In this document: one piece after another, positions 1-64,000 of the stretch
How positions within the stretch are numbered: position 1 is the first letter of the stretch
Layout: each line of letters starts with the position of its first letter
NCBI RefSeq assembly: GCF_000010525.1
Contig: NC_009937.1
Span: 2,919,501 to 2,983,500 of the forward strand
Direction: 5' to 3'
DNA: 64,000 nucleotides
Origin: Azorhizobium caulinodans ORS 571
Lineage (GTDB): Bacteria > Pseudomonadota > Alphaproteobacteria > Rhizobiales > Xanthobacteraceae
The notes under the pieces: generated by a model
What the model was told of the DNA's origin: nothing
Database searches by the model: none
The model's input: the letters and a program-made list of their open reading frames with translations, nothing else
Translations under genes and position numbers: made by a program

Positions 1-184
1 GATGGCGAGCCGCCTGTCGCGTAGCGCAAGCACGGCCGAGCGGACCATGATGTATCTGTTCGCCTGTTGCGTTCTTGCCTATGTCGATGTGGGGCGGATC
101 GTCATGGGCTATCAGGACTGGACGAAGACGCAGGAGCGCCTCCATCTTCTCATTGATGAAATCAACAAGGCGGAAGAAGATTAG
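1..184 (+). CDS. C-terminal end of an unrecognised protein (partial, 5' end outside window)
   Basis: An open frame enters from the left edge and stops with TAG at 182-184. It could also start at the ATG at position 2, giving 60 residues. It has a hydrophobic stretch (MMYLFACCVLAYVDVG) followed by a charged helical tail rich in Glu and Lys. I do not recognise the family. It precedes hcp by about 130 bases and may be the end of another T6SS-associated gene, but nothing in the visible part shows this. Confidence 0.4.
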   Translation, partial: MASRLSRSASTAERTMMYLFACCVLAYVDVGRIVMGYQDWTKTQERLHLLIDEINKAEED

Positions 185-312
185 CCCGAATTCAGGCTTA
201 CCTACTCTGCCCGCATGCCATATATCCAGAACGTTTTCCCCAAGCTTTCTATTTTACCCCTCTGAACGGCAAGTTCGGCTCCGAAATCTCAACGCCAACA
301 GGAGAGTAAACT

Positions 313-789
313 ATGGCCATCTACGTTAAATATGACGGCATCGACGGCGAAGCCACGCAGCAGGACCACAAGAAGTGGATCGACGTCCTCTCGCTCTCCT
401 GGGGCGTCGGGCGCGGCATCTCCACCGTCTCGGGCTCCGGCAACAACCGCGAGGCCTCCGAGCCCTCCATCAGCGAAGTGTCCATCGTCAAGATGTTCGA
501 TGCGTCCTCGCCCAAGCTCTTCACGGAGGCCTGCACGGGCAACACCGGCAAGACCGTGAAGATCGACCTCACCACCACCGGCAGCCCGGGCGCGACCTAC
601 TGCACCTACACGCTGACCAACGCGCTGATCTCGTCCTACTCGGTGTCCTCGGGCGGCGACCGCCCCACCGAGTCCATCTCGATCAGCTTCACCAAGCTCG
701 AGTTCAAGTTCACCCCCTACGACGACAAGAACAAGGCCGGCACCCCGGTCACCGTGTCCTACGATCTCGCCACCACCAAGAGCTCGTGA
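313..789 (+). CDS. hcp: T6SS tail tube protein Hcp (TssD)
   Basis: Hcp forms the hexameric rings that stack into the T6SS inner tube expelled on sheath contraction. The 158-residue product has the usual Hcp length. It opens with MAIYVKYDGIDGEA and carries the late motif RPTESISISFTKLEFKF, the typical C-terminal strand pair. The ATG is preceded by an AGGAGA ribosome site at 300-305. There is no C-terminal extension, so it looks like a structural Hcp rather than an evolved effector. It is the first recognisable T6SS gene here. The following 211-base gap carries two strong GC hairpins, so hcp may be expressed at a different level from vgrG. Confidence 0.95.
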   Translation: MAIYVKYDGIDGEATQQDHKKWIDVLSLSWGVGRGISTVSGSGNNREASEPSISEVSIVKMFDASSPKLFTEACTGNTGKTVKIDLTTTGSPGATYCTYTLTNALISSYSVSSGGDRPTESISISFTKLEFKFTPYDDKNKAGTPVTVSYDLATTKSS

Positions 790-821
790 CGCGCGGATCG
801 AAGGTCAGGTTCACAGGCTTG

Positions 822-884
822 GCCGCGCGGGACCCTGTCCCGCGCGGCGCTCCAGTTTGCGGGGCACAGGCGACTCTGCCCCGC
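822..884 (+). repeat. Two consecutive GC-rich hairpins after hcp
   Basis: A perfect 12-bp inverted repeat (822-833 with 837-848, loop CCT) is followed by a perfect 8-bp inverted repeat (859-866 with 877-884, loop of 10). Neither is followed by a clear T tract, so these are not canonical intrinsic terminators. They could stabilise the 3' end of a short hcp transcript or attenuate read-through into vgrG. Confidence 0.6.
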
Positions 885-1000
885 CGGTCAGGCAGAATGG
901 ACGACGTTGGGATATGGTCGAGGCGGCGGCGCGTGGGGCCTGAGCGCGCAGGGACTATCAAGGTCCGCCGGCGCCGGCCTGCCCGCAGCGAGGGGATCGC

Positions 1001-3043
1001 ATGAGTGACGCTTCAGCCCCCGTGCAGACCGACCGGCTGCTGACGCTCACCACGCCGCTCGGCGGCGATGTGCTCATCGCCACGCACCTCGAGGGCAAGG
1101 AAGGCCTGTCCGAGCTCTTCCTGTTCACCCTCACCATGACGTCCACGAAGGCCGACATCACGCCGGACAGCCTTCTCGGCAAGCCGATCACCGTGGCCAT
1201 CGCCCGGCCCGGCGGCGATCCGCGCTACATCAACGGCATCGTCACGCGCTTTCAGGCCGGGGACCGCACGGTGGACGGCATGCGCCGATACCGGGTCGAA
1301 CTCTCGCCCAAGCTCTGGCTGCTCACCCGCACGTCCGACTGCCGCATCTTCCAGAACCAGAGCGTGGTGCAGATCGCCGACACGCTGCTCTCGGAGGGCG
1401 GCATCACCGACTACAAGAAGCAGGGCCTCTCCGGCAGCCACCCCAGCCGCGATTACTGCGTTCAGTATCGCGAGACGGACTATGCCTTCCTCCAGCGCAT
1501 CTTCGCGGAGGAGGGCATCTATTTCTATTTCCAGTACGACTCTTCCAGCCACACGCTGGTGCTGAGCGACAGCACGGCCGGCTATGTGGATTCAATCGAC
1601 AAGTCGGTCATCCACGCCCCCGTCACCACCGGCGAGACCATCGCCGTGCAGGAATGGGCGAGCGGCTTCCATTTCCGGTCCGGCAAGGCGACGCTGAACG
1701 ACTACAATTTCGAGCAGCCGGCCAACGATCTGACCGCGAGCACCACCACCGTGCTCGACAATTCCGCCTTCAAGAGCTGGGAACTCTACGACTATCCCGG
1801 CGACTACGACACCAAGGACAAGGGCACCCCCCTCTCGCGCCTGCGCATGGAGGCGGAAGAGGTGGACTATGCCGTCTCGCCGGGGGCCTCCACCTATGCC
1901 GGCTTCCTGCCGGGCGCGAAATTCACCATGTCGAAGCATGAGGTGGTCAGCGAGCAGGGCCGCAGCTATGCGCTGCGCACGGTCGAGCACAGCGCGCAGG
2001 ACCTCTCCCATCTCGGCAACCAGAGCGGCAGCGTCTTCTATCGCAACCGCTTCACCGCCCTGCCCGCCGCGACCGCCTTCCGGCCACCGCGCATCACCCG
2101 CCGCCCCCTCATCCCCGGCCCGCAGACCGCTCTCGTGGTCGGGCCTTCGGGCGAGGAGATCTATTGCGACAAGTACGGCCGCATCCGTCTGCAATTCTAC
2201 TGGGACCGTCTCGGCAAGAAGGACGAGAACAGCTCCTGCTGGGTGCGTGTCGCCCAGTCCCTCGCCGGCTCGAGCTGGGGCACGCAGTTCACCCCCCGCA
2301 TCGGCATGGAAGTGGTGGTCATCTTCCTGGAGGGCGATCCCGACCGGCCGCTGGTGGTGAGCGCCGTCTACAACGGCCAGAACATGCCGCCCTATACCCT
2401 GCCCGACAACAAGACCCAGAGCGGCATCAAGACCCGCTCCTCCCCGCAGGGCAGCGCCAGCACGTTCAACGAGCTGCGCTTCGAGGACAAGAAGGACAGC
2501 GAACTCGTCTACATGCACGCGCAGAAGGACTTCACGCGCGAGGTCACCAATGACGACACGCTGACCGTCTCCCACGACCAGACCATCACCATCAAGAACA
2601 ACCGCACCGAGACGGTCCAGGAAGGCAACGAGAGCGTCACCATCTCCAAGGGCAACCGAACGCTCACGGTGTCCGAGGGCAACGACAGCCTGACCGTGAC
2701 CAAGGGCAACCGGAGCGCCACCATCTCCGAGGGCAATGACACGCTGACGCTTGCGAAGGGAAACGTCACGACGACGCTGAACGGAGGCAATCACACGCTG
2801 AAGCTGGATTCCGGCAATGCGACGATGCAGTGCGACGGCGGCAGCATCACCCTGCAGGCGGCACAGACGATCACGCTCAAGGTCGGCGGCAATTCCATCA
2901 CCATCAGCCAGAGCGGCATCTCGCTGAGTGGCACGCAGATAACCATTTCCGGCAGTGCCAAGGTTCAGGTGAGCGGCTCCATGGTAAACGTCAGCGGCGA
3001 TGGAACCGTCCAGGTGAAGGGCGGTCTTGTCACCATCAACTGA
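1001..3043 (+). CDS. vgrG: T6SS spike protein VgrG (TssI)
   Basis: VgrG trimers cap the Hcp tube and form the membrane-piercing spike. The 680-residue protein has a gp27-like base in roughly residues 1-375 and a gp5-like OB domain at about 380-465, containing DKYGRIRLQFYWDR and SSWGTQFTPRIGMEVVV. A C-terminal beta-prism follows. The prism begins with tandem nine-residue repeats of the form GN-x-x-(L/V)-T-(V/I)-x-x at about 542-604 and ends in an all-beta, Ser/Gly-rich tail. No catalytic C-terminal domain is visible, so it appears to be a structural VgrG. The ATG follows a GAGGGG ribosome site. The next gene starts 10 bases after its stop. Confidence 0.95.
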   Translation: MSDASAPVQTDRLLTLTTPLGGDVLIATHLEGKEGLSELFLFTLTMTSTKADITPDSLLGKPITVAIARPGGDPRYINGIVTRFQAGDRTVDGMRRYRVELSPKLWLLTRTSDCRIFQNQSVVQIADTLLSEGGITDYKKQGLSGSHPSRDYCVQYRETDYAFLQRIFAEEGIYFYFQYDSSSHTLVLSDSTAGYVDSIDKSVIHAPVTTGETIAVQEWASGFHFRSGKATLNDYNFEQPANDLTASTTTVLDNSAFKSWELYDYPGDYDTKDKGTPLSRLRMEAEEVDYAVSPGASTYAGFLPGAKFTMSKHEVVSEQGRSYALRTVEHSAQDLSHLGNQSGSVFYRNRFTALPAATAFRPPRITRRPLIPGPQTALVVGPSGEEIYCDKYGRIRLQFYWDRLGKKDENSSCWVRVAQSLAGSSWGTQFTPRIGMEVVVIFLEGDPDRPLVVSAVYNGQNMPPYTLPDNKTQSGIKTRSSPQGSASTFNELRFEDKKDSELVYMHAQKDFTREVTNDDTLTVSHDQTITIKNNRTETVQEGNESVTISKGNRTLTVSEGNDSLTVTKGNRSATISEGNDTLTLAKGNVTTTLNGGNHTLKLDSGNATMQCDGGSITLQAAQTITLKVGGNSITISQSGISLSGTQITISGSAKVQVSGSMVNVSGDGTVQVKGGLVTIN

Positions 3044-3053
3044 GAGGGGATCG

Positions 3054-3656
3054 ATGGAGCTTGGCTTCCTTCCCAAGCTGCGCTTCTCGCTGGCGGAGCA
3101 GCTGTGCACCGTTCTGGAGCCGGGCGAAGAGGCGCGTGCGCTGCTGAAGCCGGGCATGAGCGCCGGGCAGTTCCTGTCGGCGCTCGCCGGCGCCGGGCTG
3201 TTCGTGGATGCCATCCGCTATCTTGCCGTCGCCCTGCCCCGTCGCGAGGCGGTGTGGTGGGCCTGCGCGTGCCGGCGCACCTTCCTGCCGGCCGAACTGC
3301 CCGTGGCCGAAGCGACTGCCTGGCAGGCGGCGGAAGCGTGGGTCTATGAGCCGTCGGAGCCGCTGCGCCGCGCCTGCTTCGCGCCCGGCGAGGCGCTGAA
3401 GTTCGAGACCGCGGGCGCCTATGCCGCCCTTGGCACCTTCTGGTCCGGCGGCAGCCTTGCGCCGCCCGAGGTCGCGCTCGTCATCCCGCCGGGCGACGGA
3501 CTGACGGGGTCGGCCATCGCGGCCTCCGTCATCCTGTGCTGCGTGCCCGGCCCGGCGAAGCACACGGGCCAGCGCCAGCAGGCCGCCTTCGCCATCGGCA
3601 TCGACATCGCCAACGGCGGCGTCGGCCTCACCGAAGCCCAGGGCCAGCCGTCATGA
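3054..3656 (+). CDS. T6SS-associated protein of unknown function (between vgrG and tagH)
   Basis: The 200-residue product begins MELGFLPKLRFSLAEQL and has a Trp/Cys-rich middle (REAVWWACACRRTF) and a hydrophobic C-terminal third. I start it at the ATG at 3054 because a GAGAGGGG ribosome site lies just upstream, rather than at an in-frame codon at 3027 inside vgrG. Its stop overlaps the start of the FHA gene by four bases (ATGA), implying translational coupling. It may belong to the uncharacterised DUF6931-type family found in T6SS loci, but that is from memory. No signal peptide is evident. It could be an accessory protein, adaptor or effector; context alone cannot decide. Confidence 0.8.
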   Translation: MELGFLPKLRFSLAEQLCTVLEPGEEARALLKPGMSAGQFLSALAGAGLFVDAIRYLAVALPRREAVWWACACRRTFLPAELPVAEATAWQAAEAWVYEPSEPLRRACFAPGEALKFETAGAYAALGTFWSGGSLAPPEVALVIPPGDGLTGSAIAASVILCCVPGPAKHTGQRQQAAFAIGIDIANGGVGLTEAQGQPS

Positions 3657-4828
3657 GCGCGGTGCTGCATCTCAAGCTGATGGTGCCCGGCGCCGTGCCG
3701 CCGGACCAGCGGGCCCGCAGCCTGTCGGACGGAACGCTCCGCATCGGGCGCGACGCGGACAATGACTGGGTGCTGGAGGACCAGTCGCGCCTGATCTCCC
3801 GCCATCACTGCACCATCACCGCACAGGCGGGCCTGTTCACCATCATCGACACGTCGGGGAACGGCGTCTTCATCAACAATGCCGAGCGTGCCCTCGGGCG
3901 CGGCAATTCGGCGATCCTGAGCGAAGGCGACCTGCTGCACATCGGCGACCTGACGCTGGAAGTCTCGGTGGTAGCGCGCACGGACGAGGCGGATGCCTTC
4001 CGCGCCATCCTGCCGCCCCTCGGCATGCCGGCGGATCTCGGCATCGGCGCGCCCGAGACGCCGCAGCCGCCGCCTGTCCCGGTCTATCCGCCGGCCGTGT
4101 CCTCGGCGCCGCTTCTGGCACCGGCCCGCCGGACGGTCGGCTTCTCGCCCGAAGTGCCGCCGCCCCCCGTGCCGGACTTCAACACACCGCTCAACACCGG
4201 CTGGGCTCCAGCCCACACGCCGTTCGGCGACCTGCCTCAGCCGGAGATCAAGCCCCACGGCACGCCGCCGGACCACCTGCCGGTGGAGGAAGAAGCCTTG
4301 CCGGTCATCCGCATGGCGCCGCCCCAGATCCCCGACGACTGGTATCTGGACGGAACGACGAGCGAGGCGGCCGCCCCGCCACCCGCCCGGCAGCCGGTGG
4401 TGCCGCCCATGGCGCCGCCGGCGTCGCCTCCTGCCCTTCCCTCCGCCCCGCCGCCGTTCCCGGATCTCTCGGCACCCGCCGCCCGACCGGCGCCGACACC
4501 GACGGCCGACGAGCGCCTCACGCTCTCCCTCATCGAGGCCCTGAGCGTGATTGAGAATGCCGCCTTGCCGCCGGGCCAAACCCGCATGCTGGCCGGACCG
4601 CCGGAGGGGGTGCTGGAGCGCCTGTTGCGGGAAGATCCCGAATGGGTCGGCCTGTCCCTCGTCAGCCTGTCCGCGGGCATCGCAGACAGGCTGGGCCCTA
4701 CCCAGCCGCCCGCTGCCCCTGCCGTGCCCCCGGGCACGCGCAGCGCGATCATTCCCGATTTCCCCGACCTTGACCTGCCCGAGCGCGTCCCGAACCCGTT
4801 CCGCGCTCCCGGAGACGATCAGCCATGA
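3653..4828 (+). CDS. tagH: FHA-domain T6SS regulatory/scaffold protein (TagH/ImpI-like)
   Basis: FHA domains bind phosphothreonine peptides. In T6SS clusters TagH-type proteins take part in a kinase/phosphatase switch that controls assembly. The 391-residue protein has an FHA domain near residues 28-85 with the expected motifs LRIGRDADND, SRLISRHH and the NGVFIN turn. A long proline/alanine-rich linker follows (about 130-285), then a short helical C-terminal part. The true start is the ATG at 3653 overlapping the upstream stop; longer in-frame starts lie inside the previous gene. It overlaps tssK by four bases. No TagE kinase or PppA phosphatase is present in the window. Confidence 0.88.
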   Translation: MSAVLHLKLMVPGAVPPDQRARSLSDGTLRIGRDADNDWVLEDQSRLISRHHCTITAQAGLFTIIDTSGNGVFINNAERALGRGNSAILSEGDLLHIGDLTLEVSVVARTDEADAFRAILPPLGMPADLGIGAPETPQPPPVPVYPPAVSSAPLLAPARRTVGFSPEVPPPPVPDFNTPLNTGWAPAHTPFGDLPQPEIKPHGTPPDHLPVEEEALPVIRMAPPQIPDDWYLDGTTSEAAAPPPARQPVVPPMAPPASPPALPSAPPPFPDLSAPAARPAPTPTADERLTLSLIEALSVIENAALPPGQTRMLAGPPEGVLERLLREDPEWVGLSLVSLSAGIADRLGPTQPPAAPAVPPGTRSAIIPDFPDLDLPERVPNPFRAPGDDQP

Positions 4829-6159
4829 GTTCCAACAGCAAAGTCGTCTGGTCGGAGGGCATGTTCCTCAGGGCACAGCACTTCCAGCAGCAGGACCGCT
4901 ACACGGAACGGCTCGTGCGCCAGCGCGTGGACGGCATCACGCCCTACGCCTGGGGGTTCCGCTCGCTGGAGATCGACCGCGGCCTGCTCGGCCTCGGCAA
5001 GTTCGCCCTCGCCTCGGCCGACGGCGTATTTCCCGACGGCACGCCCTTCCGCATTCCCGATGACGATGCCCATCCTCCGGCCATCGACCTGCCAGTGGGC
5101 CTGTCCGAAAGCACCGTCTATCTGTGCCTGCCCGTCACGCTGCGCGGCGCGCCCGAGTTCGACGTCTCCGAACAGTTCAATTCGACCGCCCGCTTCGCCT
5201 CGGAGGAGAGCGACGTGGTGGACGCCATCAGCGGCGCGCAGGGCGTCTCGCGCATCCGCACGGCCCGGCTGCGGCTGTCGCTCATGCTCGAGCATGAGGA
5301 TCGCTCCGGCTACCAGTGCCTCGGCGTCGTGCGGATCCAGGAGGTGGTGGCCGACCGGAAGATCAATCTCGATACCGGCTACATCCCCCCGAGCCTGAGC
5401 TGCGCCGCCTCGCCCGTCCTCGGCGGGTTCCTCAACGAGGTCTCCGCCATGCTGCATCATCGCGGTTCGGCGCTCGCCCCAAGGCTCACCGGCTCGACGG
5501 CGCACGGCGTCGCGGAGGTGGCGGACTTCCTGATGCTCCAGCTCACCAACCGCATGGAGCCGCTGCTCGGGCATCTCGCCGGGCTGCCCCATCTCCATCC
5601 CGAGCGGCTCTACGCCACCTTCCTGGAACTGGCCGGCGAATTGTCCACCTTCACCGCGCCGGACAAGCGTCCGCGCGAGCTCCCCGCCTACCGCCACGAC
5701 GATCTAGCCCTGACCTTCCTCGCCCTGATGTCGGAACTGCGCGCCCAGCTCAGCGCCGTGCTGGAGCAGGCGGCGGTGCAGATCCCGCTGCAGGACCGCA
5801 AGTATGGCATCCGCGTCGGCGTGATCGCCGACCGCACGCTCCTCACGGGCGCGGTGTTCGTGCTCATCTTCAAGGCGAGCCTGCCGGACGAGGCCGTGCG
5901 CCGGACGCTTCCCGCACTCATCAAGATCGGTCCGGTGGAGCAAATTCGAGAACTGGTTAACGTGCAGCTGCCGGGCATCCGCATTCAGCCCCTCGCGGTG
6001 GCGCCACGCCAGATTCCGTACCGCTCGGGGGCAGTCTATTTCCAGTTGGAGTCGGACAATACCATGTGGTCGCAAATGGCCTCTTCGGGCGGCATTGCCG
6101 TACATCTGGCGGGTGATTTCCCTGATGCGGCGATGGAACTCTGGGCCATTCGGCGGTAG
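4825..6159 (+). CDS. tssK: T6SS baseplate subunit TssK
   Basis: TssK is the trimeric baseplate adaptor linking the TssEFG wedge to the TssJLM membrane complex. The product is 444 residues, normal for the family, and starts with the diagnostic N-terminal motif VVWSEGMFLRAQHFQQQDRY (residues 8-27). The C-terminal region (YFQLESDNTMWSQMASSGG) matches the family's receptor-like end. Its ATG overlaps the tagH stop (ATGA). After it comes a 238-base gap before tssL, the second longest inside the cluster, so a new promoter there is possible. Confidence 0.93.
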   Translation: MSSNSKVVWSEGMFLRAQHFQQQDRYTERLVRQRVDGITPYAWGFRSLEIDRGLLGLGKFALASADGVFPDGTPFRIPDDDAHPPAIDLPVGLSESTVYLCLPVTLRGAPEFDVSEQFNSTARFASEESDVVDAISGAQGVSRIRTARLRLSLMLEHEDRSGYQCLGVVRIQEVVADRKINLDTGYIPPSLSCAASPVLGGFLNEVSAMLHHRGSALAPRLTGSTAHGVAEVADFLMLQLTNRMEPLLGHLAGLPHLHPERLYATFLELAGELSTFTAPDKRPRELPAYRHDDLALTFLALMSELRAQLSAVLEQAAVQIPLQDRKYGIRVGVIADRTLLTGAVFVLIFKASLPDEAVRRTLPALIKIGPVEQIRELVNVQLPGIRIQPLAVAPRQIPYRSGAVYFQLESDNTMWSQMASSGGIAVHLAGDFPDAAMELWAIRR

Positions 6160-6397
6160 GTTACTCCCGTCTTAAAATGACGTCCGGATTGGTGAAAAAA
6201 TGCCGATGCCGAACGGAAGGTTGCAGTCGATCGCGTGCAAACGTCGGCACGCGCAATTGATCGAATGGCAGCGCTCCGAAACGGGCATTCGGCATCGGTC
6301 ACGCTAATCTGGAAGTCGGATCCGGCCGTCGAAACACATGACACGCTCGTGCAACTCAGGCGGATGATGCTTCCGTCCTGATCACTGGAAGGGAGCC

Positions 6398-7882
6398 ATG
6401 GCCAGAGACACTGATCCACAATCGGACGCGGAGACGACCATCGTCGCTCCCGCCGCGCGGTGGCGTGCTCCGGCCAATGAGCAACCTGTGTCGCAGGTCG
6501 CTCCGGGCCGTGCGGCGCCTGTCGGCACCTTCCCCTTTCCCCGGCCGCCAGGCAGCGACGGCCGCCTGAAGCCTGTCGAGCGGGAGGCCCCGCGCAAGGG
6601 ACCGGCCGCGCCGACCGTGCCGCCCCTGCCGACCGCGCGCACCGATGACCGTGCCCTCAAGGCGGCGCTTGAGGTCTATCAGGACAATCCGGGCCTTGCG
6701 CTCGCCGTTCCGATCTTCGAGTTGCTGGTGCGGGCGCAGTTGCAGCCCACCGGCGACGCGGACGAGTTCCACGACCACCTGCTCGATGAGCTCCAGACCT
6801 TCGAGACCCAGGCCATCTCGCGCGGCCTGTCGCAACAGCACACGCGCCTGATCCTCTACGCGATCGCGGCCACGGCCGACGACTGCATCCTGAACACGCG
6901 CTGGGGCAACGAGAGCGACTGGGCGGCGAAGACGCTGGTCTCGGCGCTCTTCCAGGAAACCTGGGGCGGCGAGCGGTTCTTCGGCCTGCTCAACCAGATG
7001 ATGGCGGCGCCGCACTCGGTCGTGCGCGAGATCGAATTCTACTATTTTTGCCTTCAGTTCGGCTTCGAGGGCAAATACCGCCTCGCCGCCAACGGCAGCG
7101 GGGAACTGACGCGGCTCAAGGACGACGTCTTCCAGTTCCTGCGCAGCGTGCGCGGCGGCGTGAAGCCGGAACTCTCGCCCAACTGGCGCGGCCTTTCCGC
7201 CGAGAACCAGGGCCCCGGCGATCTGCTGCCGCTGGTGTTCTACGGCGCCGGCATCGCGCTCTTCCTGCTGCTGCTGTTCATCGGCTATTCGCTGGTGCTG
7301 CGGCGCGAGGCGAACCTCGCCGTCCAGCAGGTGCAGAACCTCATGGCCGAGCCGGTGGTCATCCGCACGCCGCCGGTGGCGACGGCGGCCGCCGCCCCGG
7401 CACCTGCTCCCACGCCCGCCGCTCCGCCCGCGCCCAAGCCGCCGGCCGAGACGCCCCTTCAGGTCATCTCCGGCTTCCTGGAGCCCGAGCAGCAGGCCAA
7501 GCTCATCACCGTGTTCGGCCGTGGCAATTCAGTGGTCATCCAAACCCAGCAGGAGCTGTTCGCCTCCGCCAGCACGACCCTGCGCCCACCCTATCCTGAG
7601 GTGATCGCCAAGGTCGCGGCGGCGCTCGCCAAGTTCAAGGGGCCGGTCAACGTGCTGGGCTACACCGACAACGTGCCCATCCGCACCGCCACCTTCCCGG
7701 ACAATCTCGCCCTCTCGACGGCCCGCGCCCGCGCGGTGGGACAGGCCCTCGCGGCGGGCCTCGGCGGCAACGCCCGCATCACGACGGTCGGCAAAGGCGA
7801 CGCCGACCCCGTCGCGTCCAACGACACGCCGGACGGGCGGCAGAAGAACCGCCGCGTCGAAATCGTTCTCACGCCGCAATAG
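6398..7882 (+). CDS. tssL: T6SS membrane subunit TssL (DotU/IcmH) with C-terminal OmpA-like peptidoglycan-binding domain
   Basis: TssL is part of the inner-membrane TssJLM complex. The 494-residue protein has a Pro-rich cytoplasmic start, a DotU/IcmH domain at about 85-270 (including DDCILNTRWG and ETWGGERFF), and one C-terminal transmembrane helix at about 275-300. An Ala/Pro-rich periplasmic linker follows, then an OmpA-like domain at about 375-494 with LGYTDNVPI and the late DPVASNDTPDGRQKNRRVEI signature. This is the evolved TssL form, which anchors to peptidoglycan directly. The ATG has a clear GAAGGGAG ribosome site. tssM follows after 21 bases. Confidence 0.93.
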   Translation: MARDTDPQSDAETTIVAPAARWRAPANEQPVSQVAPGRAAPVGTFPFPRPPGSDGRLKPVEREAPRKGPAAPTVPPLPTARTDDRALKAALEVYQDNPGLALAVPIFELLVRAQLQPTGDADEFHDHLLDELQTFETQAISRGLSQQHTRLILYAIAATADDCILNTRWGNESDWAAKTLVSALFQETWGGERFFGLLNQMMAAPHSVVREIEFYYFCLQFGFEGKYRLAANGSGELTRLKDDVFQFLRSVRGGVKPELSPNWRGLSAENQGPGDLLPLVFYGAGIALFLLLLFIGYSLVLRREANLAVQQVQNLMAEPVVIRTPPVATAAAAPAPAPTPAAPPAPKPPAETPLQVISGFLEPEQQAKLITVFGRGNSVVIQTQQELFASASTTLRPPYPEVIAKVAAALAKFKGPVNVLGYTDNVPIRTATFPDNLALSTARARAVGQALAAGLGGNARITTVGKGDADPVASNDTPDGRQKNRRVEIVLTPQ

Positions 7883-7903
7883 GCCCCGAGCCAAGCCCTG
7901 ACG

Positions 7904-10900
7904 ATGCAAATGACCCTCACCACATGGACATTCTGGCGCTGGGTGCTGCTGTTCGCCGCGGCGGCCGTCTTCGCGCTGCTGGTGTGGCTCCTCGGGCCGC
8001 GCCTGTCCTTTGACGGGGTCTCTCCCTTCGCGGGCGTCACGCCGCGCGTGATGACCACGCTCATCATCGTGCTGCTGGCCGGCCTCGTCGCGCTCTACTG
8101 GGCTCTCAATCAGCGCCATCCCGCCACCGCCAGCGAGACGACAAAGCCCAGCGCCCCGAAAAAGGCGCTGCCGGCCCTCGAAGCGCCGACCGCCTCGCGG
8201 GCGCAGCGGGAGGCGATGGAACGCGGATTCCAGCTGGCGCTCGGCGTGCTGAAGCGCATCCGCACGCCGGGCTTCTTCAACCGCAGCTACAAATATGAAC
8301 TGCCCTGGTACGCCATCATCGGCGCCGAGCAGGCCGGCAAGAGTGCCCTCATCCGCGCGTCAGGCCTGCGCTTTCCGCTGAACGAGGCGCGCAACGGCCA
8401 GATCAACGGCGGCACCATCAGCCTGTCCTTCACGGATCAGGCGGTGCTCATCGAGACCCGCGGGCCCATGGTCCCGCCCTCGGAGGAGAACACCTGGGGC
8501 CTGTTCGGCCTGCTGCTGAAGCGCTACCGCCACCGCCAGCCCATCAACGGCATCGTGCTCGTGCTCTCGCTCAGCGACATGATGCGGGCGACCGACGCCG
8601 AGCGCTTTTCCCTCCATGCCGATCTGCGCGACCAGCTGGAGCGCTTCCAGGCCACCGTGAAGGCCCGCGTGCCGATCTACGTGGTCTTCACAAAGGCCGA
8701 CATCATCCCCGGCTTCGACGAATTCTGCGCCGACCTGACCTCCGTCGAGCGGCAGGGCGTGTTCGGCGTGACGCTGCCGCTCTATGACGAGCGCGGCATC
8801 ACCACGCGCGGCAAGCCGCTGCCCGCCACCTTCTCCGCGGAATTCGACAATTTCCTGCGCTGGCAGATGCCGCGCATGGCGAGCCAGGTGAGCCAGGGCT
8901 TCGGCGTCGGTCCGCGCTTCGACTGCTTCATGATGCTGCCGCATCTGGCCACGGTGAAGCCGCTGATCGCCGACCTCATCGAGGACGTGTTCAAGCCCAC
9001 CACCTACGACCGCCCCCTGCTGCTGCGCGGCTTCTATTTCACCAGCACGCAGGCGACCTCGCCGCGCGACGCCAATGCGCTGCCGCCCGCCGGCACGCCG
9101 GACCCTGCCGCCACCCGCAAGACCGGCCTGTTCATCCACGATTTGTTCGACAAGGTGATCTTCAAGGAGGCCGGCCTCGTCGAGCATGACCCGACCGTGC
9201 GCCGCAACGAGAACGTGCTGCGCTGGGGCATCGCCACGGCGGGCATCACGCTCAGCCTCGCCCTCCTGTCCTGGATGACCATCAGCTTCGTGGCCAACCG
9301 TTACCTGATCGGGGAAGTGGAGCGGGCGACCGACCGCACCAAGACGGCCATCGCCGCCCTCGACGCCAATCCCACCGTCCAACCGAGCGCGGAGACCGAC
9401 TTCGCATCGGTCCTGCCGGTGCTGAACAGCCTTGCGGGGCTGCCCACGGGCTGGGATGCCCGCCATCAGCATGTCGCCTGGCAGCTCGAAGGCGCACTCG
9501 GGCAGAAGCGCTACCTCGCCGAGGCCACGCGCCAGGAATATGTGGAAGGGCTCGAAGCCCTGCTCACGCCGCGCGTCATCATCGCCCTGCAGCGGGAAAT
9601 TGCCGCCAACATGCGCAATCCCGATGCGCTCTATCAGGCGCTGAAGGTCTATCTCATGCTGGGCCACGCCGGCCCCATGGACCGCACCGTGGTCGTGACC
9701 TGGATGCACAACCTGCTCGCCAATATCTATCCGGGTCCCACGCAGGCGCCGCTGCGCAACGCGCTGCTCGAGCATGTGGAAAACATGCTGGAAGTCGGCG
9801 TGCCGCCCATCGAGCTGGAACAGGAGCTCATCAGCCAGGCCCGGGCCGTCCTCAACGCCTATCCGGCGGCCAATCAGGGCATGGCGATCCTGCAGAACCG
9901 CAGCGAGATCCGCGCCCTGCCCGTCTGGCGCGTCACCGACGTGGCCGGTCCCCTCGCCCCTTATGCGCTGGCGCGCCGCTCCGGGCGCCCGCTCAACGAG
10001 CCGATCGACGGCATGTACACATCGGCGGCCTTCTTTCCGGTGGTCATACCGGCCATCTCGGAGGTCGCCAGTTCCATCATCTCCGACGACTGGGTGCGCT
10101 TTCCCTCGACGCCCTCCGCTCCGGAGGCGGCCCGCATCTCGCAGCTCACGCGCGACATGACGGACCTCTATGTCAACGACTACATCTCCGTCTGGCAGAA
10201 CATGGTGAGCGACGTGACGCTCGCCGGCTTCGACAACCTGCAGGCGGAACTCGCCGTGCTCCAGGCCGCCCTCGGCCCGCCCTCGCCGCTGTCGAGCTAT
10301 CTCCAGGCGGTGACCAAGGAAACGACCATCGAACTGCCGGAAGCGGCGGGCGGCGCGGCCAAGGCCGTCGGCACTGCGGCAGCTGCCGTCGCCGGGCCGG
10401 CCGCGGGCGCCGTCAATGCGGTCCTGCAATCCGGCAATGCGCGCATGAAAGCACTGGCCCAGTCCGTCACATCCCGCTTCTCGGATCTCCACACCTTCGC
10501 CAGCGGAACCCCGAGCCCGCTCGACGAGGTGCTGCGCTCCATGAGCCAGTTGCGCGCCCTCCTCGGCCCCGCCGCCAGCATGGGCGGCGCGGACCCCGCG
10601 CAGATTACCGAGATGACCTCGGGCCCGCAGTTCGCGCAGATCCTCTCGCAACTGAAGCTGAACACGCTCACGGCGCCGCCGGCATTGACGGATTCCATCG
10701 TCTCGCTGGTCCGCCAGACCTCGACCATCGCCAATGCCGGCGTGAAGGCGGATCTCGACAGCGCCTGGAAGACGCAGGTCCTGCCCTTCTGCCAGGCGGC
10801 CATCAACGGCAAGTTCCCGTTCTCCAACTCGCCGAACGACGTGACCCTGGCCGACTTCGCCCGCATGTTCGCCCCCGACGGGCTCATGGACCAGTTCTTC

Positions 10901-11446
10901 AACAAGCAGTTGAAGAACTTCGTGGACACGCTGAGTTCGCCGTGGCGCCCGCTGACCAATGTCGCGACCCACCCGGACATTTCGCCGGCCGGCCTCGCCG
11001 TGTTCGAGCAGGCGGCGAAGATCCGCGCCGTCTTCTTCCCCAATGGCGGCACGACCCCGGAAGTCAGCTTCTCCATCACGCCGACCGATCTCGACCCCGG
11101 TGCCATGCGGGTGAAGGTGGAGATCGACGGCCAGTCCTTCATCTACCAGTACGGCCCGACGGTGCCGACGGCGATGAAGTGGCCGGGCAACGTCGGTTCC
11201 GTGCGCGTGGAATTCGGCGTCGGCGGCGACAGCGGACCGGCGGCGGTGAGCTACACGGGCCCGTTCGCGCTGTTCCGCTTCCTGGCCGGACGGGGCGTGA
11301 ACCGCATCAGCCCGACCCGCATCAATTTCGGCGTCACGCTCGGCCCCCGCTCCGCGAGCTTCGCGCTCGACGCGGCAAGCGTGAACAATCCCTTCCAGCG
11401 GCCGCCGTACGCGGGCTTCCGCTGCCCGACATCCCTCGTTCAGTAG
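7904..11446 (+). CDS. tssM: T6SS membrane subunit TssM (IcmF)
   Basis: TssM spans the inner membrane and reaches the outer membrane as the core of the T6SS trans-envelope complex. The 1180-residue protein has two N-terminal transmembrane helices (about 11-30 and 49-68). A cytoplasmic NTPase-like domain carries the Walker A motif GAEQAGKS at residues 140-147, and a third membrane helix lies near 442-467. The rest is a large periplasmic region ending in the beta-rich TssM C-terminal domain (FALFRFLAGRGV). The Walker motif is intact. No strong ribosome site is visible; two ATGs (7904 and 7910) are candidates. The long minus-strand frame opposite it is a high-GC shadow. Confidence 0.94.
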   Translation: MQMTLTTWTFWRWVLLFAAAAVFALLVWLLGPRLSFDGVSPFAGVTPRVMTTLIIVLLAGLVALYWALNQRHPATASETTKPSAPKKALPALEAPTASRAQREAMERGFQLALGVLKRIRTPGFFNRSYKYELPWYAIIGAEQAGKSALIRASGLRFPLNEARNGQINGGTISLSFTDQAVLIETRGPMVPPSEENTWGLFGLLLKRYRHRQPINGIVLVLSLSDMMRATDAERFSLHADLRDQLERFQATVKARVPIYVVFTKADIIPGFDEFCADLTSVERQGVFGVTLPLYDERGITTRGKPLPATFSAEFDNFLRWQMPRMASQVSQGFGVGPRFDCFMMLPHLATVKPLIADLIEDVFKPTTYDRPLLLRGFYFTSTQATSPRDANALPPAGTPDPAATRKTGLFIHDLFDKVIFKEAGLVEHDPTVRRNENVLRWGIATAGITLSLALLSWMTISFVANRYLIGEVERATDRTKTAIAALDANPTVQPSAETDFASVLPVLNSLAGLPTGWDARHQHVAWQLEGALGQKRYLAEATRQEYVEGLEALLTPRVIIALQREIAANMRNPDALYQALKVYLMLGHAGPMDRTVVVTWMHNLLANIYPGPTQAPLRNALLEHVENMLEVGVPPIELEQELISQARAVLNAYPAANQGMAILQNRSEIRALPVWRVTDVAGPLAPYALARRSGRPLNEPIDGMYTSAAFFPVVIPAISEVASSIISDDWVRFPSTPSAPEAARISQLTRDMTDLYVNDYISVWQNMVSDVTLAGFDNLQAELAVLQAALGPPSPLSSYLQAVTKETTIELPEAAGGAAKAVGTAAAAVAGPAAGAVNAVLQSGNARMKALAQSVTSRFSDLHTFASGTPSPLDEVLRSMSQLRALLGPAASMGGADPAQITEMTSGPQFAQILSQLKLNTLTAPPALTDSIVSLVRQTSTIANAGVKADLDSAWKTQVLPFCQAAINGKFPFSNSPNDVTLADFARMFAPDGLMDQFFNKQLKNFVDTLSSPWRPLTNVATHPDISPAGLAVFEQAAKIRAVFFPNGGTTPEVSFSITPTDLDPGAMRVKVEIDGQSFIYQYGPTVPTAMKWPGNVGSVRVEFGVGGDSGPAAVSYTGPFALFRFLAGRGVNRISPTRINFGVTLGPRSASFALDAASVNNPFQRPPYAGFRCPTSLVQ

Positions 11447-11587
11447 GGGTCCTTCCATGCTCCCGCACGACGCCGGACCGCCGCAGAGGTCGGGTCAAAC
11501 ATCGCCTTGGACAGGGGCATCGGGTCCACTTAGGCTAACTCCGCGGTTTCCTCCTTTGGCTGCCCAGTGAAGGACAGCGAGAACAGC

Positions 11588-12733
11588 ATGACGGTCGAAC
11601 CGACTTTTGACGTTTCTGAAGGTCTTGCGCCGATCGGCGACCCGCCGGGTTGCGGAACCGATCCGCGCGCCGACATGTCCGGCAACTCGCCCTTCCTGCA
11701 GATGAAGGACGCGCGCGCCGACGCGCGCCGGAAGGAACGGGCGCTCGACGTGGACCCCGACGCACCGGGCGCGGAGGACGACTGGGGCTCGGCCGGCGAA
11801 CTCGGCATGCAGATCCTGTCCGGCGTCGGCAAGGATCTGGAGGTGGCCGCCTGGGTCATCGAGGCGCTCGTGCGGCTCGACGGCTACCGTGGCCTCTATA
11901 CGGGCTGCCTGCTGGCCGAAGGCCTCGTCCGCACCTTCTGGGACGGCATCTTTCCGCTGCCCGATGAGGACGGCAATGACGGGCGCCTCTCGCCCTTCGT
12001 GGCGCTCAACGGCGAGGATGGCGAGGGCCTTCTCATCCAGCCGCTGCGCAAGATCCCGCTGACGGCCGGCAGCGAGCATTTCTCCTACTGGCAGTACGAG
12101 CAGGCCCGCGAGATCGCGCAAATCGGCGATGCCGACCGCCGGGAGGCGCGTATCGCCGCCGGTGGGCTGAGCATGGACGCCTTCGACGAGGCCGTCGGCT
12201 CGACACCGCCGTCCTTCTTCGCGGATCTCATCGCCCAGATCGAGGCAGCGCTGGCCGCGCTGAACGCTCTGTCAGATGCCTTTTCCGAGCGTGTGGGCGT
12301 GGATGCCCCGCCGGCCGGGGCCATCCGCAACCTGCTCAACACTGTCCTCGACGACGTGCGCATCTTCGCGGCGTCCAAGCTCGAGCAGGCGAGCGCCAGC
12401 CAGCTCTCCGAGCAGGCCGGATCTGACGAGGCGGCCGGCGGCGGCGAGACCGCGGGCGACGGGGAAGCCGAAACGGGCGGAGCGCCCGGCGCCCCCCGCG
12501 GGCCCGTGGCCAATCGCGAGCAGGCCCTGCGGCTGATCCTCGAGGCGGCCCGCTTCTTCCGGACCAACGAGCCGCATTCGCCGATCTCCTACACGCTGGA
12601 GGAGATCGTCCGGCGGGCGCGCCTGCCCATGGGCGCGCTCATCGAGGAACTCATCGTCGATCCGGAAGCCCGTCGTTACTTCTACCTTGCCGCAGGCTTG
12701 AGGCCGCCGGCAAATCCGGAACCGCAAGAATAA
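11588..12733 (+). CDS. tssA: T6SS assembly-capping protein TssA (ImpA)
   Basis: TssA proteins prime and/or cap the growing tail sheath. The 381-residue product has an N-terminal ImpA_N domain at roughly 30-150 (PFLQMKDARADARRKE, then YRGLYTGCLLAEGLVRTFWD). An Asp/Gly/Ala-rich linker follows at about 275-310, and then a short helical C-terminus (NREQALRLILEAARFFRTNEPHSPI). That last motif is typical of the shorter, cap-type TssA proteins. I prefer the ATG at 11588 over an in-frame GTG at 11567, which has no ribosome site. The block from tssA to tssG keeps the order of rhizobial impA to impH. Confidence 0.88.
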   Translation: MTVEPTFDVSEGLAPIGDPPGCGTDPRADMSGNSPFLQMKDARADARRKERALDVDPDAPGAEDDWGSAGELGMQILSGVGKDLEVAAWVIEALVRLDGYRGLYTGCLLAEGLVRTFWDGIFPLPDEDGNDGRLSPFVALNGEDGEGLLIQPLRKIPLTAGSEHFSYWQYEQAREIAQIGDADRREARIAAGGLSMDAFDEAVGSTPPSFFADLIAQIEAALAALNALSDAFSERVGVDAPPAGAIRNLLNTVLDDVRIFAASKLEQASASQLSEQAGSDEAAGGGETAGDGEAETGGAPGAPRGPVANREQALRLILEAARFFRTNEPHSPISYTLEEIVRRARLPMGALIEELIVDPEARRYFYLAAGLRPPANPEPQE

Positions 12734-12797
12734 GATAACCGACATGAATGTGTCGCAGGCCTGAAATACTTGATGATCCAGTCAACGGGGAAGTCTC

Positions 12798-13310
12798 ATG
12801 CCCAGCATCCATGAAAAACTCAATCGCGTGCGCAAGCCGCGCGTCCACATCACCTATGATGTCGAGACCGAAGGCGCGGTCGTCGAGAAGGAGCTGCCCT
12901 TCGTCGTCGGCGTCATGGGCGATTTCTCCGGCGATCCGAGCGAGCCCCTGAAACCGCTCAACGAGCGCAAGTTCATCCAGATCGACCGGGACAATTTCGA
13001 TCAGGTGCTGGCGCGCATGACGCCCGGGCTGAAGATGAAGGTGGACAACACCCTCGCGGACGACGGCAGCCAGCTCAGCGTCGATCTGAGCTTTAAGTCG
13101 CTGGAGGATTTCTCCCCGGCCGCCGTGGTCGATCGGGTCGAGCCCCTGCGCAAGCTGATGGACGTGCGCAGCCAGCTGCGCGACCTGCTCTCCAAGGCCG
13201 ACCGGTCGGAGAACCTGGAAAGCCTCCTGGAGAAGATCCTGTCGAACGAGGAACAGCTGAAGGCCCTGAGCGAACAGCTCGGCGTCGGCGCCGAAAAGAA
13301 GGAGGGCTGA
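12798..13310 (+). CDS. tssB: T6SS sheath small subunit TssB (VipA)
   Basis: TssB pairs with TssC to build the contractile sheath. The 170-residue protein begins with [23 protein letters not shown] and contains [15 protein letters not shown], both diagnostic of the family. It also has the conserved [10 protein letters not shown] segment. Its C-terminal helix ([13 protein letters not shown]) ends close to the usual length. A GGGGA ribosome site precedes the ATG. tssC begins four bases after its stop, so the two sheath subunits are tightly coupled. In systems that carry TagJ, the N-terminal part of TssB is its contact site. Confidence 0.95.
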
Positions 13311-13314
13311 GATC

Positions 13315-14799
13315 ATGGCCGAGACTCAGGAACAAGCCGCCGCCGGCGCAACGGAAACGCAGGAAGCCTCCTTCCTCGACCAGGCCATCGCGGCCACCAA
13401 GCAGACCGACCCGGACCGCACGGCTGAGCTTCTGCGCACGCTGACGCAGGAAGCGCTCGCCGGAACCGTCACTTATTCGAAGAACCTCACGCAGACGATC
13501 AACAACGCCATCGTTGCGATCGACGCGAAGATCTCGACGCAACTCAATGCAATCATGCACCATCCCGACTTCCAGAAGCTGGAAGGCACGTGGCGGGGCC
13601 TGAACTATCTGGTGATGAATTCGGAGACCGGCAGCAGCCTGAAGATCCGGGTCATCAACTGCACCAAGCGCGAGCTCTACAAGTCGCTCACCAAGGCCTC
13701 TGAGTTCGACCAGTCCACCATCTTCAAGAAGATCTACGAGAGCGAGTTCGGCAGCCCCGGCGGCGAGCCCTATGGCGCGCTCATCGGCGACTACGAGTTC
13801 GGCAACCATCCCGAGGACACCGAGCTGCTCTCGCTCATGTCCAACGTGGCGGCGGCGGCGTTCGCCCCCTTCGTCACGGCGGCGAGCCCGAAGATGTTCG
13901 GCTTCGACGACTTCACCGAGCTGTCCAAGCCACGCGATCTCGAGAAGATCTTCGAGACGGTGGAATACGCCAAGTGGCGCTCGTTCCGGGAATCCGATGA
14001 TTCCCGTTTCGTCACGCTCACCATGCCGCGCACGCTGGCCCGCCTCCCCTATGGCGCCAATACCAAGGTGGTGGAAGACTTCGACTATGAGGAAAGCCCC
14101 ATCGTCGACGGCACCCCGCGCGGCATGAAGCACGAAGACTATTGCTGGATGAATTCGTCCTACGTACTCGGCGCCCGTCTCACGGACGCCTTCGCCCAGC
14201 ACGGCTGGTGCACCGCCATCCGCGGCGCCGAGGGCGGCGGCAAGGTGGAGAACCTGCCGAGCCACGTCTTCGTCTCCGACGACGGCGACAGCGACCAGCA
14301 GTGCCCGACCGAGATCGGCATCACCGACCGGCGCGAGGCGGAGCTCTCCAAGCTCGGCTTCCTGCCGCTGTGCCACTACAAGGGCACGGACTATGCGGTG
14401 TTCTTCGGCGCCCAGACGACGCAGAAGCCCAAGAAGTACGACCGCCCCGAGGCGACGGCGAACGCCGCCATCTCGGCGCGCCTGCCCTACATCATGGCCA
14501 CCTCGCGCTTCGCGCACTACCTGAAGATCATGGGCCGCGACAAGGTCGGCTCCTTCATGGAAGCGAGCGACTGCGAGGCCTGGCTGAACCGCTGGATCAT
14601 CAATTACGTCAACGGCAACCCGGATGCCGGCCAGGACATGAAGGCCAAGTATCCGCTCGCCGAGGCGAAGGTGGAGGTCCGCGAGATCCCCGGCAAGCCG
14701 GGCTCGTACAACGCGGTCGCGTGGCTCCGCCCCTGGCTGCAGATGGAAGAGCTGACCACCTCGCTGCGCATGGTGGCCCGCATTCCGGCCTCCTCGTAA
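13315..14799 (+). CDS. tssC: T6SS sheath large subunit TssC (VipB)
   Basis: TssC is the large sheath subunit that contracts and is recycled by ClpV. The 494-residue protein has the family core motifs [37 protein letters not shown] and [16 protein letters not shown]. Its C-terminal handshake region reads [20 protein letters not shown]. In most TssC proteins the segment after this is close to LRPHFQLDEL; here it is [10 protein letters not shown], while the paralogue downstream keeps the common form. It follows tssB by four bases. A hairpin plus T tract lies between it and the second tssC-like gene. Confidence 0.95.
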
Positions 14800-14850
14800 T
14801 CCGACTTCTCCGATGCGGGGCCACTCGCCCCGCGTCGGCACCGGTCACAA

Positions 14851-14886
14851 GGACGGGATGGACGGCCGACGTCCGCCCGTCCTTTT
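14851..14886 (+). terminator. Candidate intrinsic terminator/attenuator after tssC
   Basis: An inverted repeat of seven base pairs (GGACGGG at 14851-14857 with CCCGTCC at 14876-14882) is followed by TTTT. The loop holds a second possible hairpin (GGAC with GTCC). A further GC stem (about 14817-14834) lies just upstream. It would separate abundant sheath transcripts from the downstream baseplate genes. The T tract is short, so partial read-through is likely. Confidence 0.5.
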
Positions 14887-14966
14887 GCCTGCGGAGGGGC
14901 ACCGGCCGCGCATGGTCCGGCCGATGTCCACCGACTGGCCTCGTTTGAACCGCACGGGATGACGCC

Positions 14967-16547
14967 TTGTCCTTGACGCCCGAAACCTCCGGCCTGCCGA
15001 CACCACCGGTGACGCCGGCCGAGGCGTCGGCCCCAAGCGATGCCCCGCCCTCGCTCCGGCCGCTGCGCCGGCTCGCGGCGGACATGGCCTGCAAGCGTCT
15101 GCCTTCGGACCGTCTCGACGCCTTCCTGAAGCCCGGACTGGATCTCGTGGCCGCCCTGCGCGAGTGGTTCGGCACGGACATCGCCCATTTCACCGATCCG
15201 CAGTCCCTGATCGGAGCGCTGGAACGCGACATCGCGTTCCTCGATGACATGCTCACCCGGCAGCTCAACGCCATCCTCCATCATCGCGCGTTCCAGCGCC
15301 TGGAGTCCGGCTGGCGGGGGATCGCCTATCTCACCCAGTGCGCCGCCCACTCGGAAAAGGTCATCATCCGGGTGCTGAACGTTTCCTGGTCGGAGCTTGC
15401 CAGCGATTTCGAACGGGCGCCGGATTTCGACCAGAGCCATCTGTTCGAGAAGATCTACAGCCAGGAATTCGGCATGCCGGGCGGCACACCCTACGGCGTG
15501 TTGCTCTGCGACTATGAGGTGCGCCATCGCCCCACCACCGAAAGCCCGGTGGATGACGTGGCGACCCTGTCCGGCCTCGCCAGCGTCGCCGCCGCGGCCT
15601 TCGCCCCGGCCATCCTCGCAGCCTCGCCCCGCCTGCTGGGGCTCGAGCACTTTCGCGCGCTGGACCATGTCTCGACGCTGTCGGGCCTCTATCGCGGCGC
15701 CGAATACACCCGCTTCAATCGCCTGCGCAGCATCGACGACGCCCGCTTCCTCGGGCTCGTCCTGCCGCGCATCCTGATGCGCGAACCCCACACCTTCGAC
15801 GGCGTCGCCGGCATCGGCTTCCGCTATCGCGAGGACCGCCACGGCCTGCGCCACGACGAAATGTGCTGGGGCAGTGCCATATATGCCTTCGGCGAGGTGG
15901 TCATCCGCGCCTTCGAGCAGCACGGCTGGTTCGCCGACATCTGCGGCGGTCGCCGCGACGCGCTCGACCACGGGATCGTCGAGCATCTGAGCGCCCCGAG
16001 TGTGGAGACGGATTCTCCCGGCACGGTGGAGCGCTTCGCCTCGGAATTGGTGATCCCGACCCAGATCGAGCAGGACCTCTGGGAATTGGGCCTCATCAGC
16101 CTCAACGTCTGCAAGGACACCTCGCGGCTCGTTTTCTACACGAGTTCCTCGCTCCAGAACGTGCCGGACTATCGCGCCTCGGCGGCCGCCGCCAACGCGC
16201 GCATCTCCGCCATGCTGCGCTACATTCTCTGCGTCTCGCGCTTCGCCCATTACGTGAAGGTGCGCGTGCGCGACCGTATCGGCAGCTATGAGACCGCCGA
16301 AGCCTGCGAGCGCGATCTCCAGACCTGGCTGCTCAGCTATTGCCTGGGCAATGACGACGCGAGCCCCGAGATGAAGGCGCGCTACCCCTTGCGGGAGGCG
16401 AGCGCCGAGGTGCGCGCCGTGCCCGGCCGGCCGGGCGCCTTTGCCTGCGTCCTGCAACTGCGTCCGCATTTCCAGCTCGACCAGATCTTCACCACCTTCA
16501 AGCTCGTCACCGACCTCGCCCTTCACGTGCAGCGGCCCGTCAACTGA
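14967..16547 (+). CDS. Second TssC-like sheath protein (ImpD type)
   Basis: A 526-residue paralogue of TssC with the same core: HHRAFQRLESGWRGIAYLTQ, FGMPGGTPYGVLLCDYEV, CVSRFAHYVKVRVRD and a C-terminus with RYPLREASAEVRAVPGRPG and LRPHFQLD. It has a divergent N-terminal extension of about 85 residues. The only good start I see is TTG at 14967; the nearby ATG is out of frame. Its position between tssC and tagJ matches impD in the rhizobial imp cluster. Its role is unproven: it may be a minor sheath component or an assembly factor. It follows a candidate attenuator, so its level may be lower than that of TssC. Confidence 0.85.
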   Translation: MSLTPETSGLPTPPVTPAEASAPSDAPPSLRPLRRLAADMACKRLPSDRLDAFLKPGLDLVAALREWFGTDIAHFTDPQSLIGALERDIAFLDDMLTRQLNAILHHRAFQRLESGWRGIAYLTQCAAHSEKVIIRVLNVSWSELASDFERAPDFDQSHLFEKIYSQEFGMPGGTPYGVLLCDYEVRHRPTTESPVDDVATLSGLASVAAAAFAPAILAASPRLLGLEHFRALDHVSTLSGLYRGAEYTRFNRLRSIDDARFLGLVLPRILMREPHTFDGVAGIGFRYREDRHGLRHDEMCWGSAIYAFGEVVIRAFEQHGWFADICGGRRDALDHGIVEHLSAPSVETDSPGTVERFASELVIPTQIEQDLWELGLISLNVCKDTSRLVFYTSSSLQNVPDYRASAAAANARISAMLRYILCVSRFAHYVKVRVRDRIGSYETAEACERDLQTWLLSYCLGNDDASPEMKARYPLREASAEVRAVPGRPGAFACVLQLRPHFQLDQIFTTFKLVTDLALHVQRPVN

Positions 16548-16567
16548 CCTTTCCGGGGGAAACCACC

Positions 16568-17368
16568 ATGCAGGACACGCCACTTCATCTGTTCCAGGAA
16601 GGCAAGCTGACGGACGCCATCGCCGCCATGAACCAGCAGGTGAAGGAAAAGCCGCTGGACATCGCGCTGCGCAGCCAGTTGGCGGAGCTTCTGTGTGTGG
16701 CGGGCGACCTCGACCGGGCCGAGCGCCAGTTCGAGGCCATCGCCCAGCAGGACCCGAAGACCGCCCTGCAGGTGGGGAGCCTGCGCCAACTCCTGCGGTC
16801 GAGCCAGGCCCGCCGCCAGGTGTTCCTGGAAGGCCGGGCGCCGGACGTCCTCGAGGAGCCGCCGGCCCATGTGGCGCTGCGCCTCGAGGCCCTGATGCAC
16901 CTGCGGGAAGGGCGCGCGGCGGAGGCCGGGGCGAGCCTTGCCAAGGCGGAAGAGCTGCGTCCCCCGCTCGCCGGCCGCCACAACGACATCGGGTTCGTGG
17001 ATTTTCGCGATCTCGACGATCTTCTCGGCGGCATCCTCGAAGTGATGACCACCACGGGCAAATATTTCTGGGTGCCCATGGAAAGGGTGGAGACACTGGA
17101 ATTCGAGGCGCCACGCCGGATGCTGGACAGTGCCTGGCGCATGGCGCAGATCAGCGTGCGCGGCGGGCCTCAGGGCGAGGTGGCGATCCCCTCCACCTAT
17201 CCCGCCACGGGAGAGGCTCCGTCCGATGCGGTCCGTCTCGGCCGTGAGACCGACTGGACCGAGGTGGCGCCCGACTGCGTCCGCGGCTCGGGCCTGCGCA
17301 CCTTCCTCGTGGGCGAGGAGAGCCTTACCATTCTCCAGTTGGGACGACTGGAGTTCGACGTCCAATGA
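16568..17368 (+). CDS. tagJ: T6SS accessory protein TagJ (ImpE family)
   Basis: TagJ/ImpE/HsiE proteins bind the sheath subunit TssB and modulate ClpV-dependent sheath recycling in some T6SSs. The 266-residue protein begins with a TPR-like helical region (LFQEGKLTDAIAAMNQQVKEKP, then ELLCVAGDLDRAERQFEAIA). It ends with the ImpE C-terminal domain (KYFWVPMERVETLEF, then RETDWTEV). The ATG has a good GGGGGAA ribosome site. It overlaps tssE by four bases. Its presence implies a partner ClpV, which is not in this window. Confidence 0.88.
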   Translation: MQDTPLHLFQEGKLTDAIAAMNQQVKEKPLDIALRSQLAELLCVAGDLDRAERQFEAIAQQDPKTALQVGSLRQLLRSSQARRQVFLEGRAPDVLEEPPAHVALRLEALMHLREGRAAEAGASLAKAEELRPPLAGRHNDIGFVDFRDLDDLLGGILEVMTTTGKYFWVPMERVETLEFEAPRRMLDSAWRMAQISVRGGPQGEVAIPSTYPATGEAPSDAVRLGRETDWTEVAPDCVRGSGLRTFLVGEESLTILQLGRLEFDVQ

Positions 17369-17817
17369 GCCCTCCGGCCAGTGTGACGCTGTCTGTTCTG
17401 GATCGCCTGCGCGGGGGCGAGGGTCCCCGCGTCGCGCGCATCCGCGACGGCATCCGGCAGGACCTGCAGGATCTGCTGAACACGCCGAACCGTGTGATCG
17501 GCTGGTCGCAGGCGCTGGATCAGCTCGAGACGTCCATCCTGAACTACGGGATCATGGATCTGTGCACCGCCAATCTCTCCACGGAGCAGCAGCGGGCCGC
17601 CGTGGTGGAGGAGATCGGCCGCATGATCCGGCTCTACGAGCCGCGCCTCTCGGACATGCGCATCCATGCGCTGGCCAATGCCGATCCCTCCGATCGCTCG
17701 CTCCGCCTGCGGATCGAGGCCCGCATCTATGTGGAGAACGAGGTTGAGCCCATCATCTTCAACACGGTCGTCGATCCGGTGCTGAACGCCATTTCGCTGT
17801 CGAGCGCCACACCGTGA
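17365..17817 (+). CDS. tssE: T6SS baseplate subunit TssE (gp25-like)
   Basis: TssE is the gp25/lysozyme-like wedge protein that nucleates sheath polymerisation. The 150-residue product has the expected layout: N-terminal SVLDRLRGGEG, a helix with IRQDLQDLLNTPN, then NYGIMDLCTANLS, and a C-terminal strand segment LRIEARIYVENEVEPIIFNT. The acidic residues of the gp25 fold are present. It is coupled on both sides: ATGA overlap with tagJ and GTGA overlap with tssF. Confidence 0.92.
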   Translation: MSPPASVTLSVLDRLRGGEGPRVARIRDGIRQDLQDLLNTPNRVIGWSQALDQLETSILNYGIMDLCTANLSTEQQRAAVVEEIGRMIRLYEPRLSDMRIHALANADPSDRSLRLRIEARIYVENEVEPIIFNTVVDPVLNAISLSSATP

Positions 17818-19637
17818 GCGATCATCTCCTTCCGTATTACAATCGCGAGCTTCTCTATCTGCGCCGCATGGCGCAGGAATTTGCCGCCCGTCACCCCAAG
17901 ATCGCCGGCAACCTGCGCATGAGCGGGGACGGCATCGACGATCCCCACGTCGCCCGTCTCGCCGAAGGCGTCGCCTTCCTCAATGCCCGCATCGCCCACA
18001 AGCTGGACGACGAGTTCCCCGAACTCGTCAACACGATGCTGGACATTCTCTATCCGAACTATCTCGCGCCCATTCCTTCCATGGCGACGGTGCAGTTCAA
18101 GCCCAAGCCCGAGGTGACCACCCCGCAGACCATCCCCGTGGACACGGAACTGGATTCCGAGCCCGTGGATTCGGAAACCTGCCGCTTCCGCACCCGCTAT
18201 CCGGTCACCCTCTGGCCGGTCACGGTCGCCGATGCCAGCCTCAAGGGGCGTCCCATCGTGGCCCCCAGCGGCCCACGCACGGCCGGCGCCTTCTCCTGCC
18301 TGCGGCTCACCCTGCGCTGCTCGGCGCCCGATACGACCTTCTCGGACCTGCAGCCGGATCACCTGCGCTTCTTCCTGCGCGGACAGCCCTCGCACGTCTA
18401 TGCGCTGCACGAGATGCTGTTCAACAACGCCGTCGCCGTGGCTCTGGCGGATTCGGCGAGCGATCCCACTCCCGTGCTGCTGCCGCCCACCGCCATCCGC
18501 CCGGTGGGCTTCGGGCCCGACGAGGTGATCCTGCCCTACCCAGCGCAGTCGCAGCCCGCATACCGGACCCTCACCGAATTCTTCGTCTTCCCGGACAAGT
18601 TCCTGTATTTCGACGTCGATCTCAGCACCAAGGTGCTGGGGAACGCCGGGGCGGAGCTTTCCGTCTTCATCTATTTCAACAAGAGCGATCTGGCGCTGGA
18701 GCGCAGCATTTCCAAGGAGTTCTTCGCCCTTGGCTGCACCCCCATCGTCAATCTGTTCCGCCAGCGCAGCGAGCCGGTGATCGTCGGGCACAATCGCCTC
18801 GAATACCGTGTCATCGCCGATGCCCGCCGCCCGGAGGCGCTGGAAATCCACTCCCTGAACTCCGTCGTCGCCACCGACGCAGAGGGGCGCCGCAAGACCA
18901 TCTCGCCCTTCTACGCGCGCCGTCCCAAGGGCGACGAGACACACGCCGGCTACTGGGCCATGGCGCGTCGCAAGTCGGAGGGGCGGCTGTCGGGCACCGA
19001 GGTCTTCCTCTCCTTCTCCGAAATCGATCCGGCCTTCGCCAGCACGGACATCGTGGTCTCGGCCGAGACGCTCTGCCTCAACCGCGACCTGCCGGCCCGC
19101 CTGCCCTATGGCGGCGGGCATCCCAAGCTGACCCCCGTCCAGGCGGCCGCGGCCATCGGCGAGGTCAACTGCATCTCGCCCCTCACGCACACCATCCGCG
19201 TGCCGGAGGGCGAGTCCCGCAACTGGCGCCTCATCTCGCACCTGCTGCTGAACCACCTCTCTCTCGTCGGCGCGGGCGGGCTTGAGGCCCTGCAGGAAAT
19301 CCTGATGCTCTACGACTTCCGTGGCTCGCCGGAGACACGGCTCATGATCGAAGGCATCACCGACCTGTCCGCGCGGCGCGGCACCGCCCGCGCGCCCCGC
19401 CGGCCGGGCGATGCCGCCTGGGGTGATGCGATCTGCCAGGGCATCGACCTCGCCGTCGAATTCAATCCGGCCAATTTCAGCGGCAGCAGCCTGTTCCTGT
19501 TCGCCATGGTGCTCGACCAGTTCTTCGGGCTGCATGCATCGATCAATTCATTCACCCGCCTCACGGCCACCGTGAAGGGACAACCGGGAATTCTCCGCAC
19601 ATGGCCGGCGCGCGCAGGCTTCCGTCCTCTCCTGTGA
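17814..19637 (+). CDS. tssF: T6SS baseplate subunit TssF
   Basis: TssF forms the baseplate wedge with TssE, TssG and TssK. The 607-residue protein starts at a GTG overlapping the tssE stop. It opens with the hallmark HLLPYYNRELLYLRRMAQEF, followed by ARHPKIAGNLRM. The family's middle motif FNKSDLALERSISKEFFALGCTPIVNLF is present in parts (about 285-315). The C-terminus (GSSLFLFAMVLDQFFGLHAS) is standard. The length is normal. It overlaps tssG by 37 bases, the longest overlap in the cluster. Confidence 0.94.
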   Translation: MSDHLLPYYNRELLYLRRMAQEFAARHPKIAGNLRMSGDGIDDPHVARLAEGVAFLNARIAHKLDDEFPELVNTMLDILYPNYLAPIPSMATVQFKPKPEVTTPQTIPVDTELDSEPVDSETCRFRTRYPVTLWPVTVADASLKGRPIVAPSGPRTAGAFSCLRLTLRCSAPDTTFSDLQPDHLRFFLRGQPSHVYALHEMLFNNAVAVALADSASDPTPVLLPPTAIRPVGFGPDEVILPYPAQSQPAYRTLTEFFVFPDKFLYFDVDLSTKVLGNAGAELSVFIYFNKSDLALERSISKEFFALGCTPIVNLFRQRSEPVIVGHNRLEYRVIADARRPEALEIHSLNSVVATDAEGRRKTISPFYARRPKGDETHAGYWAMARRKSEGRLSGTEVFLSFSEIDPAFASTDIVVSAETLCLNRDLPARLPYGGGHPKLTPVQAAAAIGEVNCISPLTHTIRVPEGESRNWRLISHLLLNHLSLVGAGGLEALQEILMLYDFRGSPETRLMIEGITDLSARRGTARAPRRPGDAAWGDAICQGIDLAVEFNPANFSGSSLFLFAMVLDQFFGLHASINSFTRLTATVKGQPGILRTWPARAGFRPLL

Positions 19638-20698
19638 TCGACGCGCTGCTGCGCGCGCCCCACAGCTTCGACCTCGCGCAGGCGGTGCGCGTGGTGGATG
19701 CGCTGTTCAATCTGCCCCATGCCGACAGCGAGGGCAGCGAGGAGACCGCGACCAGCGACGCATGGGAAGCGCCGGGCCTCTGGGATGGGGGCAGCATCCG
19801 CTTCATCAGCGACACCAGCCTGCGCTATCCCGTGGCCGCCATCACCCGCGCATCCCAGCGGGAGCCGGGCGACCCGCTGGAACTCACCGTCTCCACCATC
19901 GGCCTGATCGGGCCCCTCGGCGTGCTGCCCTATGCCTATACGGCGCACGCCAACGAAGGCATGCGCGAACGCAATGAGGGCGTGCGCGCCTTCCTCGACA
20001 TGTTCAACCACCGCGCGGTGTCCCTCTTCTGCCGCGCCAGCGCCAAGTACCGGATCGCGCTCGCCCACGAGGGCGCGAACCACGACCTGCGGGACGTGTT
20101 CACGCTGAGCCTGCGGGGCCTCACCGGGCTCGGCTCGCCGCAGCTTGAGAACCGCCTCGCCATTCCCGACGATCTCGTGCTGCACAATGCCGGCCTGTTC
20201 TCCGGCCAGACCCGACCGCTGGCGGCGCTGGAAGCGCTGCTGAGCCGCGAACTCGGGCAGAGCGTGCGCGTGGAGCCTTTCACCGGCGGGTGGGTGGAGG
20301 TTCCGGCGGCCGAACAGACGCGTCTCGGCGGCGCCAGCGCCCTCGAGGGGCAGCACGCCCATCTCGATTCCAGCGCCATGGTCGGCGCCCGCGCCTGGGT
20401 GGCCCAGCACCATTTCCGTATCCATGTGGGCCCCACGGACGAAGCCGAACTTGTCTCCCTGCTGCCGGGCACGCCGCGGGCGGCGCTGATCCGCGATCTC
20501 GTCCAGCTCTTCTGCGGCCTCGAGTTCAGCTTCGACCTCAACGTCATGATCAAGGCCGCGAGCGTTCCGGCAGCGCGGCTGTGCCAGGGCGAGGACGATC
20601 CGGGCGGAGCCCGGCTGGGCCAGCTCGCCTGGGTGCTCAGTGCCCCGAGCCCCATCGACCGCAACGACGCCATCTTCCCCTTGAGCGCGCTGGACTGA
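19601..20698 (+). CDS. tssG: T6SS baseplate subunit TssG
   Basis: TssG is the wedge partner of TssF. The 365-residue product has the typical opening LLRAPHSFDLAQAVRVVD, the conserved GLIGPLGVLPYAYT turn near residue 105, then FLDMFNHRAVSLFCRA. The late motif RIHVGPTDEAELVSLLPG matches the family. The ATG at 19601 lies inside the end of tssF, as is common for this pair. The last core T6SS gene in the window; a methyltransferase gene follows after 40 bases. Confidence 0.92.
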   Translation: MAGARRLPSSPVIDALLRAPHSFDLAQAVRVVDALFNLPHADSEGSEETATSDAWEAPGLWDGGSIRFISDTSLRYPVAAITRASQREPGDPLELTVSTIGLIGPLGVLPYAYTAHANEGMRERNEGVRAFLDMFNHRAVSLFCRASAKYRIALAHEGANHDLRDVFTLSLRGLTGLGSPQLENRLAIPDDLVLHNAGLFSGQTRPLAALEALLSRELGQSVRVEPFTGGWVEVPAAEQTRLGGASALEGQHAHLDSSAMVGARAWVAQHHFRIHVGPTDEAELVSLLPGTPRAALIRDLVQLFCGLEFSFDLNVMIKAASVPAARLCQGEDDPGGARLGQLAWVLSAPSPIDRNDAIFPLSALD

Positions 20699-20738
20699 CG
20701 CCGCGCCTCGTTCCTCATCCGATCTGCAAGGAAACGTC

Positions 20739-22292
20739 ATGACCGACTGGGCTTCCGGCTACGTGGCCGACATCGAGTACCTGCCGGGTCTTTATGTGGA
20801 GCAGGCGCCGAACCATCTGATGCTCGGCGCGCTGGTGAACGGCTTCGAGCCCCCCTTCGTGTCCGGCCCCTTCACCTATTGCGAACTCGGCTGCGGCCAG
20901 GGCGTCACGGCGCTCGTCATCGCCGCCGCCAATCCGCAGGCTGAAATCATCGCCACCGACTTCAACCCGGCGCAGATCGCCCGCGCCCGCGCCATGGCGA
21001 AGGCAGCCGGCCTGTCCAACATCACCTTCCTCGAGCTCAGCTTCGCGGAAATGCTCGGCCGCTCGGACCTGCCCGAGTTCGACATGGTGACGCTGCACGG
21101 CGTCTGGTCCTGGATCGCACCGGAGGACCGGCACAACATCACCCGCTTCATGCGCGAGCGGGTGAAGCCGGGCGGCATGGTCTCGGTGACCTACAACGCC
21201 ATGCCCGGCTGGACGGCGCTGCTGCCCATGCAGCGCCTCCTGCTGGAACATTCCCGCCTCGGCCGCGAGCGCAGCGATGTGCAGGTCTTGAAGGGGCTCG
21301 AATGGATCGAGCGCCTTCAGGCGGCGGGCTCCGGCGTACTCGGCAATGCCGCCCTGCTGGACCAGTTGCGCAAGGGCAGCGACAAGTCCGGCGCGCCCAA
21401 CCGGGCCGTCTATCTCGCCCATGAATATCTCAATGCCAACTGGCACCCGCAGTATCACATGGACACGGCGGCGGAACTGGCCGAGGCCAAGCTCGGCTTC
21501 ATCGGCTCGGCCTCGCTCATCGACAATTTCCCCGACCTCGCGCTCAAGCCGGAGCAGCGGCAGTTGCTGGAGGAGGTTCCGGCCGGGCCGCTGCGCGAGA
21601 CGCTGAAGGACTATCTGGTGAGCCGGCCGTTCCGCCGCGATCTTTATGCCCGCGGCCCGCGCCGGATCGCGGACGGCCAGCGCGACGCCCATCTGCGCAC
21701 CTTCGGCCTCGCCCTCACCATTCCGCCCCACGAGGCACGCACGGAGCTCGATGTTCCCGCCGGCAAGGCGCAGCTCCCTGACCGTTTCTACAAGCCGCTG
21801 TTTGCGACATTGGCGGAGCGGCCCCGCAGTCTCGACGATCTGGTGGCCCTGCCGGAACTGAAGGACCAGCCGGGCGCACCATCCATGGTGGAGATCGCCG
21901 GCGTGCTGGTCGGCTCCGGGCAGGCCATCGCCATTCCTCCGCAGCAGCTTCCGCGCAACGACGCGGCGGTGCGCCTCAACCGCCTGCTGGCGCAGGAAGT
22001 GGCCGAGCAGCGGGCAGCGACCGCCGCCATCGCCACGCCGCTCACCGGCTCCGGTCTCAACCTCACCACCATGGAGGGGGCGGTGTTCCACGCCCTCGCC
22101 ACGGGCGTCACGCCGGAGCACGGCGCGCTCACCGACACCATCGTGAACCGCCTCGCCGCCAGCGGCACGCCGCTCGCCCGCGACGGCAACGTGATCACCA
22201 GCCTCGAAGGTCAGAGGGAGATCGTGGGAGAAAGCGTGGACTGGTGCCTGCGCATCCGCGTGCCCCTGTGGGAGGCCCTTGGCGCCCTCTGA
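20739..22292 (+). CDS. SAM-dependent methyltransferase with predicted regulatory domain
   Basis: The 517-residue protein has a class I SAM-binding fold near its N-terminus: motif I YCELGCGQGVT at about 46-56, the acidic ribose-binding position in ATDFNPAQI near 74-82, and LHGVWSWIAPEDR at about 118-130. The remaining 300 residues resemble the methyltransferase regulatory domain found in this group and in rickettsial protein-lysine methyltransferases (family recollection, not tested). It has a strong AAGGAAA ribosome site and starts 40 bases after tssG on the same strand, so it may be co-transcribed. Its substrate is unknown. A T6SS component or a surface protein is possible, but it could be unrelated to secretion. 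Confidence 0.8.
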   Translation: MTDWASGYVADIEYLPGLYVEQAPNHLMLGALVNGFEPPFVSGPFTYCELGCGQGVTALVIAAANPQAEIIATDFNPAQIARARAMAKAAGLSNITFLELSFAEMLGRSDLPEFDMVTLHGVWSWIAPEDRHNITRFMRERVKPGGMVSVTYNAMPGWTALLPMQRLLLEHSRLGRERSDVQVLKGLEWIERLQAAGSGVLGNAALLDQLRKGSDKSGAPNRAVYLAHEYLNANWHPQYHMDTAAELAEAKLGFIGSASLIDNFPDLALKPEQRQLLEEVPAGPLRETLKDYLVSRPFRRDLYARGPRRIADGQRDAHLRTFGLALTIPPHEARTELDVPAGKAQLPDRFYKPLFATLAERPRSLDDLVALPELKDQPGAPSMVEIAGVLVGSGQAIAIPPQQLPRNDAAVRLNRLLAQEVAEQRAATAAIATPLTGSGLNLTTMEGAVFHALATGVTPEHGALTDTIVNRLAASGTPLARDGNVITSLEGQREIVGESVDWCLRIRVPLWEALGAL

Positions 22293-22365
22293 GCCCCGCC
22301 CAACCCGGTATCACCACAGGGCCGCACCAGTCTTCCGACGCCGTGCGCTTCCGAAATTGCAAGGG

Positions 22366-22395
22366 CTTGCGGTGTAACGCGTGTTGCACCGCAAG
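22366..22395 (+). other. Perfect 9-bp hairpin between the methyltransferase gene and the TPP riboswitch
   Basis: CTTGCGGTG (22366-22374) pairs with CACCGCAAG (22387-22395) across a 12-base loop. No T tract follows. A TTGACA hexamer occurs at 22397-22402 without a convincing -10 at normal spacing. The hairpin may mark the end of the T6SS transcript or an operator in front of thiC. Confidence 0.35.
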
Positions 22396-22431
22396 ATTGA
22401 CACCCGGCACGCGCCCTCCCAGACTGGTCTT

Positions 22432-22552
22432 ATTCCAAGGGGGGCCCCGCGAGGGGGCTGAGATATCGTCTTCCGGTCCGGCCGTAATGGTCCCCGGCGC
22501 CACGATGACCCTTCGAACCTGATCCGGGTCATGCCGGCGAAGGGATCGGAAT
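22432..22552 (+). promoter_or_regulatory. TPP riboswitch (thi box) upstream of thiC
   Basis: The two invariant blocks of the TPP aptamer are present: CTGAGA at 22458-22463 and ACCTGATCC plus ATGCCGGCGAAGGGA at about 22517-22545. A perfect 5-bp P1 closes the aptamer (ATTCC 22432-22436 with GGAAT 22548-22552). A GC hairpin corresponding to P3 (GCCCC/GGGGC) lies just before CTGAGA. It should lower thiC expression when thiamine pyrophosphate is high. Downstream, a CTCCTCCT tract at 22581-22588 could pair with the AAGGAG ribosome site at 22677-22682, suggesting control of translation initiation; that part is inference. Confidence 0.95.
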
Positions 22553-22664
22553 CAGCCTGGCGCCCCCGTCCTCCGAGGTTCTCCTCCTCAGCAGGCCGGT
22601 CCCTCCCCAGAGGGTAGTCTGTCAGGCCAACCTGCTCCTGAAGCTCATCCCGGGTCTCATTTGA

Positions 22665-24530
<1,866 letters not shown>

Positions 24531-24537
24531 CAATGAC

Positions 24538-24574
24538 GGGTCGCGCCATGCTCTGGCGCGGCCCTCTTTTTTTT
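24538..24574 (+). terminator. Intrinsic terminator of thiC
   Basis: An 11-pair stem (24538-24548 with 24554-24564, one G-T pair) with a five-base loop is followed by a T-rich run (24565-24574, one C). It begins eight bases after the thiC stop codon. Of the terminator candidates in the window this has the best stem and T tract. Confidence 0.9.
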
Positions 24575-24700
24575 CGCGGGCACACAAGGGTGTGGATGAC
24601 CGGGCCGAAGGTCGGCAGAAAGGCACCCGCGCCCTCTTGCAATGCGCAAATCCTCAAAGTAGGTTCCGCGCCTACTTCGACGCGACGCGCGAAGGGTCTT

Positions 24701-24777
24701 GCAGCTGTAGCTCAGTTGGTTAGAGCGCCGGTCTGTGGAACCGGAGGTCGGTGGTTCGAGCCCACCCAGCTGTACCA
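24701..24777 (+). tRNA. tRNA-His (anticodon GTG)
   Basis: A full cloverleaf folds: acceptor 24701-24707 with 24767-24773 (first pair is G-T), D-arm, anticodon stem CCGGT/ACCGG with loop CTGTGGA and anticodon GTG at 24735-24737. The T-arm is GGTGG/CCACC, and CCA is encoded at 24775-24777. The discriminator base is A and the base before the acceptor is T, so the usual extra G at -1 of tRNA-His is not encoded. This is the known atypical tRNA-His of many alphaproteobacteria. Confidence 0.95.
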
Positions 24778-24860
24778 TTCAATCCACGACAATCTGACTG
24801 CGCCAGACGACGGCGCGCCAAGGAATCGACCGCCCCGCGGACGAGGCGGCCGTCCGGCGA

Positions 24861-25169
24861 TCAGAGCGCCTCGGGCTTCTTGATCTCGATCTCGACGAAG
24901 GCGATCGGGTGCGGCGAGCCGTTCATCACGTCGTGGGTGATGCCTTCCTTGCGACCATAGGACTGGCCAACCTTCAACGGATTGTCGATGACGTCCGTGC
25001 CGTTGTGGACGCGCAGGATGCCGTCCGTGAGCATCACCACGAAATAGGGCCAGTCGTGCCGGTGCCAGCCGGTGACGGCGCCAGGCGCGAAATCCCAGCG
25101 GGTGATGCGGATGGCATCGTCATCCTGCTGGACGGTGGGGACGGCGGGAATGGTGCAAGCAAAGGCCAC
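24861..25169 (-). CDS. Small cupin-domain protein
   Basis: A single-domain cupin of about 102 residues. Motif 1 is seen as GAVTGWHRHDWPYFVVMLTDG (in parts) with two histidines, and the second half has GITHDVMNGSPHPIAFVEIE with a third histidine. The fold normally binds a metal through these residues. The start is uncertain: I choose GTG at 25169 because a GGAG site lies about nine bases upstream and the protein then begins VAFACTIPAVP. In-frame ATGs at 25211 and 25259 lack one. The substrate is unknown. It lies between tRNA-His and ridA. Confidence 0.75.
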   Translation of the reverse strand: MAFACTIPAVPTVQQDDDAIRITRWDFAPGAVTGWHRHDWPYFVVMLTDGILRVHNGTDVIDNPLKVGQSYGRKEGITHDVMNGSPHPIAFVEIEIKKPEAL

Positions 25170-25344
25170 GAAACGCACTCCGGAAGACAGAAGGTGGCGC
25201 CCGATTCTCATTTGTGCGGGCGCGGTCTGTAGTTTCCGGCAAATGCGAGGGCCTGCCAATGGCTCAAGCGCGGCCTGAAAGACCGGCGAGGGATCAGGCC
25301 CTCGCCGGGATACCGATCAGGACGAGCCGATCAGGACACGCTGA

Positions 25345-25689
25345 TCAAGGCTTGGCCGCGACGACGATGATCTCGACCTTGAACTGCGGGGCGGCAAGCT
25401 TGCCCTCGCTGGTGGCGCGGGCCGGCGGATTGTCCTTGTCCACCCACTGGTCCCACACGCTGTTCATCTCGGCGAAGTCCTTGATGTCCGCGAGCCAGAT
25501 GGTGGCAGAGAGGATGTTCGCCTTGCTGCTGCCGGCGCGCTCCAGAAGCGCGTCGATGGAGGCCAGAACCTTCTTGGTCTGGGTGGCCACGTCCGGGCCC
25601 TCTTCCACCTGGCCGGCGAGATAGATGGTGTTGCCGTGGATCACGGCCTCGCTCATGCGCGGGCCCTTGTCGAGGCGGACGATGCTCAT
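25345..25689 (-). CDS. RidA-family protein (2-iminobutanoate/2-iminopropanoate deaminase-like)
   Basis: RidA enzymes hydrolyse reactive enamine/imine intermediates. The 114-residue protein has the fold's motifs VIHGNTIYLAGQV near the start, LASIDALLERAGSS in the middle, and PPARATSEGKLAAPQFKVEI near the end. The substrate-anchoring arginine falls at about R91. The segment after that arginine departs from the commonest RidA consensus, so it may be one of the divergent subfamilies. I chose ATG 25689, preceded by an AGGAAAG site; a longer in-frame start at 25767 adds an Arg-rich sequence unlike the family. Confidence 0.85.
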   Translation of the reverse strand: MSIVRLDKGPRMSEAVIHGNTIYLAGQVEEGPDVATQTKKVLASIDALLERAGSSKANILSATIWLADIKDFAEMNSVWDQWVDKDNPPARATSEGKLAAPQFKVEIIVVAAKP

Positions 25690-25825
25690 AATCGCTTTCC
25701 TGCTGATGGCCCGCGATCGGCGCGGGCGGACGGAGGCGCGGCCAAAGCCGCACGGCGCATATAGCACCCCCCGGCCCCGCGCGCGCCCCTGCCCGATTGA
25801 GGTCGGAGCTTTTCCATAAATGCGA

Positions 25826-26710
25826 TCAGGCGGCGCGGGTGCCGAAGTCGAAGAGCTTCATATAGGCCGCGCTGTCCTCTGGACCGATGCCAGCCGCCAC
25901 CATGACACGATGCAGTTCGGTGACGAGGCCGGTGAGCGGCATGGGCGTGCGCAGGGCCATGGCATAGCGCTGCACCGCCTCCAGATCCTTCAGCATGTTG
26001 TCGATCCGGCCCGTGGGGGTCAGATCGAAGGCGGCCATCTTGCCCATGAACTCCTGGAGGATGCGCGAATCGGCGCGTCCGCCGGCCAGCGCCTGCGGAA
26101 TGCGCGCGGCATCCACCCCGCCATCGAGCGCGAGACGGGTCGCCTCCGCCACCGCGAGGAAATTGCAGGCGCACAGCACCTGATTGATGAGCTTGGTGGT
26201 CTGCCCTGCCCCGTACGGCCCCATATGGGTCATATTCGCCGCCACATCGGCCAGCACCACCTTGGCCCGCTCCACGGCCTCCGGGCTGCCGCCCATCATG
26301 AGCGTGAGCCGCCCCGCCAGGGCGGCCGGCGCGCCGCCCGACAAGGGCGCATCCACATAGGCCATGCCGGTCTCCCGCTCCAGCCGCGCGGCGAGCGTGG
26401 CAGTCGCCTTGGGGTCGATGCTCGACATGTCGATGAAGAGTTGGCCAGGCTTTGCCGCCGCGGCGATGCCATCGGCCCCGAACAGCACCGCCTCGACAAT
26501 CTCCGCCGTGTTGAGGCTGGTGATGATAACGTCGCTCGCCTGCGTCAGGGCCGCGACGCTTTCCACGGCGATCGCCCCGCGCGCGACCAGCGGCGCCAGC
26601 TTCTGCGGGTCCATGTCGCGCAGATGCACGGTGCGGCCGCGCTCCAGGAAGCGCGTCGCGATGGCGCTGCCCATGACGCCGACGCCGATGATGCCGATGG
26701 TCTCTCTCAA
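25826..26710 (-). CDS. NAD(P)-dependent beta-hydroxyacid dehydrogenase (HIBADH / tartronate semialdehyde reductase type)
   Basis: The 294-residue protein has the N-terminal Rossmann motif GIIGVGVMGSAIA and the family signature DAPLSGGAPAALAG near 119-132. The catalytic-lysine motif GQTTKLINQ lies near 168-176. Such enzymes reduce or oxidise 3-hydroxyacids such as tartronate semialdehyde or 3-hydroxyisobutyrate. Its start overlaps the stop of the LacI gene by four bases, so it is the last gene of a four-gene minus-strand operon with a sugar-acid dehydrogenase. A role in sugar-acid catabolism is likely, but the exact substrate cannot be read from sequence. Confidence 0.85.
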   Translation of the reverse strand: MRETIGIIGVGVMGSAIATRFLERGRTVHLRDMDPQKLAPLVARGAIAVESVAALTQASDVIITSLNTAEIVEAVLFGADGIAAAAKPGQLFIDMSSIDPKATATLAARLERETGMAYVDAPLSGGAPAALAGRLTLMMGGSPEAVERAKVVLADVAANMTHMGPYGAGQTTKLINQVLCACNFLAVAEATRLALDGGVDAARIPQALAGGRADSRILQEFMGKMAAFDLTPTGRIDNMLKDLEAVQRYAMALRTPMPLTGLVTELHRVMVAAGIGPEDSAAYMKLFDFGTRAA

Positions 26711-27780
26711 CTGGACTTCCTCCCATTCTTGCGGCGCTTGCGGGACGGCGCGGTGGTCTCCCGCTCGATCAGCCGGAAGCCCACATCGATGCGCTCGGGC
26801 GCCGCCGCCGCGCCGCTGTCGTCATGAAGAAGCCGCATCAGCAGTTCGCCCGCTGCCGTGCCGATGGCCCGCGCGTCGATGCCCATGGTGCTCAGCATCG
26901 GCACGCACTGGCGGCCGAAGTCGAAATCGCCGAAGCCGAGCAGCGACAGGTCGTCGGGCACGCGGATGCCGCGCCGCTGGCACTCCATCAGCGCGCCCCA
27001 GGCGGAAATGTCGGAGACGGCAAACAGCGCCTCCACATCCGGCGCCCGCTCCAGCATGGCGGCGAACGACTGGCGGCCGTGATCGAAGGCGACCGGCACA
27101 TCACCGAAATGCAGCACCCATTCGTCCGACAGGCCCGCCTCGCGCAGAGCGGCGGCAAAGCCCTTCATGCGGTCCTCACCGCGAAAATCCCGCGCCTCGC
27201 CGTCCCTGCCGGGGCCGAGGGCGCCGATGCGACGATGGCCGAGGGAGATGAGATGATGCGCCGCCGCCCGGCCCACCTCATAATTGGAAAATCCCACCGC
27301 ATGATCGATGGGCTGACCGGGATTGTCCCAGATCTCCACCACCGGCACGCCTGCCCGCAGCAGCATCTGGGAAGCGGTCTTCGTGTGCACGGAACTGGCC
27401 ACCACCACCGCGTCCGGTCGGCGGGGGAGCATGGCCCTTAACAGGCGCTCCTCCTCGTCCAGCCGGTACATTGTGTAGCCGATGAGCAGCTGATAATCGG
27501 CCGGTCGCAGCACCTCCGTCAGAGCGTGCGCGGTGTCGGCGAAATTGACGTTGGTCAGGGTCGGCAGGATCGCCGCCACCACGTTGGTGCGGCGGGAAGA
27601 CAGGCTTCCCGCCACCCGGTCGGGCACATAGCCCAGTTGCTCCACCGCCGCCAGAACGCGCGAGCGCGTCTCCCGCGACACCGTCTCGGGGTCGGCCAGG
27701 ACCCGCGAGACGGTCATCGTGGAGACGCCCGCGAGACGCGAGACGTCCCGCATGGTGGGCTTGCGCGTGAGCGGCGGCAT
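26707..27780 (-). CDS. LacI-family transcriptional regulator
   Basis: The 357-residue repressor has an N-terminal LacI helix-turn-helix (RDVSRLAGVSTMTVSRVL) and hinge helix region (YVPDRVAGSLSSRRT). A periplasmic-binding-protein-like sensor domain follows (VVEIWDNPGQPIDHAVGFSNYEVG, then GHRRIGALGPGRDG). It belongs to the GntR/IdnR-like branch by context, sitting between dehydrogenase genes for sugar acids. A matching palindrome, TGTTACCGATAACA, lies in the divergent promoter at 29228-29241. It probably represses both the minus-strand operon and the divergent transport/oxidation genes until a sugar acid is present. Confidence 0.9.
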   Translation of the reverse strand: MPPLTRKPTMRDVSRLAGVSTMTVSRVLADPETVSRETRSRVLAAVEQLGYVPDRVAGSLSSRRTNVVAAILPTLTNVNFADTAHALTEVLRPADYQLLIGYTMYRLDEEERLLRAMLPRRPDAVVVASSVHTKTASQMLLRAGVPVVEIWDNPGQPIDHAVGFSNYEVGRAAAHHLISLGHRRIGALGPGRDGEARDFRGEDRMKGFAAALREAGLSDEWVLHFGDVPVAFDHGRQSFAAMLERAPDVEALFAVSDISAWGALMECQRRGIRVPDDLSLLGFGDFDFGRQCVPMLSTMGIDARAIGTAAGELLMRLLHDDSGAAAAPERIDVGFRLIERETTAPSRKRRKNGRKSS

Positions 27781-27787
27781 GATCGCC

Positions 27788-28114
27788 TCAGGACCCCGCC
27801 TGACGCTTGTAGACGATGTGATAGAAGCGGCCGGTGAACATCTTCACGATGTCCTCGGTCACCGCGCGGGCCTGCGTGCGGATGGGCGAAGCGAGCGCCT
27901 CGTCGATGGCCTCCAGCGAGGGATAGTCGATCTCCTGCATCATCGCCACGGGGGGCGCGTCGGGATCATGCCGCACGGCGCGCAGCACGCGCACGGCCTC
28001 AGCGTGGGGCATCTGCTTCCAGAGCGGCAGCAGGCGCTCCTCCACCGCCTTGAAGAACTCGTCCTCACGGCCTGGCGTGATCTGGCCCTCGAAGATGGCG
28101 CAGCGGGTATACAT
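27788..28114 (-). CDS. Small dimeric alpha/beta-barrel-type protein of unknown function
   Basis: A 108-residue protein starting MYTRCAIFEGQITPGREDEFF. It has the alternating pattern of a small ferredoxin-like (dimeric alpha/beta barrel) fold: strand-helix-strand, then VAMMQEIDYPSLEAIDEALAS, then a final FYHIVY strand. I cannot assign a reaction. An AAAGGAAA ribosome site precedes the ATG. It sits between the idonate-type dehydrogenase and the LacI gene with short gaps (30 and 7 bases), so it is part of the same operon and may act on the same pathway, for example as an isomerase or monooxygenase-like partner. Confidence 0.75.
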   Translation of the reverse strand: MYTRCAIFEGQITPGREDEFFKAVEERLLPLWKQMPHAEAVRVLRAVRHDPDAPPVAMMQEIDYPSLEAIDEALASPIRTQARAVTEDIVKMFTGRFYHIVYKRQAGS

Positions 28115-28144
28115 GAGCGTTTCCTTTGTTCGTTATGCGCGCGG

Positions 28145-29182
28145 TCAGAAGGTGAGATGGACCTTGATCGCCCGGTTGCGGTCGGCGGCCATGGCGAAGG
28201 CGGCGTCGGCATCACTCATGGGCATCTGGGCCGAGAGGATGGGGGATACGTCGATGAGGCCGCGCGCCAGATAGTCCACGGCGGTCTTGAACTCGGTGTG
28301 GAAGCGGAAGGCACCGACGAAATCGATCTCGCGGGCCATCAGCATGTTGGCCGGCACGGGAATGGTACCGGGCGGCATCATGCCCACCTGGATGACGCGA
28401 CCGCCCGGCCGCACCACCTTGAACAGCGACGCGAGCGCCTGCGGCGAGCCAGTCGCCTCGAGCGCGATGTCGAAATAGCCCTTGTCCGCCTCATAACGGG
28501 TGAGCTTCTCCGGATCGGTGCCGACGCAGATGGTCTCATCCACCCCCGCTTCGCGGGCGATGGCGAGCGGCGCCTCCACGAGGTCCGTGATGGCGATCTC
28601 GGCCGCGCCCATGCGGCGCATGACGAGGGCCGAGAGGATGCCGATGGGCCCTGCCCCGGCGATCAGGACCTTGCGCCCTGCGATCTCGCCGCCGCGCCGG
28701 CAGGCGTGGACGGAAACGGCCAGCGGCTCGGCGCAGGCGGCCACCCGCATGGACATGCTGTCGGGCACCTTCACGCACTGGTCGGCGCGGGCGATGAAGG
28801 TCTCGCTGAAGGCGCCCTGCACGTGCGGATAGATCGCCGCGCTGCCGAAGAAGCGCATGTTGCGGCAGAGGTTGGAGCGCCCCATGCGGCAATAGTCGCA
28901 GGTGAGGCATGGCCGGCTCGGGTCCACGGCCACGCGGTCGCCCGGCTTAAGCGTCTCGACGCGCGGTCCGACCGCCGCCACCTCGCCGGACACCTCGTGG
29001 CCCAGCACGAGCGGCTGGCGCACGTCGAAATCCCCGACGCGGCCCTTGAAATAATAGGAGAGGTCCGAGCCGCAGATGCCGCCGGCGGCGAAGCGCAGGC
29101 GCACCTCGTCGTCAGCGAGCGGGCGCTCATCAATCTCCTCGACCCTCAGATCCTTGGCGGCATGAAGCACGGCGGCGCGCAT
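28145..29182 (-). CDS. idnD: Zinc-dependent medium-chain dehydrogenase, L-idonate 5-dehydrogenase type
   Basis: The 345-residue MDR enzyme has catalytic zinc ligands C37 (GGICGSD) and H62 (GHEVSGEV) and four structural-zinc cysteines at C92, C95, C98 and C106. The NAD motif is GAGPIGILSA. The FAAGGICGSDLSYYFKG start resembles L-idonate 5-dehydrogenase, which makes 5-ketogluconate. I chose ATG 29182 because of the GGGGAG site before it; the longer frame from 29242 would run across the operator. It is divergent from an IdnO-like reductase gene, which supports the idonate assignment, though other polyols or sugar acids remain possible. Confidence 0.8.
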   Translation of the reverse strand: MRAAVLHAAKDLRVEEIDERPLADDEVRLRFAAGGICGSDLSYYFKGRVGDFDVRQPLVLGHEVSGEVAAVGPRVETLKPGDRVAVDPSRPCLTCDYCRMGRSNLCRNMRFFGSAAIYPHVQGAFSETFIARADQCVKVPDSMSMRVAACAEPLAVSVHACRRGGEIAGRKVLIAGAGPIGILSALVMRRMGAAEIAITDLVEAPLAIAREAGVDETICVGTDPEKLTRYEADKGYFDIALEATGSPQALASLFKVVRPGGRVIQVGMMPPGTIPVPANMLMAREIDFVGAFRFHTEFKTAVDYLARGLIDVSPILSAQMPMSDADAAFAMAADRNRAIKVHLTF

Positions 29183-29227
29183 GGTCACTCCCCGGTGCGA
29201 GGCCCGCATGCGAGGGGCCTCTTGTTT

Positions 29228-29241
29228 TGTTACCGATAACA
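29228..29241. promoter_or_regulatory. LacI/GntR-type operator in the divergent promoter
   Basis: The 14-mer TGTTACCGATAACA is a near-perfect palindrome (TGTTA arms around a central CG). It resembles the operators of the gluconate/idonate repressors GntR and IdnR of enterics (ATGTTACCGGTAACAT-like, from memory). It lies between two divergent genes of the same pathway, 46 bases from one start and 80 from the other. Confidence 0.7.
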
Positions 29242-29320
29242 TGCTCTATCTGGAGCACAAGCAAAAAAGCAGGCCGCCGGATGCTCCAGGGCACGAGCGG
29301 GCAGCACCTAGGGAGACAAG

Positions 29321-30088
29321 ATGTCGATCCAGTTGTTCGACCTCACCGGCCGTCTGGCGCTCGTCACCGGCTCCAGCCAAGGCATCGGCTACTCGCTGGC
29401 CCTTGGCCTCGGAAAGGCCGGCGCGCGCGTGGTGCTGAACGGCCGCGACGCCGAAAAGCTTGCCGACGCCCAGGCACGCCTCGCTGATCAGGGTGTCGCC
29501 GCCGAGGTGGCCGCCTTCGATGTTACCGATCACATTGCAGTGCAGCGTGGCGTCGATGAGATCGAGGCGAACACCGGCGCCATCGACATTCTGGTGAACA
29601 ATGCCGGCATCCAGCGCCGCGCCCCGCTTGAGGACTATTCCGTCGAGACGTGGCACGAGCTGATGCGCACCAATCTCGACAGCGTATTCTACGTGGGACA
29701 GGCGGTCGCCCGGCACATGATCGCCCGCAAGCGCGGCAAGATCATCAACATTGCCAGCCTCCAGAGCGAGGCGGCGCGCTATTCCATCGCCCCCTACACC
29801 GCCTCCAAGGGCGCGGTGAAGAACCTCACCAAGGGCATGTGCACGGACTGGGCGCGCCACGGCCTCCAGATCAACGCCATCGGACCGGGCTACTTCGCCA
29901 CGCCGCTCAATCAGGCGCTGATCGAGAACCCCGAATTCGACGCGTGGCTCAAGAACCGCACGCCGGCCGGCCGCTGGGGCAATGTGGAGGAGTTGCAGGG
30001 CGCCTGCATCTTCCTCGCCTCCGAGGCGGCGAGCTTCGTCAACGGACAGGTCCTTTACGTGGACGGCGGCGTCCTCGCGACCCTCTGA
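29321..30088 (+). CDS. idnO: SDR-family gluconate 5-dehydrogenase type oxidoreductase
   Basis: A 255-residue short-chain dehydrogenase with the cofactor motif TGSSQGIG (16-23), the NNAG motif in the middle and the catalytic YxxxK at Y159-K163 (YTASK). The opening LFDLTGRLALVTGSSQGIG matches gluconate 5-dehydrogenases, which reduce 5-ketogluconate to gluconate. Paired with the divergent idonate-type dehydrogenase it completes idonate to gluconate conversion. The ATG follows a GGGAG site. A second operator-like sequence lies inside this gene at 29520-29535. Confidence 0.83.
   Translation: MSIQLFDLTGRLALVTGSSQGIGYSLALGLGKAGARVVLNGRDAEKLADAQARLADQGVAAEVAAFDVTDHIAVQRGVDEIEANTGAIDILVNNAGIQRRAPLEDYSVETWHELMRTNLDSVFYVGQAVARHMIARKRGKIINIASLQSEAARYSIAPYTASKGAVKNLTKGMCTDWARHGLQINAIGPGYFATPLNQALIENPEFDAWLKNRTPAGRWGNVEELQGACIFLASEAASFVNGQVLYVDGGVLATL
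29520..29535. promoter_or_regulatory. Possible second, intragenic LacI-type operator
   Basis: ATGTTACCGATCACAT shares its first 10 bases after the leading A with the operator at 29228-29241 and matches its own reverse complement at 12 of 16 positions. It lies 293 bp from the first site, centre to centre. The codons encode the DVTDH segment, common in SDR proteins, so the match may be coincidental. Confidence 0.3.
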
Positions 30089-30248
30089 TCCCGGACAACG
30101 GGCCGCGCGCGAACGGCGGCGCCGCCCGGATCATCAACAATCACGCCGTTCCGCGGGCACGCCAATCCGCGTCTTCAAAGCCTCTGACGGGCGCAGCCGC
30201 ATCCCGGCTGCCCGACACCCTCACAGGACTGCTCAAAGGGAGGAAACC

Positions 30249-31043
30249 ATGAGCCTGAAATCCCTCACGCGGGGCCTTCTGGTCGCCGCCGGCATCGGCC
30301 TCGCCGGTCTTGCCAGCGCCGCCAGCGCGAGCGCCACGACGCTCAACGAAATCGTCCAGCGCGGCACAGTGCGCATCGGCGTGCTGATCGGCGGCCCGCC
30401 CATGGGCATGGTGGACGACAAGGGCAACCCCACCGGCTACGACTATGATGTCGCCGTGCTGATCGCCAAATATCTCGGCGTGAAGGCGGAATATGTGGCG
30501 CTCACGCCCCCGGCCCGTATTCCCGCGCTCCAGACCGGCCGCGTGGACTTCCTCATCGCCACGCTGAACCCGACGCCCGAGCGCGCCCGCTCGGTCATGT
30601 TCACGATGCCCTACAACGCCTTCAACATGGTGGTCGTGACCAAGGGCGCGAAGGTGGAAAGCCTCGATGCCCTGAAGGGCAAGAAGGTCGGCGCCACCCG
30701 CGGCACGCCGCAGGAGGCCGCCCTGCGCCGCGCTGGCGGCATCAACGTCACCATCTTCGAGGACGACTCCATCACCACCCAGGCCCTCCTCTCGGGCCAA
30801 GTTGAAGCCGCGGCCCTGCCGGAGACGCTGGTGCTCTCGGTGGCGAAGCAGAACCCGGATGCCAAGCTCGAGATCGGTTTCAGCATCTATGCGCAGGGCA
30901 ATTCCATGGCCGTGCGCCCCGGCGACTTCGAGATACTCCAGTGGCTCAACAACACGATCTACTTCATGAAGAAGAATGGTGAGCTGGATACGCTCTACCG
31001 CAAGTGGACGGACACGCCCCTGCCGCCGCTGGAAACCTTCTGA
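30249..31043 (+). CDS. ABC transporter substrate-binding protein, polar amino-acid (PAAT) type
   Basis: A 264-residue family 3 periplasmic binding protein. A signal peptide with cleavage near residue 30 (GLASAASASA) precedes the ligand domain, seen in GTVRIGVLIGGPPMG, GYDYDVAVLIAKYLG and the binding-site motif RVDFLIATLNPTPERAR. The ATG at 30249 has an AGGAAA site. It is followed by a strong hairpin and then two permeases and an ATPase. The family usually carries amino acids, but the sugar-acid dehydrogenases around it suggest an acidic sugar derivative; the sequence does not settle which. Confidence 0.88.
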   Translation: MSLKSLTRGLLVAAGIGLAGLASAASASATTLNEIVQRGTVRIGVLIGGPPMGMVDDKGNPTGYDYDVAVLIAKYLGVKAEYVALTPPARIPALQTGRVDFLIATLNPTPERARSVMFTMPYNAFNMVVVTKGAKVESLDALKGKKVGATRGTPQEAALRRAGGINVTIFEDDSITTQALLSGQVEAAALPETLVLSVAKQNPDAKLEIGFSIYAQGNSMAVRPGDFEILQWLNNTIYFMKKNGELDTLYRKWTDTPLPPLETF

Positions 31044-31049
31044 GCGCCT

Positions 31050-31086
31050 GCGGCCGGGCGCGGCCTCCCCGCCCGGCCGCCTTTTT
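31050..31086 (+). terminator. Intrinsic terminator between binding protein and permease genes
   Basis: A perfect 11-bp stem (31050-31060 with 31070-31080, nine-base loop) is followed by a five-T run at 31082-31086. Partial termination here would keep the binding protein more abundant than the membrane components, a common arrangement. Confidence 0.85.
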
Positions 31087-31170
31087 GATCGCTTGGGGCG
31101 CCATCCCGGCGGATTGAATCAATCCGGTCAGTGAATCGCCCTCCAGACTCAAGAAGAGAACGCGTGATCC

Positions 31171-31199
31171 GATCAGACTGCGATGCAATCTGATCGGCG
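31171..31199. repeat. 9-bp inverted repeat, REP-like palindrome
   Basis: CCGATCAGA (31171-31179) and TCTGATCGG (31191-31199) form a perfect stem with an 11-base loop. The flanks (GCGTGATC before it) recall intergenic palindromic repeats seen in many Hyphomicrobiales genomes, from memory. Only this copy was noticed as a full palindrome in the window. It lies between the terminator and the first permease gene. Confidence 0.5.
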
Positions 31200-31270
31200 C
31201 GGGCTCTGGCCATCGACCGCCCACAGGGCGCGGACTTCAGGGTCGCGCCTGATCCCTCAAGGGGGTGATC

Positions 31271-31969
31271 GTGAATTATCAGTTCCAGTTCGGGGTCATC
31301 GCCAATTACCGCGATGAACTCCTCAGCGGGCTTTTGCTCACAATCCAGCTGTCTGTCAGCTCGATCGTGCTCGGCCTCGCCCTCGGCATCATGCTGGCCT
31401 CCGTCCGCGCCATGTATGGCGGGCTGATCGGACGCATCATCAAGCTCTATGTGGAAGTGGTGCGCAACACGCCCTTCCTGGTGCAGCTCTTCATCATCTT
31501 CTTCGGCCTGCCGGTGCTGGGCGTGCGGGTGGACGCCACCGCAGCGGCGCTCATCGGCATGACCATCAATCTCGGCGCCTACACCACCGAGATCATCCGC
31601 GCCGGGATCGATGCCGTCCACCGCTCGCAGGTGGAGGCGGGACAGTCCCTCGGCATGACCACCTACCAGATCTACCGGCACATCATCATCCCGCCGGCGA
31701 TCGCCAAGGTGTATCCGGCGCTGTGCAGCCAGTTCATCCTGATGACGCTCGCCTCGAGCGTGTGCTCGGCCATCTCCGCCGAGGAACTGTCCTCGGTCAC
31801 CGCGCAGATCGAGAGCCAGTCCTACCGGAGCTTCGAGGTCTATGTGATCGCGACGCTCATCTATCTGGCGCTGTCCATGGTCCTGCGGGGCATCTTTGCC
31901 CTCGTCGGCTGGTACCTGTTCAAGCGCCGGCCGAAGCTGAAGCTGGCCCCGGCCGTGGAAGGAGCCTGA
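31271..31969 (+). CDS. PAAT-type ABC transporter permease (first)
   Basis: A 232-residue HisM/GlnP-type permease with about five membrane helices. It carries the EAA loop, seen as QVEAGQSLGMTTYQIYRHIIIPPA. The VEVVRNTPFLVQLFIIFFGLP motif (in parts) is typical of amino-acid-type permeases. The frame also has GTG at 31265, but AAGGGGG at 31258-31265 is better spaced for GTG 31271. It is followed three bases after its stop by the second permease, with which it should form a heterodimer. Confidence 0.88.
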   Translation: MNYQFQFGVIANYRDELLSGLLLTIQLSVSSIVLGLALGIMLASVRAMYGGLIGRIIKLYVEVVRNTPFLVQLFIIFFGLPVLGVRVDATAAALIGMTINLGAYTTEIIRAGIDAVHRSQVEAGQSLGMTTYQIYRHIIIPPAIAKVYPALCSQFILMTLASSVCSAISAEELSSVTAQIESQSYRSFEVYVIATLIYLALSMVLRGIFALVGWYLFKRRPKLKLAPAVEGA

Positions 31970-31972
31970 GCC

Positions 31973-32632
31973 ATGCTTGTCCGCTCCTTCGGTCTCAACG
32001 ACTTCATCTTCCTGCTGGAGAGCCTGCGCTGGACGCTGGTGCTCACGGCCATCGCGCTGACGCTGGGCGGCATCGCCGGACTGTTCATTGCGCTCGCCCG
32101 CGTGTCGCCGCTGATGCCGCTGCGACTCGCCACCGCCGCCTACATCCAGATCATCCAGGGCTCCCCGGTCCTGATGATCCTCTTCCTGTCCTATTACGGA
32201 CTGAGCCTCATCGGCTTCCAGTTGCCCGCCCTCGTTGCCGCCAGCATCTCCATGAGTATCTATGTGAGCGGCTATCTCGGCGACATCTGGCGCGGCTGCA
32301 TCGAGGCGGTGCCGAAGCCGCAATGGGAAGCGTCCGAATGCCTCGGCATGACGCGGGTCCAGCAGTTCCGGCACATCATCCTGCCGCAGGCCCTGCGCAT
32401 CGCGCTGCCGCCCACCACCGGCTTTGCGGTGCAGGTGGTGAAGAACACCTCCATCACCTCCATCATCGGCTTCGTGGAACTCTCCCGCGCCGGCCAGCTC
32501 ATCAACAACTCGACGTTCCAGCCCTTCCGCGTCTTCCTGACGGTTGCGGCCATCTATTTCGTCATCTGCTACCCCCTGTCCCGCCTGTCGGGCTGGCTCG
32601 AGAGGAAGTTAAATGTCGGAAGTTCTCATTGA
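31973..32632 (+). CDS. PAAT-type ABC transporter permease (second)
   Basis: A 219-residue inner-membrane permease paralogous to the one upstream. It has the family start ESLRWTLVLTAIALTLGG, the AYIQIIQGSPVLMILFLSYYG region (in parts), and the EAA loop WEASECLGMTRVQQFRHIILPQA. It partners the first permease and the ATPase whose gene overlaps its end by 20 bases. A GGAG site precedes the ATG. Confidence 0.88.
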   Translation: MLVRSFGLNDFIFLLESLRWTLVLTAIALTLGGIAGLFIALARVSPLMPLRLATAAYIQIIQGSPVLMILFLSYYGLSLIGFQLPALVAASISMSIYVSGYLGDIWRGCIEAVPKPQWEASECLGMTRVQQFRHIILPQALRIALPPTTGFAVQVVKNTSITSIIGFVELSRAGQLINNSTFQPFRVFLTVAAIYFVICYPLSRLSGWLERKLNVGSSH

Positions 32633-33344
32633 GAACGTGCACAAGAGCTTCGGTGCGGTCGAGGTTCTGAAGGGCGTCTCTCTCACCGTCGAACGCGGCC
32701 AGGTGGTCGCCCTCATCGGCCGCTCGGGCTCCGGCAAGAGCACGCTCCTGCGCTGCATCAACGGGCTGGAAACCATTCAGTCCGGCCGCATCGAGATCGC
32801 CGGTGAAGAGGTGACGCAGGACAAGGAGAAGCTCCGCCACCTGCGCACGGAAGTCGGCATCGTGTTCCAGAGCTACAACCTCTTCCCGCATCTCTCCGTG
32901 GGCGAAAACATCATGCTCGCGCCGAAGATCGTGAAGAAGGTCGCCGCCAAGGAGGCTCACGACACCGCCCGCGAGGTGCTGCAACTGGTCGGCCTGTCGG
33001 AGAAGTTCGACGCCTATCCGGACCAGCTCTCCGGCGGCCAGCAGCAGCGCGTCGCCATCGCCCGCTCGCTCGCCATGCATCCCAAGCTGATGCTGTTCGA
33101 CGAGGTGACCTCGGCGCTTGATCCCGAGCTCACCGAAGAGGTGCTGAACGTGATGGAGCGCCTCGCGCGCAACGGCATGACCATGATCCTCGTGACCCAC
33201 GAGATGGGCTTTGCCAAGCGCGTGGCCAACACCACGGTGTTCATGCACAAGGGCCGCATCTGGGAGGAAGGCCCCTCCCAGGAGCTGTTCGCCAATCCCC
33301 AGACGCCGGAACTGCGCCAGTTCGTGAAGGCGGACGTGAAGTGA
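32613..33344 (+). CDS. PAAT-type ABC transporter ATP-binding protein
   Basis: A 243-residue ABC ATPase of the GlnQ/HisP type with Walker A GRSGSGKST, Q-loop VFQSYNLFPH, signature LSGGQQQR, Walker B LMLFDEVTSALDPE and the switch histidine in ILVTHEMGFA. All catalytic residues are intact. It energises the importer formed with the two upstream permeases and the binding protein at 30249. The next gene starts at a GTG overlapping its stop. Confidence 0.93.
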   Translation: MSEVLIENVHKSFGAVEVLKGVSLTVERGQVVALIGRSGSGKSTLLRCINGLETIQSGRIEIAGEEVTQDKEKLRHLRTEVGIVFQSYNLFPHLSVGENIMLAPKIVKKVAAKEAHDTAREVLQLVGLSEKFDAYPDQLSGGQQQRVAIARSLAMHPKLMLFDEVTSALDPELTEEVLNVMERLARNGMTMILVTHEMGFAKRVANTTVFMHKGRIWEEGPSQELFANPQTPELRQFVKADVK

Positions 33345-34294
33345 GCCGAGACCTCTCCATGAAGCCCGACCTGCTCCAGCTCTGCCCGCTGATGCCGTCC
33401 CTCGAGGCGGATCTGGCGGAGCGCTTCACGGTGCACCGCCTGCACGAGGCGGCGGATGCCGAGGCCTTTCTCGCCACCCACGGTTCGGCCATCAAGGCGG
33501 TCGCCACAGGCGGCCACATCGGCCTGCCGCCGGCGGTGGGCGCGCGGCTGCCGGCCCTTGAGATCGTCGCCATCAACGGGGTCGGCTACGACAAGGTGGA
33601 CCTCGCCGAAGCCAGGCGCCGGGGCTATCGCGTCGCCAACACGCCCGACGTGCTCACGGAGGACGTGGCGGACCTTGCCATCGGCCTCACCATCGCCGCA
33701 CTGCGCCAGCTGGTGCGGGGCGATGGGCATGTGCGCGCCGGCCAATGGCCGAAAGGCGACCTGCCGCTCGGCCGCAAGATGTCGCGCAAGAAGTTCGGCA
33801 TCGTCGGTCTCGGCCGCATCGGCCGTGCCATCGCCAAGCGCCTTCAGGCCTTCGACGGCGAGATCGGTTATGCCTCCCGCAGCCCGCAGGATGTGCCCTA
33901 TCGGGCGTTCGAGAGCCCGGCGGCACTCGCCGCCTGGTGCGATGTGCTCATCATCGCCGCCGCCGCCTCGGCGGAGACGCGACACCTCATCAACGGGCCG
34001 GTTCTGGAGGCCCTCGGGCCGAAGGGCGTGCTGGTGAACGTGGCGCGCGGCTCTCTGGTGGACGAGAAGGCCCTGCTCCACGCCGTCCAGCACGGCCAGA
34101 TCGCCGGTGCCGCGCTCGACGTGTTCGAGAACGAGCCCCACGTGCCGGAAGGCTTCCATGGCCTTCCCAACGTGGTGCTGACCCCGCACATGGCGAGCGC
34201 CACGCATGAGACGCGTGCCGACATGGCCGCCCTCGTGATCGCCAATCTCGATGCCCACTTCGCCGGGCGGGCGCTGCCGACGCCGGTGGTGTGA
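33341..34294 (+). CDS. D-2-hydroxyacid dehydrogenase (2-ketogluconate / glyoxylate-hydroxypyruvate reductase type)
   Basis: The 317-residue enzyme has the NAD motif GIVGLGRIGRAIA, the catalytic arginine in VNVARGSLVDEKAL, and the general-acid histidine in VVLTPHMASAT. Such enzymes reduce 2-ketogluconate, hydroxypyruvate or glyoxylate. The GTG at 33341 overlaps the ATPase stop codon; an ATG at 33359 is an alternative. Coupling to the transporter and the nearby idonate/gluconate-type enzymes suggests it handles a keto sugar acid brought in by that transporter. Confidence 0.85.
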   Translation: MSRDLSMKPDLLQLCPLMPSLEADLAERFTVHRLHEAADAEAFLATHGSAIKAVATGGHIGLPPAVGARLPALEIVAINGVGYDKVDLAEARRRGYRVANTPDVLTEDVADLAIGLTIAALRQLVRGDGHVRAGQWPKGDLPLGRKMSRKKFGIVGLGRIGRAIAKRLQAFDGEIGYASRSPQDVPYRAFESPAALAAWCDVLIIAAAASAETRHLINGPVLEALGPKGVLVNVARGSLVDEKALLHAVQHGQIAGAALDVFENEPHVPEGFHGLPNVVLTPHMASATHETRADMAALVIANLDAHFAGRALPTPVV

Positions 34295-34331
34295 AAGCCG
34301 GGGCGCGGTTGGCCGCGCCCCGGCCAAGGCC

Positions 34332-34546
34332 TCAGGGCAAGTTGACGATCTCGACCCAGTTGGGGTTCTTGCCAAGTTCCTGCCGACCAATGGCCTTCAG
34401 CGCCCCGCTCTCGGGGTTGATGGCATAGATGGTGGCGGCATTGGATTTCTGGCCCGCCGCGATCAGATAGCGCCCCAGCGGATCGATGGCGAAGCCGCGT
34501 GGTTGGGTCTCGGTGGCGAAATTGCCCACAGGCGTCAGTGCCCCGT
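34332..34546 (-). pseudogene. C-terminal fragment of a beta-propeller lactonase, cut by an insertion sequence
   Basis: The minus-strand frame reads GALTPVGNFATETQPRGFAI, then YLIAAGQKSNAATIYAI and ends NPNWVEIVNLP. This is the last blade of a 6-phosphogluconolactonase-like (lactonase_7) seven-bladed propeller. The rest of the gene (normally about 330 residues) is missing: upstream on its strand the frame meets a TGA and then the IS1595-type element. An intact copy would have fitted the sugar-acid pathway next door. Confidence 0.7.
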
Positions 34547-35345
34547 CTCACCATTCACCGCATGGTAATGCCTATCGAAGCTGGACCAAATCCGCGAGGA
34601 TTTGGCGATGTCTCGATGCCCTGACTGTGGGTTCGGCTGGAGCTGGCGCCTCGGAGACGGCCGGCGGAAATGTCGGCGCTGCGGACGACGCTTCCGGGAG
34701 CGGACCCTGTGGGATGCCTCGCGGCTGGACAGCCGGACGAAGACGGAGCTGGTGCAGCGCTTTGCCTGGGGCGTGCCGGTCTATCGGCAGCGGTTCTCCC
34801 TGGTGGCGAGCCGGCCGGCGACGGAGCGCTTCTACCGCCTGATCCGTCTCGCGATGGCTTATGCGGAGCATCTGCGCGAGCCGTTCGAGGGCAGCCTGGA
34901 ATGCGATGAAACCACGTTCGGCGGCGCCCGCAAGGGCAAGCGGGGCTGGGGCGCGGCCGGCAAGGTGATCGTATTCGGGATCATCAAGCGCAACGGTCTG
35001 GTGAAGGCGGCGCCGATCCAAGCCCATGACGGCGCCTCCATCATGCAGGTGATCCAGGCGCAAAGCCGCGAGGGCTCGCTCTACTACACGGACGAGTGGT
35101 AGGCCTACGCCACGCTGCGTCTGCGGGGCGACCATGTGGTGATCCGCAAGGAGAAGGGACCGCCGGTCGGACGCGACCACATCGACGGGGTCGAGGGGTT
35201 CTGGTCCTATGCGAAGAACTGGCTCTATCCGTATCGCGGCGTGCCGAAAAAGTTCTTCCATCTCTATCTGGGTGAAACCTGCTACCGGTTCAATCACCGG
35301 GAAGAGGATCTGGAGCTAACGATTGTGTATGAGGCGAAGAGATGA
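34547..35345 (+). mobile_element. IS1595-family insertion sequence remnant
   Basis: The segment carries an ISXO2/IS1595-type transposase gene and interrupts a lactonase gene on its left. I could not find matching terminal inverted repeats: the right end appears to have been lost where an IS3-family fragment abuts it. The left boundary near 34547 is estimated from where the lactonase reading frame fails. Confidence 0.7.
34608..35345 (+). pseudogene. IS1595-family (ISXO2-like) transposase with an in-frame amber codon
   Basis: The frame encodes an N-terminal zinc ribbon (CPDCG and CRRCGRRF) and a DDE-type catalytic domain. The first acidic residue is in LECDETTFGGARKGKRGWG, the second in YYTDEW and the last in HIDGVEGFWSYAKNWLYPYRG. 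A TAG at 35100-35102 falls directly after YYTDEW; reading continues in the same frame to 35345 with normal family sequence. So one nonsense mutation splits a product of about 245 residues. I chose ATG 34608 behind GAGGA; a TTG lies six bases earlier. It is probably inactive unless the amber codon is suppressed. Confidence 0.88.
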
Positions 35346-35440
35346 AAGCTTGGGGCAGATACTACAACGAGGACCGACCGCAAGGGCCATCCGCAATAAG
35401 CCTCCGATCTCATCGCGGAACCCCGGCGGCATAGCCAGTC
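35345..35440 (+). pseudogene. C-terminal remnant of an IS3-family transposase (OrfB)
   Basis: The sequence encodes AWGRYYNEDRPQG and, after a one-base frame slip near 35385, AIRNKPPISSRNPGGIASP. Together these match the usual end of IS3-family OrfB proteins (the YNxxRPH...AIGNKPPIS segment). Nothing of the rest of the element is present. It directly abuts the IS1595-type transposase, so the two elements were nested or fused by deletion. Confidence 0.75.
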
Positions 35441-35495
35441 CACTACCGTTCACAGGCTCCGATCATGGCTCTTCGGACCTGATGGCGTCCGTGTG

Positions 35496-36206
35496 TCACG
35501 GCAGCGCCCGCCGCGCCTCCGCACGAATGGCCAATTTCTGGCGGATCAGGCGGCCAGCGCGCTCGATATGCTCACGCATGACCGCTTCGGCCCTCGTCCC
35601 CTGCCCCGCTAGAATTGCCTCCCCGATATCGAGATGGTCATCCTGCGAGCGCCGATAAGCGGCACGATCCCACCAGACGACGGCGCGTTCGGCAGAAAAT
35701 GTCTTAAGGCCCCGCTCCGTCAGCACCGGGAGTGTACGGGTGCGCTGGATGGACGAGGTCAGGTAATCGTTGCCGGCGGCGAGGCAGATGGCGCCATGGA
35801 AGGTGATGTTCAGCTCCCCCCAACGCCGCTGCTGCACCTCGCCCCAGGCCTTGCCGGAGATCAGGCTCTCCATCTCCGCGAGAATGGACTGAAACCGCTC
35901 CCGGGGCTCCCCCGTGATGCCAATCTCTGCGGCAAGACGCGCCGCCAAACCCTCCAGATTGGCCCTGACCGTATAGATGTGCAGCGCGTCGTCCGGTGAG
36001 ATGCGGCGAACCACGTAGCCGCAGTTTGGCTCGTAATCCAATAGCCCTTCTGCGAACAACAGGCTGAGGGCGGCGCGGACCGGCGTGCGGGACACGGACA
36101 TGCGTTCGGCCAAAGCCACCTCATTCAAGCGGGCCCCAGGTTCGTAGGCGCCGTCCAAGATGGTCTCCCGGAGCTTCCGCGTCACAACCTCCGATCGCGT
36201 CGCCAT
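35496..36206 (-). CDS. GntR-family (FadR/FCD) transcriptional regulator
   Basis: The 236-residue protein has an N-terminal winged helix (ARLNEVALAERMSVSRTPVR, then LFAEGLLDYEP) and an FCD ligand domain. Likely metal-binding histidines are seen in NITFHGAICLAAGN, SQDDHLDIGEAI and MREHIERA. I start it at ATG 36206 because a GGAGAGAAG site precedes it. The longer frame to 36269 would run through the operator-like sequence TTGTACACAA. It is divergent from the amidase island, and a related palindrome, ATTGTATACAAT, lies before the first amidase gene. It probably represses both units until an amide-type ligand is present. Confidence 0.9.
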   Translation of the reverse strand: MATRSEVVTRKLRETILDGAYEPGARLNEVALAERMSVSRTPVRAALSLLFAEGLLDYEPNCGYVVRRISPDDALHIYTVRANLEGLAARLAAEIGITGEPRERFQSILAEMESLISGKAWGEVQQRRWGELNITFHGAICLAAGNDYLTSSIQRTRTLPVLTERGLKTFSAERAVVWWDRAAYRRSQDDHLDIGEAILAGQGTRAEAVMREHIERAGRLIRQKLAIRAEARRALP

Positions 36207-36259
36207 GCCTGCTCTTCTCTCTCCTGCAGCCCGCCAGAGACGCGCGCTGCCCCTGCCCA

Positions 36260-36269
36260 TTTTGTACAC
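36260..36269. promoter_or_regulatory. Putative FCD-GntR operator upstream of the regulator gene
   Basis: TTGTACACAA is an inverted repeat of TTGT/ACAA around AC. It fits the TNGTNNNACNA-type consensus for FadR/FCD-subfamily regulators. It lies 54 bases upstream of the chosen start and is followed by the palindrome TTCCGGAA (36270-36277). It suggests autoregulation. Confidence 0.6.
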
Positions 36270-36500
36270 AATTCCGGAAATCAGAGCCAGATGCTCGAGA
36301 GCTCTCGCGCACTGGCGTCGAAAAGACCAGTTTCATGCCACTTGGAGCGTGGGATTGTTAAAATGGCTTGCAATTAGGCAGACACACAACGCGTCGCACA
36401 GCTCCGCGGCAACAAGTGGAGCAGGCCGCCAGCCCGGAGCAGATGGCACATTGCGTTTCACGTCTTCCACGGGATCTCAAATCCCATAAACGCGCATATA

Positions 36501-36513
36501 TATCAACATCTTG
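36501..36513 (+). promoter_or_regulatory. Putative IHF binding site
   Basis: TATCAACATCTTG matches the IHF consensus WATCAANNNNTTR at every defined position. It sits in the most AT-rich part of this intergenic region, 42 bases upstream of the sigma-54 promoter. This is the normal placement for bending DNA between enhancer and promoter. Confidence 0.6.
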
Positions 36514-36554
36514 CGTCGCTTGTTCTTCGGGACATCTGCTGCGATCCAGCTGTG

Positions 36555-36571
36555 TTGGCACGGTGATTGCT
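36555..36571 (+). promoter_or_regulatory. Sigma-54 (RpoN) promoter of the amidase island
   Basis: TTGGCACG, four bases (GTGA), then TTGCT reproduces the -24/-12 consensus YTGGCACG-N4-TTGCW exactly. GG at 36557-36558 and GC at 36569-36570 are ten bases apart. The predicted start of transcription is near 36582, about 70 bases before the first amidase ATG. It needs an enhancer-binding protein such as NtrC; I found no clear enhancer palindrome upstream. Confidence 0.85.
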
Positions 36572-36620
36572 TGACCAACAGGACACGATCTCGCGGCTGC
36601 CTCTGGCTGCGCATTACGAG

Positions 36621-36632
36621 ATTGTATACAAT
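36621..36632. promoter_or_regulatory. Putative FCD-GntR operator in front of the first amidase
   Basis: ATTGTATACAAT is a perfect 12-bp palindrome sharing the TTGT/ACAA arms with the site at 36260-36269. It lies downstream of the predicted sigma-54 start and 20 bases upstream of the ATG, so a bound repressor would block elongation or early clearance. Confidence 0.75.
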
Positions 36633-36652
36633 ATCGCGAAAGGTCGAAGCGC

Positions 36653-38086
36653 ATGGCTGCTCTCGAACTCGCGGCGCGCGAACGCGTCGATGTCGGAGAC
36701 ACTGATCTCGTCACTGCGGGCGTCCTAGAACTCGGTCGAATGATCCGCACCGGCGAGACCTCCCCGGTCGAGATCACGAAGGCCTGCCTTTCCCGCATTG
36801 AGCGGATCGACAGCAAGCTGAACAGCTTCATTACGGTCACTGCGGAGGCGGCCCTCGCGCAGGCGGCCGCCGTAGAGGCCGAACTCGCCGCCGGTCTGGA
36901 TCGCGGCCCCTTCCACGGCATACCCTACGCCCTGAAGGACAATGTCGATACGGCAGGCGTTCTGTCCTCCTCCCACTCCAGGATCTTCATCGATCGTGTC
37001 CCGCAGGAGAGCGCGACTGTGGCGCGCAAGCTGGAGGCGGCCGGCGGCATTCTCATCGGCAAGACGGCCACGTTCGAGTTCGCGATCGGCGGCCCATCCT
37101 TCGATCTGCCTTGGCCCCCGGCCCGGAATCCCTGGAACCCCGACTATCTGCCCGGAGGTTCCTCGTCCGGCTCCGGCGCTGCGGTGGGCGGTCGCCTCGT
37201 CCCGGCCGCCATCGGCACTGATACCGGCGGCTCCATCCGCTGGCCGGCTGCCATGTGCGGCATCACCGGGCTGAAGCCCACCTATGGGCGCATCAGCCGG
37301 CGCGGTGTTCATCCCAACACCTTTTCGCTGGACCATTGCGGACCCATGGCCCGCTCGGCGGCGGACTGCGCCGCCATGCTCGGTGCCTGCGCGGGCTATG
37401 ATCCGCTCGATCCTGGTTCCATCGACGCGCCCGTGCCCGATTACACGGCTGCGCTCACGGGCTCCATCAAGGGCCTGCGGATCGGTCTCGTGCGCCATTG
37501 GTACGAGGAGGAGGCGACCGACGAGGTGATCGCCGCCGTGGATGATGCCGTGGAGGTGCTACGCCAGCTCGGCGCCGTGGTGGAACCGCTCACCCTCGAT
37601 CCGCTGCGTGATTACGTCGACGCCAAGACCACCATTTCCATCACCGAGCTGTTCGCCGTGCATGAGGCGGACATCCGCTTCCGGCCGCAGGATTTCGGCC
37701 GGCTCTTGCGCAGTCGCGTCATGGTGGGCGGTCTCGTCCGCGCGGAGGATTATGTCCAGGCCATGCGCTGGCGCGCGGAGCTCTCCACGCGCATGATGGC
37801 CGCCTTCTCGCGTTATGATCTTCTGGTCACCGCCGGCTGGATGGCGCCCGCCGATCCGGCGGTGCCCGACGGCGTCGATTTCTTCAAGAAGCGTCAGCTC
37901 GTCACCATGCCCTTCAGCCTTGCGGGGCTCCCGGCGCTTGCCCTGCCGTGCGGGTTTTCCAGCAAGGGCCTGCCGCTCTCGCTGCAGATCGCCGGTCGGC
38001 CGTTCGATGAGGCCACTGTCTTGCGCGCCGGAGATGCCTACCAGCAGGCCACCGAATGGCACCTTGCTGTGCCGAACCTCGACTGA
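36653..38086 (+). CDS. Amidase-signature hydrolase 1
   Basis: Amidase-signature enzymes cleave amide bonds with a Ser-cisSer-Lys triad. In this 477-residue protein the triad is K95 (YALKDNVDT), S170 in the GGSSSGSG cluster and the nucleophile S194 (TDTGGSIRWPA), all present. No signal peptide is seen, so it is cytoplasmic. It is the first gene after the sigma-54 promoter and GntR-type operator. It most resembles the second amidase, which has an AtzG-like partner, but none lies directly upstream of it. Exact substrate unknown: a mono-amide, ureide or N-carboxy-urea type compound is possible. Confidence 0.9.
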   Translation: MAALELAARERVDVGDTDLVTAGVLELGRMIRTGETSPVEITKACLSRIERIDSKLNSFITVTAEAALAQAAAVEAELAAGLDRGPFHGIPYALKDNVDTAGVLSSSHSRIFIDRVPQESATVARKLEAAGGILIGKTATFEFAIGGPSFDLPWPPARNPWNPDYLPGGSSSGSGAAVGGRLVPAAIGTDTGGSIRWPAAMCGITGLKPTYGRISRRGVHPNTFSLDHCGPMARSAADCAAMLGACAGYDPLDPGSIDAPVPDYTAALTGSIKGLRIGLVRHWYEEEATDEVIAAVDDAVEVLRQLGAVVEPLTLDPLRDYVDAKTTISITELFAVHEADIRFRPQDFGRLLRSRVMVGGLVRAEDYVQAMRWRAELSTRMMAAFSRYDLLVTAGWMAPADPAVPDGVDFFKKRQLVTMPFSLAGLPALALPCGFSSKGLPLSLQIAGRPFDEATVLRAGDAYQQATEWHLAVPNLD

Positions 38087-38156
38087 CCACCCGACCGACG
38101 CGCACCGCGAGGACGCCAGCGTCCTCCCCTGTCATCGAACGGAGCCCAAGACGGCC

Positions 38157-38375
38157 ATGAGCATCCCCGTTCCACCTCGTCCCGCCACCCGCGAAGAGAT
38201 TGCGGTGCTCGCCCGCCAGGCGGGCCTCGACCTGCCACCGGACATCTTCGAGGAGCTCGTCGAAGCCTATGGCAACATCGAGCCCATGCTGATGCGCCTG
38301 CGGCGGGGCCGAGACCGGGCTGACGAGCCGGCGCATGTATTTGATCCGCGCAAGTTCATGCCGCAGACGGCCTGA
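38157..38375 (+). CDS. Small AtzG/GatC-like amidase partner (first copy)
   Basis: A 72-residue protein starting MSIPVPPRPATREEIAVLAR with two predicted helices (ARQAGLDLPPDIFEELVEAY, then IEPMLMRLRRGRDR). A short tail, DEPAHVFDPRKFM, ends it. Its size, position and the conserved DEPAH tail resemble AtzG (DUF4089), the GatC-like subunit that stabilises the amidase AtzE in cyanuric-acid breakdown. A GGAG site precedes the ATG, and the partner amidase starts three bases after its stop. Family assignment is from memory and context. Confidence 0.72.
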   Translation: MSIPVPPRPATREEIAVLARQAGLDLPPDIFEELVEAYGNIEPMLMRLRRGRDRADEPAHVFDPRKFMPQTA

Positions 38376-38378
38376 GCC

Positions 38379-39806
38379 ATGAGCGCGCTCCATGAAATGA
38401 CCATCGCCGAGGCCGGCCGGCAGTTTCGAGCCGGCACGCTGTCGCCGGTGGACCTGACCGAAGCCTTTCTGGCGCGCATGGATGCGCTCGATGGCGCCCT
38501 CAACAGTTTCATCACCATCACGGCGGAGCGGGCCCGCACGGAGGCAAAGGACGCCGAAACGCTGTTTGCACGGGGCGTCGACAAGGGCCCCATGCAAGGC
38601 GCTCCCTACGGTTTGAAGGACATTTACGACACGGCCGGCGTTCGCACCACCGCCCATTCAAAGCTGCTGGAGCACCACGTCCCGACGGAGGACTGCACGG
38701 TACAGGCGAAGCTGCGGGCCGGCGGCGGCGTGTTGCTGGGCAAGCAGGCCACTTGGGAATTCGCCATGGGCGGCCCCTCGTTCGACCTGCCTTGGCCGCC
38801 AGCGCGCAATCCGTGGGACCTCGCTCGCTCGCCCCTGGGTTCATCCAGCGGCGCGGGTGCCTCCATCGCGGCAGGCCTCTGTCCGGCTGCAACAGGCAGG
38901 GATACCGGCGGCTCGATCCGTATGCCCGCGGCTGCCTGCGGGATCGCCGGTCTCAAGCCAACCTATGGGCTGGTCAGCCGTCGGGGCGTGCAGCCCAACT
39001 CCTATTCTTTTGACCATTGCGGCCCGATGGCCTGGACGGTGGAAGACTGCGCTCTGATGCTCGGCGTCATGGCCGGGCACGATCCGCTTGACCCCGCATC
39101 CATCGCCTTTCCCGCCGAGGACTATGCCGCCTGGCTCTTCACGCCCGTTGCCGGGCTGCGGATCGGCGTGGTGCGCCACTGGTACGAGGACGAGCTGGAA
39201 GCGGCACCGGCGGTGGTCGCCGCCATGGATGCAAGCATCGCGCTGTTCCACCGCCTCGGTTGCCACATCAGCGAGGTGCGCCTTCCCAGCCTGCGCACCT
39301 TCACGGATTCCAAGATGCCGCTCACGGCGGGCGAGATTTTCTCCCTGCATGAGATGGATCTGCGCACGCGGCCTCAGGATTTCGGCCGCTCCATGCGCTA
39401 TCGCATCCTGCCCGGCGCCCTGCTGCGGGCGGAAGACTATGTTCAGGCCATGCGGGCACGCGCAGAGCTCACCGCGCAGGTGTTCGAGGTGATGAGGGAG
39501 GTCGATATCCTCCTCACGGCCACCAGCGCCCAGCCCGCCCCTCTCCTGCTGCCCGATGAGCCGCCCACCTTCTTCGGTGCGAAGGTGCCCTCGCTCACGG
39601 CCCAGTTCAACCTCACCGGCCAGCCGGCCCTGTCGCTTTGCAACGGCTTCGACGTCGCAGGCCTGCCGCTCGGCCTGCAGCTCGCTGGGCGACCGGGCGA
39701 AGACGCGCTTGTCCTGCGCCTCGGGGCTGCGTTCGAGCGGGAAACCGATTTCCGCCGCCACCGGCCGTCGCTGCACCAGCCGGAGGAGGCCATGGCCGCG
39801 CAATGA
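38379..39806 (+). CDS. Amidase-signature hydrolase 2 (AtzE-like, paired with the small protein upstream)
   Basis: A 475-residue amidase-signature enzyme with K80 (YGLKDIYDT), the cis-serine at S155 in GSSSGAG and the nucleophile S179 (RDTGGSIRMPA). It is translationally linked to the 72-residue GatC/AtzG-like protein. That pairing is the arrangement of AtzG-AtzE, where AtzE hydrolyses 1-carboxybiuret. Sequence alone does not prove that substrate. It is followed after 80 bases by the first solute-binding protein. Confidence 0.88.
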   Translation: MSALHEMTIAEAGRQFRAGTLSPVDLTEAFLARMDALDGALNSFITITAERARTEAKDAETLFARGVDKGPMQGAPYGLKDIYDTAGVRTTAHSKLLEHHVPTEDCTVQAKLRAGGGVLLGKQATWEFAMGGPSFDLPWPPARNPWDLARSPLGSSSGAGASIAAGLCPAATGRDTGGSIRMPAAACGIAGLKPTYGLVSRRGVQPNSYSFDHCGPMAWTVEDCALMLGVMAGHDPLDPASIAFPAEDYAAWLFTPVAGLRIGVVRHWYEDELEAAPAVVAAMDASIALFHRLGCHISEVRLPSLRTFTDSKMPLTAGEIFSLHEMDLRTRPQDFGRSMRYRILPGALLRAEDYVQAMRARAELTAQVFEVMREVDILLTATSAQPAPLLLPDEPPTFFGAKVPSLTAQFNLTGQPALSLCNGFDVAGLPLGLQLAGRPGEDALVLRLGAAFERETDFRRHRPSLHQPEEAMAAQ

Positions 39807-39886
39807 TGATGAGTGGCCGCATAAGGCCGCCGCCGATCGGGGAACGCACGACGAGCCACCGGACAAGAGCAGGGAAGATTCCGTCA

Positions 39887-41536
39887 ATGAACAGACGTTC
39901 GTTTATGCAGCTGCTTTCGGGCGCGTCTCTGACCGCCGTGTCCCTCATGGATACGGAACTCGGCCAGATGGTGGGCCTGGGCGCGGGTCCGGCGCAGGCC
40001 CAGAGCAAGCCCGGCGTGCTGCGGGTCGCCATGACCGCCGCAGACATCCCGCTCACCACCGGCCAGCCCAGCCAAGGCGCGGAAGGCATCCGCTTCATGG
40101 GCATCACGCTCTATGACGGCCTGACGCGCTGGGACCTCTCGAAGGCCGACCAGGCCGCGCAGGTCATCCCTGATCTTGCCGAAAGCTGGACCGTGAACCC
40201 GCAGGATCAGAAGGTCTGGACCTTCAAGCTGCGCAAGGGCGTCAAGTTCCACGACGGGTCCGACTTCAACGCCGATGCGGTGGTGTGGAACTTCGACAAA
40301 CTGATGAAGCCCGACGCGCCGCAGTTCGATCAGGCCCAGTCCAATCAGGCCGCGTCCTACGATGCGAACATCGCCTCCTGGCGCAAGATCGACGATTATA
40401 CGGTTGAGATCGCCACCAAGCGCGTGGACGCCGTGCTGATCTACAATCTCGCCGGTCTTTTCATGTCGAGCCCAAAGCGCTGGGAAGAGGTGGGCAAAGA
40501 CTGGGCGAAGTTCGCCGAGAAGCCGTCCGGCACCGGGCCATGGATCCTGGAGAGCTTCAAGCCGCGCGAACGCGCCGAACTGGTGCGCAACACCGAACAC
40601 TGGGACAAGACCCGCATCCCAAAGTCCGAACGGCTGATCCTGCTGCCCATGCCCGACGCCAACACCCGCGTCGCGGCCCTCCTCTCCGGGCAGGTCGACT
40701 GGATCGAGGCGCCGCCGCCGGATGCGGTGCCGCGCCTGAAGTCCCAGAAGATGCAGATCGTCACCAATCTCTATCCGCACATCTGGCCCTACCAGCTCTC
40801 TTACCTTGAGGATTCGCCGTTCAAGGACATTCGGATCCGCAAGGCGGCCAACCTCGCCATTGATCGCGACGGGATCGTGAAGATGCTCGGCGGCCTCGCC
40901 GCGCCTGCCAAGGGCATGGTCGACGAAAAGCACCCCTGGTTCGGCAAGCCCACCTTCGAGATCAAATATGATCCGGAAGGCGCCAAGAAACTGCTGAAGG
41001 ACGCGGGCTACGGGCCGGACAAGCCGGTGAAGGCCAAGTTCATCATCTCACCCTCCGGCTCCGGCCAGATGCAGCCGCTGCCCATGAACGAGTTCATCAA
41101 GGAGAACTTCAAGGACGTCGGCATCGACCTCGAATTCGAGGTGCTGGACTGGGAAGCTCTGCGCGCCCGTCGCCGGCTTGGCGCCTGGGCCCCGGAGAAC
41201 AAGGGCCGACACGGCATCAACAACAGCTGGGCCTACTGGGATCCGGATATCGGCCTCATCGGCACCGCCGCATCCTTTGCCAAGGTGCCAGGAGGCTTCA
41301 ACTGGGGCGATTTCAACGACGCGAAGACGGACGAACTGTCCACCAAGGCCAAGGCCGCCTTCGATCCGGTCGAGCAGAACAAGATCCTCGCCGAGTTGCA
41401 CAGCCACCTCGTGGATCAGGCCATGTGGATCTGGGTGGTGCATGACCTCAATCCCCGTGCCCTGCGTCCCAATGTGAAGGGCTTCGTGCAGGCGCAGAGC
41501 TGGTTCCAGGACCTGACCCCCGTCTCGGTGACCTGA
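39887..41536 (+). CDS. Dipeptide/oligopeptide-type ABC substrate-binding protein 1 (Tat signal)
   Basis: A 549-residue family 5 binding protein. The N-terminus MNRRSFMQLLSGASL followed by a hydrophobic stretch and AQAQ is a twin-arginine-type export signal, so it is probably exported folded. Family motifs include WTFKLRKGVKFHDGSDF and IRIRKAANLAIDRDG. I start it at ATG 39887 with its AGGGAAG site, not at the longer frame overlapping the amidase. It is a close paralogue of the next gene and serves the Dpp-type permeases downstream. The ligand is probably an amide-containing or ureide compound. Confidence 0.9.
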   Translation: MNRRSFMQLLSGASLTAVSLMDTELGQMVGLGAGPAQAQSKPGVLRVAMTAADIPLTTGQPSQGAEGIRFMGITLYDGLTRWDLSKADQAAQVIPDLAESWTVNPQDQKVWTFKLRKGVKFHDGSDFNADAVVWNFDKLMKPDAPQFDQAQSNQAASYDANIASWRKIDDYTVEIATKRVDAVLIYNLAGLFMSSPKRWEEVGKDWAKFAEKPSGTGPWILESFKPRERAELVRNTEHWDKTRIPKSERLILLPMPDANTRVAALLSGQVDWIEAPPPDAVPRLKSQKMQIVTNLYPHIWPYQLSYLEDSPFKDIRIRKAANLAIDRDGIVKMLGGLAAPAKGMVDEKHPWFGKPTFEIKYDPEGAKKLLKDAGYGPDKPVKAKFIISPSGSGQMQPLPMNEFIKENFKDVGIDLEFEVLDWEALRARRRLGAWAPENKGRHGINNSWAYWDPDIGLIGTAASFAKVPGGFNWGDFNDAKTDELSTKAKAAFDPVEQNKILAELHSHLVDQAMWIWVVHDLNPRALRPNVKGFVQAQSWFQDLTPVSVT

Positions 41537-41649
41537 TGCGGTGAACCCGGCCGGCCTGCCGGCCGGGTCGCCACGATGCGTCCCGGCATCTGTGTCGCGG
41601 AAGGGCGAGCAGAGGCCACCCGAACCGAGCTCGAAGATGAGATCTTTCG

Positions 41650-43299
41650 ATGAATAGACGCAGGTTCATGAAGCTGCTGTCGGGCGTGTCGCTCACCGCC
41701 ATGACAGTTACCGCCGTGGAGCTCGCCGAGATGGCCGGTCCGCTGGTGGCACCGGCCTATGCCCAGAGCAAGCCAGGCGTGCTGCGTGTGGCGATGACCG
41801 CCGGTGACATTCCGCTTACCACTGGCCAGCCCAGCCAGGGTGGCGAAGGCGTCCGCTTCATGGGCATCACCGTCTATGATGGCCTGACCCGCTGGGATCT
41901 CTCGCACGCCGACCGGGCGCCGGTGATCGTGCCCGACCTTGCCGAGAGCTGGAGCGTCAGCGAAAGCGACCGGAAGGTCTGGACATTCAAGCTGCGCAAG
42001 GATGTGAAATTCCACGACGGCTCGGAGTTCACGGCCGATGCCGTGGTCTTCAATTTCGACAAGCTGCTGAGGAAGGACGCGCCCCAGTACGATCCCGCTC
42101 AGTCGGCACAGGGCTCGCTCTGGACCGGGCCGCTGGCGAGCTGGCGCAAGATCGACGACTACACGGTGGAGATCACCACCAAGCAGGTGGATGCGATCCT
42201 GCCCTACATGCTCGCCAACCTGTTCATGTCGAGCCCCAAGCGCTGGGAGGAGGTGGGCAAGGACTGGGCGAAGTTCGCCGAGAAGCCGTCCGGCACGGGG
42301 CCGTGGAAGCTTGTCGCCTTCAAGCCGCGCGAGCGTGCCGAACTGGTGCGCAACACCGAGCACTGGGACAAGAGCCGCATCCCGAAATCCGAGCAGTTGA
42401 TCCTGTTCCCGATGCCCGACGCCAACACCCGCGCCGCGGCCCTGCTCTCCGGGCAGGTGGACTTCGTGGAAGCGCCGCCGCCGGACGTGATCCCGCGCCT
42501 CAAGGCGGCGAAGATGCAGATCGTCACCAACATCTATCCGCATGTTTGGCCCTACCAGATCAGCGTGCTGGAGGATTCCCCCTTCAAGGACATTCGGATC
42601 CGCAAGGCGGCCAACCTCGCCATTGATCGCGAGGGGCTGGTAAAGCTGCTGGGCGGCCTCGCCCTGCCGGCAAAGGGGCATGTGGACCCCGCTCATCCCT
42701 GGTTCGGCAAGCCCACCTTCGAGATCAAATACGACCCGGAACAGGCCATGGCCCTGCTCAAGGAGGCCGGCTACGGCCCGGACAAGCCGGTGCAGCTGAA
42801 GGTGATCATCTCGCCCTCCGGCTCCGGCCAGATGCAGCCGCTGGCCATGAACGAATTCATCAAGGAGAATTTCAAGGACGTCGGCATCGAAGTGGAATTC
42901 GAGGTGTTGGACTGGGAAGCTCTGCGGACCCGACGCCGCCTGGGCGCCTGGGCGCCGGAGAACAAGGGCCGGCACGGCATCAACAATTCCTTTGCCTATT
43001 GGGATCCGGACATCGGTCTCGTCAGCACCGCGTCCTCGGACGCCAAGGTGCCGTTCGGCTTCAACTGGGGCGGCTACAGCAATCCCAAGGCCGATGCCCT
43101 CGCCAAGCGGGCCAAGGAGACCTTCGATCTTGAGGCGCAGAACCGCATTCTCGCCGAACTGCATGGTGTCATCGTCGACGACGCCATGTGGATCTGGATG
43201 GTGCACGACCTCAATCCCCGCGCCCTGCGGCCCAATGTGAAGGGGTTCGTGCAGGCGCAAAGCTGGTTCCAGGATCTCACCCCCGTCATCGTCGAGTAG
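41650..43299 (+). CDS. Dipeptide/oligopeptide-type ABC substrate-binding protein 2 (Tat signal)
   Basis: A tandem paralogue of the preceding gene and also exactly 549 residues. It has the Tat-type start MNRRRFMKLLSGVSL and cleavage near AYAQ. Long stretches are identical in the two proteins (for example KRWEEVGKDWAKFAEKPSGT). At DNA level the 50 bases at 42583-42632 equal 40820-40869 exactly, so the pair has been homogenised or arose recently. Two binding proteins for one permease set suggest a widened ligand range. Confidence 0.9.
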   Translation: MNRRRFMKLLSGVSLTAMTVTAVELAEMAGPLVAPAYAQSKPGVLRVAMTAGDIPLTTGQPSQGGEGVRFMGITVYDGLTRWDLSHADRAPVIVPDLAESWSVSESDRKVWTFKLRKDVKFHDGSEFTADAVVFNFDKLLRKDAPQYDPAQSAQGSLWTGPLASWRKIDDYTVEITTKQVDAILPYMLANLFMSSPKRWEEVGKDWAKFAEKPSGTGPWKLVAFKPRERAELVRNTEHWDKSRIPKSEQLILFPMPDANTRAAALLSGQVDFVEAPPPDVIPRLKAAKMQIVTNIYPHVWPYQISVLEDSPFKDIRIRKAANLAIDREGLVKLLGGLALPAKGHVDPAHPWFGKPTFEIKYDPEQAMALLKEAGYGPDKPVQLKVIISPSGSGQMQPLAMNEFIKENFKDVGIEVEFEVLDWEALRTRRRLGAWAPENKGRHGINNSFAYWDPDIGLVSTASSDAKVPFGFNWGGYSNPKADALAKRAKETFDLEAQNRILAELHGVIVDDAMWIWMVHDLNPRALRPNVKGFVQAQSWFQDLTPVIVE

Positions 43300-43362
43300 C
43301 GCGCCCCCTTGCAACGGCGGCGCCCCGCCCGGGTCGCCGCCGCAGACCGGAAAGCCGATCCC

Positions 43363-44316
43363 ATGCTCGTCTATGTGCTGCGCCGCATTCTCTACACGGT
43401 TCCGATCGCCCTGGGCGTCTCGCTCGTGTGTTTCGCGCTGATCCATCTGGCACCCGGCGACCCCTTGAGCGCCATCATCCCGGAAGGCGCCTCGCCCGAG
43501 ACCGTGGCACAGGTGCGGGCGGCCTACGGCTTCGACCGGCCGCTGCCGGTGCAGTATCTGAAATGGCTCCAGCACGTGGTGATGGGCGATTTCGGCAATT
43601 CCATCATGACCCAACGCCCGGTCATGGCCGAGGTGCTGCCGGCGCTTGCCAACACGCTCATGCTCGCCGCCGCCGCCGTCCTGTTCGGCTTTGCCGCCGG
43701 GTGCCTGCTGGGGGTCGTCTCGGGCTATCTGGCCGGCAAGCCCACCGACAAGGCGGTCACCGCCGTTTCCATCACCGGCGTCTCCATTCCACACTATTGG
43801 CTGGGCATGGTGCTGATGGTGATCTTCGCGGTGGAGCTGAACCTGCTTCCCGCCACCGGCATGGGCGAGGGCGGCTCAGGCGCCTTCGGCTTCGGCTGGG
43901 ACAGCCTGCAATATCTCATCCTGCCCGCTCTCACCCTGTCGGTCATTCCGGCGGGCATCATCGCCCGCTCCGTGCGCGGCACCATCGCCGAGGTGCGCAA
44001 GCAGGATTTCATGCAGACCCTGCACGCCAAGGGCCTGCCCGGCCGCCGCATCTTCGTGCATGTGGTCAAGAATGCCTTGCCCGCCGTGCTGGCGGTGATG
44101 GGCCTCCAGCTCGCGCAGCTGCTGGGGGGATCGATCCTCGTGGAGACGGTGTTCTCCTGGCCGGGTACGGGTTTCTTGCTCAACAACGCCATCTTCACCC
44201 GCGACCTGCCGGTGCTGCAGGGCACGATCCTCGTGCTGGCGATGTTCTTCGTGCTCATCAATCTCGCCGTCGACGTGGTGCAGACCGCCGTCGATCCCCG
44301 CATCAAGCGCGCCTGA
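43363..44316 (+). CDS. Dpp/Opp-type ABC transporter permease (DppB-like)
   Basis: A 317-residue inner-membrane permease starting MLVYVLRRILYTVPIALGVS, with the hallmark IHLAPGDPLSAIIPEGASPE loop after the first helix. The EAA-type loop QDFMQTLHAKGLPGRRIFVH is near residue 220. I chose ATG 43363 because the longer frame adds a non-conserved Arg-rich stretch. It forms a heterodimer with the next gene's product and belongs with the two upstream binding proteins. Confidence 0.9.
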   Translation: MLVYVLRRILYTVPIALGVSLVCFALIHLAPGDPLSAIIPEGASPETVAQVRAAYGFDRPLPVQYLKWLQHVVMGDFGNSIMTQRPVMAEVLPALANTLMLAAAAVLFGFAAGCLLGVVSGYLAGKPTDKAVTAVSITGVSIPHYWLGMVLMVIFAVELNLLPATGMGEGGSGAFGFGWDSLQYLILPALTLSVIPAGIIARSVRGTIAEVRKQDFMQTLHAKGLPGRRIFVHVVKNALPAVLAVMGLQLAQLLGGSILVETVFSWPGTGFLLNNAIFTRDLPVLQGTILVLAMFFVLINLAVDVVQTAVDPRIKRA

Positions 44317-44329
44317 GGGAGAGCCACCC

Positions 44330-45232
44330 ATGTCCCAGCCCGCCATCGCCCTCGCCGGCGCCAAGGCCGCCACCAAGGGCAAGCGCCCCGCCACCCGCAG
44401 CTTCTGGCGCAATGTCGGCCGTCGCCTGCTGCGCGACCCGGTGAGCATGGTGTGCCTCACCCTCCTGCTGCTGATCGTGCTCGCGGCAATCTTCGCCCCC
44501 TATGTGGCCCCGCACGATCCCTATCGCACCAGCATGGCCCGCCGCCTGATCGCGCCGGGCGATGCGCGCTATTGGCTGGGCACGGACGAGCTCGGCCGCG
44601 ATCTGCTGTCGCGCCTCATCTATGGCGGCCGACTCTCGCTCTTCATGGGCTTCGCCCCGGTGCTGATTGCCACCGCCATCGGCGGCCTGCTCGGCATCAT
44701 CGCGGGTTATGTCGGCGGAGCGCTCAACATGCTGATCATGCGCGTGATCGACGTGTTCTATGCCTTCCCGTCCGTGCTGCTGGCAGTCGCCATCTCCGGG
44801 GTGCTCGGGGCAGGCATCGGCAACACCATCTTCTCGTTGACGCTGGTCTTCATTCCGCCCGTTGCCCGCGTGGCCGAAAGCGTGGCGACCCAGATGCGCA
44901 ACCAGGATTTCGTCGAGGCCGCCCGCGCCACCGGGGCCGCCAACTGGCGCATCGTCCTCGCCCATGTGGTGCCCAACGTCACGGGCCCCATCCTGAGCTA
45001 CGCCTCAAGCCTCATCAGCGTCTCCATCGTGCTCGCCGCCGGTCTCTCCTTCCTCGGCCTCGGCATCACGCCGCCGGAGCCGGAATGGGGCCTGATGCTG
45101 AACACGCTGCGCCAGTCCATCTATGTGGCGCCGCTCAACGCCATCCTGCCGGGTGTGATGATCTTCATCACCTCCATGTGCTTCAACCTCATGAGCGACG
45201 GCCTGCGCAGCGCCATGGACGTGAAGCAGTGA
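44330..45232 (+). CDS. Dpp/Opp-type ABC transporter permease (DppC-like)
   Basis: A 300-residue permease with a cytoplasmic N-terminus, a first helix (MVCLTLLLLIVLAAIFAPYV) and the DppC hallmark HDPYRTSMARRLIAPG followed by YWLGTDELGRDLLSRLIYG in parts. The EAA loop is QDFVEAARATGAANWRIVLAH. The ATG is preceded by GAGGGAGAG. It pairs with the DppB-like permease. Confidence 0.9.
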   Translation: MSQPAIALAGAKAATKGKRPATRSFWRNVGRRLLRDPVSMVCLTLLLLIVLAAIFAPYVAPHDPYRTSMARRLIAPGDARYWLGTDELGRDLLSRLIYGGRLSLFMGFAPVLIATAIGGLLGIIAGYVGGALNMLIMRVIDVFYAFPSVLLAVAISGVLGAGIGNTIFSLTLVFIPPVARVAESVATQMRNQDFVEAARATGAANWRIVLAHVVPNVTGPILSYASSLISVSIVLAAGLSFLGLGITPPEPEWGLMLNTLRQSIYVAPLNAILPGVMIFITSMCFNLMSDGLRSAMDVKQ

Positions 45233-45242
45233 GGGCATCCGC

Positions 45243-46346
45243 ATGACCCCCTCCCCCCTTTCCCCGAAACACGGTGTCGCCATGGCCGCCATTCCCAACG
45301 ACGTCGATCCGCGCGATCGCGGCGGCCCCGCCCAACCCCTGCTGATCGTCGAGGGCCTGAAGAAGCATTTTCCCATCCGCGGTGGTTTGCTGGGCCGGCC
45401 ACAGGCGTGGGTACAAGCCGTCGACGGGGTCGACCTCACGGTGGCCAAGGGCGAGACGCTGGGCATCGTCGGCGAGAGCGGCTGCGGCAAGTCCACCACC
45501 GCCCGCCTGCTGATGCACCTCATGACGCCTGACGCCGGAGATGTGATCTTCGACGGCGATCTCGTGGGCGCCATGCGGGGCCTCTCCGTGCGCGATCTGC
45601 GCCGGCAGATGCAGATGGTGTTCCAGGATAGCTATTCCTCGCTCAACCCGCGCATGACCATCGAGGATTCCATTGCCTTCGGCCTGATCTCGCAGGGCAA
45701 GGGGCAAAAGGAGGCCAAGACCCGCGCCGCGTCCATGCTGCGCATGGTGGGCCTGACGCCGGACCTGTTCGCCCCGCGCTATCCGCATGAGCTCTCCGGC
45801 GGCCAGCGCCAGCGCGTGAACATCGCCCGTGCCCTGACCATGGGCCCACGCCTGCTGATCCTCGACGAGGCGGTCTCAGCCCTCGACAAATCGGTGGAGG
45901 CGCAGGTGCTCAACCTGCTGCAGGAGCTCAAGCAGAAGCTGGAGCTGACCTACATTTTCATCTCCCACGATCTGAACGTGATCCAGTACATCAGCGACCG
46001 GGTCATGGTGATGTATCTGGGCAAGGCGGTGGAGATCGGCCCGGTGGACGAGATCTACCGCTCGCCCAAGCACCCCTACACGCGCGCCCTGCTCAACTCG
46101 CGCCCCTCCATGGACCCGCGCAGGCGCATGGCAGCGCCCCCTCTGTCCGGCGATCCACCCAACCCCATCAATCCGCCCAGCGGCTGCCGCTTCCGCACGC
46201 GGTGCCCGATCGCCGAGGCGGTGTGCAGCGCCGTCGCGCCCGCGCTGGAAGCGGCGGATGGCGAGGCCGCGCATCCCGTGGCCTGCCACGCCCACCGTGC
46301 CGGTTCCGGCCACACCGCCGCCCCTTCGGAAGGAGCCGTCCATTGA
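45243..46346 (+). CDS. Dpp/Opp-type ABC transporter ATP-binding protein (DppF-like)
   Basis: A 367-residue ABC ATPase with Walker A GESGCGKST, Q-loop VFQDSYSSLNPRMT, signature LSGGQRQR, Walker B LLILDEAVSALDKS and switch H in FISHDLNVI. The oligopeptide-type C-terminal domain contains PPSGCRFRTRCP and further Cys residues, which in this family can hold an iron-sulfur cluster. It is the second-type ATPase (DppF/OppF). The next gene overlaps its stop. Confidence 0.92.
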   Translation: MTPSPLSPKHGVAMAAIPNDVDPRDRGGPAQPLLIVEGLKKHFPIRGGLLGRPQAWVQAVDGVDLTVAKGETLGIVGESGCGKSTTARLLMHLMTPDAGDVIFDGDLVGAMRGLSVRDLRRQMQMVFQDSYSSLNPRMTIEDSIAFGLISQGKGQKEAKTRAASMLRMVGLTPDLFAPRYPHELSGGQRQRVNIARALTMGPRLLILDEAVSALDKSVEAQVLNLLQELKQKLELTYIFISHDLNVIQYISDRVMVMYLGKAVEIGPVDEIYRSPKHPYTRALLNSRPSMDPRRRMAAPPLSGDPPNPINPPSGCRFRTRCPIAEAVCSAVAPALEAADGEAAHPVACHAHRAGSGHTAAPSEGAVH

Positions 46347-47368
46347 GCAGCCAAGCCAGCGCCGCAGACGCCCCTCTGGTGGAGGTCGAGAACCTCACCG
46401 TCCGCTTCACCGGCCGTGATCTCGACGTCAGCGTGGTCAATGGCGTGTCTTTCACGCTGGACCGTGGCTCCTCGCTCTGCATCCTCGGGGAGTCCGGCTC
46501 CGGCAAGAGCGTGACCATGCGGGCATTGATGCGCCTGTTTCCGCCCACCGCCCGGCTGGAGGGGAAGGTGCGCGTGGACGGCATCGACGTGCTGGCGCTC
46601 GAGGACCATCAGCTGCGTCGCATCCGGGGCGGGCTGATCTCGATGATTTTCCAGGAGCCCATGACGGCCCTCGATCCGGTATTCACCATCGGCCAGCAGA
46701 TCGGCGAAACGCTCGTTTATCACGAGGGCATCTCCTATCGCGCCGCTTATGCCCGGGCGCTTCAGTTGCTGGAGCTCGTTCAGGTGCCTTCCGCCAAGCG
46801 GCGGCTCGAGGCCTATCCTCACGAACTGTCCGGCGGCCTGCGCCAGCGCGCGATGATCGCGCTCGCCCTCGCCTGCCAACCCAAGCTGCTGCTGGCCGAC
46901 GAGCCCACCACCGCGCTCGACGCCACGGTGCAGATCCAGATCCTCCTCCTGCTGCGGGAAATCCAGCGCGAGATGGGCATGGCGACCATCTTCGTCACCC
47001 ACGATCTCGGTGTGGCCTGCGAGGTCGCGGACAAGATCGCCGTCATGTATGCGGGGAAGTTCGTGGAGAGCGGCTCTGTCGAGCAGGTAATCGACAGCCC
47101 CCGCCACCCCTATACGCAAGGGCTGATGAACTCCACCATCCATGCCGACATGCGCGGGGTGGCGCTCGACCCCATTCCTGGCGCACCGCCGGATCTCGCC
47201 GACCTGCCGCCCGGCTGCCCCTTCGCGCCCCGCTGCGCGGCGGCGCGCGAACCATGCCTGGAACAGGCGCCTGAGCTCACCCTGCTGCCCGGCGGCCAGA
47301 AGGCGCGCTGCCTGCAGTATGAGGCGGGAGCAGCCTTCACGCAGGCCCCGCTCCTCAAGGCCAGCTGA
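46343..47368 (+). CDS. Dpp/Opp-type ABC transporter ATP-binding protein (DppD-like)
   Basis: A 341-residue ABC ATPase with Walker [11 protein letters not shown]-loop [13 protein letters not shown], signature LSGGLRQR, Walker [15 protein letters not shown] and switch H in FVTHDLGVA. Its C-terminal oligopeptide domain has the [19 protein letters not shown] motif. I choose the TTG at 46343 as start: it overlaps the upstream stop and has a GAAGGAG site seven bases away, and the protein then begins [20 protein letters not shown]. The signature has GL rather than GQ, a change tolerated in this subfamily. Confidence 0.9.
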
Positions 47369-47379
47369 ACCGCGCGAAG

Positions 47380-48480
47380 ATGAAGCCCTCCCCCTCCTTC
47401 AACCGGGCATCGCTCGGACGGGTCGCGCTCGGCCTCGCCATCGGGCTTGTCGGCGGCTGCCTGTTTGCATGGATCCGCACGCCGCTGCCGTGGATCATCG
47501 GCCCCATCATCTGCTGCGGGTTCGCAACCTTCCTCGGCCTGCCGCTGAAAGCGTCCAGCGAGGGCCGCATTGTTGGAATGCTGGTGCTCGGCGTCGCACT
47601 CGGCCTCTACTTCACGCCAGAAGCAGCTATCGCCGTCCTCGCCCATCTGCCGGTCATCATCGCGGCCAGCGGCACCACCTTGGTGGTGGGCGCCGCAGCC
47701 AGCTTTCTGCTGGCACGAACGGCCCGCATCGACCATGTGACCGCCTTCTTCTGCAGCGTGCCCGGCGGCGTGGCCGAGATGAGCATGGTCGGCGAACGCT
47801 TCGGCGGCCGCCCGATGCCCATCGCGGTGACGCAGCTGTTGCGGGTTGTCAGCGTGACCATCCTCATTCCCACGACGCTGACACTGCTGGGTGCCGGCGG
47901 CAGCAGCACGAGTGCGCTCGGCGCCCTGCCCTTCTCGCCCACCGGCCTTGCTGTCTCACTCTGTCTCGCCTTTGCCTTCTCCGCGCTGCTCGCCCGCTTC
48001 CGCTTCCGCAACGCCTGGCTGCTCGGCCCGATGGCGGTCGGCTGCGTGCTTGGCCTGTCGGAGGCCGGGCTGTCCTCGGTCCCGCCGTGGCTTACGGCGG
48101 TGGGCCAGGTGCTGATGGGCGCCCACATCGGCGCCCAGTTCGACCGTGCACTCATTACCAGCATGTGGCGCTTCATCCCCGCCGCGCTGATCAATCTCGG
48201 GGTTCTCATGGCCGGTTGCGCCGGCGTTGGCGTACTGGTGGCCTATGTGTCGGGCATCTCGCCGGGCAACATGGTGCTCGCCACCTCGCCCGGCGGCGTG
48301 ACCGAAATGTGCATCACCGCCAAGGTGCTGCACCTCGACGTGCCGATCGTGGTCGCCTTCCACATCGTCCGCATCTTCCTCGTCATCCTGTCGGCGCCCT
48401 ACCTGTTCCGCCTGCTCCGGGCGACGGGCGTAATGCCGATGCCCCCCACGCACGCCGCCGCGCGCCTGCCGGCCGAATGA
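47380..48480 (+). CDS. AbrB-family polytopic membrane protein
   Basis: A 366-residue membrane protein of about ten hydrophobic helices built from two related halves. The first half has SVPGGVAEMSMVGERFGG, and the second has the matching TSPGGVTEMCITAKVL. This is the membrane AbrB family (PF05145 type), sometimes mislabelled as a transcriptional regulator or ammonia monooxygenase. Its function is unproven; a transport role is likely. It lies 11 bases after the transporter ATPase and before another amidase, so it may move a substrate or product of amide breakdown. Confidence 0.8.
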   Translation: MKPSPSFNRASLGRVALGLAIGLVGGCLFAWIRTPLPWIIGPIICCGFATFLGLPLKASSEGRIVGMLVLGVALGLYFTPEAAIAVLAHLPVIIAASGTTLVVGAAASFLLARTARIDHVTAFFCSVPGGVAEMSMVGERFGGRPMPIAVTQLLRVVSVTILIPTTLTLLGAGGSSTSALGALPFSPTGLAVSLCLAFAFSALLARFRFRNAWLLGPMAVGCVLGLSEAGLSSVPPWLTAVGQVLMGAHIGAQFDRALITSMWRFIPAALINLGVLMAGCAGVGVLVAYVSGISPGNMVLATSPGGVTEMCITAKVLHLDVPIVVAFHIVRIFLVILSAPYLFRLLRATGVMPMPPTHAAARLPAE

Positions 48481-48490
48481 GAGGTGTTTC

Positions 48491-49930
48491 ATGAACGGGC
48501 CGAGCACCACGGCAGCCTTCAGCGAAGCCGCCACACCGCTGCATTTCCTAAGCATCACCGAGGCCTCGCGGCTCATCGGTTCCGGCCGGCTGTCGCCGGT
48601 CACGCTCGTGGAGGCCTTCCTCGCCCGCATCGAGGCCATCGATGCGCGGCTCAAGAGCTACATCACGATCACCCGAGCTCGCGCGCTGGCAGCTGCAAAA
48701 ATCGCCGAGGCAGAGATTGCCGCCGGCCGCTGGAAGGGGCCGCTGCACGGCATCCCCTTCGCGGTGAAGGACAATTACCACGTGGCCGGCCTGCCCACCA
48801 CTGGCGGCTCGCGCCTCATGCTCCATCACGTGGCCGATGCAACCTCCACGGCCGTGGCGCGGCTGGAAGCGGCGGGCGCGATCCTGCTCGGCAAGCTCAA
48901 CACCTGGGAATATGGCACCGGCAATGGCGGCGTCTACCATGACCTGCCCTTCGAGGTGGCACGCAATCCCTGGGATCTCGCCTGCTTCACCGGCGGCTCC
49001 TCCACCGGTGCGGGTGCTGCCGTTGCGGCAGGCACCGCCATGTTCGCCCTCGGCTCGGATACCGGCGGCTCCATCCGCCTGCCAGCCGCAGCCTGCGGCC
49101 TCCAGGGCTTCAAGGCCACCTTCGGTCGCGTCAGCCGCGCCCACTGCCTGCCCAATTGCTGGACGCTCGACCACACCGGCCCGCTCACCTGGACGGTGGA
49201 GGACAATGCCATCGTCATGCAGGCCATCTCCGGCTTCGATCCGGGGGATCCCTCCGCCGCCGACGTGCCCGTGCCGGATTATCGCAAGAACCTGCATGCG
49301 GGCGTGAAGGGGCTGGTGATCGGCTTCGTCCGCGACCTCGGCCCGGAAGGGGCAGCTCTTGATGCCGCCAATGCGGCAGCGCTGCAGGAGGCGGCCCGCG
49401 TACTGGAGGCACAGGGCGCCATCATCCGCGAGGTCACCCTGCCGGCCCCTCTGGCGCAGTACCGGGCGGTGACAAAGGTGATCAACTGGTCGGAATCCTA
49501 TTCCATCCATGAGCAGGATTTTCTGGAGCGTAGCGCCCTCATGGGGCAGGCCCTGCGTGAGAAGATGATGTCGGGCTTCACGGTCCGCGCCGCCGATTAT
49601 CTCGCCGCCACCCGCCTGCGCCGCTCCCTCGTGGACACCACCGACGCGCTGGTGCGCTCCTGCGACGCCCTTCTGATCGCAGGCGCCTTCCATGTGGCCC
49701 CGCGCTTTGATGCGCCGGACACCATCACCCCCTTCACCGCGGACACGGCCACCACGGTGTTCAACGTGACCGGCCATCCAGCCCTGTCGATCTGCACCGG
49801 CTTTGACGCCAGTGGCCTGCCTCTGAATGCCCAGATCGTCGGCCGCTTCTTCGACGAAGAGACCGTGCTGCGCGTGGCCCAGTCCTACGAGGCCGCCACC
49901 CCGTGGCGCGCCCGTCGGCCGACGCTGTGA
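48491..49930 (+). CDS. Amidase-signature hydrolase 3
   Basis: A 479-residue enzyme with triad K93 (FAVKDNYHV), cis-serine S170 in the TGGSSTGAG cluster and nucleophile S194 (SDTGGSIRLPA). It is closer to the first two amidases than to the next two. A GAGAGGTG site precedes the ATG. It follows the AbrB-type membrane gene and is followed by the second small AtzG/GatC-like gene. Confidence 0.9.
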   Translation: MNGPSTTAAFSEAATPLHFLSITEASRLIGSGRLSPVTLVEAFLARIEAIDARLKSYITITRARALAAAKIAEAEIAAGRWKGPLHGIPFAVKDNYHVAGLPTTGGSRLMLHHVADATSTAVARLEAAGAILLGKLNTWEYGTGNGGVYHDLPFEVARNPWDLACFTGGSSTGAGAAVAAGTAMFALGSDTGGSIRLPAAACGLQGFKATFGRVSRAHCLPNCWTLDHTGPLTWTVEDNAIVMQAISGFDPGDPSAADVPVPDYRKNLHAGVKGLVIGFVRDLGPEGAALDAANAAALQEAARVLEAQGAIIREVTLPAPLAQYRAVTKVINWSESYSIHEQDFLERSALMGQALREKMMSGFTVRAADYLAATRLRRSLVDTTDALVRSCDALLIAGAFHVAPRFDAPDTITPFTADTATTVFNVTGHPALSICTGFDASGLPLNAQIVGRFFDEETVLRVAQSYEAATPWRARRPTL

Positions 49931-49945
49931 ACCCGGGAGCGACCC

Positions 49946-50155
49946 ATGTCAGACCTCCAGACGCCGACCCTTGAAGGAATCCGCCTCTATGCCGCGCGAC
50001 ACGGGCTGAAGGATCTGCCGGATGACCAGTTCGCGCGCCTTGCCGAGCTCGCACAGACCGTGCGCGCGGCGGGCCTCGCCCTGCCGCGCCAGCCCTCGAA
50101 GGAAGACGAACCCGCCCATCTCTTCACCATGACGGCCCCGCGAGGCACCAAATGA
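49946..50155 (+). CDS. Small AtzG/GatC-like amidase partner (second copy)
   Basis: A 69-residue protein starting MSDLQTPTLEGIRLYAARHG with a helical middle (DDQFARLAELAQTVRAAGLA) and the tail KEDEPAHLFTM. The DEPAH tail and size match the first small protein at 38157, although overall identity is low. Its stop overlaps the next amidase start by four bases (ATGA), so equimolar synthesis with that amidase is likely. A GGGAG site precedes the ATG. Confidence 0.72.
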   Translation: MSDLQTPTLEGIRLYAARHGLKDLPDDQFARLAELAQTVRAAGLALPRQPSKEDEPAHLFTMTAPRGTK

Positions 50156-51480
50156 GCACGACCGCCCCCTGCTTCCTCACCGCCGCGCAGGCCGCCGCCC
50201 GGATCAAGGCCGGCACGCTGACCAGCGAGGCTTTGATCCGCTCCTGCCTCGAGCGCATCGGGGCGCGCGACCCTGCCGTAAAGGCATGGCTCCATGTGGA
50301 CCCGGACCTGGCCATCCGGCAGGCGCGCGAGCTGGACAAGCGCCCGCCCGCGGGGCCGCTCCACGGCATCCCCTTCGGCGTGAAGGACATCATGGACACG
50401 GCGGATATGCCGACCACGTACAATTCCCAGGAATGGCAGGACCACCGGCCGACGCGGGATGCGGCCTGCGTAAACATTGTCCGCCAGGCCGGCGCCGTGA
50501 TCCTCGGCAAGACCGACACGGTGGAATTCGCCTTCAACTCCCGCAAGGCCGCGAGCCGCAACCCCTACAATCTCGCCCACACGCCCGGCGGCTCCTCCTC
50601 CGGCTCCGGAGCGGCGGTGGGCGACTATCAGGTGCAGTGCGCCTTCGGCACCCAGACCGCCGGCTCCCACATTCGCCCCGCCTCCTTCAACGGCATCTAT
50701 GCCATCAAGCCCAGTTGGGGCACGGTGAGCCGCGAAGGCGTGCACATGATATCCGCCATCCTCGACACGGTGGGCTGGTATGGCCGCAGCGTGGACGATC
50801 TGATCCTCGGCGCGCAGGCCTTCCGCCTGCCGGGCATGGAGAGCCTCGCCGCCCGGGGCGTGAAGGGACTGAAGATCGGCTATTGCGAGACGCCCTATTG
50901 GTCGCGCGCCGAGACCGGCGCCCGCAAAGCCATGGCCGTGGCCGTCGAGCGGCTGCAGCGGGCGGGCGTCATCGTCGAGGAAATCGCGCTCCCGGCGCAT
51001 TTCGCGGACATAGCCGAAGCCCACACGATGATCATGTTCGGAGACGGGCGCGTCGCGCTCTATGACGAATATCTGCGACAGGGCGGTCGTCTCCACCCCG
51101 AACTGAAGCTCACCGTCGAGAACGGGCGCGGCGTGACGCCCGAGACGCTCGTCGCGGCCTATGACCTCGCCGACACCTGCCGCATGGAATTCGATGCCAT
51201 CGCAGCGGGTTATGACGCAGTGCTCGCGCCGGCTGCCACGGGCGAGGCCCCGAAGGGTCTCCACACGGTGGGCGACTGGATCTTCAACGGCCTGTGGACC
51301 CTGCTGCACACGCCCTGCGTGGCCATCCCCTCAGTGCTGGGCGACATCGGCCTGCCCGTGGGCGTCCAGTTGGTCGGTGGCCGTCTCTCCGACGCCCGCC
51401 TCCTGGCCGTCGCGCAGTCTCTTCAGCCGGTGCTGGACGATTTCGCCGACACCCGCGCCACCCTGCTCGCCGCCGCCTGA
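50152..51480 (+). CDS. Amidase-signature hydrolase 4 (coupled to the second small partner)
   Basis: A 442-residue enzyme with K78 (FGVKDIMDT), cis-serine S148 in the PGGSSSGSG cluster and nucleophile S172. The nucleophile motif is TQTAGSHIRPA instead of the usual DTGGS, placing it with amidase 5 in a different branch from amidases 1-3. Translational coupling to the small upstream gene suggests a heteromeric GatC/AtzG-like complex. Substrate unknown. Confidence 0.88.
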   Translation: MSTTAPCFLTAAQAAARIKAGTLTSEALIRSCLERIGARDPAVKAWLHVDPDLAIRQARELDKRPPAGPLHGIPFGVKDIMDTADMPTTYNSQEWQDHRPTRDAACVNIVRQAGAVILGKTDTVEFAFNSRKAASRNPYNLAHTPGGSSSGSGAAVGDYQVQCAFGTQTAGSHIRPASFNGIYAIKPSWGTVSREGVHMISAILDTVGWYGRSVDDLILGAQAFRLPGMESLAARGVKGLKIGYCETPYWSRAETGARKAMAVAVERLQRAGVIVEEIALPAHFADIAEAHTMIMFGDGRVALYDEYLRQGGRLHPELKLTVENGRGVTPETLVAAYDLADTCRMEFDAIAAGYDAVLAPAATGEAPKGLHTVGDWIFNGLWTLLHTPCVAIPSVLGDIGLPVGVQLVGGRLSDARLLAVAQSLQPVLDDFADTRATLLAAA

Positions 51481-51510
51481 ACATTCGCGCACATCGGAAA
51501 GGGAATACCC

Positions 51511-52821
51511 ATGGAACCCTGTTTCCTGACCGCCGCCGAGGCGGCCTCTGCCATACGGGCCGGCACACTCACCAGCGAAGCGCTGCTCCGCTCCTGCATC
51601 GCCCGCATCGAGGCGCGCGACCCGGTCGTGAAGGCCTGGCTCTATCTGGATAAAGCCAAGGCGATCGCCACCGCCCGGGAACTGGACAAGCGCCCGCCCA
51701 TGGGGCCTCTGCACGGCCTGCCCATCGGCGTGAAGGACATGATCGACACCGCCGACATGCCCACCACCTACAACTCCCCGGTGTTCCAGGACTATCGTCC
51801 GGCCCGCGACGCCGCCTGCGTGGCGGTGGCGCGCTATTCCGGCGCCGTGATCCTCGGCAAGACAGACACGGTGGAATTCGCCGCGGCCGGCCGCCGCGCC
51901 GCCACCCGCAACCCGAAGAACCCCGCCCACACGCCGGGCGGCTCGTCCTCCGGCTCGGGCGCCGCGGTGGGCGACCGGCAGGTGCAGCTGGCCTTCGGCA
52001 CCCAGACCGGCGGCTCGCACATCCGCCCGGCATCCTTCAATGGCATCTATGGGATGAAGCCAACCTGGGGCACCGTCAGCCGGGAGGGCGCCAAGCAGTA
52101 TGCCAACATGCTGGACACCATCGGCTGGTATGGCCGCTCGGTCGCAGATCTGGCCCTTGTGGGCTCCGCCTTCCGCCTGCACGACGTGGGCGAGATCGGC
52201 ATTCCCAGCGTCGCCGGGCTGAGGGTTGCCATCTGCCGGACGCCGTTCTGGGATCAGATCGAACCGGCCGGCGCCGCAGCTTTGGAGATCGCCAGCAAAC
52301 GGCTTGAGAAGGCCGGAGCGAAGCTCATCGATCTCACCCTCCCGCCCGCCTTCGACGGCATGTTCGAAGCCCAGAACACCATCATGATGGCGGAGGGGCG
52401 CGCCTCGTTCCTGGACGTCGCGTTGGAGTTCGGCGAACGGCTGCACGTGGACTTTCATGACCGGGTGAACAATAAACTCGAGATAACGCCCGAGAACCTG
52501 CTCGCGGCCTACAATCTGGCCGCGGGATGCCGCAGGGCCTTCGAGGCGCTCTATGCCGATTTCGACGTGGTGCTCACCCCCGCCGCCCCGGGAGAGGCGC
52601 CGGAAGGCACGTACAACACCGGCAATCACATCTTTAACGCGATGTGGACGCTCCTTCACGTGCCCTGCCTCGGGATCCCCTGCACCACGGGCCCCACGGG
52701 CCTGCCGGTGGGCGTGCAGATCGTCGCCCCACGCTATGGTGACGCCCGGCTGCTGGCGCTGGGAGAAGCGATGGCGCCCATCATCGATGAGGAAACCGCG
52801 CTCTATGCGGTGGCGGCCTGA
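51511..52821 (+). CDS. Amidase-signature hydrolase 5
   Basis: A 436-residue tandem paralogue of amidase 4 with K75 (IGVKDMIDT), S145 in the GGSSSGSG cluster and nucleophile S169 (TQTGGSHIRPA). Shared stretches such as AGTLTSEALLRSC and TADMPTTYNS show a local duplication. It begins 30 bases after amidase 4. It is the last intact gene of the island; a decayed monooxygenase gene follows. Confidence 0.9.
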   Translation: MEPCFLTAAEAASAIRAGTLTSEALLRSCIARIEARDPVVKAWLYLDKAKAIATARELDKRPPMGPLHGLPIGVKDMIDTADMPTTYNSPVFQDYRPARDAACVAVARYSGAVILGKTDTVEFAAAGRRAATRNPKNPAHTPGGSSSGSGAAVGDRQVQLAFGTQTGGSHIRPASFNGIYGMKPTWGTVSREGAKQYANMLDTIGWYGRSVADLALVGSAFRLHDVGEIGIPSVAGLRVAICRTPFWDQIEPAGAAALEIASKRLEKAGAKLIDLTLPPAFDGMFEAQNTIMMAEGRASFLDVALEFGERLHVDFHDRVNNKLEITPENLLAAYNLAAGCRRAFEALYADFDVVLTPAAPGEAPEGTYNTGNHIFNAMWTLLHVPCLGIPCTTGPTGLPVGVQIVAPRYGDARLLALGEAMAPIIDEETALYAVAA

Positions 52822-52837
52822 TCCATCCGACGTACCA

Positions 52838-53363
52838 CTATCCCGCAGCCGCCCCCGTGAACGGCTATTGCCTCGCCGCCACCCTCGCGCTGGCGGCGGA
52901 TTATGGAGACGCATGTTCATCAACGGCCAGCCGTTGGCGGACGAGGCCCAGATCGCCGACCTGCGCCGCCGGCCACGCAAGAGAGAGCCGCTCGCCTTCG
53001 GCCTGGCCGCCCCCTTCATCGCCCTACGAGACCGAGAAGGAAGCGCAGGGTTATTATGGGCATCTGGCCGAGCTTGCCGCGAAGGATACCCAGATCCGGG
53101 CCGCGCAGAAGGCCAATATCGACGACAAGGTGGTGATGCTTAAGACCACCGCCAAGTCGCCCAGCCTCGGCACCATCGCGGCAAGGCGGCCGGTCTCGTG
53201 GGCAGTGGCGATCAGGTGGCTGAGCGCATACACGCCTTCAACCGTGCCGGCATCGAACGCTTCATGCTGCAATTCCAGCCGCTGCTTCCGGAACTGCGCG
53301 CGAAATCTTCCCGCGTATCGGCAAGACCACCCCCTTCGCGGCCCGCGCGGGGCCGTCATTGCC
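52838..53363 (+). pseudogene. Decayed LLM-class flavin-dependent monooxygenase (SsuD-like)
   Basis: Three reading frames carry successive pieces of one protein. The pieces are MFINGQPLADEAQIADLRRR with REPLAFGLAAPFIA; then YETEKEAQGYYGHLAELAAK with NIDDKVVMLKT; then GKAAGLVGSGDQVAERIHAF with GIERFMLQFQPL; then REIFPRIGK. These match the C-terminal half of bacterial luciferase-like monooxygenases that use reduced flavin. Frame changes occur near 53025, 53175 and 53300. The N-terminal half is missing. It is a clear pseudogene at the edge of the island. Confidence 0.75.
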
Positions 53364-53792
53364 CGCTGAACGTACCCTCCGCCCGAGGATCCCATTGAGC
53401 CAAGCAGATCAGGCCCCGACGATAGTTCCAGCCACGCGCGCGACGGAACTCGTCCTCGACGCCTTCACGTCAGCTTAATGGCAAACTATCCCGCAGTCGC
53501 AGGACAGGAGCCGGCTCCAAGGGGGCGCGCCCCAATCATATCGGTGCACACAGGATCATCGCTTGCTGCCTGTTTAAGCGATTGATCGCGAACTGTTTTG
53601 CACAAAATTGCGGGTGCGCCTGTTTTCCATATCGTTCTTGTGTCTTATAAAGCGCTTGTGTTTCAGGTGGTAGCCGATGCTTCGCGAATTTTGCCGCGCG
53701 AGGTGAGTCCCGGTCGCCGGCGGAAACCTGCTGGCGGTTAGGCGGGGAGCGGTCGTTGGGGCCGCTTGGTTTTTGAGTGGTGGGTGGGGATT
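53364..53792. other. Intergenic region before the autotransporter; no gene seen
   Basis: No convincing coding frame. The middle part (about 53560-53700) is AT-rich relative to the surroundings and probably holds the autotransporter promoter. A perfect palindrome GCGATTGATCGC lies at 53578-53589, a possible operator. I could not choose a reliable -35/-10 pair. Confidence 0.4.
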
Positions 53793-56700
53793 ATGTCGGC
53801 GCGGATTGCGGAAACCATGTTTCGTTCGCAGGGTGAGTCGTTCCGGCAGCCCCTGCTCCGCAAGCGCCTCTTGCGCTCCTCAGCGCTGATTCCCTTCCTC
53901 GCCCTTGTCCTTCTGGCGCCGCCCGCATTCGCAGGTGGCGGCGGCAACGGCGGAGGCAACAGCGGATCCCCCGGGGGACTCGACAATTATGATGCCGGTG
54001 GTACCGGCGGAACAGGCACCGCTGCGACGTCCATCGGTAGCGGTGGCGGTGCTGGCGGTGGTGGCGCTGGCCTCACCGGGGGCGCTGGCGGCGCCGCCAA
54101 CGGCACGAACGGTGCCGGTGGCGCCGGCGGCACTCACGCTTATGTGGGCAGCGGTAGTGGTGTCACGAACAGCCTGACCGGTGGCAACGGCGCGGCGGGC
54201 TCATCCGGCAGCAACAATGGCGGTGGCGGCGGTGCCGGCGGCACGGCGGTGGTCATCACCGGCAATAGCTCAGGCGTGCTCAACTGGTCTTCGGCCACTT
54301 TCACCCTCACCGGCGGTGTGGGTGGCGCCGGCGGCTCCGGCTCCTCGGCGCAGAATGGCGGCGAAGGCGGGACGGGTGGCGACGGCCTCTACTTTGGCCA
54401 GGATATCACCTTCACCTCTTCAAACAGTCTGCTCATCACCGGCGGACAGGGCGGCGCGGGCAGCAATGGCAGGGCTGGCGGCAACGGCATCGAGTTCGCA
54501 ACCGGCACGAATAGTCGCGCAACCATCAATGGCCAGGTGCAGGGCGGAGCTGGCGGCACCTCAACCAAGACGAACAGCAATACCGGCAATGGCGGTAACG
54601 GCATTCTAGCGGACACGCTGGACCTGACGCTGAATGCAATGGTGAGCGGTGGCGCCGGGTCATCTGGTGCGGGGGACGTCGGAGGCGGCGCCGGGGGTGA
54701 TGGTATTTCTGCCCTCGCATTCACCGGCATGATCAATGCGGCGGTCACGGGCGGCACCGGCGGCAGCACCGGCGCCAGCTCGTCGGCGTCGGCTGGCAGC
54801 GGCGGCTATGGCCTGAGGTTGAATGGAGCCAGTACCGTTACTGTCAATGCCAATGTGACCGGCGGTAATTCCGGGGCCGCCAGCGTCAGCGGCGGCTACG
54901 GCGGCATTGGTATCTACGCCACTCCGTCTTTGTCGCTGACGATCCAGAACAACGCCATCGTTCGGGGCGGCGATGCTGGCGCCGTCACGGGCAGCGCCTA
55001 CACGACGGGTGGCTCCGGTATCTACCTGGATTATGCCACCTCGGACATCACGCTGCTGTCCGGACAGGTTATCGGCGGCAATGCATCGGGCAGCGACAGT
55101 GCTGCGACGGGCGGCTACGGGATCGAGAGCCACGGTGCGCCGTCCGTCACCATCACCCTGGGCGCCGGGAGCACGATTTCCGGTGGCCTCGGTGGCAACG
55201 GAATGTCGGACCGGTCGGCGCGGGCCAACGCGATCTTCATTGAGAATTTCGATGGTACGCCCGCCACCAACACGCTGGTACTCCTCGGAAGCGGGGGCAC
55301 GTCGGGCTCGACCTATGCGACCATCATCGGAGACGTGGTAGCGACCCCGGCGGATAGCACCACCAACAAGATGACGTTCGGCGGCGCTGGCGGCGTGTTC
55401 GATGTCGGCCAGATCGATCTGGGCGCCGGCTCCTCGGCCGCCACGATCTTCCGTGGTTTCACCGAATTTACCGTTGACACCACCGGCACCTGGATCATGA
55501 CCGGCGCGTCGACCACTGGCGGGACCGCCTTGCCCGCGACCTGGACCGTCGCCGCCGGCACCCTTCAGCTCGGCAATGCGAGCACAGCCGGAACCCTGCT
55601 CGGCTCGGTGGGTGTCAACAGCGGCGGCACTCTGGCCAATGGCGGGCGAACGGCGACCGTCACCAACGGGGTCACCGTGACGAGCGGTGCCACTCTCTCC
55701 CTGACAGCGGTGAGTGGCGGGCCTGCTCTCAGCATCACCAGCGGCAATCTTAACCTCAATACCGGCAGCACGCTCACCATCACCCTCGGTGCGCCGACGA
55801 CCCAGTCCCTGATATCCGTGGCGGCAGGGTCCGCTGTGCTTGGCAGCACCCTGAACATCACCGACGCCGGCACCATGGCGGCGGGGAGCTATACACTCCT
55901 CAGCTATTCGGGCACGCTTTCGGGTCCCGGGCTGACGCTGGGCACCACGCCGTCGGCGTTCCAGTTCAGCGTCGATACGTCCAGCACCGCAGGTCAGGTG
56001 CTGTTGCTGGTCACCGGTGGTGCGCCGACCGTCATTTACTGGAACGGCAGCACCACTGGCGGCAGCTCGGGCCCGGTCGCGGGCGGAACCGGCACCTGGA
56101 CGGCCGCTTCGAGCGGCGTAACCAACTGGACCAACTCTGCCGGCACCTCCCGCGTGGTGTCGGACCCGTCCCTGACCGCCATATTTGCGGGCACCGCCGG
56201 GACGGTGACGGTAAGCGCCGCATCCGGCGCCGTTTCCGCCAAGGGGCTGGAGTTCGACACGTCGGGCTACACGATCACCGGCAGCGAGCTGACGCTGGTG
56301 AACGGCTCCACCATGCCGCAGGTGAATGTTGTCGGGAGCAGCGCTTCGGCCACCATTTCCGCGCCGCTGGCGGGCAGCAACGGCCTGGAAAAGATCGGCG
56401 ACGGTGCACTGAGCCTTTACGGTGCCAATACCTATACGGGCAACACGACCATTACGGCCGGTACGCTCACGGTCGGTGGGGCCGGCTCTCTCGGCAGCGG
56501 CACCTATGCCGGCAACATCTCCATCGCTTCCGGCACCAGCTTCAACTACGCATCCTCGGCGGCGCAGACCCTGTCGGGCAACATTTCCGGCGACGGCGAC
56601 CTGACCGTTGGCGGGACCGGATCGCTGACCCTCTCCGGCAATAACACCTACACGGGCGGGACCACCAACCTCAACGGCGCCCTGGTCGCTTCCGGCGGGT

Positions 56701-59700
56701 CCGCCATTGGTGATACCAGCGCAGTGCTCATGGGCAATTCCGCGAGCCTCACGATCTCGGCGGCGGAAACCATCGGCTCGCTGGCAGGTGCCGGAACGGT
56801 GGCGATTTCTGGCCAGCTGACGCTGGGCGGCATAAACACATCCACCACCTATTCCGGCGTGATCTCCGGTGCCGGCGGCCTGACCAAGACCGGCACCGGC
56901 ACGCTGACGCTCGGCGGCGCGAACACGTTCACGGGGGCGCTCAACCTTGAGAGCGGCACCCTGCTGGTGAACACGACGGGATCGATCGCCTCGGCTTCCT
57001 CCGTCAATCTCAGCGCCGGCACGCAACTGACCCTCAGTGGCGGCGGCAGCAAGAGCATCAAGATGCTCAATGACGGGGTCGGAGGGACCGGCACCGCATA
57101 TCTGCAGTTGGGCACGACCGCACTCACCATCGGTCTTGGGGACGGTAGCGGCACATTCTCCGGTGCGATCACCGGAAGCGGGAGCCTCACCAAGGTAGGA
57201 ACCGGCACGCTCACGCTGGCTGGGGCCAACACCTTCACCGGCGGCCTTCAGATTTCCGGCGGCACGGTGACCGTGACCGGTGGATCTGCCATCGCCAACA
57301 CCGCCAACGTGACCGTGGGGACCGGTGCCACCCTTACGCTGCAGGCCTCCGAGACCATCGGCGCGCTGAGCGGCGCTGGCAGCGTGACCGCGACGGGCGG
57401 CAGCCGTGTCCTCACCGCCGGCGGGAACAACACCAGCACCACCTTCTCCGGCACTCTGTCTGCCTCCGGAGGAAACAGCATCGGCCTGGTCAAGACCGGG
57501 ACGGGCACCTTTACCCTGACGGGCGCCAGCAGCTACGCCGGCGGCACCACCATTTCCGCCGGCACGCTCCAGATCGGCGACGGGGGTACCACCGGTTCGA
57601 TCACGGGCAACATCACCAACAATGCCGCGCTGATCTTCAATCGCTCCGACGACCTCACCTATTCGGGGGGCATTTCCGGCACGGGCACCCTGCAGAAGGC
57701 AGGGAGCGGCAAGCTCACGCTGACCGGCAACAACTCAATGACCGGGCTCACCACCGTTTCAGCCGGCACGCTGGCGCTCACGGGCGGGATGGCCGGCAGT
57801 GTCACCGTCAATTCCGGCGCCACCTTCGCCAGCACAAGCACCGGCCTCATCGGCGGCACGCTCACCATCGAGAACGGCGCCACGCTGACGGCCACGAGCG
57901 GCAACCTGTTTACCGTCGCGGGGCTGTCGCTCGCGTCCGGCTCAATCATCAATTTAACGGCCAACACTCCCACGACCACTGCGGCGGTGAGCGTCACCGG
58001 CGGCCTCGTGCTCGGGGGCACGCTGAACGTCAGCGCAGGCACCGGCTTTGGCAGCGGCACCTATCGCGTCATCACCTATGGCGGCGCCCTCACCAATAAC
58101 GGCCTGGCGCTGGGCAGCACCTCCTCGGACAGCCTGTACTATCTCAACACTGCCACCATCGGCCAGGTGAACCTGCTCGTTGCGGTCGGGCAGTGGTGGA
58201 ACGGGGCGGTGACGACCGCCGGCGGTTCCTCCGTGGCGGGCGGGAACGGGACGTGGGATGTGGCAGCCGCCACCACCAACTGGACCAACACGACCGGCTC
58301 CAGCGCCGACGCGTGGGGGCAGGGCGGACTGGCGCTGTTCGGCGGCGCCGCGGGCACCGTGACCGTGAGCGGCCCCACCGCCCCGCAAGTGGCGGGCCTG
58401 CGGTTCCTCACCGATGGCTACACCGTCACCGGCGGCCAGATTGGCCTTTCTGCCTTCGCCACGGGAGCGACACCCGCCATTCTGGTGGACACCGGCCTGT
58501 CGGCCACGATCGCCTCACAGCTCACCGGCAGTGACGGGCTTGAAAAGACCGGCGCCGGCACGCTCATCCTGACCGGCACATCGAGCATCACGGGCGGCAC
58601 GACCATCACCGCCGGCACGCTTCAGATCGGCAACGGCGGCAGTACCGGCTCGGTGGCCGGCAACATCGTCAACAATGCTGCGCTGGTCTTCAACCTGTCC
58701 AGCGATACCACCTATGCGGGCAGCATTTCCGGTGCCGGCACGTTGGAGAAGACAGGCACCGGCACCCTGACCCTCTCCGGCTCCAACGCGACGACCGGGC
58801 TGACGACCGTCTCGGCTGGCACGCTCGCCCTCACGGGAAGCCTCGCGGGGAGTGTCAACGTTGCATCCGGCGCCACGCTGCGCGGCAGCACCACCGGGAT
58901 TGTCGGCGGAACCGTCACCATTGCGAACGGCGGCACGCTGGCCGTGGCGAGCGGCAACCTGTTTACCGCCGGCGCTCTGAGCCTCGGCTCCGCCTCGACG
59001 CTCGCGTTTACCGCCGGCACGCCCACCACCACGGCAGCGGTGGGACTGGGCGGCAGCCTGACGCTGGATGGCACGCTCAACATCACGGCGGGGAACGGCT
59101 TTTCCACCGGCACTTATCGCCTGATCAATTATGGCAGCAGCTTCACCGATAACGGCCTTGCCATCGGAACGGCGCCCACCCACAGCCTCTACAGGATTGA
59201 CACCGCCACCCTTGGGCAGGTGAACCTCGTGGTCGCGGCCGGTCAGTGGTGGAACGGCACCACGACCACCGCCGGGGGCTCCGCCGTGGTCGGCGGCAGT
59301 GGCACGTGGAACGTCGCCGCAGGCACCACCAACTGGACCAACACGGATGGCTCCAGCGCGGATGCCTGGGGCCAAGGTGGCCTCGCGGTGTTCGGCGGCA
59401 CCGCTGGCACCGTCACCCTGAGCGGAGGCACCTCGCCCCAGGTGGCGGGCCTCGAATTCATGGTGTCCGGTTATACCGTCACGGGCGGATCGATCGGTCT
59501 TTCCGCCTTCTCGGCCGGCACCAAGCCCGCGATCTATGTGGAGAGCGGTGCCTCGGCCACCATCGCATCGAACCTCACCGGCACGGACGGACTGTCCAAG
59601 ACCGGCGCCGGCACCCTGATCTTCTCGGGGGTGGGCACCTATACGGGCGGGACGAGCATCGCGGCGGGTACGCTCCAGATCGGCAATGGCGGCAGCACCG

Positions 59701-62700
59701 GCTCGGTGGCCGGCAACATCGCGGATGACGGCGCCCTCGTCTTCAACCGTTCCAACGACCTGACCTTCGCAGCCGTGGTGTCCGGCAGCGGCTCTGTCAC
59801 CCAGGCCGGCAGCGGCGGGCTGATCCTGACGGGCGCGAACACCTATACGGGCGGAACCACCGTCTCTTCCGGCACGCTGCAGATCGGCGCTGGCGGCACG
59901 ACCGGCTCCATCGTCGGCGCCATCGCCAATAGTGGAACGGTGGCCTTCAACCGCTCCGACGATATCGTCGCCAGCGGCGCGATCACGGGCAGCGGCAGCC
60001 TGGTGCAGATGGGCTCCGGCAAGCTCACGCTCACCGGATCGAACAGCGCGGCGGGCGGGACGTCGGTTGCCGGCGGAACGCTGGAAATCCTTAGTGGTGC
60101 GACGCTGGCGAGCAACGTCGTGGTCGGGTCCGGCGCCACGCTGCAGGGCGAGACCGGCGGCACCGCCGGCGCCGTGCTGAACGGCGCGGTAACCGTGCAG
60201 AATGGAGGCACGATCCGTGCCGCGGCCACCGGCACGCCCGGTCTCTATGGCCTCTCCATGAGCGGGCTTACGCTGTCGAATAGCGCCAATATCAATGTGA
60301 ATCTCGGTGCCAACACGGGCGTCGCGGTGTTGCAGGCCACCAACCTCACGCTGGATGGCGTGCTGAACATCAGCAATACCGGCAGCATGGCGCTCGGCGT
60401 GTATCGCCTGATCGACTACACGACCTTGGTCGCGGACAACGGGCTCGCTATCGGCACCGTGCCGTCGCAATTTGCTTATAGCGTGGACGTGGTCCCGAAC
60501 CACGTGAACCTGTCCGTCCTCAACGGCAGCCTGCGGTACTGGAACGGCACCACCACAACGCCGGACGGGACGGTCCATGGCGGCAGCGGCACCTGGTCGT
60601 CCAGTGTCTCTCCGGCCAATTGGCTGACGGCTGGGCTCAACCAGTCGGTTCCGTGGAACAGCGAGTTCGCGGTATTCTCCGGCACCCCCGGAAATGTGAG
60701 CGTCTCGGGAACGGTGTCCACCACGGGCATGCAGTTCATGGTGGATGGTTATTCGCTGGGGGCGGGCACCATTGTGCTTGCCGCCACCAGCGGCCAGACG
60801 CAGGTCCGGGTGGGCGACGGCACCGGGCTCGGCGCCTCCTATGTGGCGACCCTAGGCTCGGTGATCGACGGCACCACGGGTCTTGAGAAGACGGACCTCG
60901 GCACCCTCATCCTGACCGGGACCAATACCTATACCGGCAACACCACCGTCTCGGCCGGCACGCTGCAGATTGGCAATGGCGGAAGCGCCGGCAGCATTCT
61001 CGGCGACGTCGCGGTCGCGTCCGGCGCGACGCTCGCCTTCAACCGCAGCGATGCGGTGAGTTTCGGTGGCGTGATCTCTGGGAATGGCGGCTTCACCCAG
61101 ACCGGATCGGGCACTCTCACCCTCACGGGGAACAACACCTATACGGGCACCACGACCATCTCCGGCGGCACGCTGCAGGTGGGCGATGGCGGCACCTCCG
61201 GCACGCTGGCCGGCACGGTGGTGAACAATGCCGCGCTCGTCTTCAACCGCTCCGACGCGACGAGCTTCGCTGGCGCCATCTCCGGCACCGGCACGCTGAC
61301 CAAGCAGGGCGCGGGCGCACTCACCCTGTCGGGCAGCAACAGCTTCACGGGCGCCACCACCGTTGCGGGCGGCACGCTGGCGATCAGCGGCGGCGCTTCG
61401 CTGGCGGACGGCGCGCGCCTCACCGTGGCCTCGGCCGCCACGCTCTCGCTCCTGGACGCGAACGAGACCGTGGGATCGCTCGCCGGCGCGGGCACCGTCG
61501 CGCTGGGCAGCCAGACCCTGACGGCCGGTGGCGACAATACCAGCTCCACCTTCACCGGCACCCTCAGCGGCACCGGCGGCCTCACCAAGGTCGGGACGGG
61601 CACGCTGACGCTCGGCGGCACCAACAGCTATAGCGGCCAGACGACGGTTTCTGCCGGGACACTGGTTGCGCAGGGCAACGCCGCGCTTGCGGACGGCACC
61701 GCCGTCTCGGTGGCGAGCGGGGCTACCCTCGACCTGCAGATGACCGGGACGAAGATCCTCGGCGGGTTGAGCGGCGCGGGCAATGTGCAGCTGAATGCCA
61801 CCACGCTGTCCGTCGGCGGGGACAACAGCTCCACCACCTATTCGGGCGTGCTGAGCGGCACGGGCGGGCTGACGAAGACCGGCACGGGCACACTGACCCT
61901 GAGTGGCACGAACACCTTCACGGGCACCGCGCAGATCAGCTCCGGCGCCCTGGCGCTGATGGGAAGCGTCGGCGGCGATGTCAGCGTGGCGGCCGCTGCC
62001 ACCCTGTCGGGCACCGGGAGCGTGAGCGGGACGGTCAATGTCCTCTCCGGCGGCACGCTATCGGGCACGCAGCCCACGGGCCTGACCATGGGTGGGCTCA
62101 CCCTGGCGTCGGGTGCGAACATGAACGTGACGCTGGGTGCGCCTTCGGGGAGCGGCCTGTTCACGGTGAACGGCAACGTGACGCTGGACGGCACGCTGAA
62201 CGTGACCCAGGCGCCGGGCTTCGGCATCGGCATCTATCGCCTCGCGAGCTATACCGGCACCCTCACGGACAACGGCCTCGATGTGGGCGCCCTCTCCGGC
62301 GGTCTGCTCGGCGGCGTGCAGACAGCGGTGGCGGGGCAGGTGAACCTGCTGGTGGAATCGCCCAACAATGCCCTGCTGTTCTGGAACGGCGCGAACACCA
62401 CGCCGACCGGGAGCATCGTGGGCGGCGCGGGCACGTGGACAGCGTCGAACCAGACCAACTGGATCAACGGTTCCGGCACCATCGCGCAGAACTGGAACGG
62501 TAGTTTTGCGGTGTTCCAGGGCACGGCGGGCGCCGTGGACGTGGACGCGAGCAACGGCCCGGTGTCGGCCTCGGGGATGCAGTTCGCGACCAGCGGCTAT
62601 ATCGTCTCGGGAGCCCCCATCGTGCTCACCGGCAGCGGCCCGGCGACGCTGCGGGTCGGCGACGGCACCGGCGCGGGTGCGGCGATGACCGCCACCATCG

Positions 62701-64000
62701 CCAGCGCGCTGACCGGTACCACCGGGATCGTCAAGACGGATCTTGGCACCCTCATCCTGTCCGGCGCGAATACCTACACGGGTGGGACCACCATCTCCGC
62801 CGGCACGCTGCAGATCGGCGCCGGCGCCACTACGGGCTCCATCCTGGGCGATGTGGTGAACAATGCCGCGCTCGTCTTCAACCGCTCGGACGCCACGAGC
62901 TTCGCGGGCGCGATCTCCGGCACCGGCACGCTGACCAAGCTGGGCAGCGGTGAACTGAGCCTCACGGGCACCAACACCTATTCCGGCGGCACCACGATCG
63001 GCGCGGGCACGCTCCGCGCTTCCTCGGCGCAGGCGCTCGGCTCCGGTGGGTTGACCATCAACCGGGGCGGCACCCTGCGGGGCAGCAGCAGCTTCACCTT
63101 TGGCAACAATGTGGTTCTCTCCAATGCGGGAACCGCGACGACCAACGCCGCCATCTCGGTGGATGCGGGCCAGACGGTGAATGTCTCCGGCGTAATCTCC
63201 GGCAGCGGCGCCCTCGACAAGACCGGCGGCGGCACGCTCGTCCTCACCGGCACGAACACCTATACGGGCACGACCACCATCTCCGCCGGCACGCTGCAGA
63301 TCGGCAATGGCGGCACGACCGGCTCGCTGCTGAGCAACATCGTCAACAATGCGAGCCTGGTGTTCAACCGGGCCGACACCTACACCTTCACCGGCTCCAT
63401 CACCGGCACGGGTAGCGTCACCTTCCTCGGGGGCGGCACCGTGCAGTTCTCCGCGCCCTATACCGGCGCGGTGGGCGTGGACGACAGCACGGTGAGGCTG
63501 GTCGCGGGGACGACCACCAGTTCGCCCTTCACGGTCAATAACGGCGGCGTTCTCGGTGGCACCGCGACCATCGGCGGCCTCACGGTCAATTCCGGCGGCA
63601 CGGCGTCGCCGGGCTATTCGCCCGGAACGCTTACCGTCAACGGCGCGGTGACGTTCAATGCCGGCTCCGTCTATGCGGTGGACCTGACGCCGGAAGGCGC
63701 CCACGACCTGATCATCGCCTCCGGCAATGTGACCCTGTCTTCCGGGGCCACCGTGGCGGTGAACGCAACCGCAGGCGTTTATCCGCGGTCCGGCCAGGTG
63801 ACGATTATCACCACCTCCGGCACGGTGATTGGCACGTTCGGCGCCGTGACGTCGAACTATGCCTTCCTGACGCCGTCGCTCACCTACGACCAGCAGAATG
63901 TCTATCTGAACTACGTTTACAACGGCATCCGGTTCTCCGATTACGCGCGGACGCCGAACCAGGCCAATGTGGCCGTGGCGGCGCAGGCGCTGGGGGATGC
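53793..64000 (+). CDS. Giant autotransporter adhesin-like protein (5' part, runs off the window)
   Basis: One open frame runs from ATG 53793 to the window edge, at least 3,402 codons. A basic N-terminus and hydrophobic core (ALIPFLALVLLAPPAFA, cleavage likely after residue 47) form an export signal. A glycine-rich region (about 48-480) follows. Then come many autotransporter-associated beta-strand repeats of the type GTGTLTLTGxNTYTGGTT followed by GTLQIGNGG, alternating with five WNG/GTW/NWTN modules. The last residues (YARTPNQANVAVAAQAL) are the usual junction to the outer-membrane barrel, which must lie beyond the window. It probably makes a long surface beta-helix for adhesion. The ATG follows GGGTGGGGATT. 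Confidence 0.9.
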   Translation, partial: MSARIAETMFRSQGESFRQPLLRKRLLRSSALIPFLALVLLAPPAFAGGGGNGGGNSGSPGGLDNYDAGGTGGTGTAATSIGSGGGAGGGGAGLTGGAGGAANGTNGAGGAGGTHAYVGSGSGVTNSLTGGNGAAGSSGSNNGGGGGAGGTAVVITGNSSGVLNWSSATFTLTGGVGGAGGSGSSAQNGGEGGTGGDGLYFGQDITFTSSNSLLITGGQGGAGSNGRAGGNGIEFATGTNSRATINGQVQGGAGGTSTKTNSNTGNGGNGILADTLDLTLNAMVSGGAGSSGAGDVGGGAGGDGISALAFTGMINAAVTGGTGGSTGASSSASAGSGGYGLRLNGASTVTVNANVTGGNSGAASVSGGYGGIGIYATPSLSLTIQNNAIVRGGDAGAVTGSAYTTGGSGIYLDYATSDITLLSGQVIGGNASGSDSAATGGYGIESHGAPSVTITLGAGSTISGGLGGNGMSDRSARANAIFIENFDGTPATNTLVLLGSGGTSGSTYATIIGDVVATPADSTTNKMTFGGAGGVFDVGQIDLGAGSSAATIFRGFTEFTVDTTGTWIMTGASTTGGTALPATWTVAAGTLQLGNASTAGTLLGSVGVNSGGTLANGGRTATVTNGVTVTSGATLSLTAVSGGPALSITSGNLNLNTGSTLTITLGAPTTQSLISVAAGSAVLGSTLNITDAGTMAAGSYTLLSYSGTLSGPGLTLGTTPSAFQFSVDTSSTAGQVLLLVTGGAPTVIYWNGSTTGGSSGPVAGGTGTWTAASSGVTNWTNSAGTSRVVSDPSLTAIFAGTAGTVTVSAASGAVSAKGLEFDTSGYTITGSELTLVNGSTMPQVNVVGSSASATISAPLAGSNGLEKIGDGALSLYGANTYTGNTTITAGTLTVGGAGSLGSGTYAGNISIASGTSFNYASSAAQTLSGNISGDGDLTVGGTGSLTLSGNNTYTGGTTNLNGALVASGGSAIGDTSAVLMGNSASLTISAAETIGSLAGAGTVAISGQLTLGGINTSTTYSGVISGAGGLTKTGTGTLTLGGANTFTGALNLESGTLLVNTTGSIASASSVNLSAGTQLTLSGGGSKSIKMLNDGVGGTGTAYLQLGTTALTIGLGDGSGTFSGAITGSGSLTKVGTGTLTLAGANTFTGGLQISGGTVTVTGGSAIANTANVTVGTGATLTLQASETIGALSGAGSVTATGGSRVLTAGGNNTSTTFSGTLSASGGNSIGLVKTGTGTFTLTGASSYAGGTTISAGTLQIGDGGTTGSITGNITNNAALIFNRSDDLTYSGGISGTGTLQKAGSGKLTLTGNNSMTGLTTVSAGTLALTGGMAGSVTVNSGATFASTSTGLIGGTLTIENGATLTATSGNLFTVAGLSLASGSIINLTANTPTTTAAVSVTGGLVLGGTLNVSAGTGFGSGTYRVITYGGALTNNGLALGSTSSDSLYYLNTATIGQVNLLVAVGQWWNGAVTTAGGSSVAGGNGTWDVAAATTNWTNTTGSSADAWGQGGLALFGGAAGTVTVSGPTAPQVAGLRFLTDGYTVTGGQIGLSAFATGATPAILVDTGLSATIASQLTGSDGLEKTGAGTLILTGTSSITGGTTITAGTLQIGNGGSTGSVAGNIVNNAALVFNLSSDTTYAGSISGAGTLEKTGTGTLTLSGSNATTGLTTVSAGTLALTGSLAGSVNVASGATLRGSTTGIVGGTVTIANGGTLAVASGNLFTAGALSLGSASTLAFTAGTPTTTAAVGLGGSLTLDGTLNITAGNGFSTGTYRLINYGSSFTDNGLAIGTAPTHSLYRIDTATLGQVNLVVAAGQWWNGTTTTAGGSAVVGGSGTWNVAAGTTNWTNTDGSSADAWGQGGLAVFGGTAGTVTLSGGTSPQVAGLEFMVSGYTVTGGSIGLSAFSAGTKPAIYVESGASATIASNLTGTDGLSKTGAGTLIFSGVGTYTGGTSIAAGTLQIGNGGSTGSVAGNIADDGALVFNRSNDLTFAAVVSGSGSVTQAGSGGLILTGANTYTGGTTVSSGTLQIGAGGTTGSIVGAIANSGTVAFNRSDDIVASGAITGSGSLVQMGSGKLTLTGSNSAAGGTSVAGGTLEILSGATLASNVVVGSGATLQGETGGTAGAVLNGAVTVQNGGTIRAAATGTPGLYGLSMSGLTLSNSANINVNLGANTGVAVLQATNLTLDGVLNISNTGSMALGVYRLIDYTTLVADNGLAIGTVPSQFAYSVDVVPNHVNLSVLNGSLRYWNGTTTTPDGTVHGGSGTWSSSVSPANWLTAGLNQSVPWNSEFAVFSGTPGNVSVSGTVSTTGMQFMVDGYSLGAGTIVLAATSGQTQVRVGDGTGLGASYVATLGSVIDGTTGLEKTDLGTLILTGTNTYTGNTTVSAGTLQIGNGGSAGSILGDVAVASGATLAFNRSDAVSFGGVISGNGGFTQTGSGTLTLTGNNTYTGTTTISGGTLQVGDGGTSGTLAGTVVNNAALVFNRSDATSFAGAISGTGTLTKQGAGALTLSGSNSFTGATTVAGGTLAISGGASLADGARLTVASAATLSLLDANETVGSLAGAGTVALGSQTLTAGGDNTSSTFTGTLSGTGGLTKVGTGTLTLGGTNSYSGQTTVSAGTLVAQGNAALADGTAVSVASGATLDLQMTGTKILGGLSGAGNVQLNATTLSVGGDNSSTTYSGVLSGTGGLTKTGTGTLTLSGTNTFTGTAQISSGALALMGSVGGDVSVAAAATLSGTGSVSGTVNVLSGGTLSGTQPTGLTMGGLTLASGANMNVTLGAPSGSGLFTVNGNVTLDGTLNVTQAPGFGIGIYRLASYTGTLTDNGLDVGALSGGLLGGVQTAVAGQVNLLVESPNNALLFWNGANTTPTGSIVGGAGTWTASNQTNWINGSGTIAQNWNGSFAVFQGTAGAVDVDASNGPVSASGMQFATSGYIVSGAPIVLTGSGPATLRVGDGTGAGAAMTATIASALTGTTGIVKTDLGTLILSGANTYTGGTTISAGTLQIGAGATTGSILGDVVNNAALVFNRSDATSFAGAISGTGTLTKLGSGELSLTGTNTYSGGTTIGAGTLRASSAQALGSGGLTINRGGTLRGSSSFTFGNNVVLSNAGTATTNAAISVDAGQTVNVSGVISGSGALDKTGGGTLVLTGTNTYTGTTTISAGTLQIGNGGTTGSLLSNIVNNASLVFNRADTYTFTGSITGTGSVTFLGGGTVQFSAPYTGAVGVDDSTVRLVAGTTTSSPFTVNNGGVLGGTATIGGLTVNSGGTASPGYSPGTLTVNGAVTFNAGSVYAVDLTPEGAHDLIIASGNVTLSSGATVAVNATAGVYPRSGQVTIITTSGTVIGTFGAVTSNYAFLTPSLTYDQQNVYLNYVYNGIRFSDYARTPNQANVAVAAQALGD
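57588..59693 (+). repeat. Diverged 1,053-bp tandem duplication inside the autotransporter
   Basis: Two successive blocks of 351 codons align end to end with constant offset 1,053. Matching landmarks are TTVSAGTLALTG (about 57750 and 58803), NGLALG/NGLAIG (about 58098 and 59151) and QWWNG (about 58190 and 59243). The copies have diverged noticeably at nucleotide level. Outer boundaries are approximate. Confidence 0.75.

What the first reader, a model, noticed from the sequence alone, without database searches (positions are those of the whole stretch)
53793..64000. Giant autotransporter built from five WNG/GTW/NWTN supermodules
The passenger is not a uniform repeat. Five times (about 56.03, 58.19, 59.24, 60.54 and 62.38 kb) a segment ending a sub-domain (TLDGTLNI, YRLI-Y, DNGLAIG, QVNLLV) is followed by YWNG, GTW, NWTN, AVF-GTAGTV and GYTVTG, and then by beta-strand repeats. 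The supermodules may be rigid beta-helix segments capped by a folded domain of unknown role, like beads on a rod.
Basis: seen in the sequence. Interest (0 to 1): 0.55.

Follow-up and report, generated by a model that had tools for sequence, protein, structure and literature searches.

The report
Chain of whole autotransporter stalks
A giant bacterial surface protein turns out to be several complete autotransporter stalks strung end to end, each closed by an end piece that ordinary autotransporters carry only once, next to the outer membrane.

Summary
The five YWNG/GTW/NWTN sites are real, at 56037, 58194, 59247, 60537 and 62379. The gene is a 3766-residue autotransporter whose barrel lies just past the window. 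The genome length equals that of Azorhizobium caulinodans ORS571.

WNG is not a bead. It is the start of a beta-helix, and the segment before it (TLDGTLN...YRLI-Y...QVNLLV, "CAP") is the end of the previous helix. CAP folds like solved autochaperone regions and is homologous to the segment before the barrel. One unit matches whole passenger stalks, and most autotransporter alignments stop within four residues of the next WNG.

In 50 open frames not used to build the profiles, 90 of 100 WNG copies follow a CAP, nine lie at the N-terminus and one is cut by a locus edge. Three small autotransporters are exactly signal-WNG-repeats-CAP-barrel, i.e. one unit.

So the passenger is a chain of six stalks with five internal autochaperone-like ends. 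That each end nucleates folding of its own stalk is inferred. Neither WNG nor CAP has a Pfam model.

The parts
53793..53933 (+). likely start (ATG, codon 10 of the TTG-opened frame) and signal region ending ...PPAFA|GGGG
   Evidence: read by eye; no signal-peptide predictor was run
53934..56036 (+). stalk S0: Gly-rich N-terminal region (GGxGG repeats) then CAP1
   Evidence: translation; no Pfam match for residues 1-757; CAP1 by profile
55650..56036 (+). CAP1, end of stalk S0
   Evidence: CAP profile
56037..58193 (+). stalk S1: WNG1 (56037-56372), PATR repeats, CAP2
57840..58193 (+). CAP2; residues 1-135 of model 1 (which starts at 57783) match solved autochaperone-containing ends
58194..59246 (+). 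stalk S2: WNG2 (58194-58526), PATR repeats, CAP3; modelled whole
58893..59246 (+). CAP3; model 2 residues 222-353 match IcsA autochaperone region 3ml3
59247..60536 (+). stalk S3: WNG3 (59247-59579), PATR repeats, CAP4 (60168-60536)
60537..62378 (+). stalk S4: WNG4 (60537-60869), PATR repeats, CAP5 (62013-62378)
62379..63908 (+). stalk S5: WNG5 (62379-62714), PATR repeats, terminal autochaperone-like end (63558-63908)
   Evidence: terminal end weak by the CAP profile alone (i-E 0.11), clear by profile-profile comparison of the terminal set
63909..64000 (+). linker to the barrel; PF03797 barrel follows outside the window (window-equivalent 64248-65003)

Best explanation
The protein is a classical (type Va) autotransporter whose passenger is a chain of six complete beta-helical stalks. 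Each of the last five has the parts of a simple autotransporter passenger: an N-terminal start (WNG, probably an aromatic N-cap plus first rungs), a run of PATR rungs, and a C-terminal autochaperone-type end (CAP). [Shown by sequence, profile and predicted-structure results.] Inferred mechanism: the chain leaves the barrel C-terminus first, each CAP folds as it emerges and seeds the rungs N-terminal to it, the WNG start stops that helix, and the next CAP begins again, so that a passenger of about 3,300 residues folds stalk by stalk and does not depend on one membrane-near nucleus. The product would be a long, jointed surface fibre, most likely an adhesin. [Folding relay, joints and adhesion are inferred.]
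For: Five CAP-WNG seams in the gene. CAP in model 1 (residues 1-135) aligns to pertactin 426-569 (2iou, Z 13.0, rmsd 2.5, 128 aligned) and to the IcsA autochaperone region 3ml3 586-740 (Z 12.5, rmsd 2.8, 127 aligned); the published refined autochaperones there are D444-L556 (pertactin) and D606-L720 (IcsA) (PMC5767081). In model 2 (WNG2 to WNG3) one unit aligns to whole or terminal stalks: 7jvi 24-352 (Z 21.0, rmsd 3.7), Ssp 127-352 to 363-639 (Z 17.7, rmsd 2.4), pertactin 1-354 to 103-538 (Z 17.0, rmsd 5.1), IcsA 118-353 to 435-740, EspP 141-351 to 739-995; WNG3 begins at model residue 355. Internal CAPs vs terminal pre-barrel segments: hhalign prob 95.7, E 9.8e-9 (41 vs 34 rows) and prob 98.9, E 1.3e-17, 114 columns (79 vs 34 rows). 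Controls: WNG vs terminal set prob 2.3; CAP vs mid-stalk PATR prob 14; PATR matches the terminal set just N-terminal of where CAP does. Seam rule in 50 frames not used for the profiles: 90 of 100 WNG after a CAP, 9 N-terminal, 1 at a cut edge; CAPs: 90 of 94 before WNG, 3 before a barrel, 1 other. Random placement gives 3.7 of 77, at most 11 in 2000 trials (observed 72 of 77). Three 1030-1047-aa autotransporters are signal-WNG-PATR2-CAP-barrel. Five-unit order shared with a gene of another genus.
Against: No internal CAP scores as Pfam AC_1: 0 of 41 (E up to 1) and 0 of 79 (E up to 0.1); the best AC_1 match at a CAP in this genome is E 0.44. The CAP profile sees the gene's own terminal end only weakly (i-E 0.11). 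The structures are predictions; no coordinates or PAE were seen, so joints, bends and contacts across the seam are unknown. Foldseek alone gave no PDB match under E 0.001 for model 1; the matches come from VIA-align on Foldseek's list, where beta-solenoids of many kinds score Z 8-13. One CAP (in L079) is not followed by a WNG. Published work cited here puts the autochaperone essentially at the C-terminal end. Nothing here tests secretion, folding order or adhesion.
Confidence: 0.6

Rival explanations
1. Same architecture, no folding relay: the internal CAP-WNG seams are only helix ends. They close the exposed hydrophobic ends of each stalk and act as hinges or spacers; folding still starts once, next to the barrel. 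The units multiplied by recombination because repeats recombine.
For: Every beta-helix needs ends, so the CAP fold does not prove a chaperone role; recent copy-number amplification is seen in other genes (98.9-100% identical blocks in L079 and 98.8% in L095; single-gene unit clusters for L026 and L062).
Against: In the window gene, its G008 counterpart and two Pseudomonas genes, units keep their order and mostly resemble their positional partners more than their neighbours, so the chain is maintained. CAP is specifically of the autochaperone-containing type.
Confidence: 0.35
2. One reading: WNG segments are separate folded domains of unknown role, like beads, inserted between helix segments.
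For: The first ~45 residues of WNG are loop-rich and aromatic (W, GTW, NW) and differ from PATR rungs; WNG has no Pfam family (no credible match in 42 members).
Against: WNG aligns as the beginning of beta-helices; it is followed directly by PATR rungs and occurs right after signal regions in nine frames.
Confidence: 0.04
3. Repeat-array artefact: low-complexity beta repeats produce spurious 'modules', or the array is misassembled.
For: The protein is rich in G, T and S repeats, and the whole-protein Pfam scan even missed the barrel found with the C-terminus alone.
Against: Leave-one-out E 6.9e-22 or better; WNG modules 31-76% identical to module 2, not copies; same seam in Pseudomonas and other alphaproteobacteria.
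Confidence: 0.01

Closest known systems
Classical type Va autotransporters with PATR/beta-helical passengers (PF12951, PF03797), e.g. pertactin, IcsA, Ssp
   Same: Signal region, PATR rungs, autochaperone-type end, linker, PF03797 barrel; one unit superposes on such passengers.
   Different: They have one stalk and one autochaperone next to the barrel; this one has six stalks in series and five more autochaperone-like ends inside the passenger.
Autochaperone domain (AC; Pfam PF18883 AC_1; Rojas-Lopez et al., PMC5767081)
   Same: CAP has the fold of the AC-containing region of IcsA and pertactin and is a homologue of the pre-barrel segment of the same proteins.
   Different: Internal and repeated; not recognised by the AC_1 model. 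That survey found AC in 708 of 1523 autotransporters, essentially towards the C-terminus about 100 aa before the translocator.
Start of the beta-helix in serine protease autotransporters (Pic, PDB 9z7b)
   Same: The junction profile aligns WNG+PATR with Pic 274-459 (E 0.0021).
   Different: With WNG alone the match is not significant (E 1.2); a lead only.
AoaA of Azorhizobium caulinodans (Suzuki et al. 2008, cited in PMC9289746)
   Same: An autotransporter of the same species, needed for sustained nitrogen fixation in stem nodules (title and passages seen).
   Different: It could not be told which of the 14 PF03797 loci of the genome is AoaA; the original paper was not seen.
Giant adhesin BmaC of Brucella suis (PMC8111173)
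   Same: A 340-kDa type Va autotransporter carrying PATRs, shown to be an adhesin (abstract and passages).
   Different: Not tested here for internal CAP-WNG seams.

Membership tests
Type Va autotransporter | C-terminal PF03797 beta-barrel in the same frame | tested here: met
   PF03797 E 7.7e-66 on the last 557 residues; genome search 1.4e-66
Type Va autotransporter | Beta-helical passenger with PATR repeats | tested here: met
   20 PATR stretches; two models, pLDDT 91.8 and 91.7, aligned to beta-helices
Type Va autotransporter | Sec signal peptide | tested here: inconclusive
   hydrophobic stretch and AFA|G seen by eye; no predictor run
Type Va autotransporter | Passenger reaches the cell surface | not testable with these tools
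   needs experiment
Autochaperone domain (AC), internal CAPs | AC fold | tested here: met
   3ml3 Z 12.5, rmsd 2.8, 127 aligned, in both models; 2iou Z 13.0, rmsd 2.5, 128 aligned; predicted models only
Autochaperone domain (AC), internal CAPs | Homology to the pre-barrel segment | tested here: met
   hhalign E 9.8e-9 and 1.3e-17, controls prob 2.3 and 14
Autochaperone domain (AC), internal CAPs | Match to Pfam AC_1 over its cut-off | tested here: not met
   0 of 41 and 0 of 79 internal CAPs; own genome best E 0.345, none over the cut-off. AC_1 does match 8 of 10 terminal segments scanned, 7 of them over the cut-off
Autochaperone domain (AC), internal CAPs | Location about 100 aa before the barrel | tested here: not met
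   five copies are internal; only the sixth, terminal end is 92 aa before the barrel
Autochaperone domain (AC), internal CAPs | Promotes folding of the passenger in cis or trans | not testable with these tools
   needs experiment; hence 'AC-type end', not filed as AC
SPATE beta-helix start (for WNG) | Significant sequence match of WNG alone | tested here: inconclusive
   junction profile E 0.0021, WNG alone E 1.2

The most novel reading that the evidence does not exclude
Some autotransporters solve the problem of exporting passengers of thousands of residues by carrying a folding nucleus for every stalk: a serial, internally repeated autochaperone that folds and pulls the chain out one stalk at a time, making length modular and evolvable by adding whole passengers (up to 14 WNG starts are seen in one open frame, L079).
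Probability: 0.35. Interest if true: 0.75.

Novelty: new variant of a known kind. Interest (0 to 1): 0.56.

Why it matters
How autotransporters drive and fold long passengers without ATP is an open question, and the autochaperone is usually treated as one C-terminal element (PMC5767081 sections 11-12; PMC8151025 passage). A natural protein with six tandem autochaperone-like ends, and relatives with one unit only, makes the idea testable: remove or add units and ask whether folding and export become stalk-autonomous. It also gives two conserved, unnamed building blocks (WNG start, CAP end) seen in alphaproteobacteria and in more distant Pseudomonadota, including Pseudomonas (27 of 398 sampled genomes carry WNG), useful for annotating giant autotransporters now labelled only as beta-strand repeat proteins.

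Tried and rejected
The link between WNG and the SPATE helix start was kept only as a lead: significant with the long profile, not with WNG alone. Whether WNG occurs outside autotransporters: none found. Of the 47 WNG frames fetched up to that were not cut or broken (52 less L026, L036, L058 and both L080 frames), 37 had a barrel by a local profile and 9 of the other 10 by Pfam; the last (L075) stayed unresolved. I recall similar WNG-like segments in PATR proteins of Verrucomicrobiota and Planctomycetota without a barrel, but no call tested that: genome searches were centred on Pseudomonadota and the single genome-contig scan returned only Pseudomonadota. The plasmid search gave nine records; eight of the nine are named as autotransporter or beta-strand-repeat proteins under the match, one has no listed gene. 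The BFVD search with model 2 gave only loose beta-helix matches. Foldseek with model 1 had no PDB hit under E 0.001.

My first barrel profile used the wrong strand for 5 of 8 training sequences; it was rebuilt and the counts use the rebuilt one. The architectures printed, the gap values and the pre-barrel segments still rest on barrel positions from the first version. In the seam counts L058 was dropped as a duplicate of L026; L062 and L063 were shown apart. L055-L105 hold some related genes (paralogues L055 and L056; L057, L092, L105 from the genome of L026; L062 and L063 from the species of L028; near-identical L099 and L100), so the 50 frames are not 50 independent events. The tree used 58 seams from 19 loci that I chose, not all. 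Genome-search match counts per genome are lower bounds, since at most 11 candidates a genome were scored. Papers: search listings; passages for PMC9289746, PMC2443382, PMC8151025, PMC8111173; sections 11 and 12 plus passages for PMC5767081; outline and abstract for PMC5895577. That tandem or internal autochaperones are unreported rests only in this open-access library.

Full report
What was checked. The window is part of one closed 5,369,772-base contig, the length published for Azorhizobium caulinodans ORS571 (PMC2443382, passage), a stem-nodulating symbiont. A PF03797 barrel ends it and 20 PATR stretches fill it. The five WNG sites are at 56037, 58194, 59247, 60537 and 62379. The modules align with 23 invariant columns and each is found from the other four at E 6.9e-22 or better. 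The segment before each is also conserved. WNG and CAP have no Pfam family.

Where else. In the own genome WNG occurs ten times in three autotransporters, five, three and two copies. A profile of the preceding segment (CAP) finds exactly those ten places plus two weak ones at the ends of other autotransporters: 603361-603615 (E 6.5e-5), 415 nt before a barrel, and 4188031-4188234 (E 0.037), 454 nt before another. WNG is in 5 of 41 near relatives, the own genome included, and in 23 of 398 genomes of the phylum with the five-row profile, or 27 of 398 with a 42-row profile. Named carriers include Ancylobacter, Azorhizobium oxalatiphilum, eight Pseudomonas and Sandarakinorhabdus (11 loci), and a Methylobacterium currus plasmid.

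A seam rule. With profiles for WNG, CAP, PATR and barrel, architecture was read in the fetched loci. In the window gene 5 of 5 WNG follow a CAP. In the eleven loci that trained the profiles 37 of 37 do. In 50 frames not used for training, found through WNG alone, 90 of 100 follow a CAP ending at most 40 aa before; nine are within 100 residues of the N-terminus, just after a signal-like stretch; one is cut by the locus edge. Of 94 CAPs there, 90 precede a WNG, three precede a barrel, one (L079) does neither. Placing the CAPs at random gives 3.7 of 77 such adjacencies, never more than 11 in 2000 trials (on the 77 copies held then, of which 72 were adjacent). Three small autotransporters of one related genus (1030-1047 aa; L096-L098) consist of signal region, WNG, two PATRs, CAP and barrel: a supermodule is, part for part, a whole simple autotransporter passenger. 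This was looked for after the helix-start reading had been written down (note).

Structure. Model 1 (residues 1340-1700, 40-row alignment; pLDDT 91.8, pTM 0.85) spans CAP2-WNG2-PATR. The autochaperones were defined as D444-L556 in pertactin and D606-L720 in IcsA. Model 2 (residues 1474-1941, 25 rows; pLDDT 91.7, pTM 0.86) runs from WNG2 through CAP3 to WNG3. One unit of it aligns to whole or terminal stalks of pertactin, Ssp, IcsA, EspP, EspC and Hbp, and those alignments end at model residues 351-354 (fusolisin ends at 328), WNG3 starting at 355. So the seam behaves as an end and a new start. The first ~45 WNG residues are irregular and rich in conserved tryptophans, which suggests an N-terminal cap (inference). 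Coordinates and PAE were not available, so the angle between stalks is unknown.

Homology of internal and terminal ends. hhalign of 41 internal CAPs with 34 pre-barrel segments gives prob 95.7, E 9.8e-9; 79 CAPs from the other loci give prob 98.9, E 1.3e-17 over 114 columns. WNG against the pre-barrel set gives prob 2.3 and CAP against mid-stalk repeats prob 14, while mid-stalk repeats match the pre-barrel set just before the CAP match. The order rungs-then-CAP is thus the same inside and at the end. A CAP profile also reaches the end of the solved Ssp passenger (8e7f 472-550, E 1.5e-4). Against this, Pfam's AC_1 recognises no internal CAP, though it recognises 8 of 10 terminal ends scanned. 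The internal copies are therefore called autochaperone-type ends, not members of AC_1.

History. In a tree of 58 seams from 19 chosen loci, window seams 4 and 5 pair with seams 4 and 5 of a five-seam gene of another genus (G008; 99/91 and 92/86), seam 1 with seam 1 more weakly (93/22), and seams 2 and 3 join seams 2 and 3 (100/99). Two Pseudomonas genes pair 4 of 4 by position. Other genes show recent amplification: all units of L026 (99/95) and of the long L062 gene (99/93) group by gene, and near-identical blocks occur in L079 and L095. So chains can grow quickly, yet some have been kept in order across genera.

How it may work. [quoted passage not shown] With a nucleus-like end every 351-719 residues, each stalk could fold as soon as it is out. 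This relay is inference; simple end-capping with hinges is the main rival. Adhesion is the likely function by analogy with other PATR giants such as BmaC and is untested. AoaA of this species may or may not be this gene.

Verdict.

Noticed in passing
L079 (unnamed alphaproteobacterial genome), minus-strand frame cut at its N-terminal side: 14 WNG starts in one open frame; blocks 1167 aa apart are 98.9-100% identical over 1140 nt, i.e. very recent amplification of several stalks.
   Followed up: partly
L095:477-20885 (Methylobacterium currus plasmid): A plasmid-borne giant autotransporter (about 6.8 thousand residues) with six seams, a 1217-aa block repeated at 98.8% DNA identity, and a WNG 68.5% identical to the window's module 3.
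   Followed up: partly
53934-55450: Gly-rich GGxGG repeat region at the N-terminus with no Pfam match; role unknown.
   Followed up: no
48491-52818: Three amidase genes (PF01425) side by side upstream of the autotransporter.
   Followed up: no
L083, L072, L099: Large autotransporter-like frames with a single WNG right after the signal region and no further WNG or CAP by these profiles.
   Followed up: no
whole genome: 14 PF03797 loci in the genome, three of them with WNG-CAP seams (frames of 3774, 5587 and 2470 aa).
   Followed up: partly
P0002: Pfam scan of the whole 3766-aa protein misses the barrel that the C-terminal 557 residues alone match at E 7.7e-66: long repetitive proteins can lose their barrel in annotation.
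   Followed up: no
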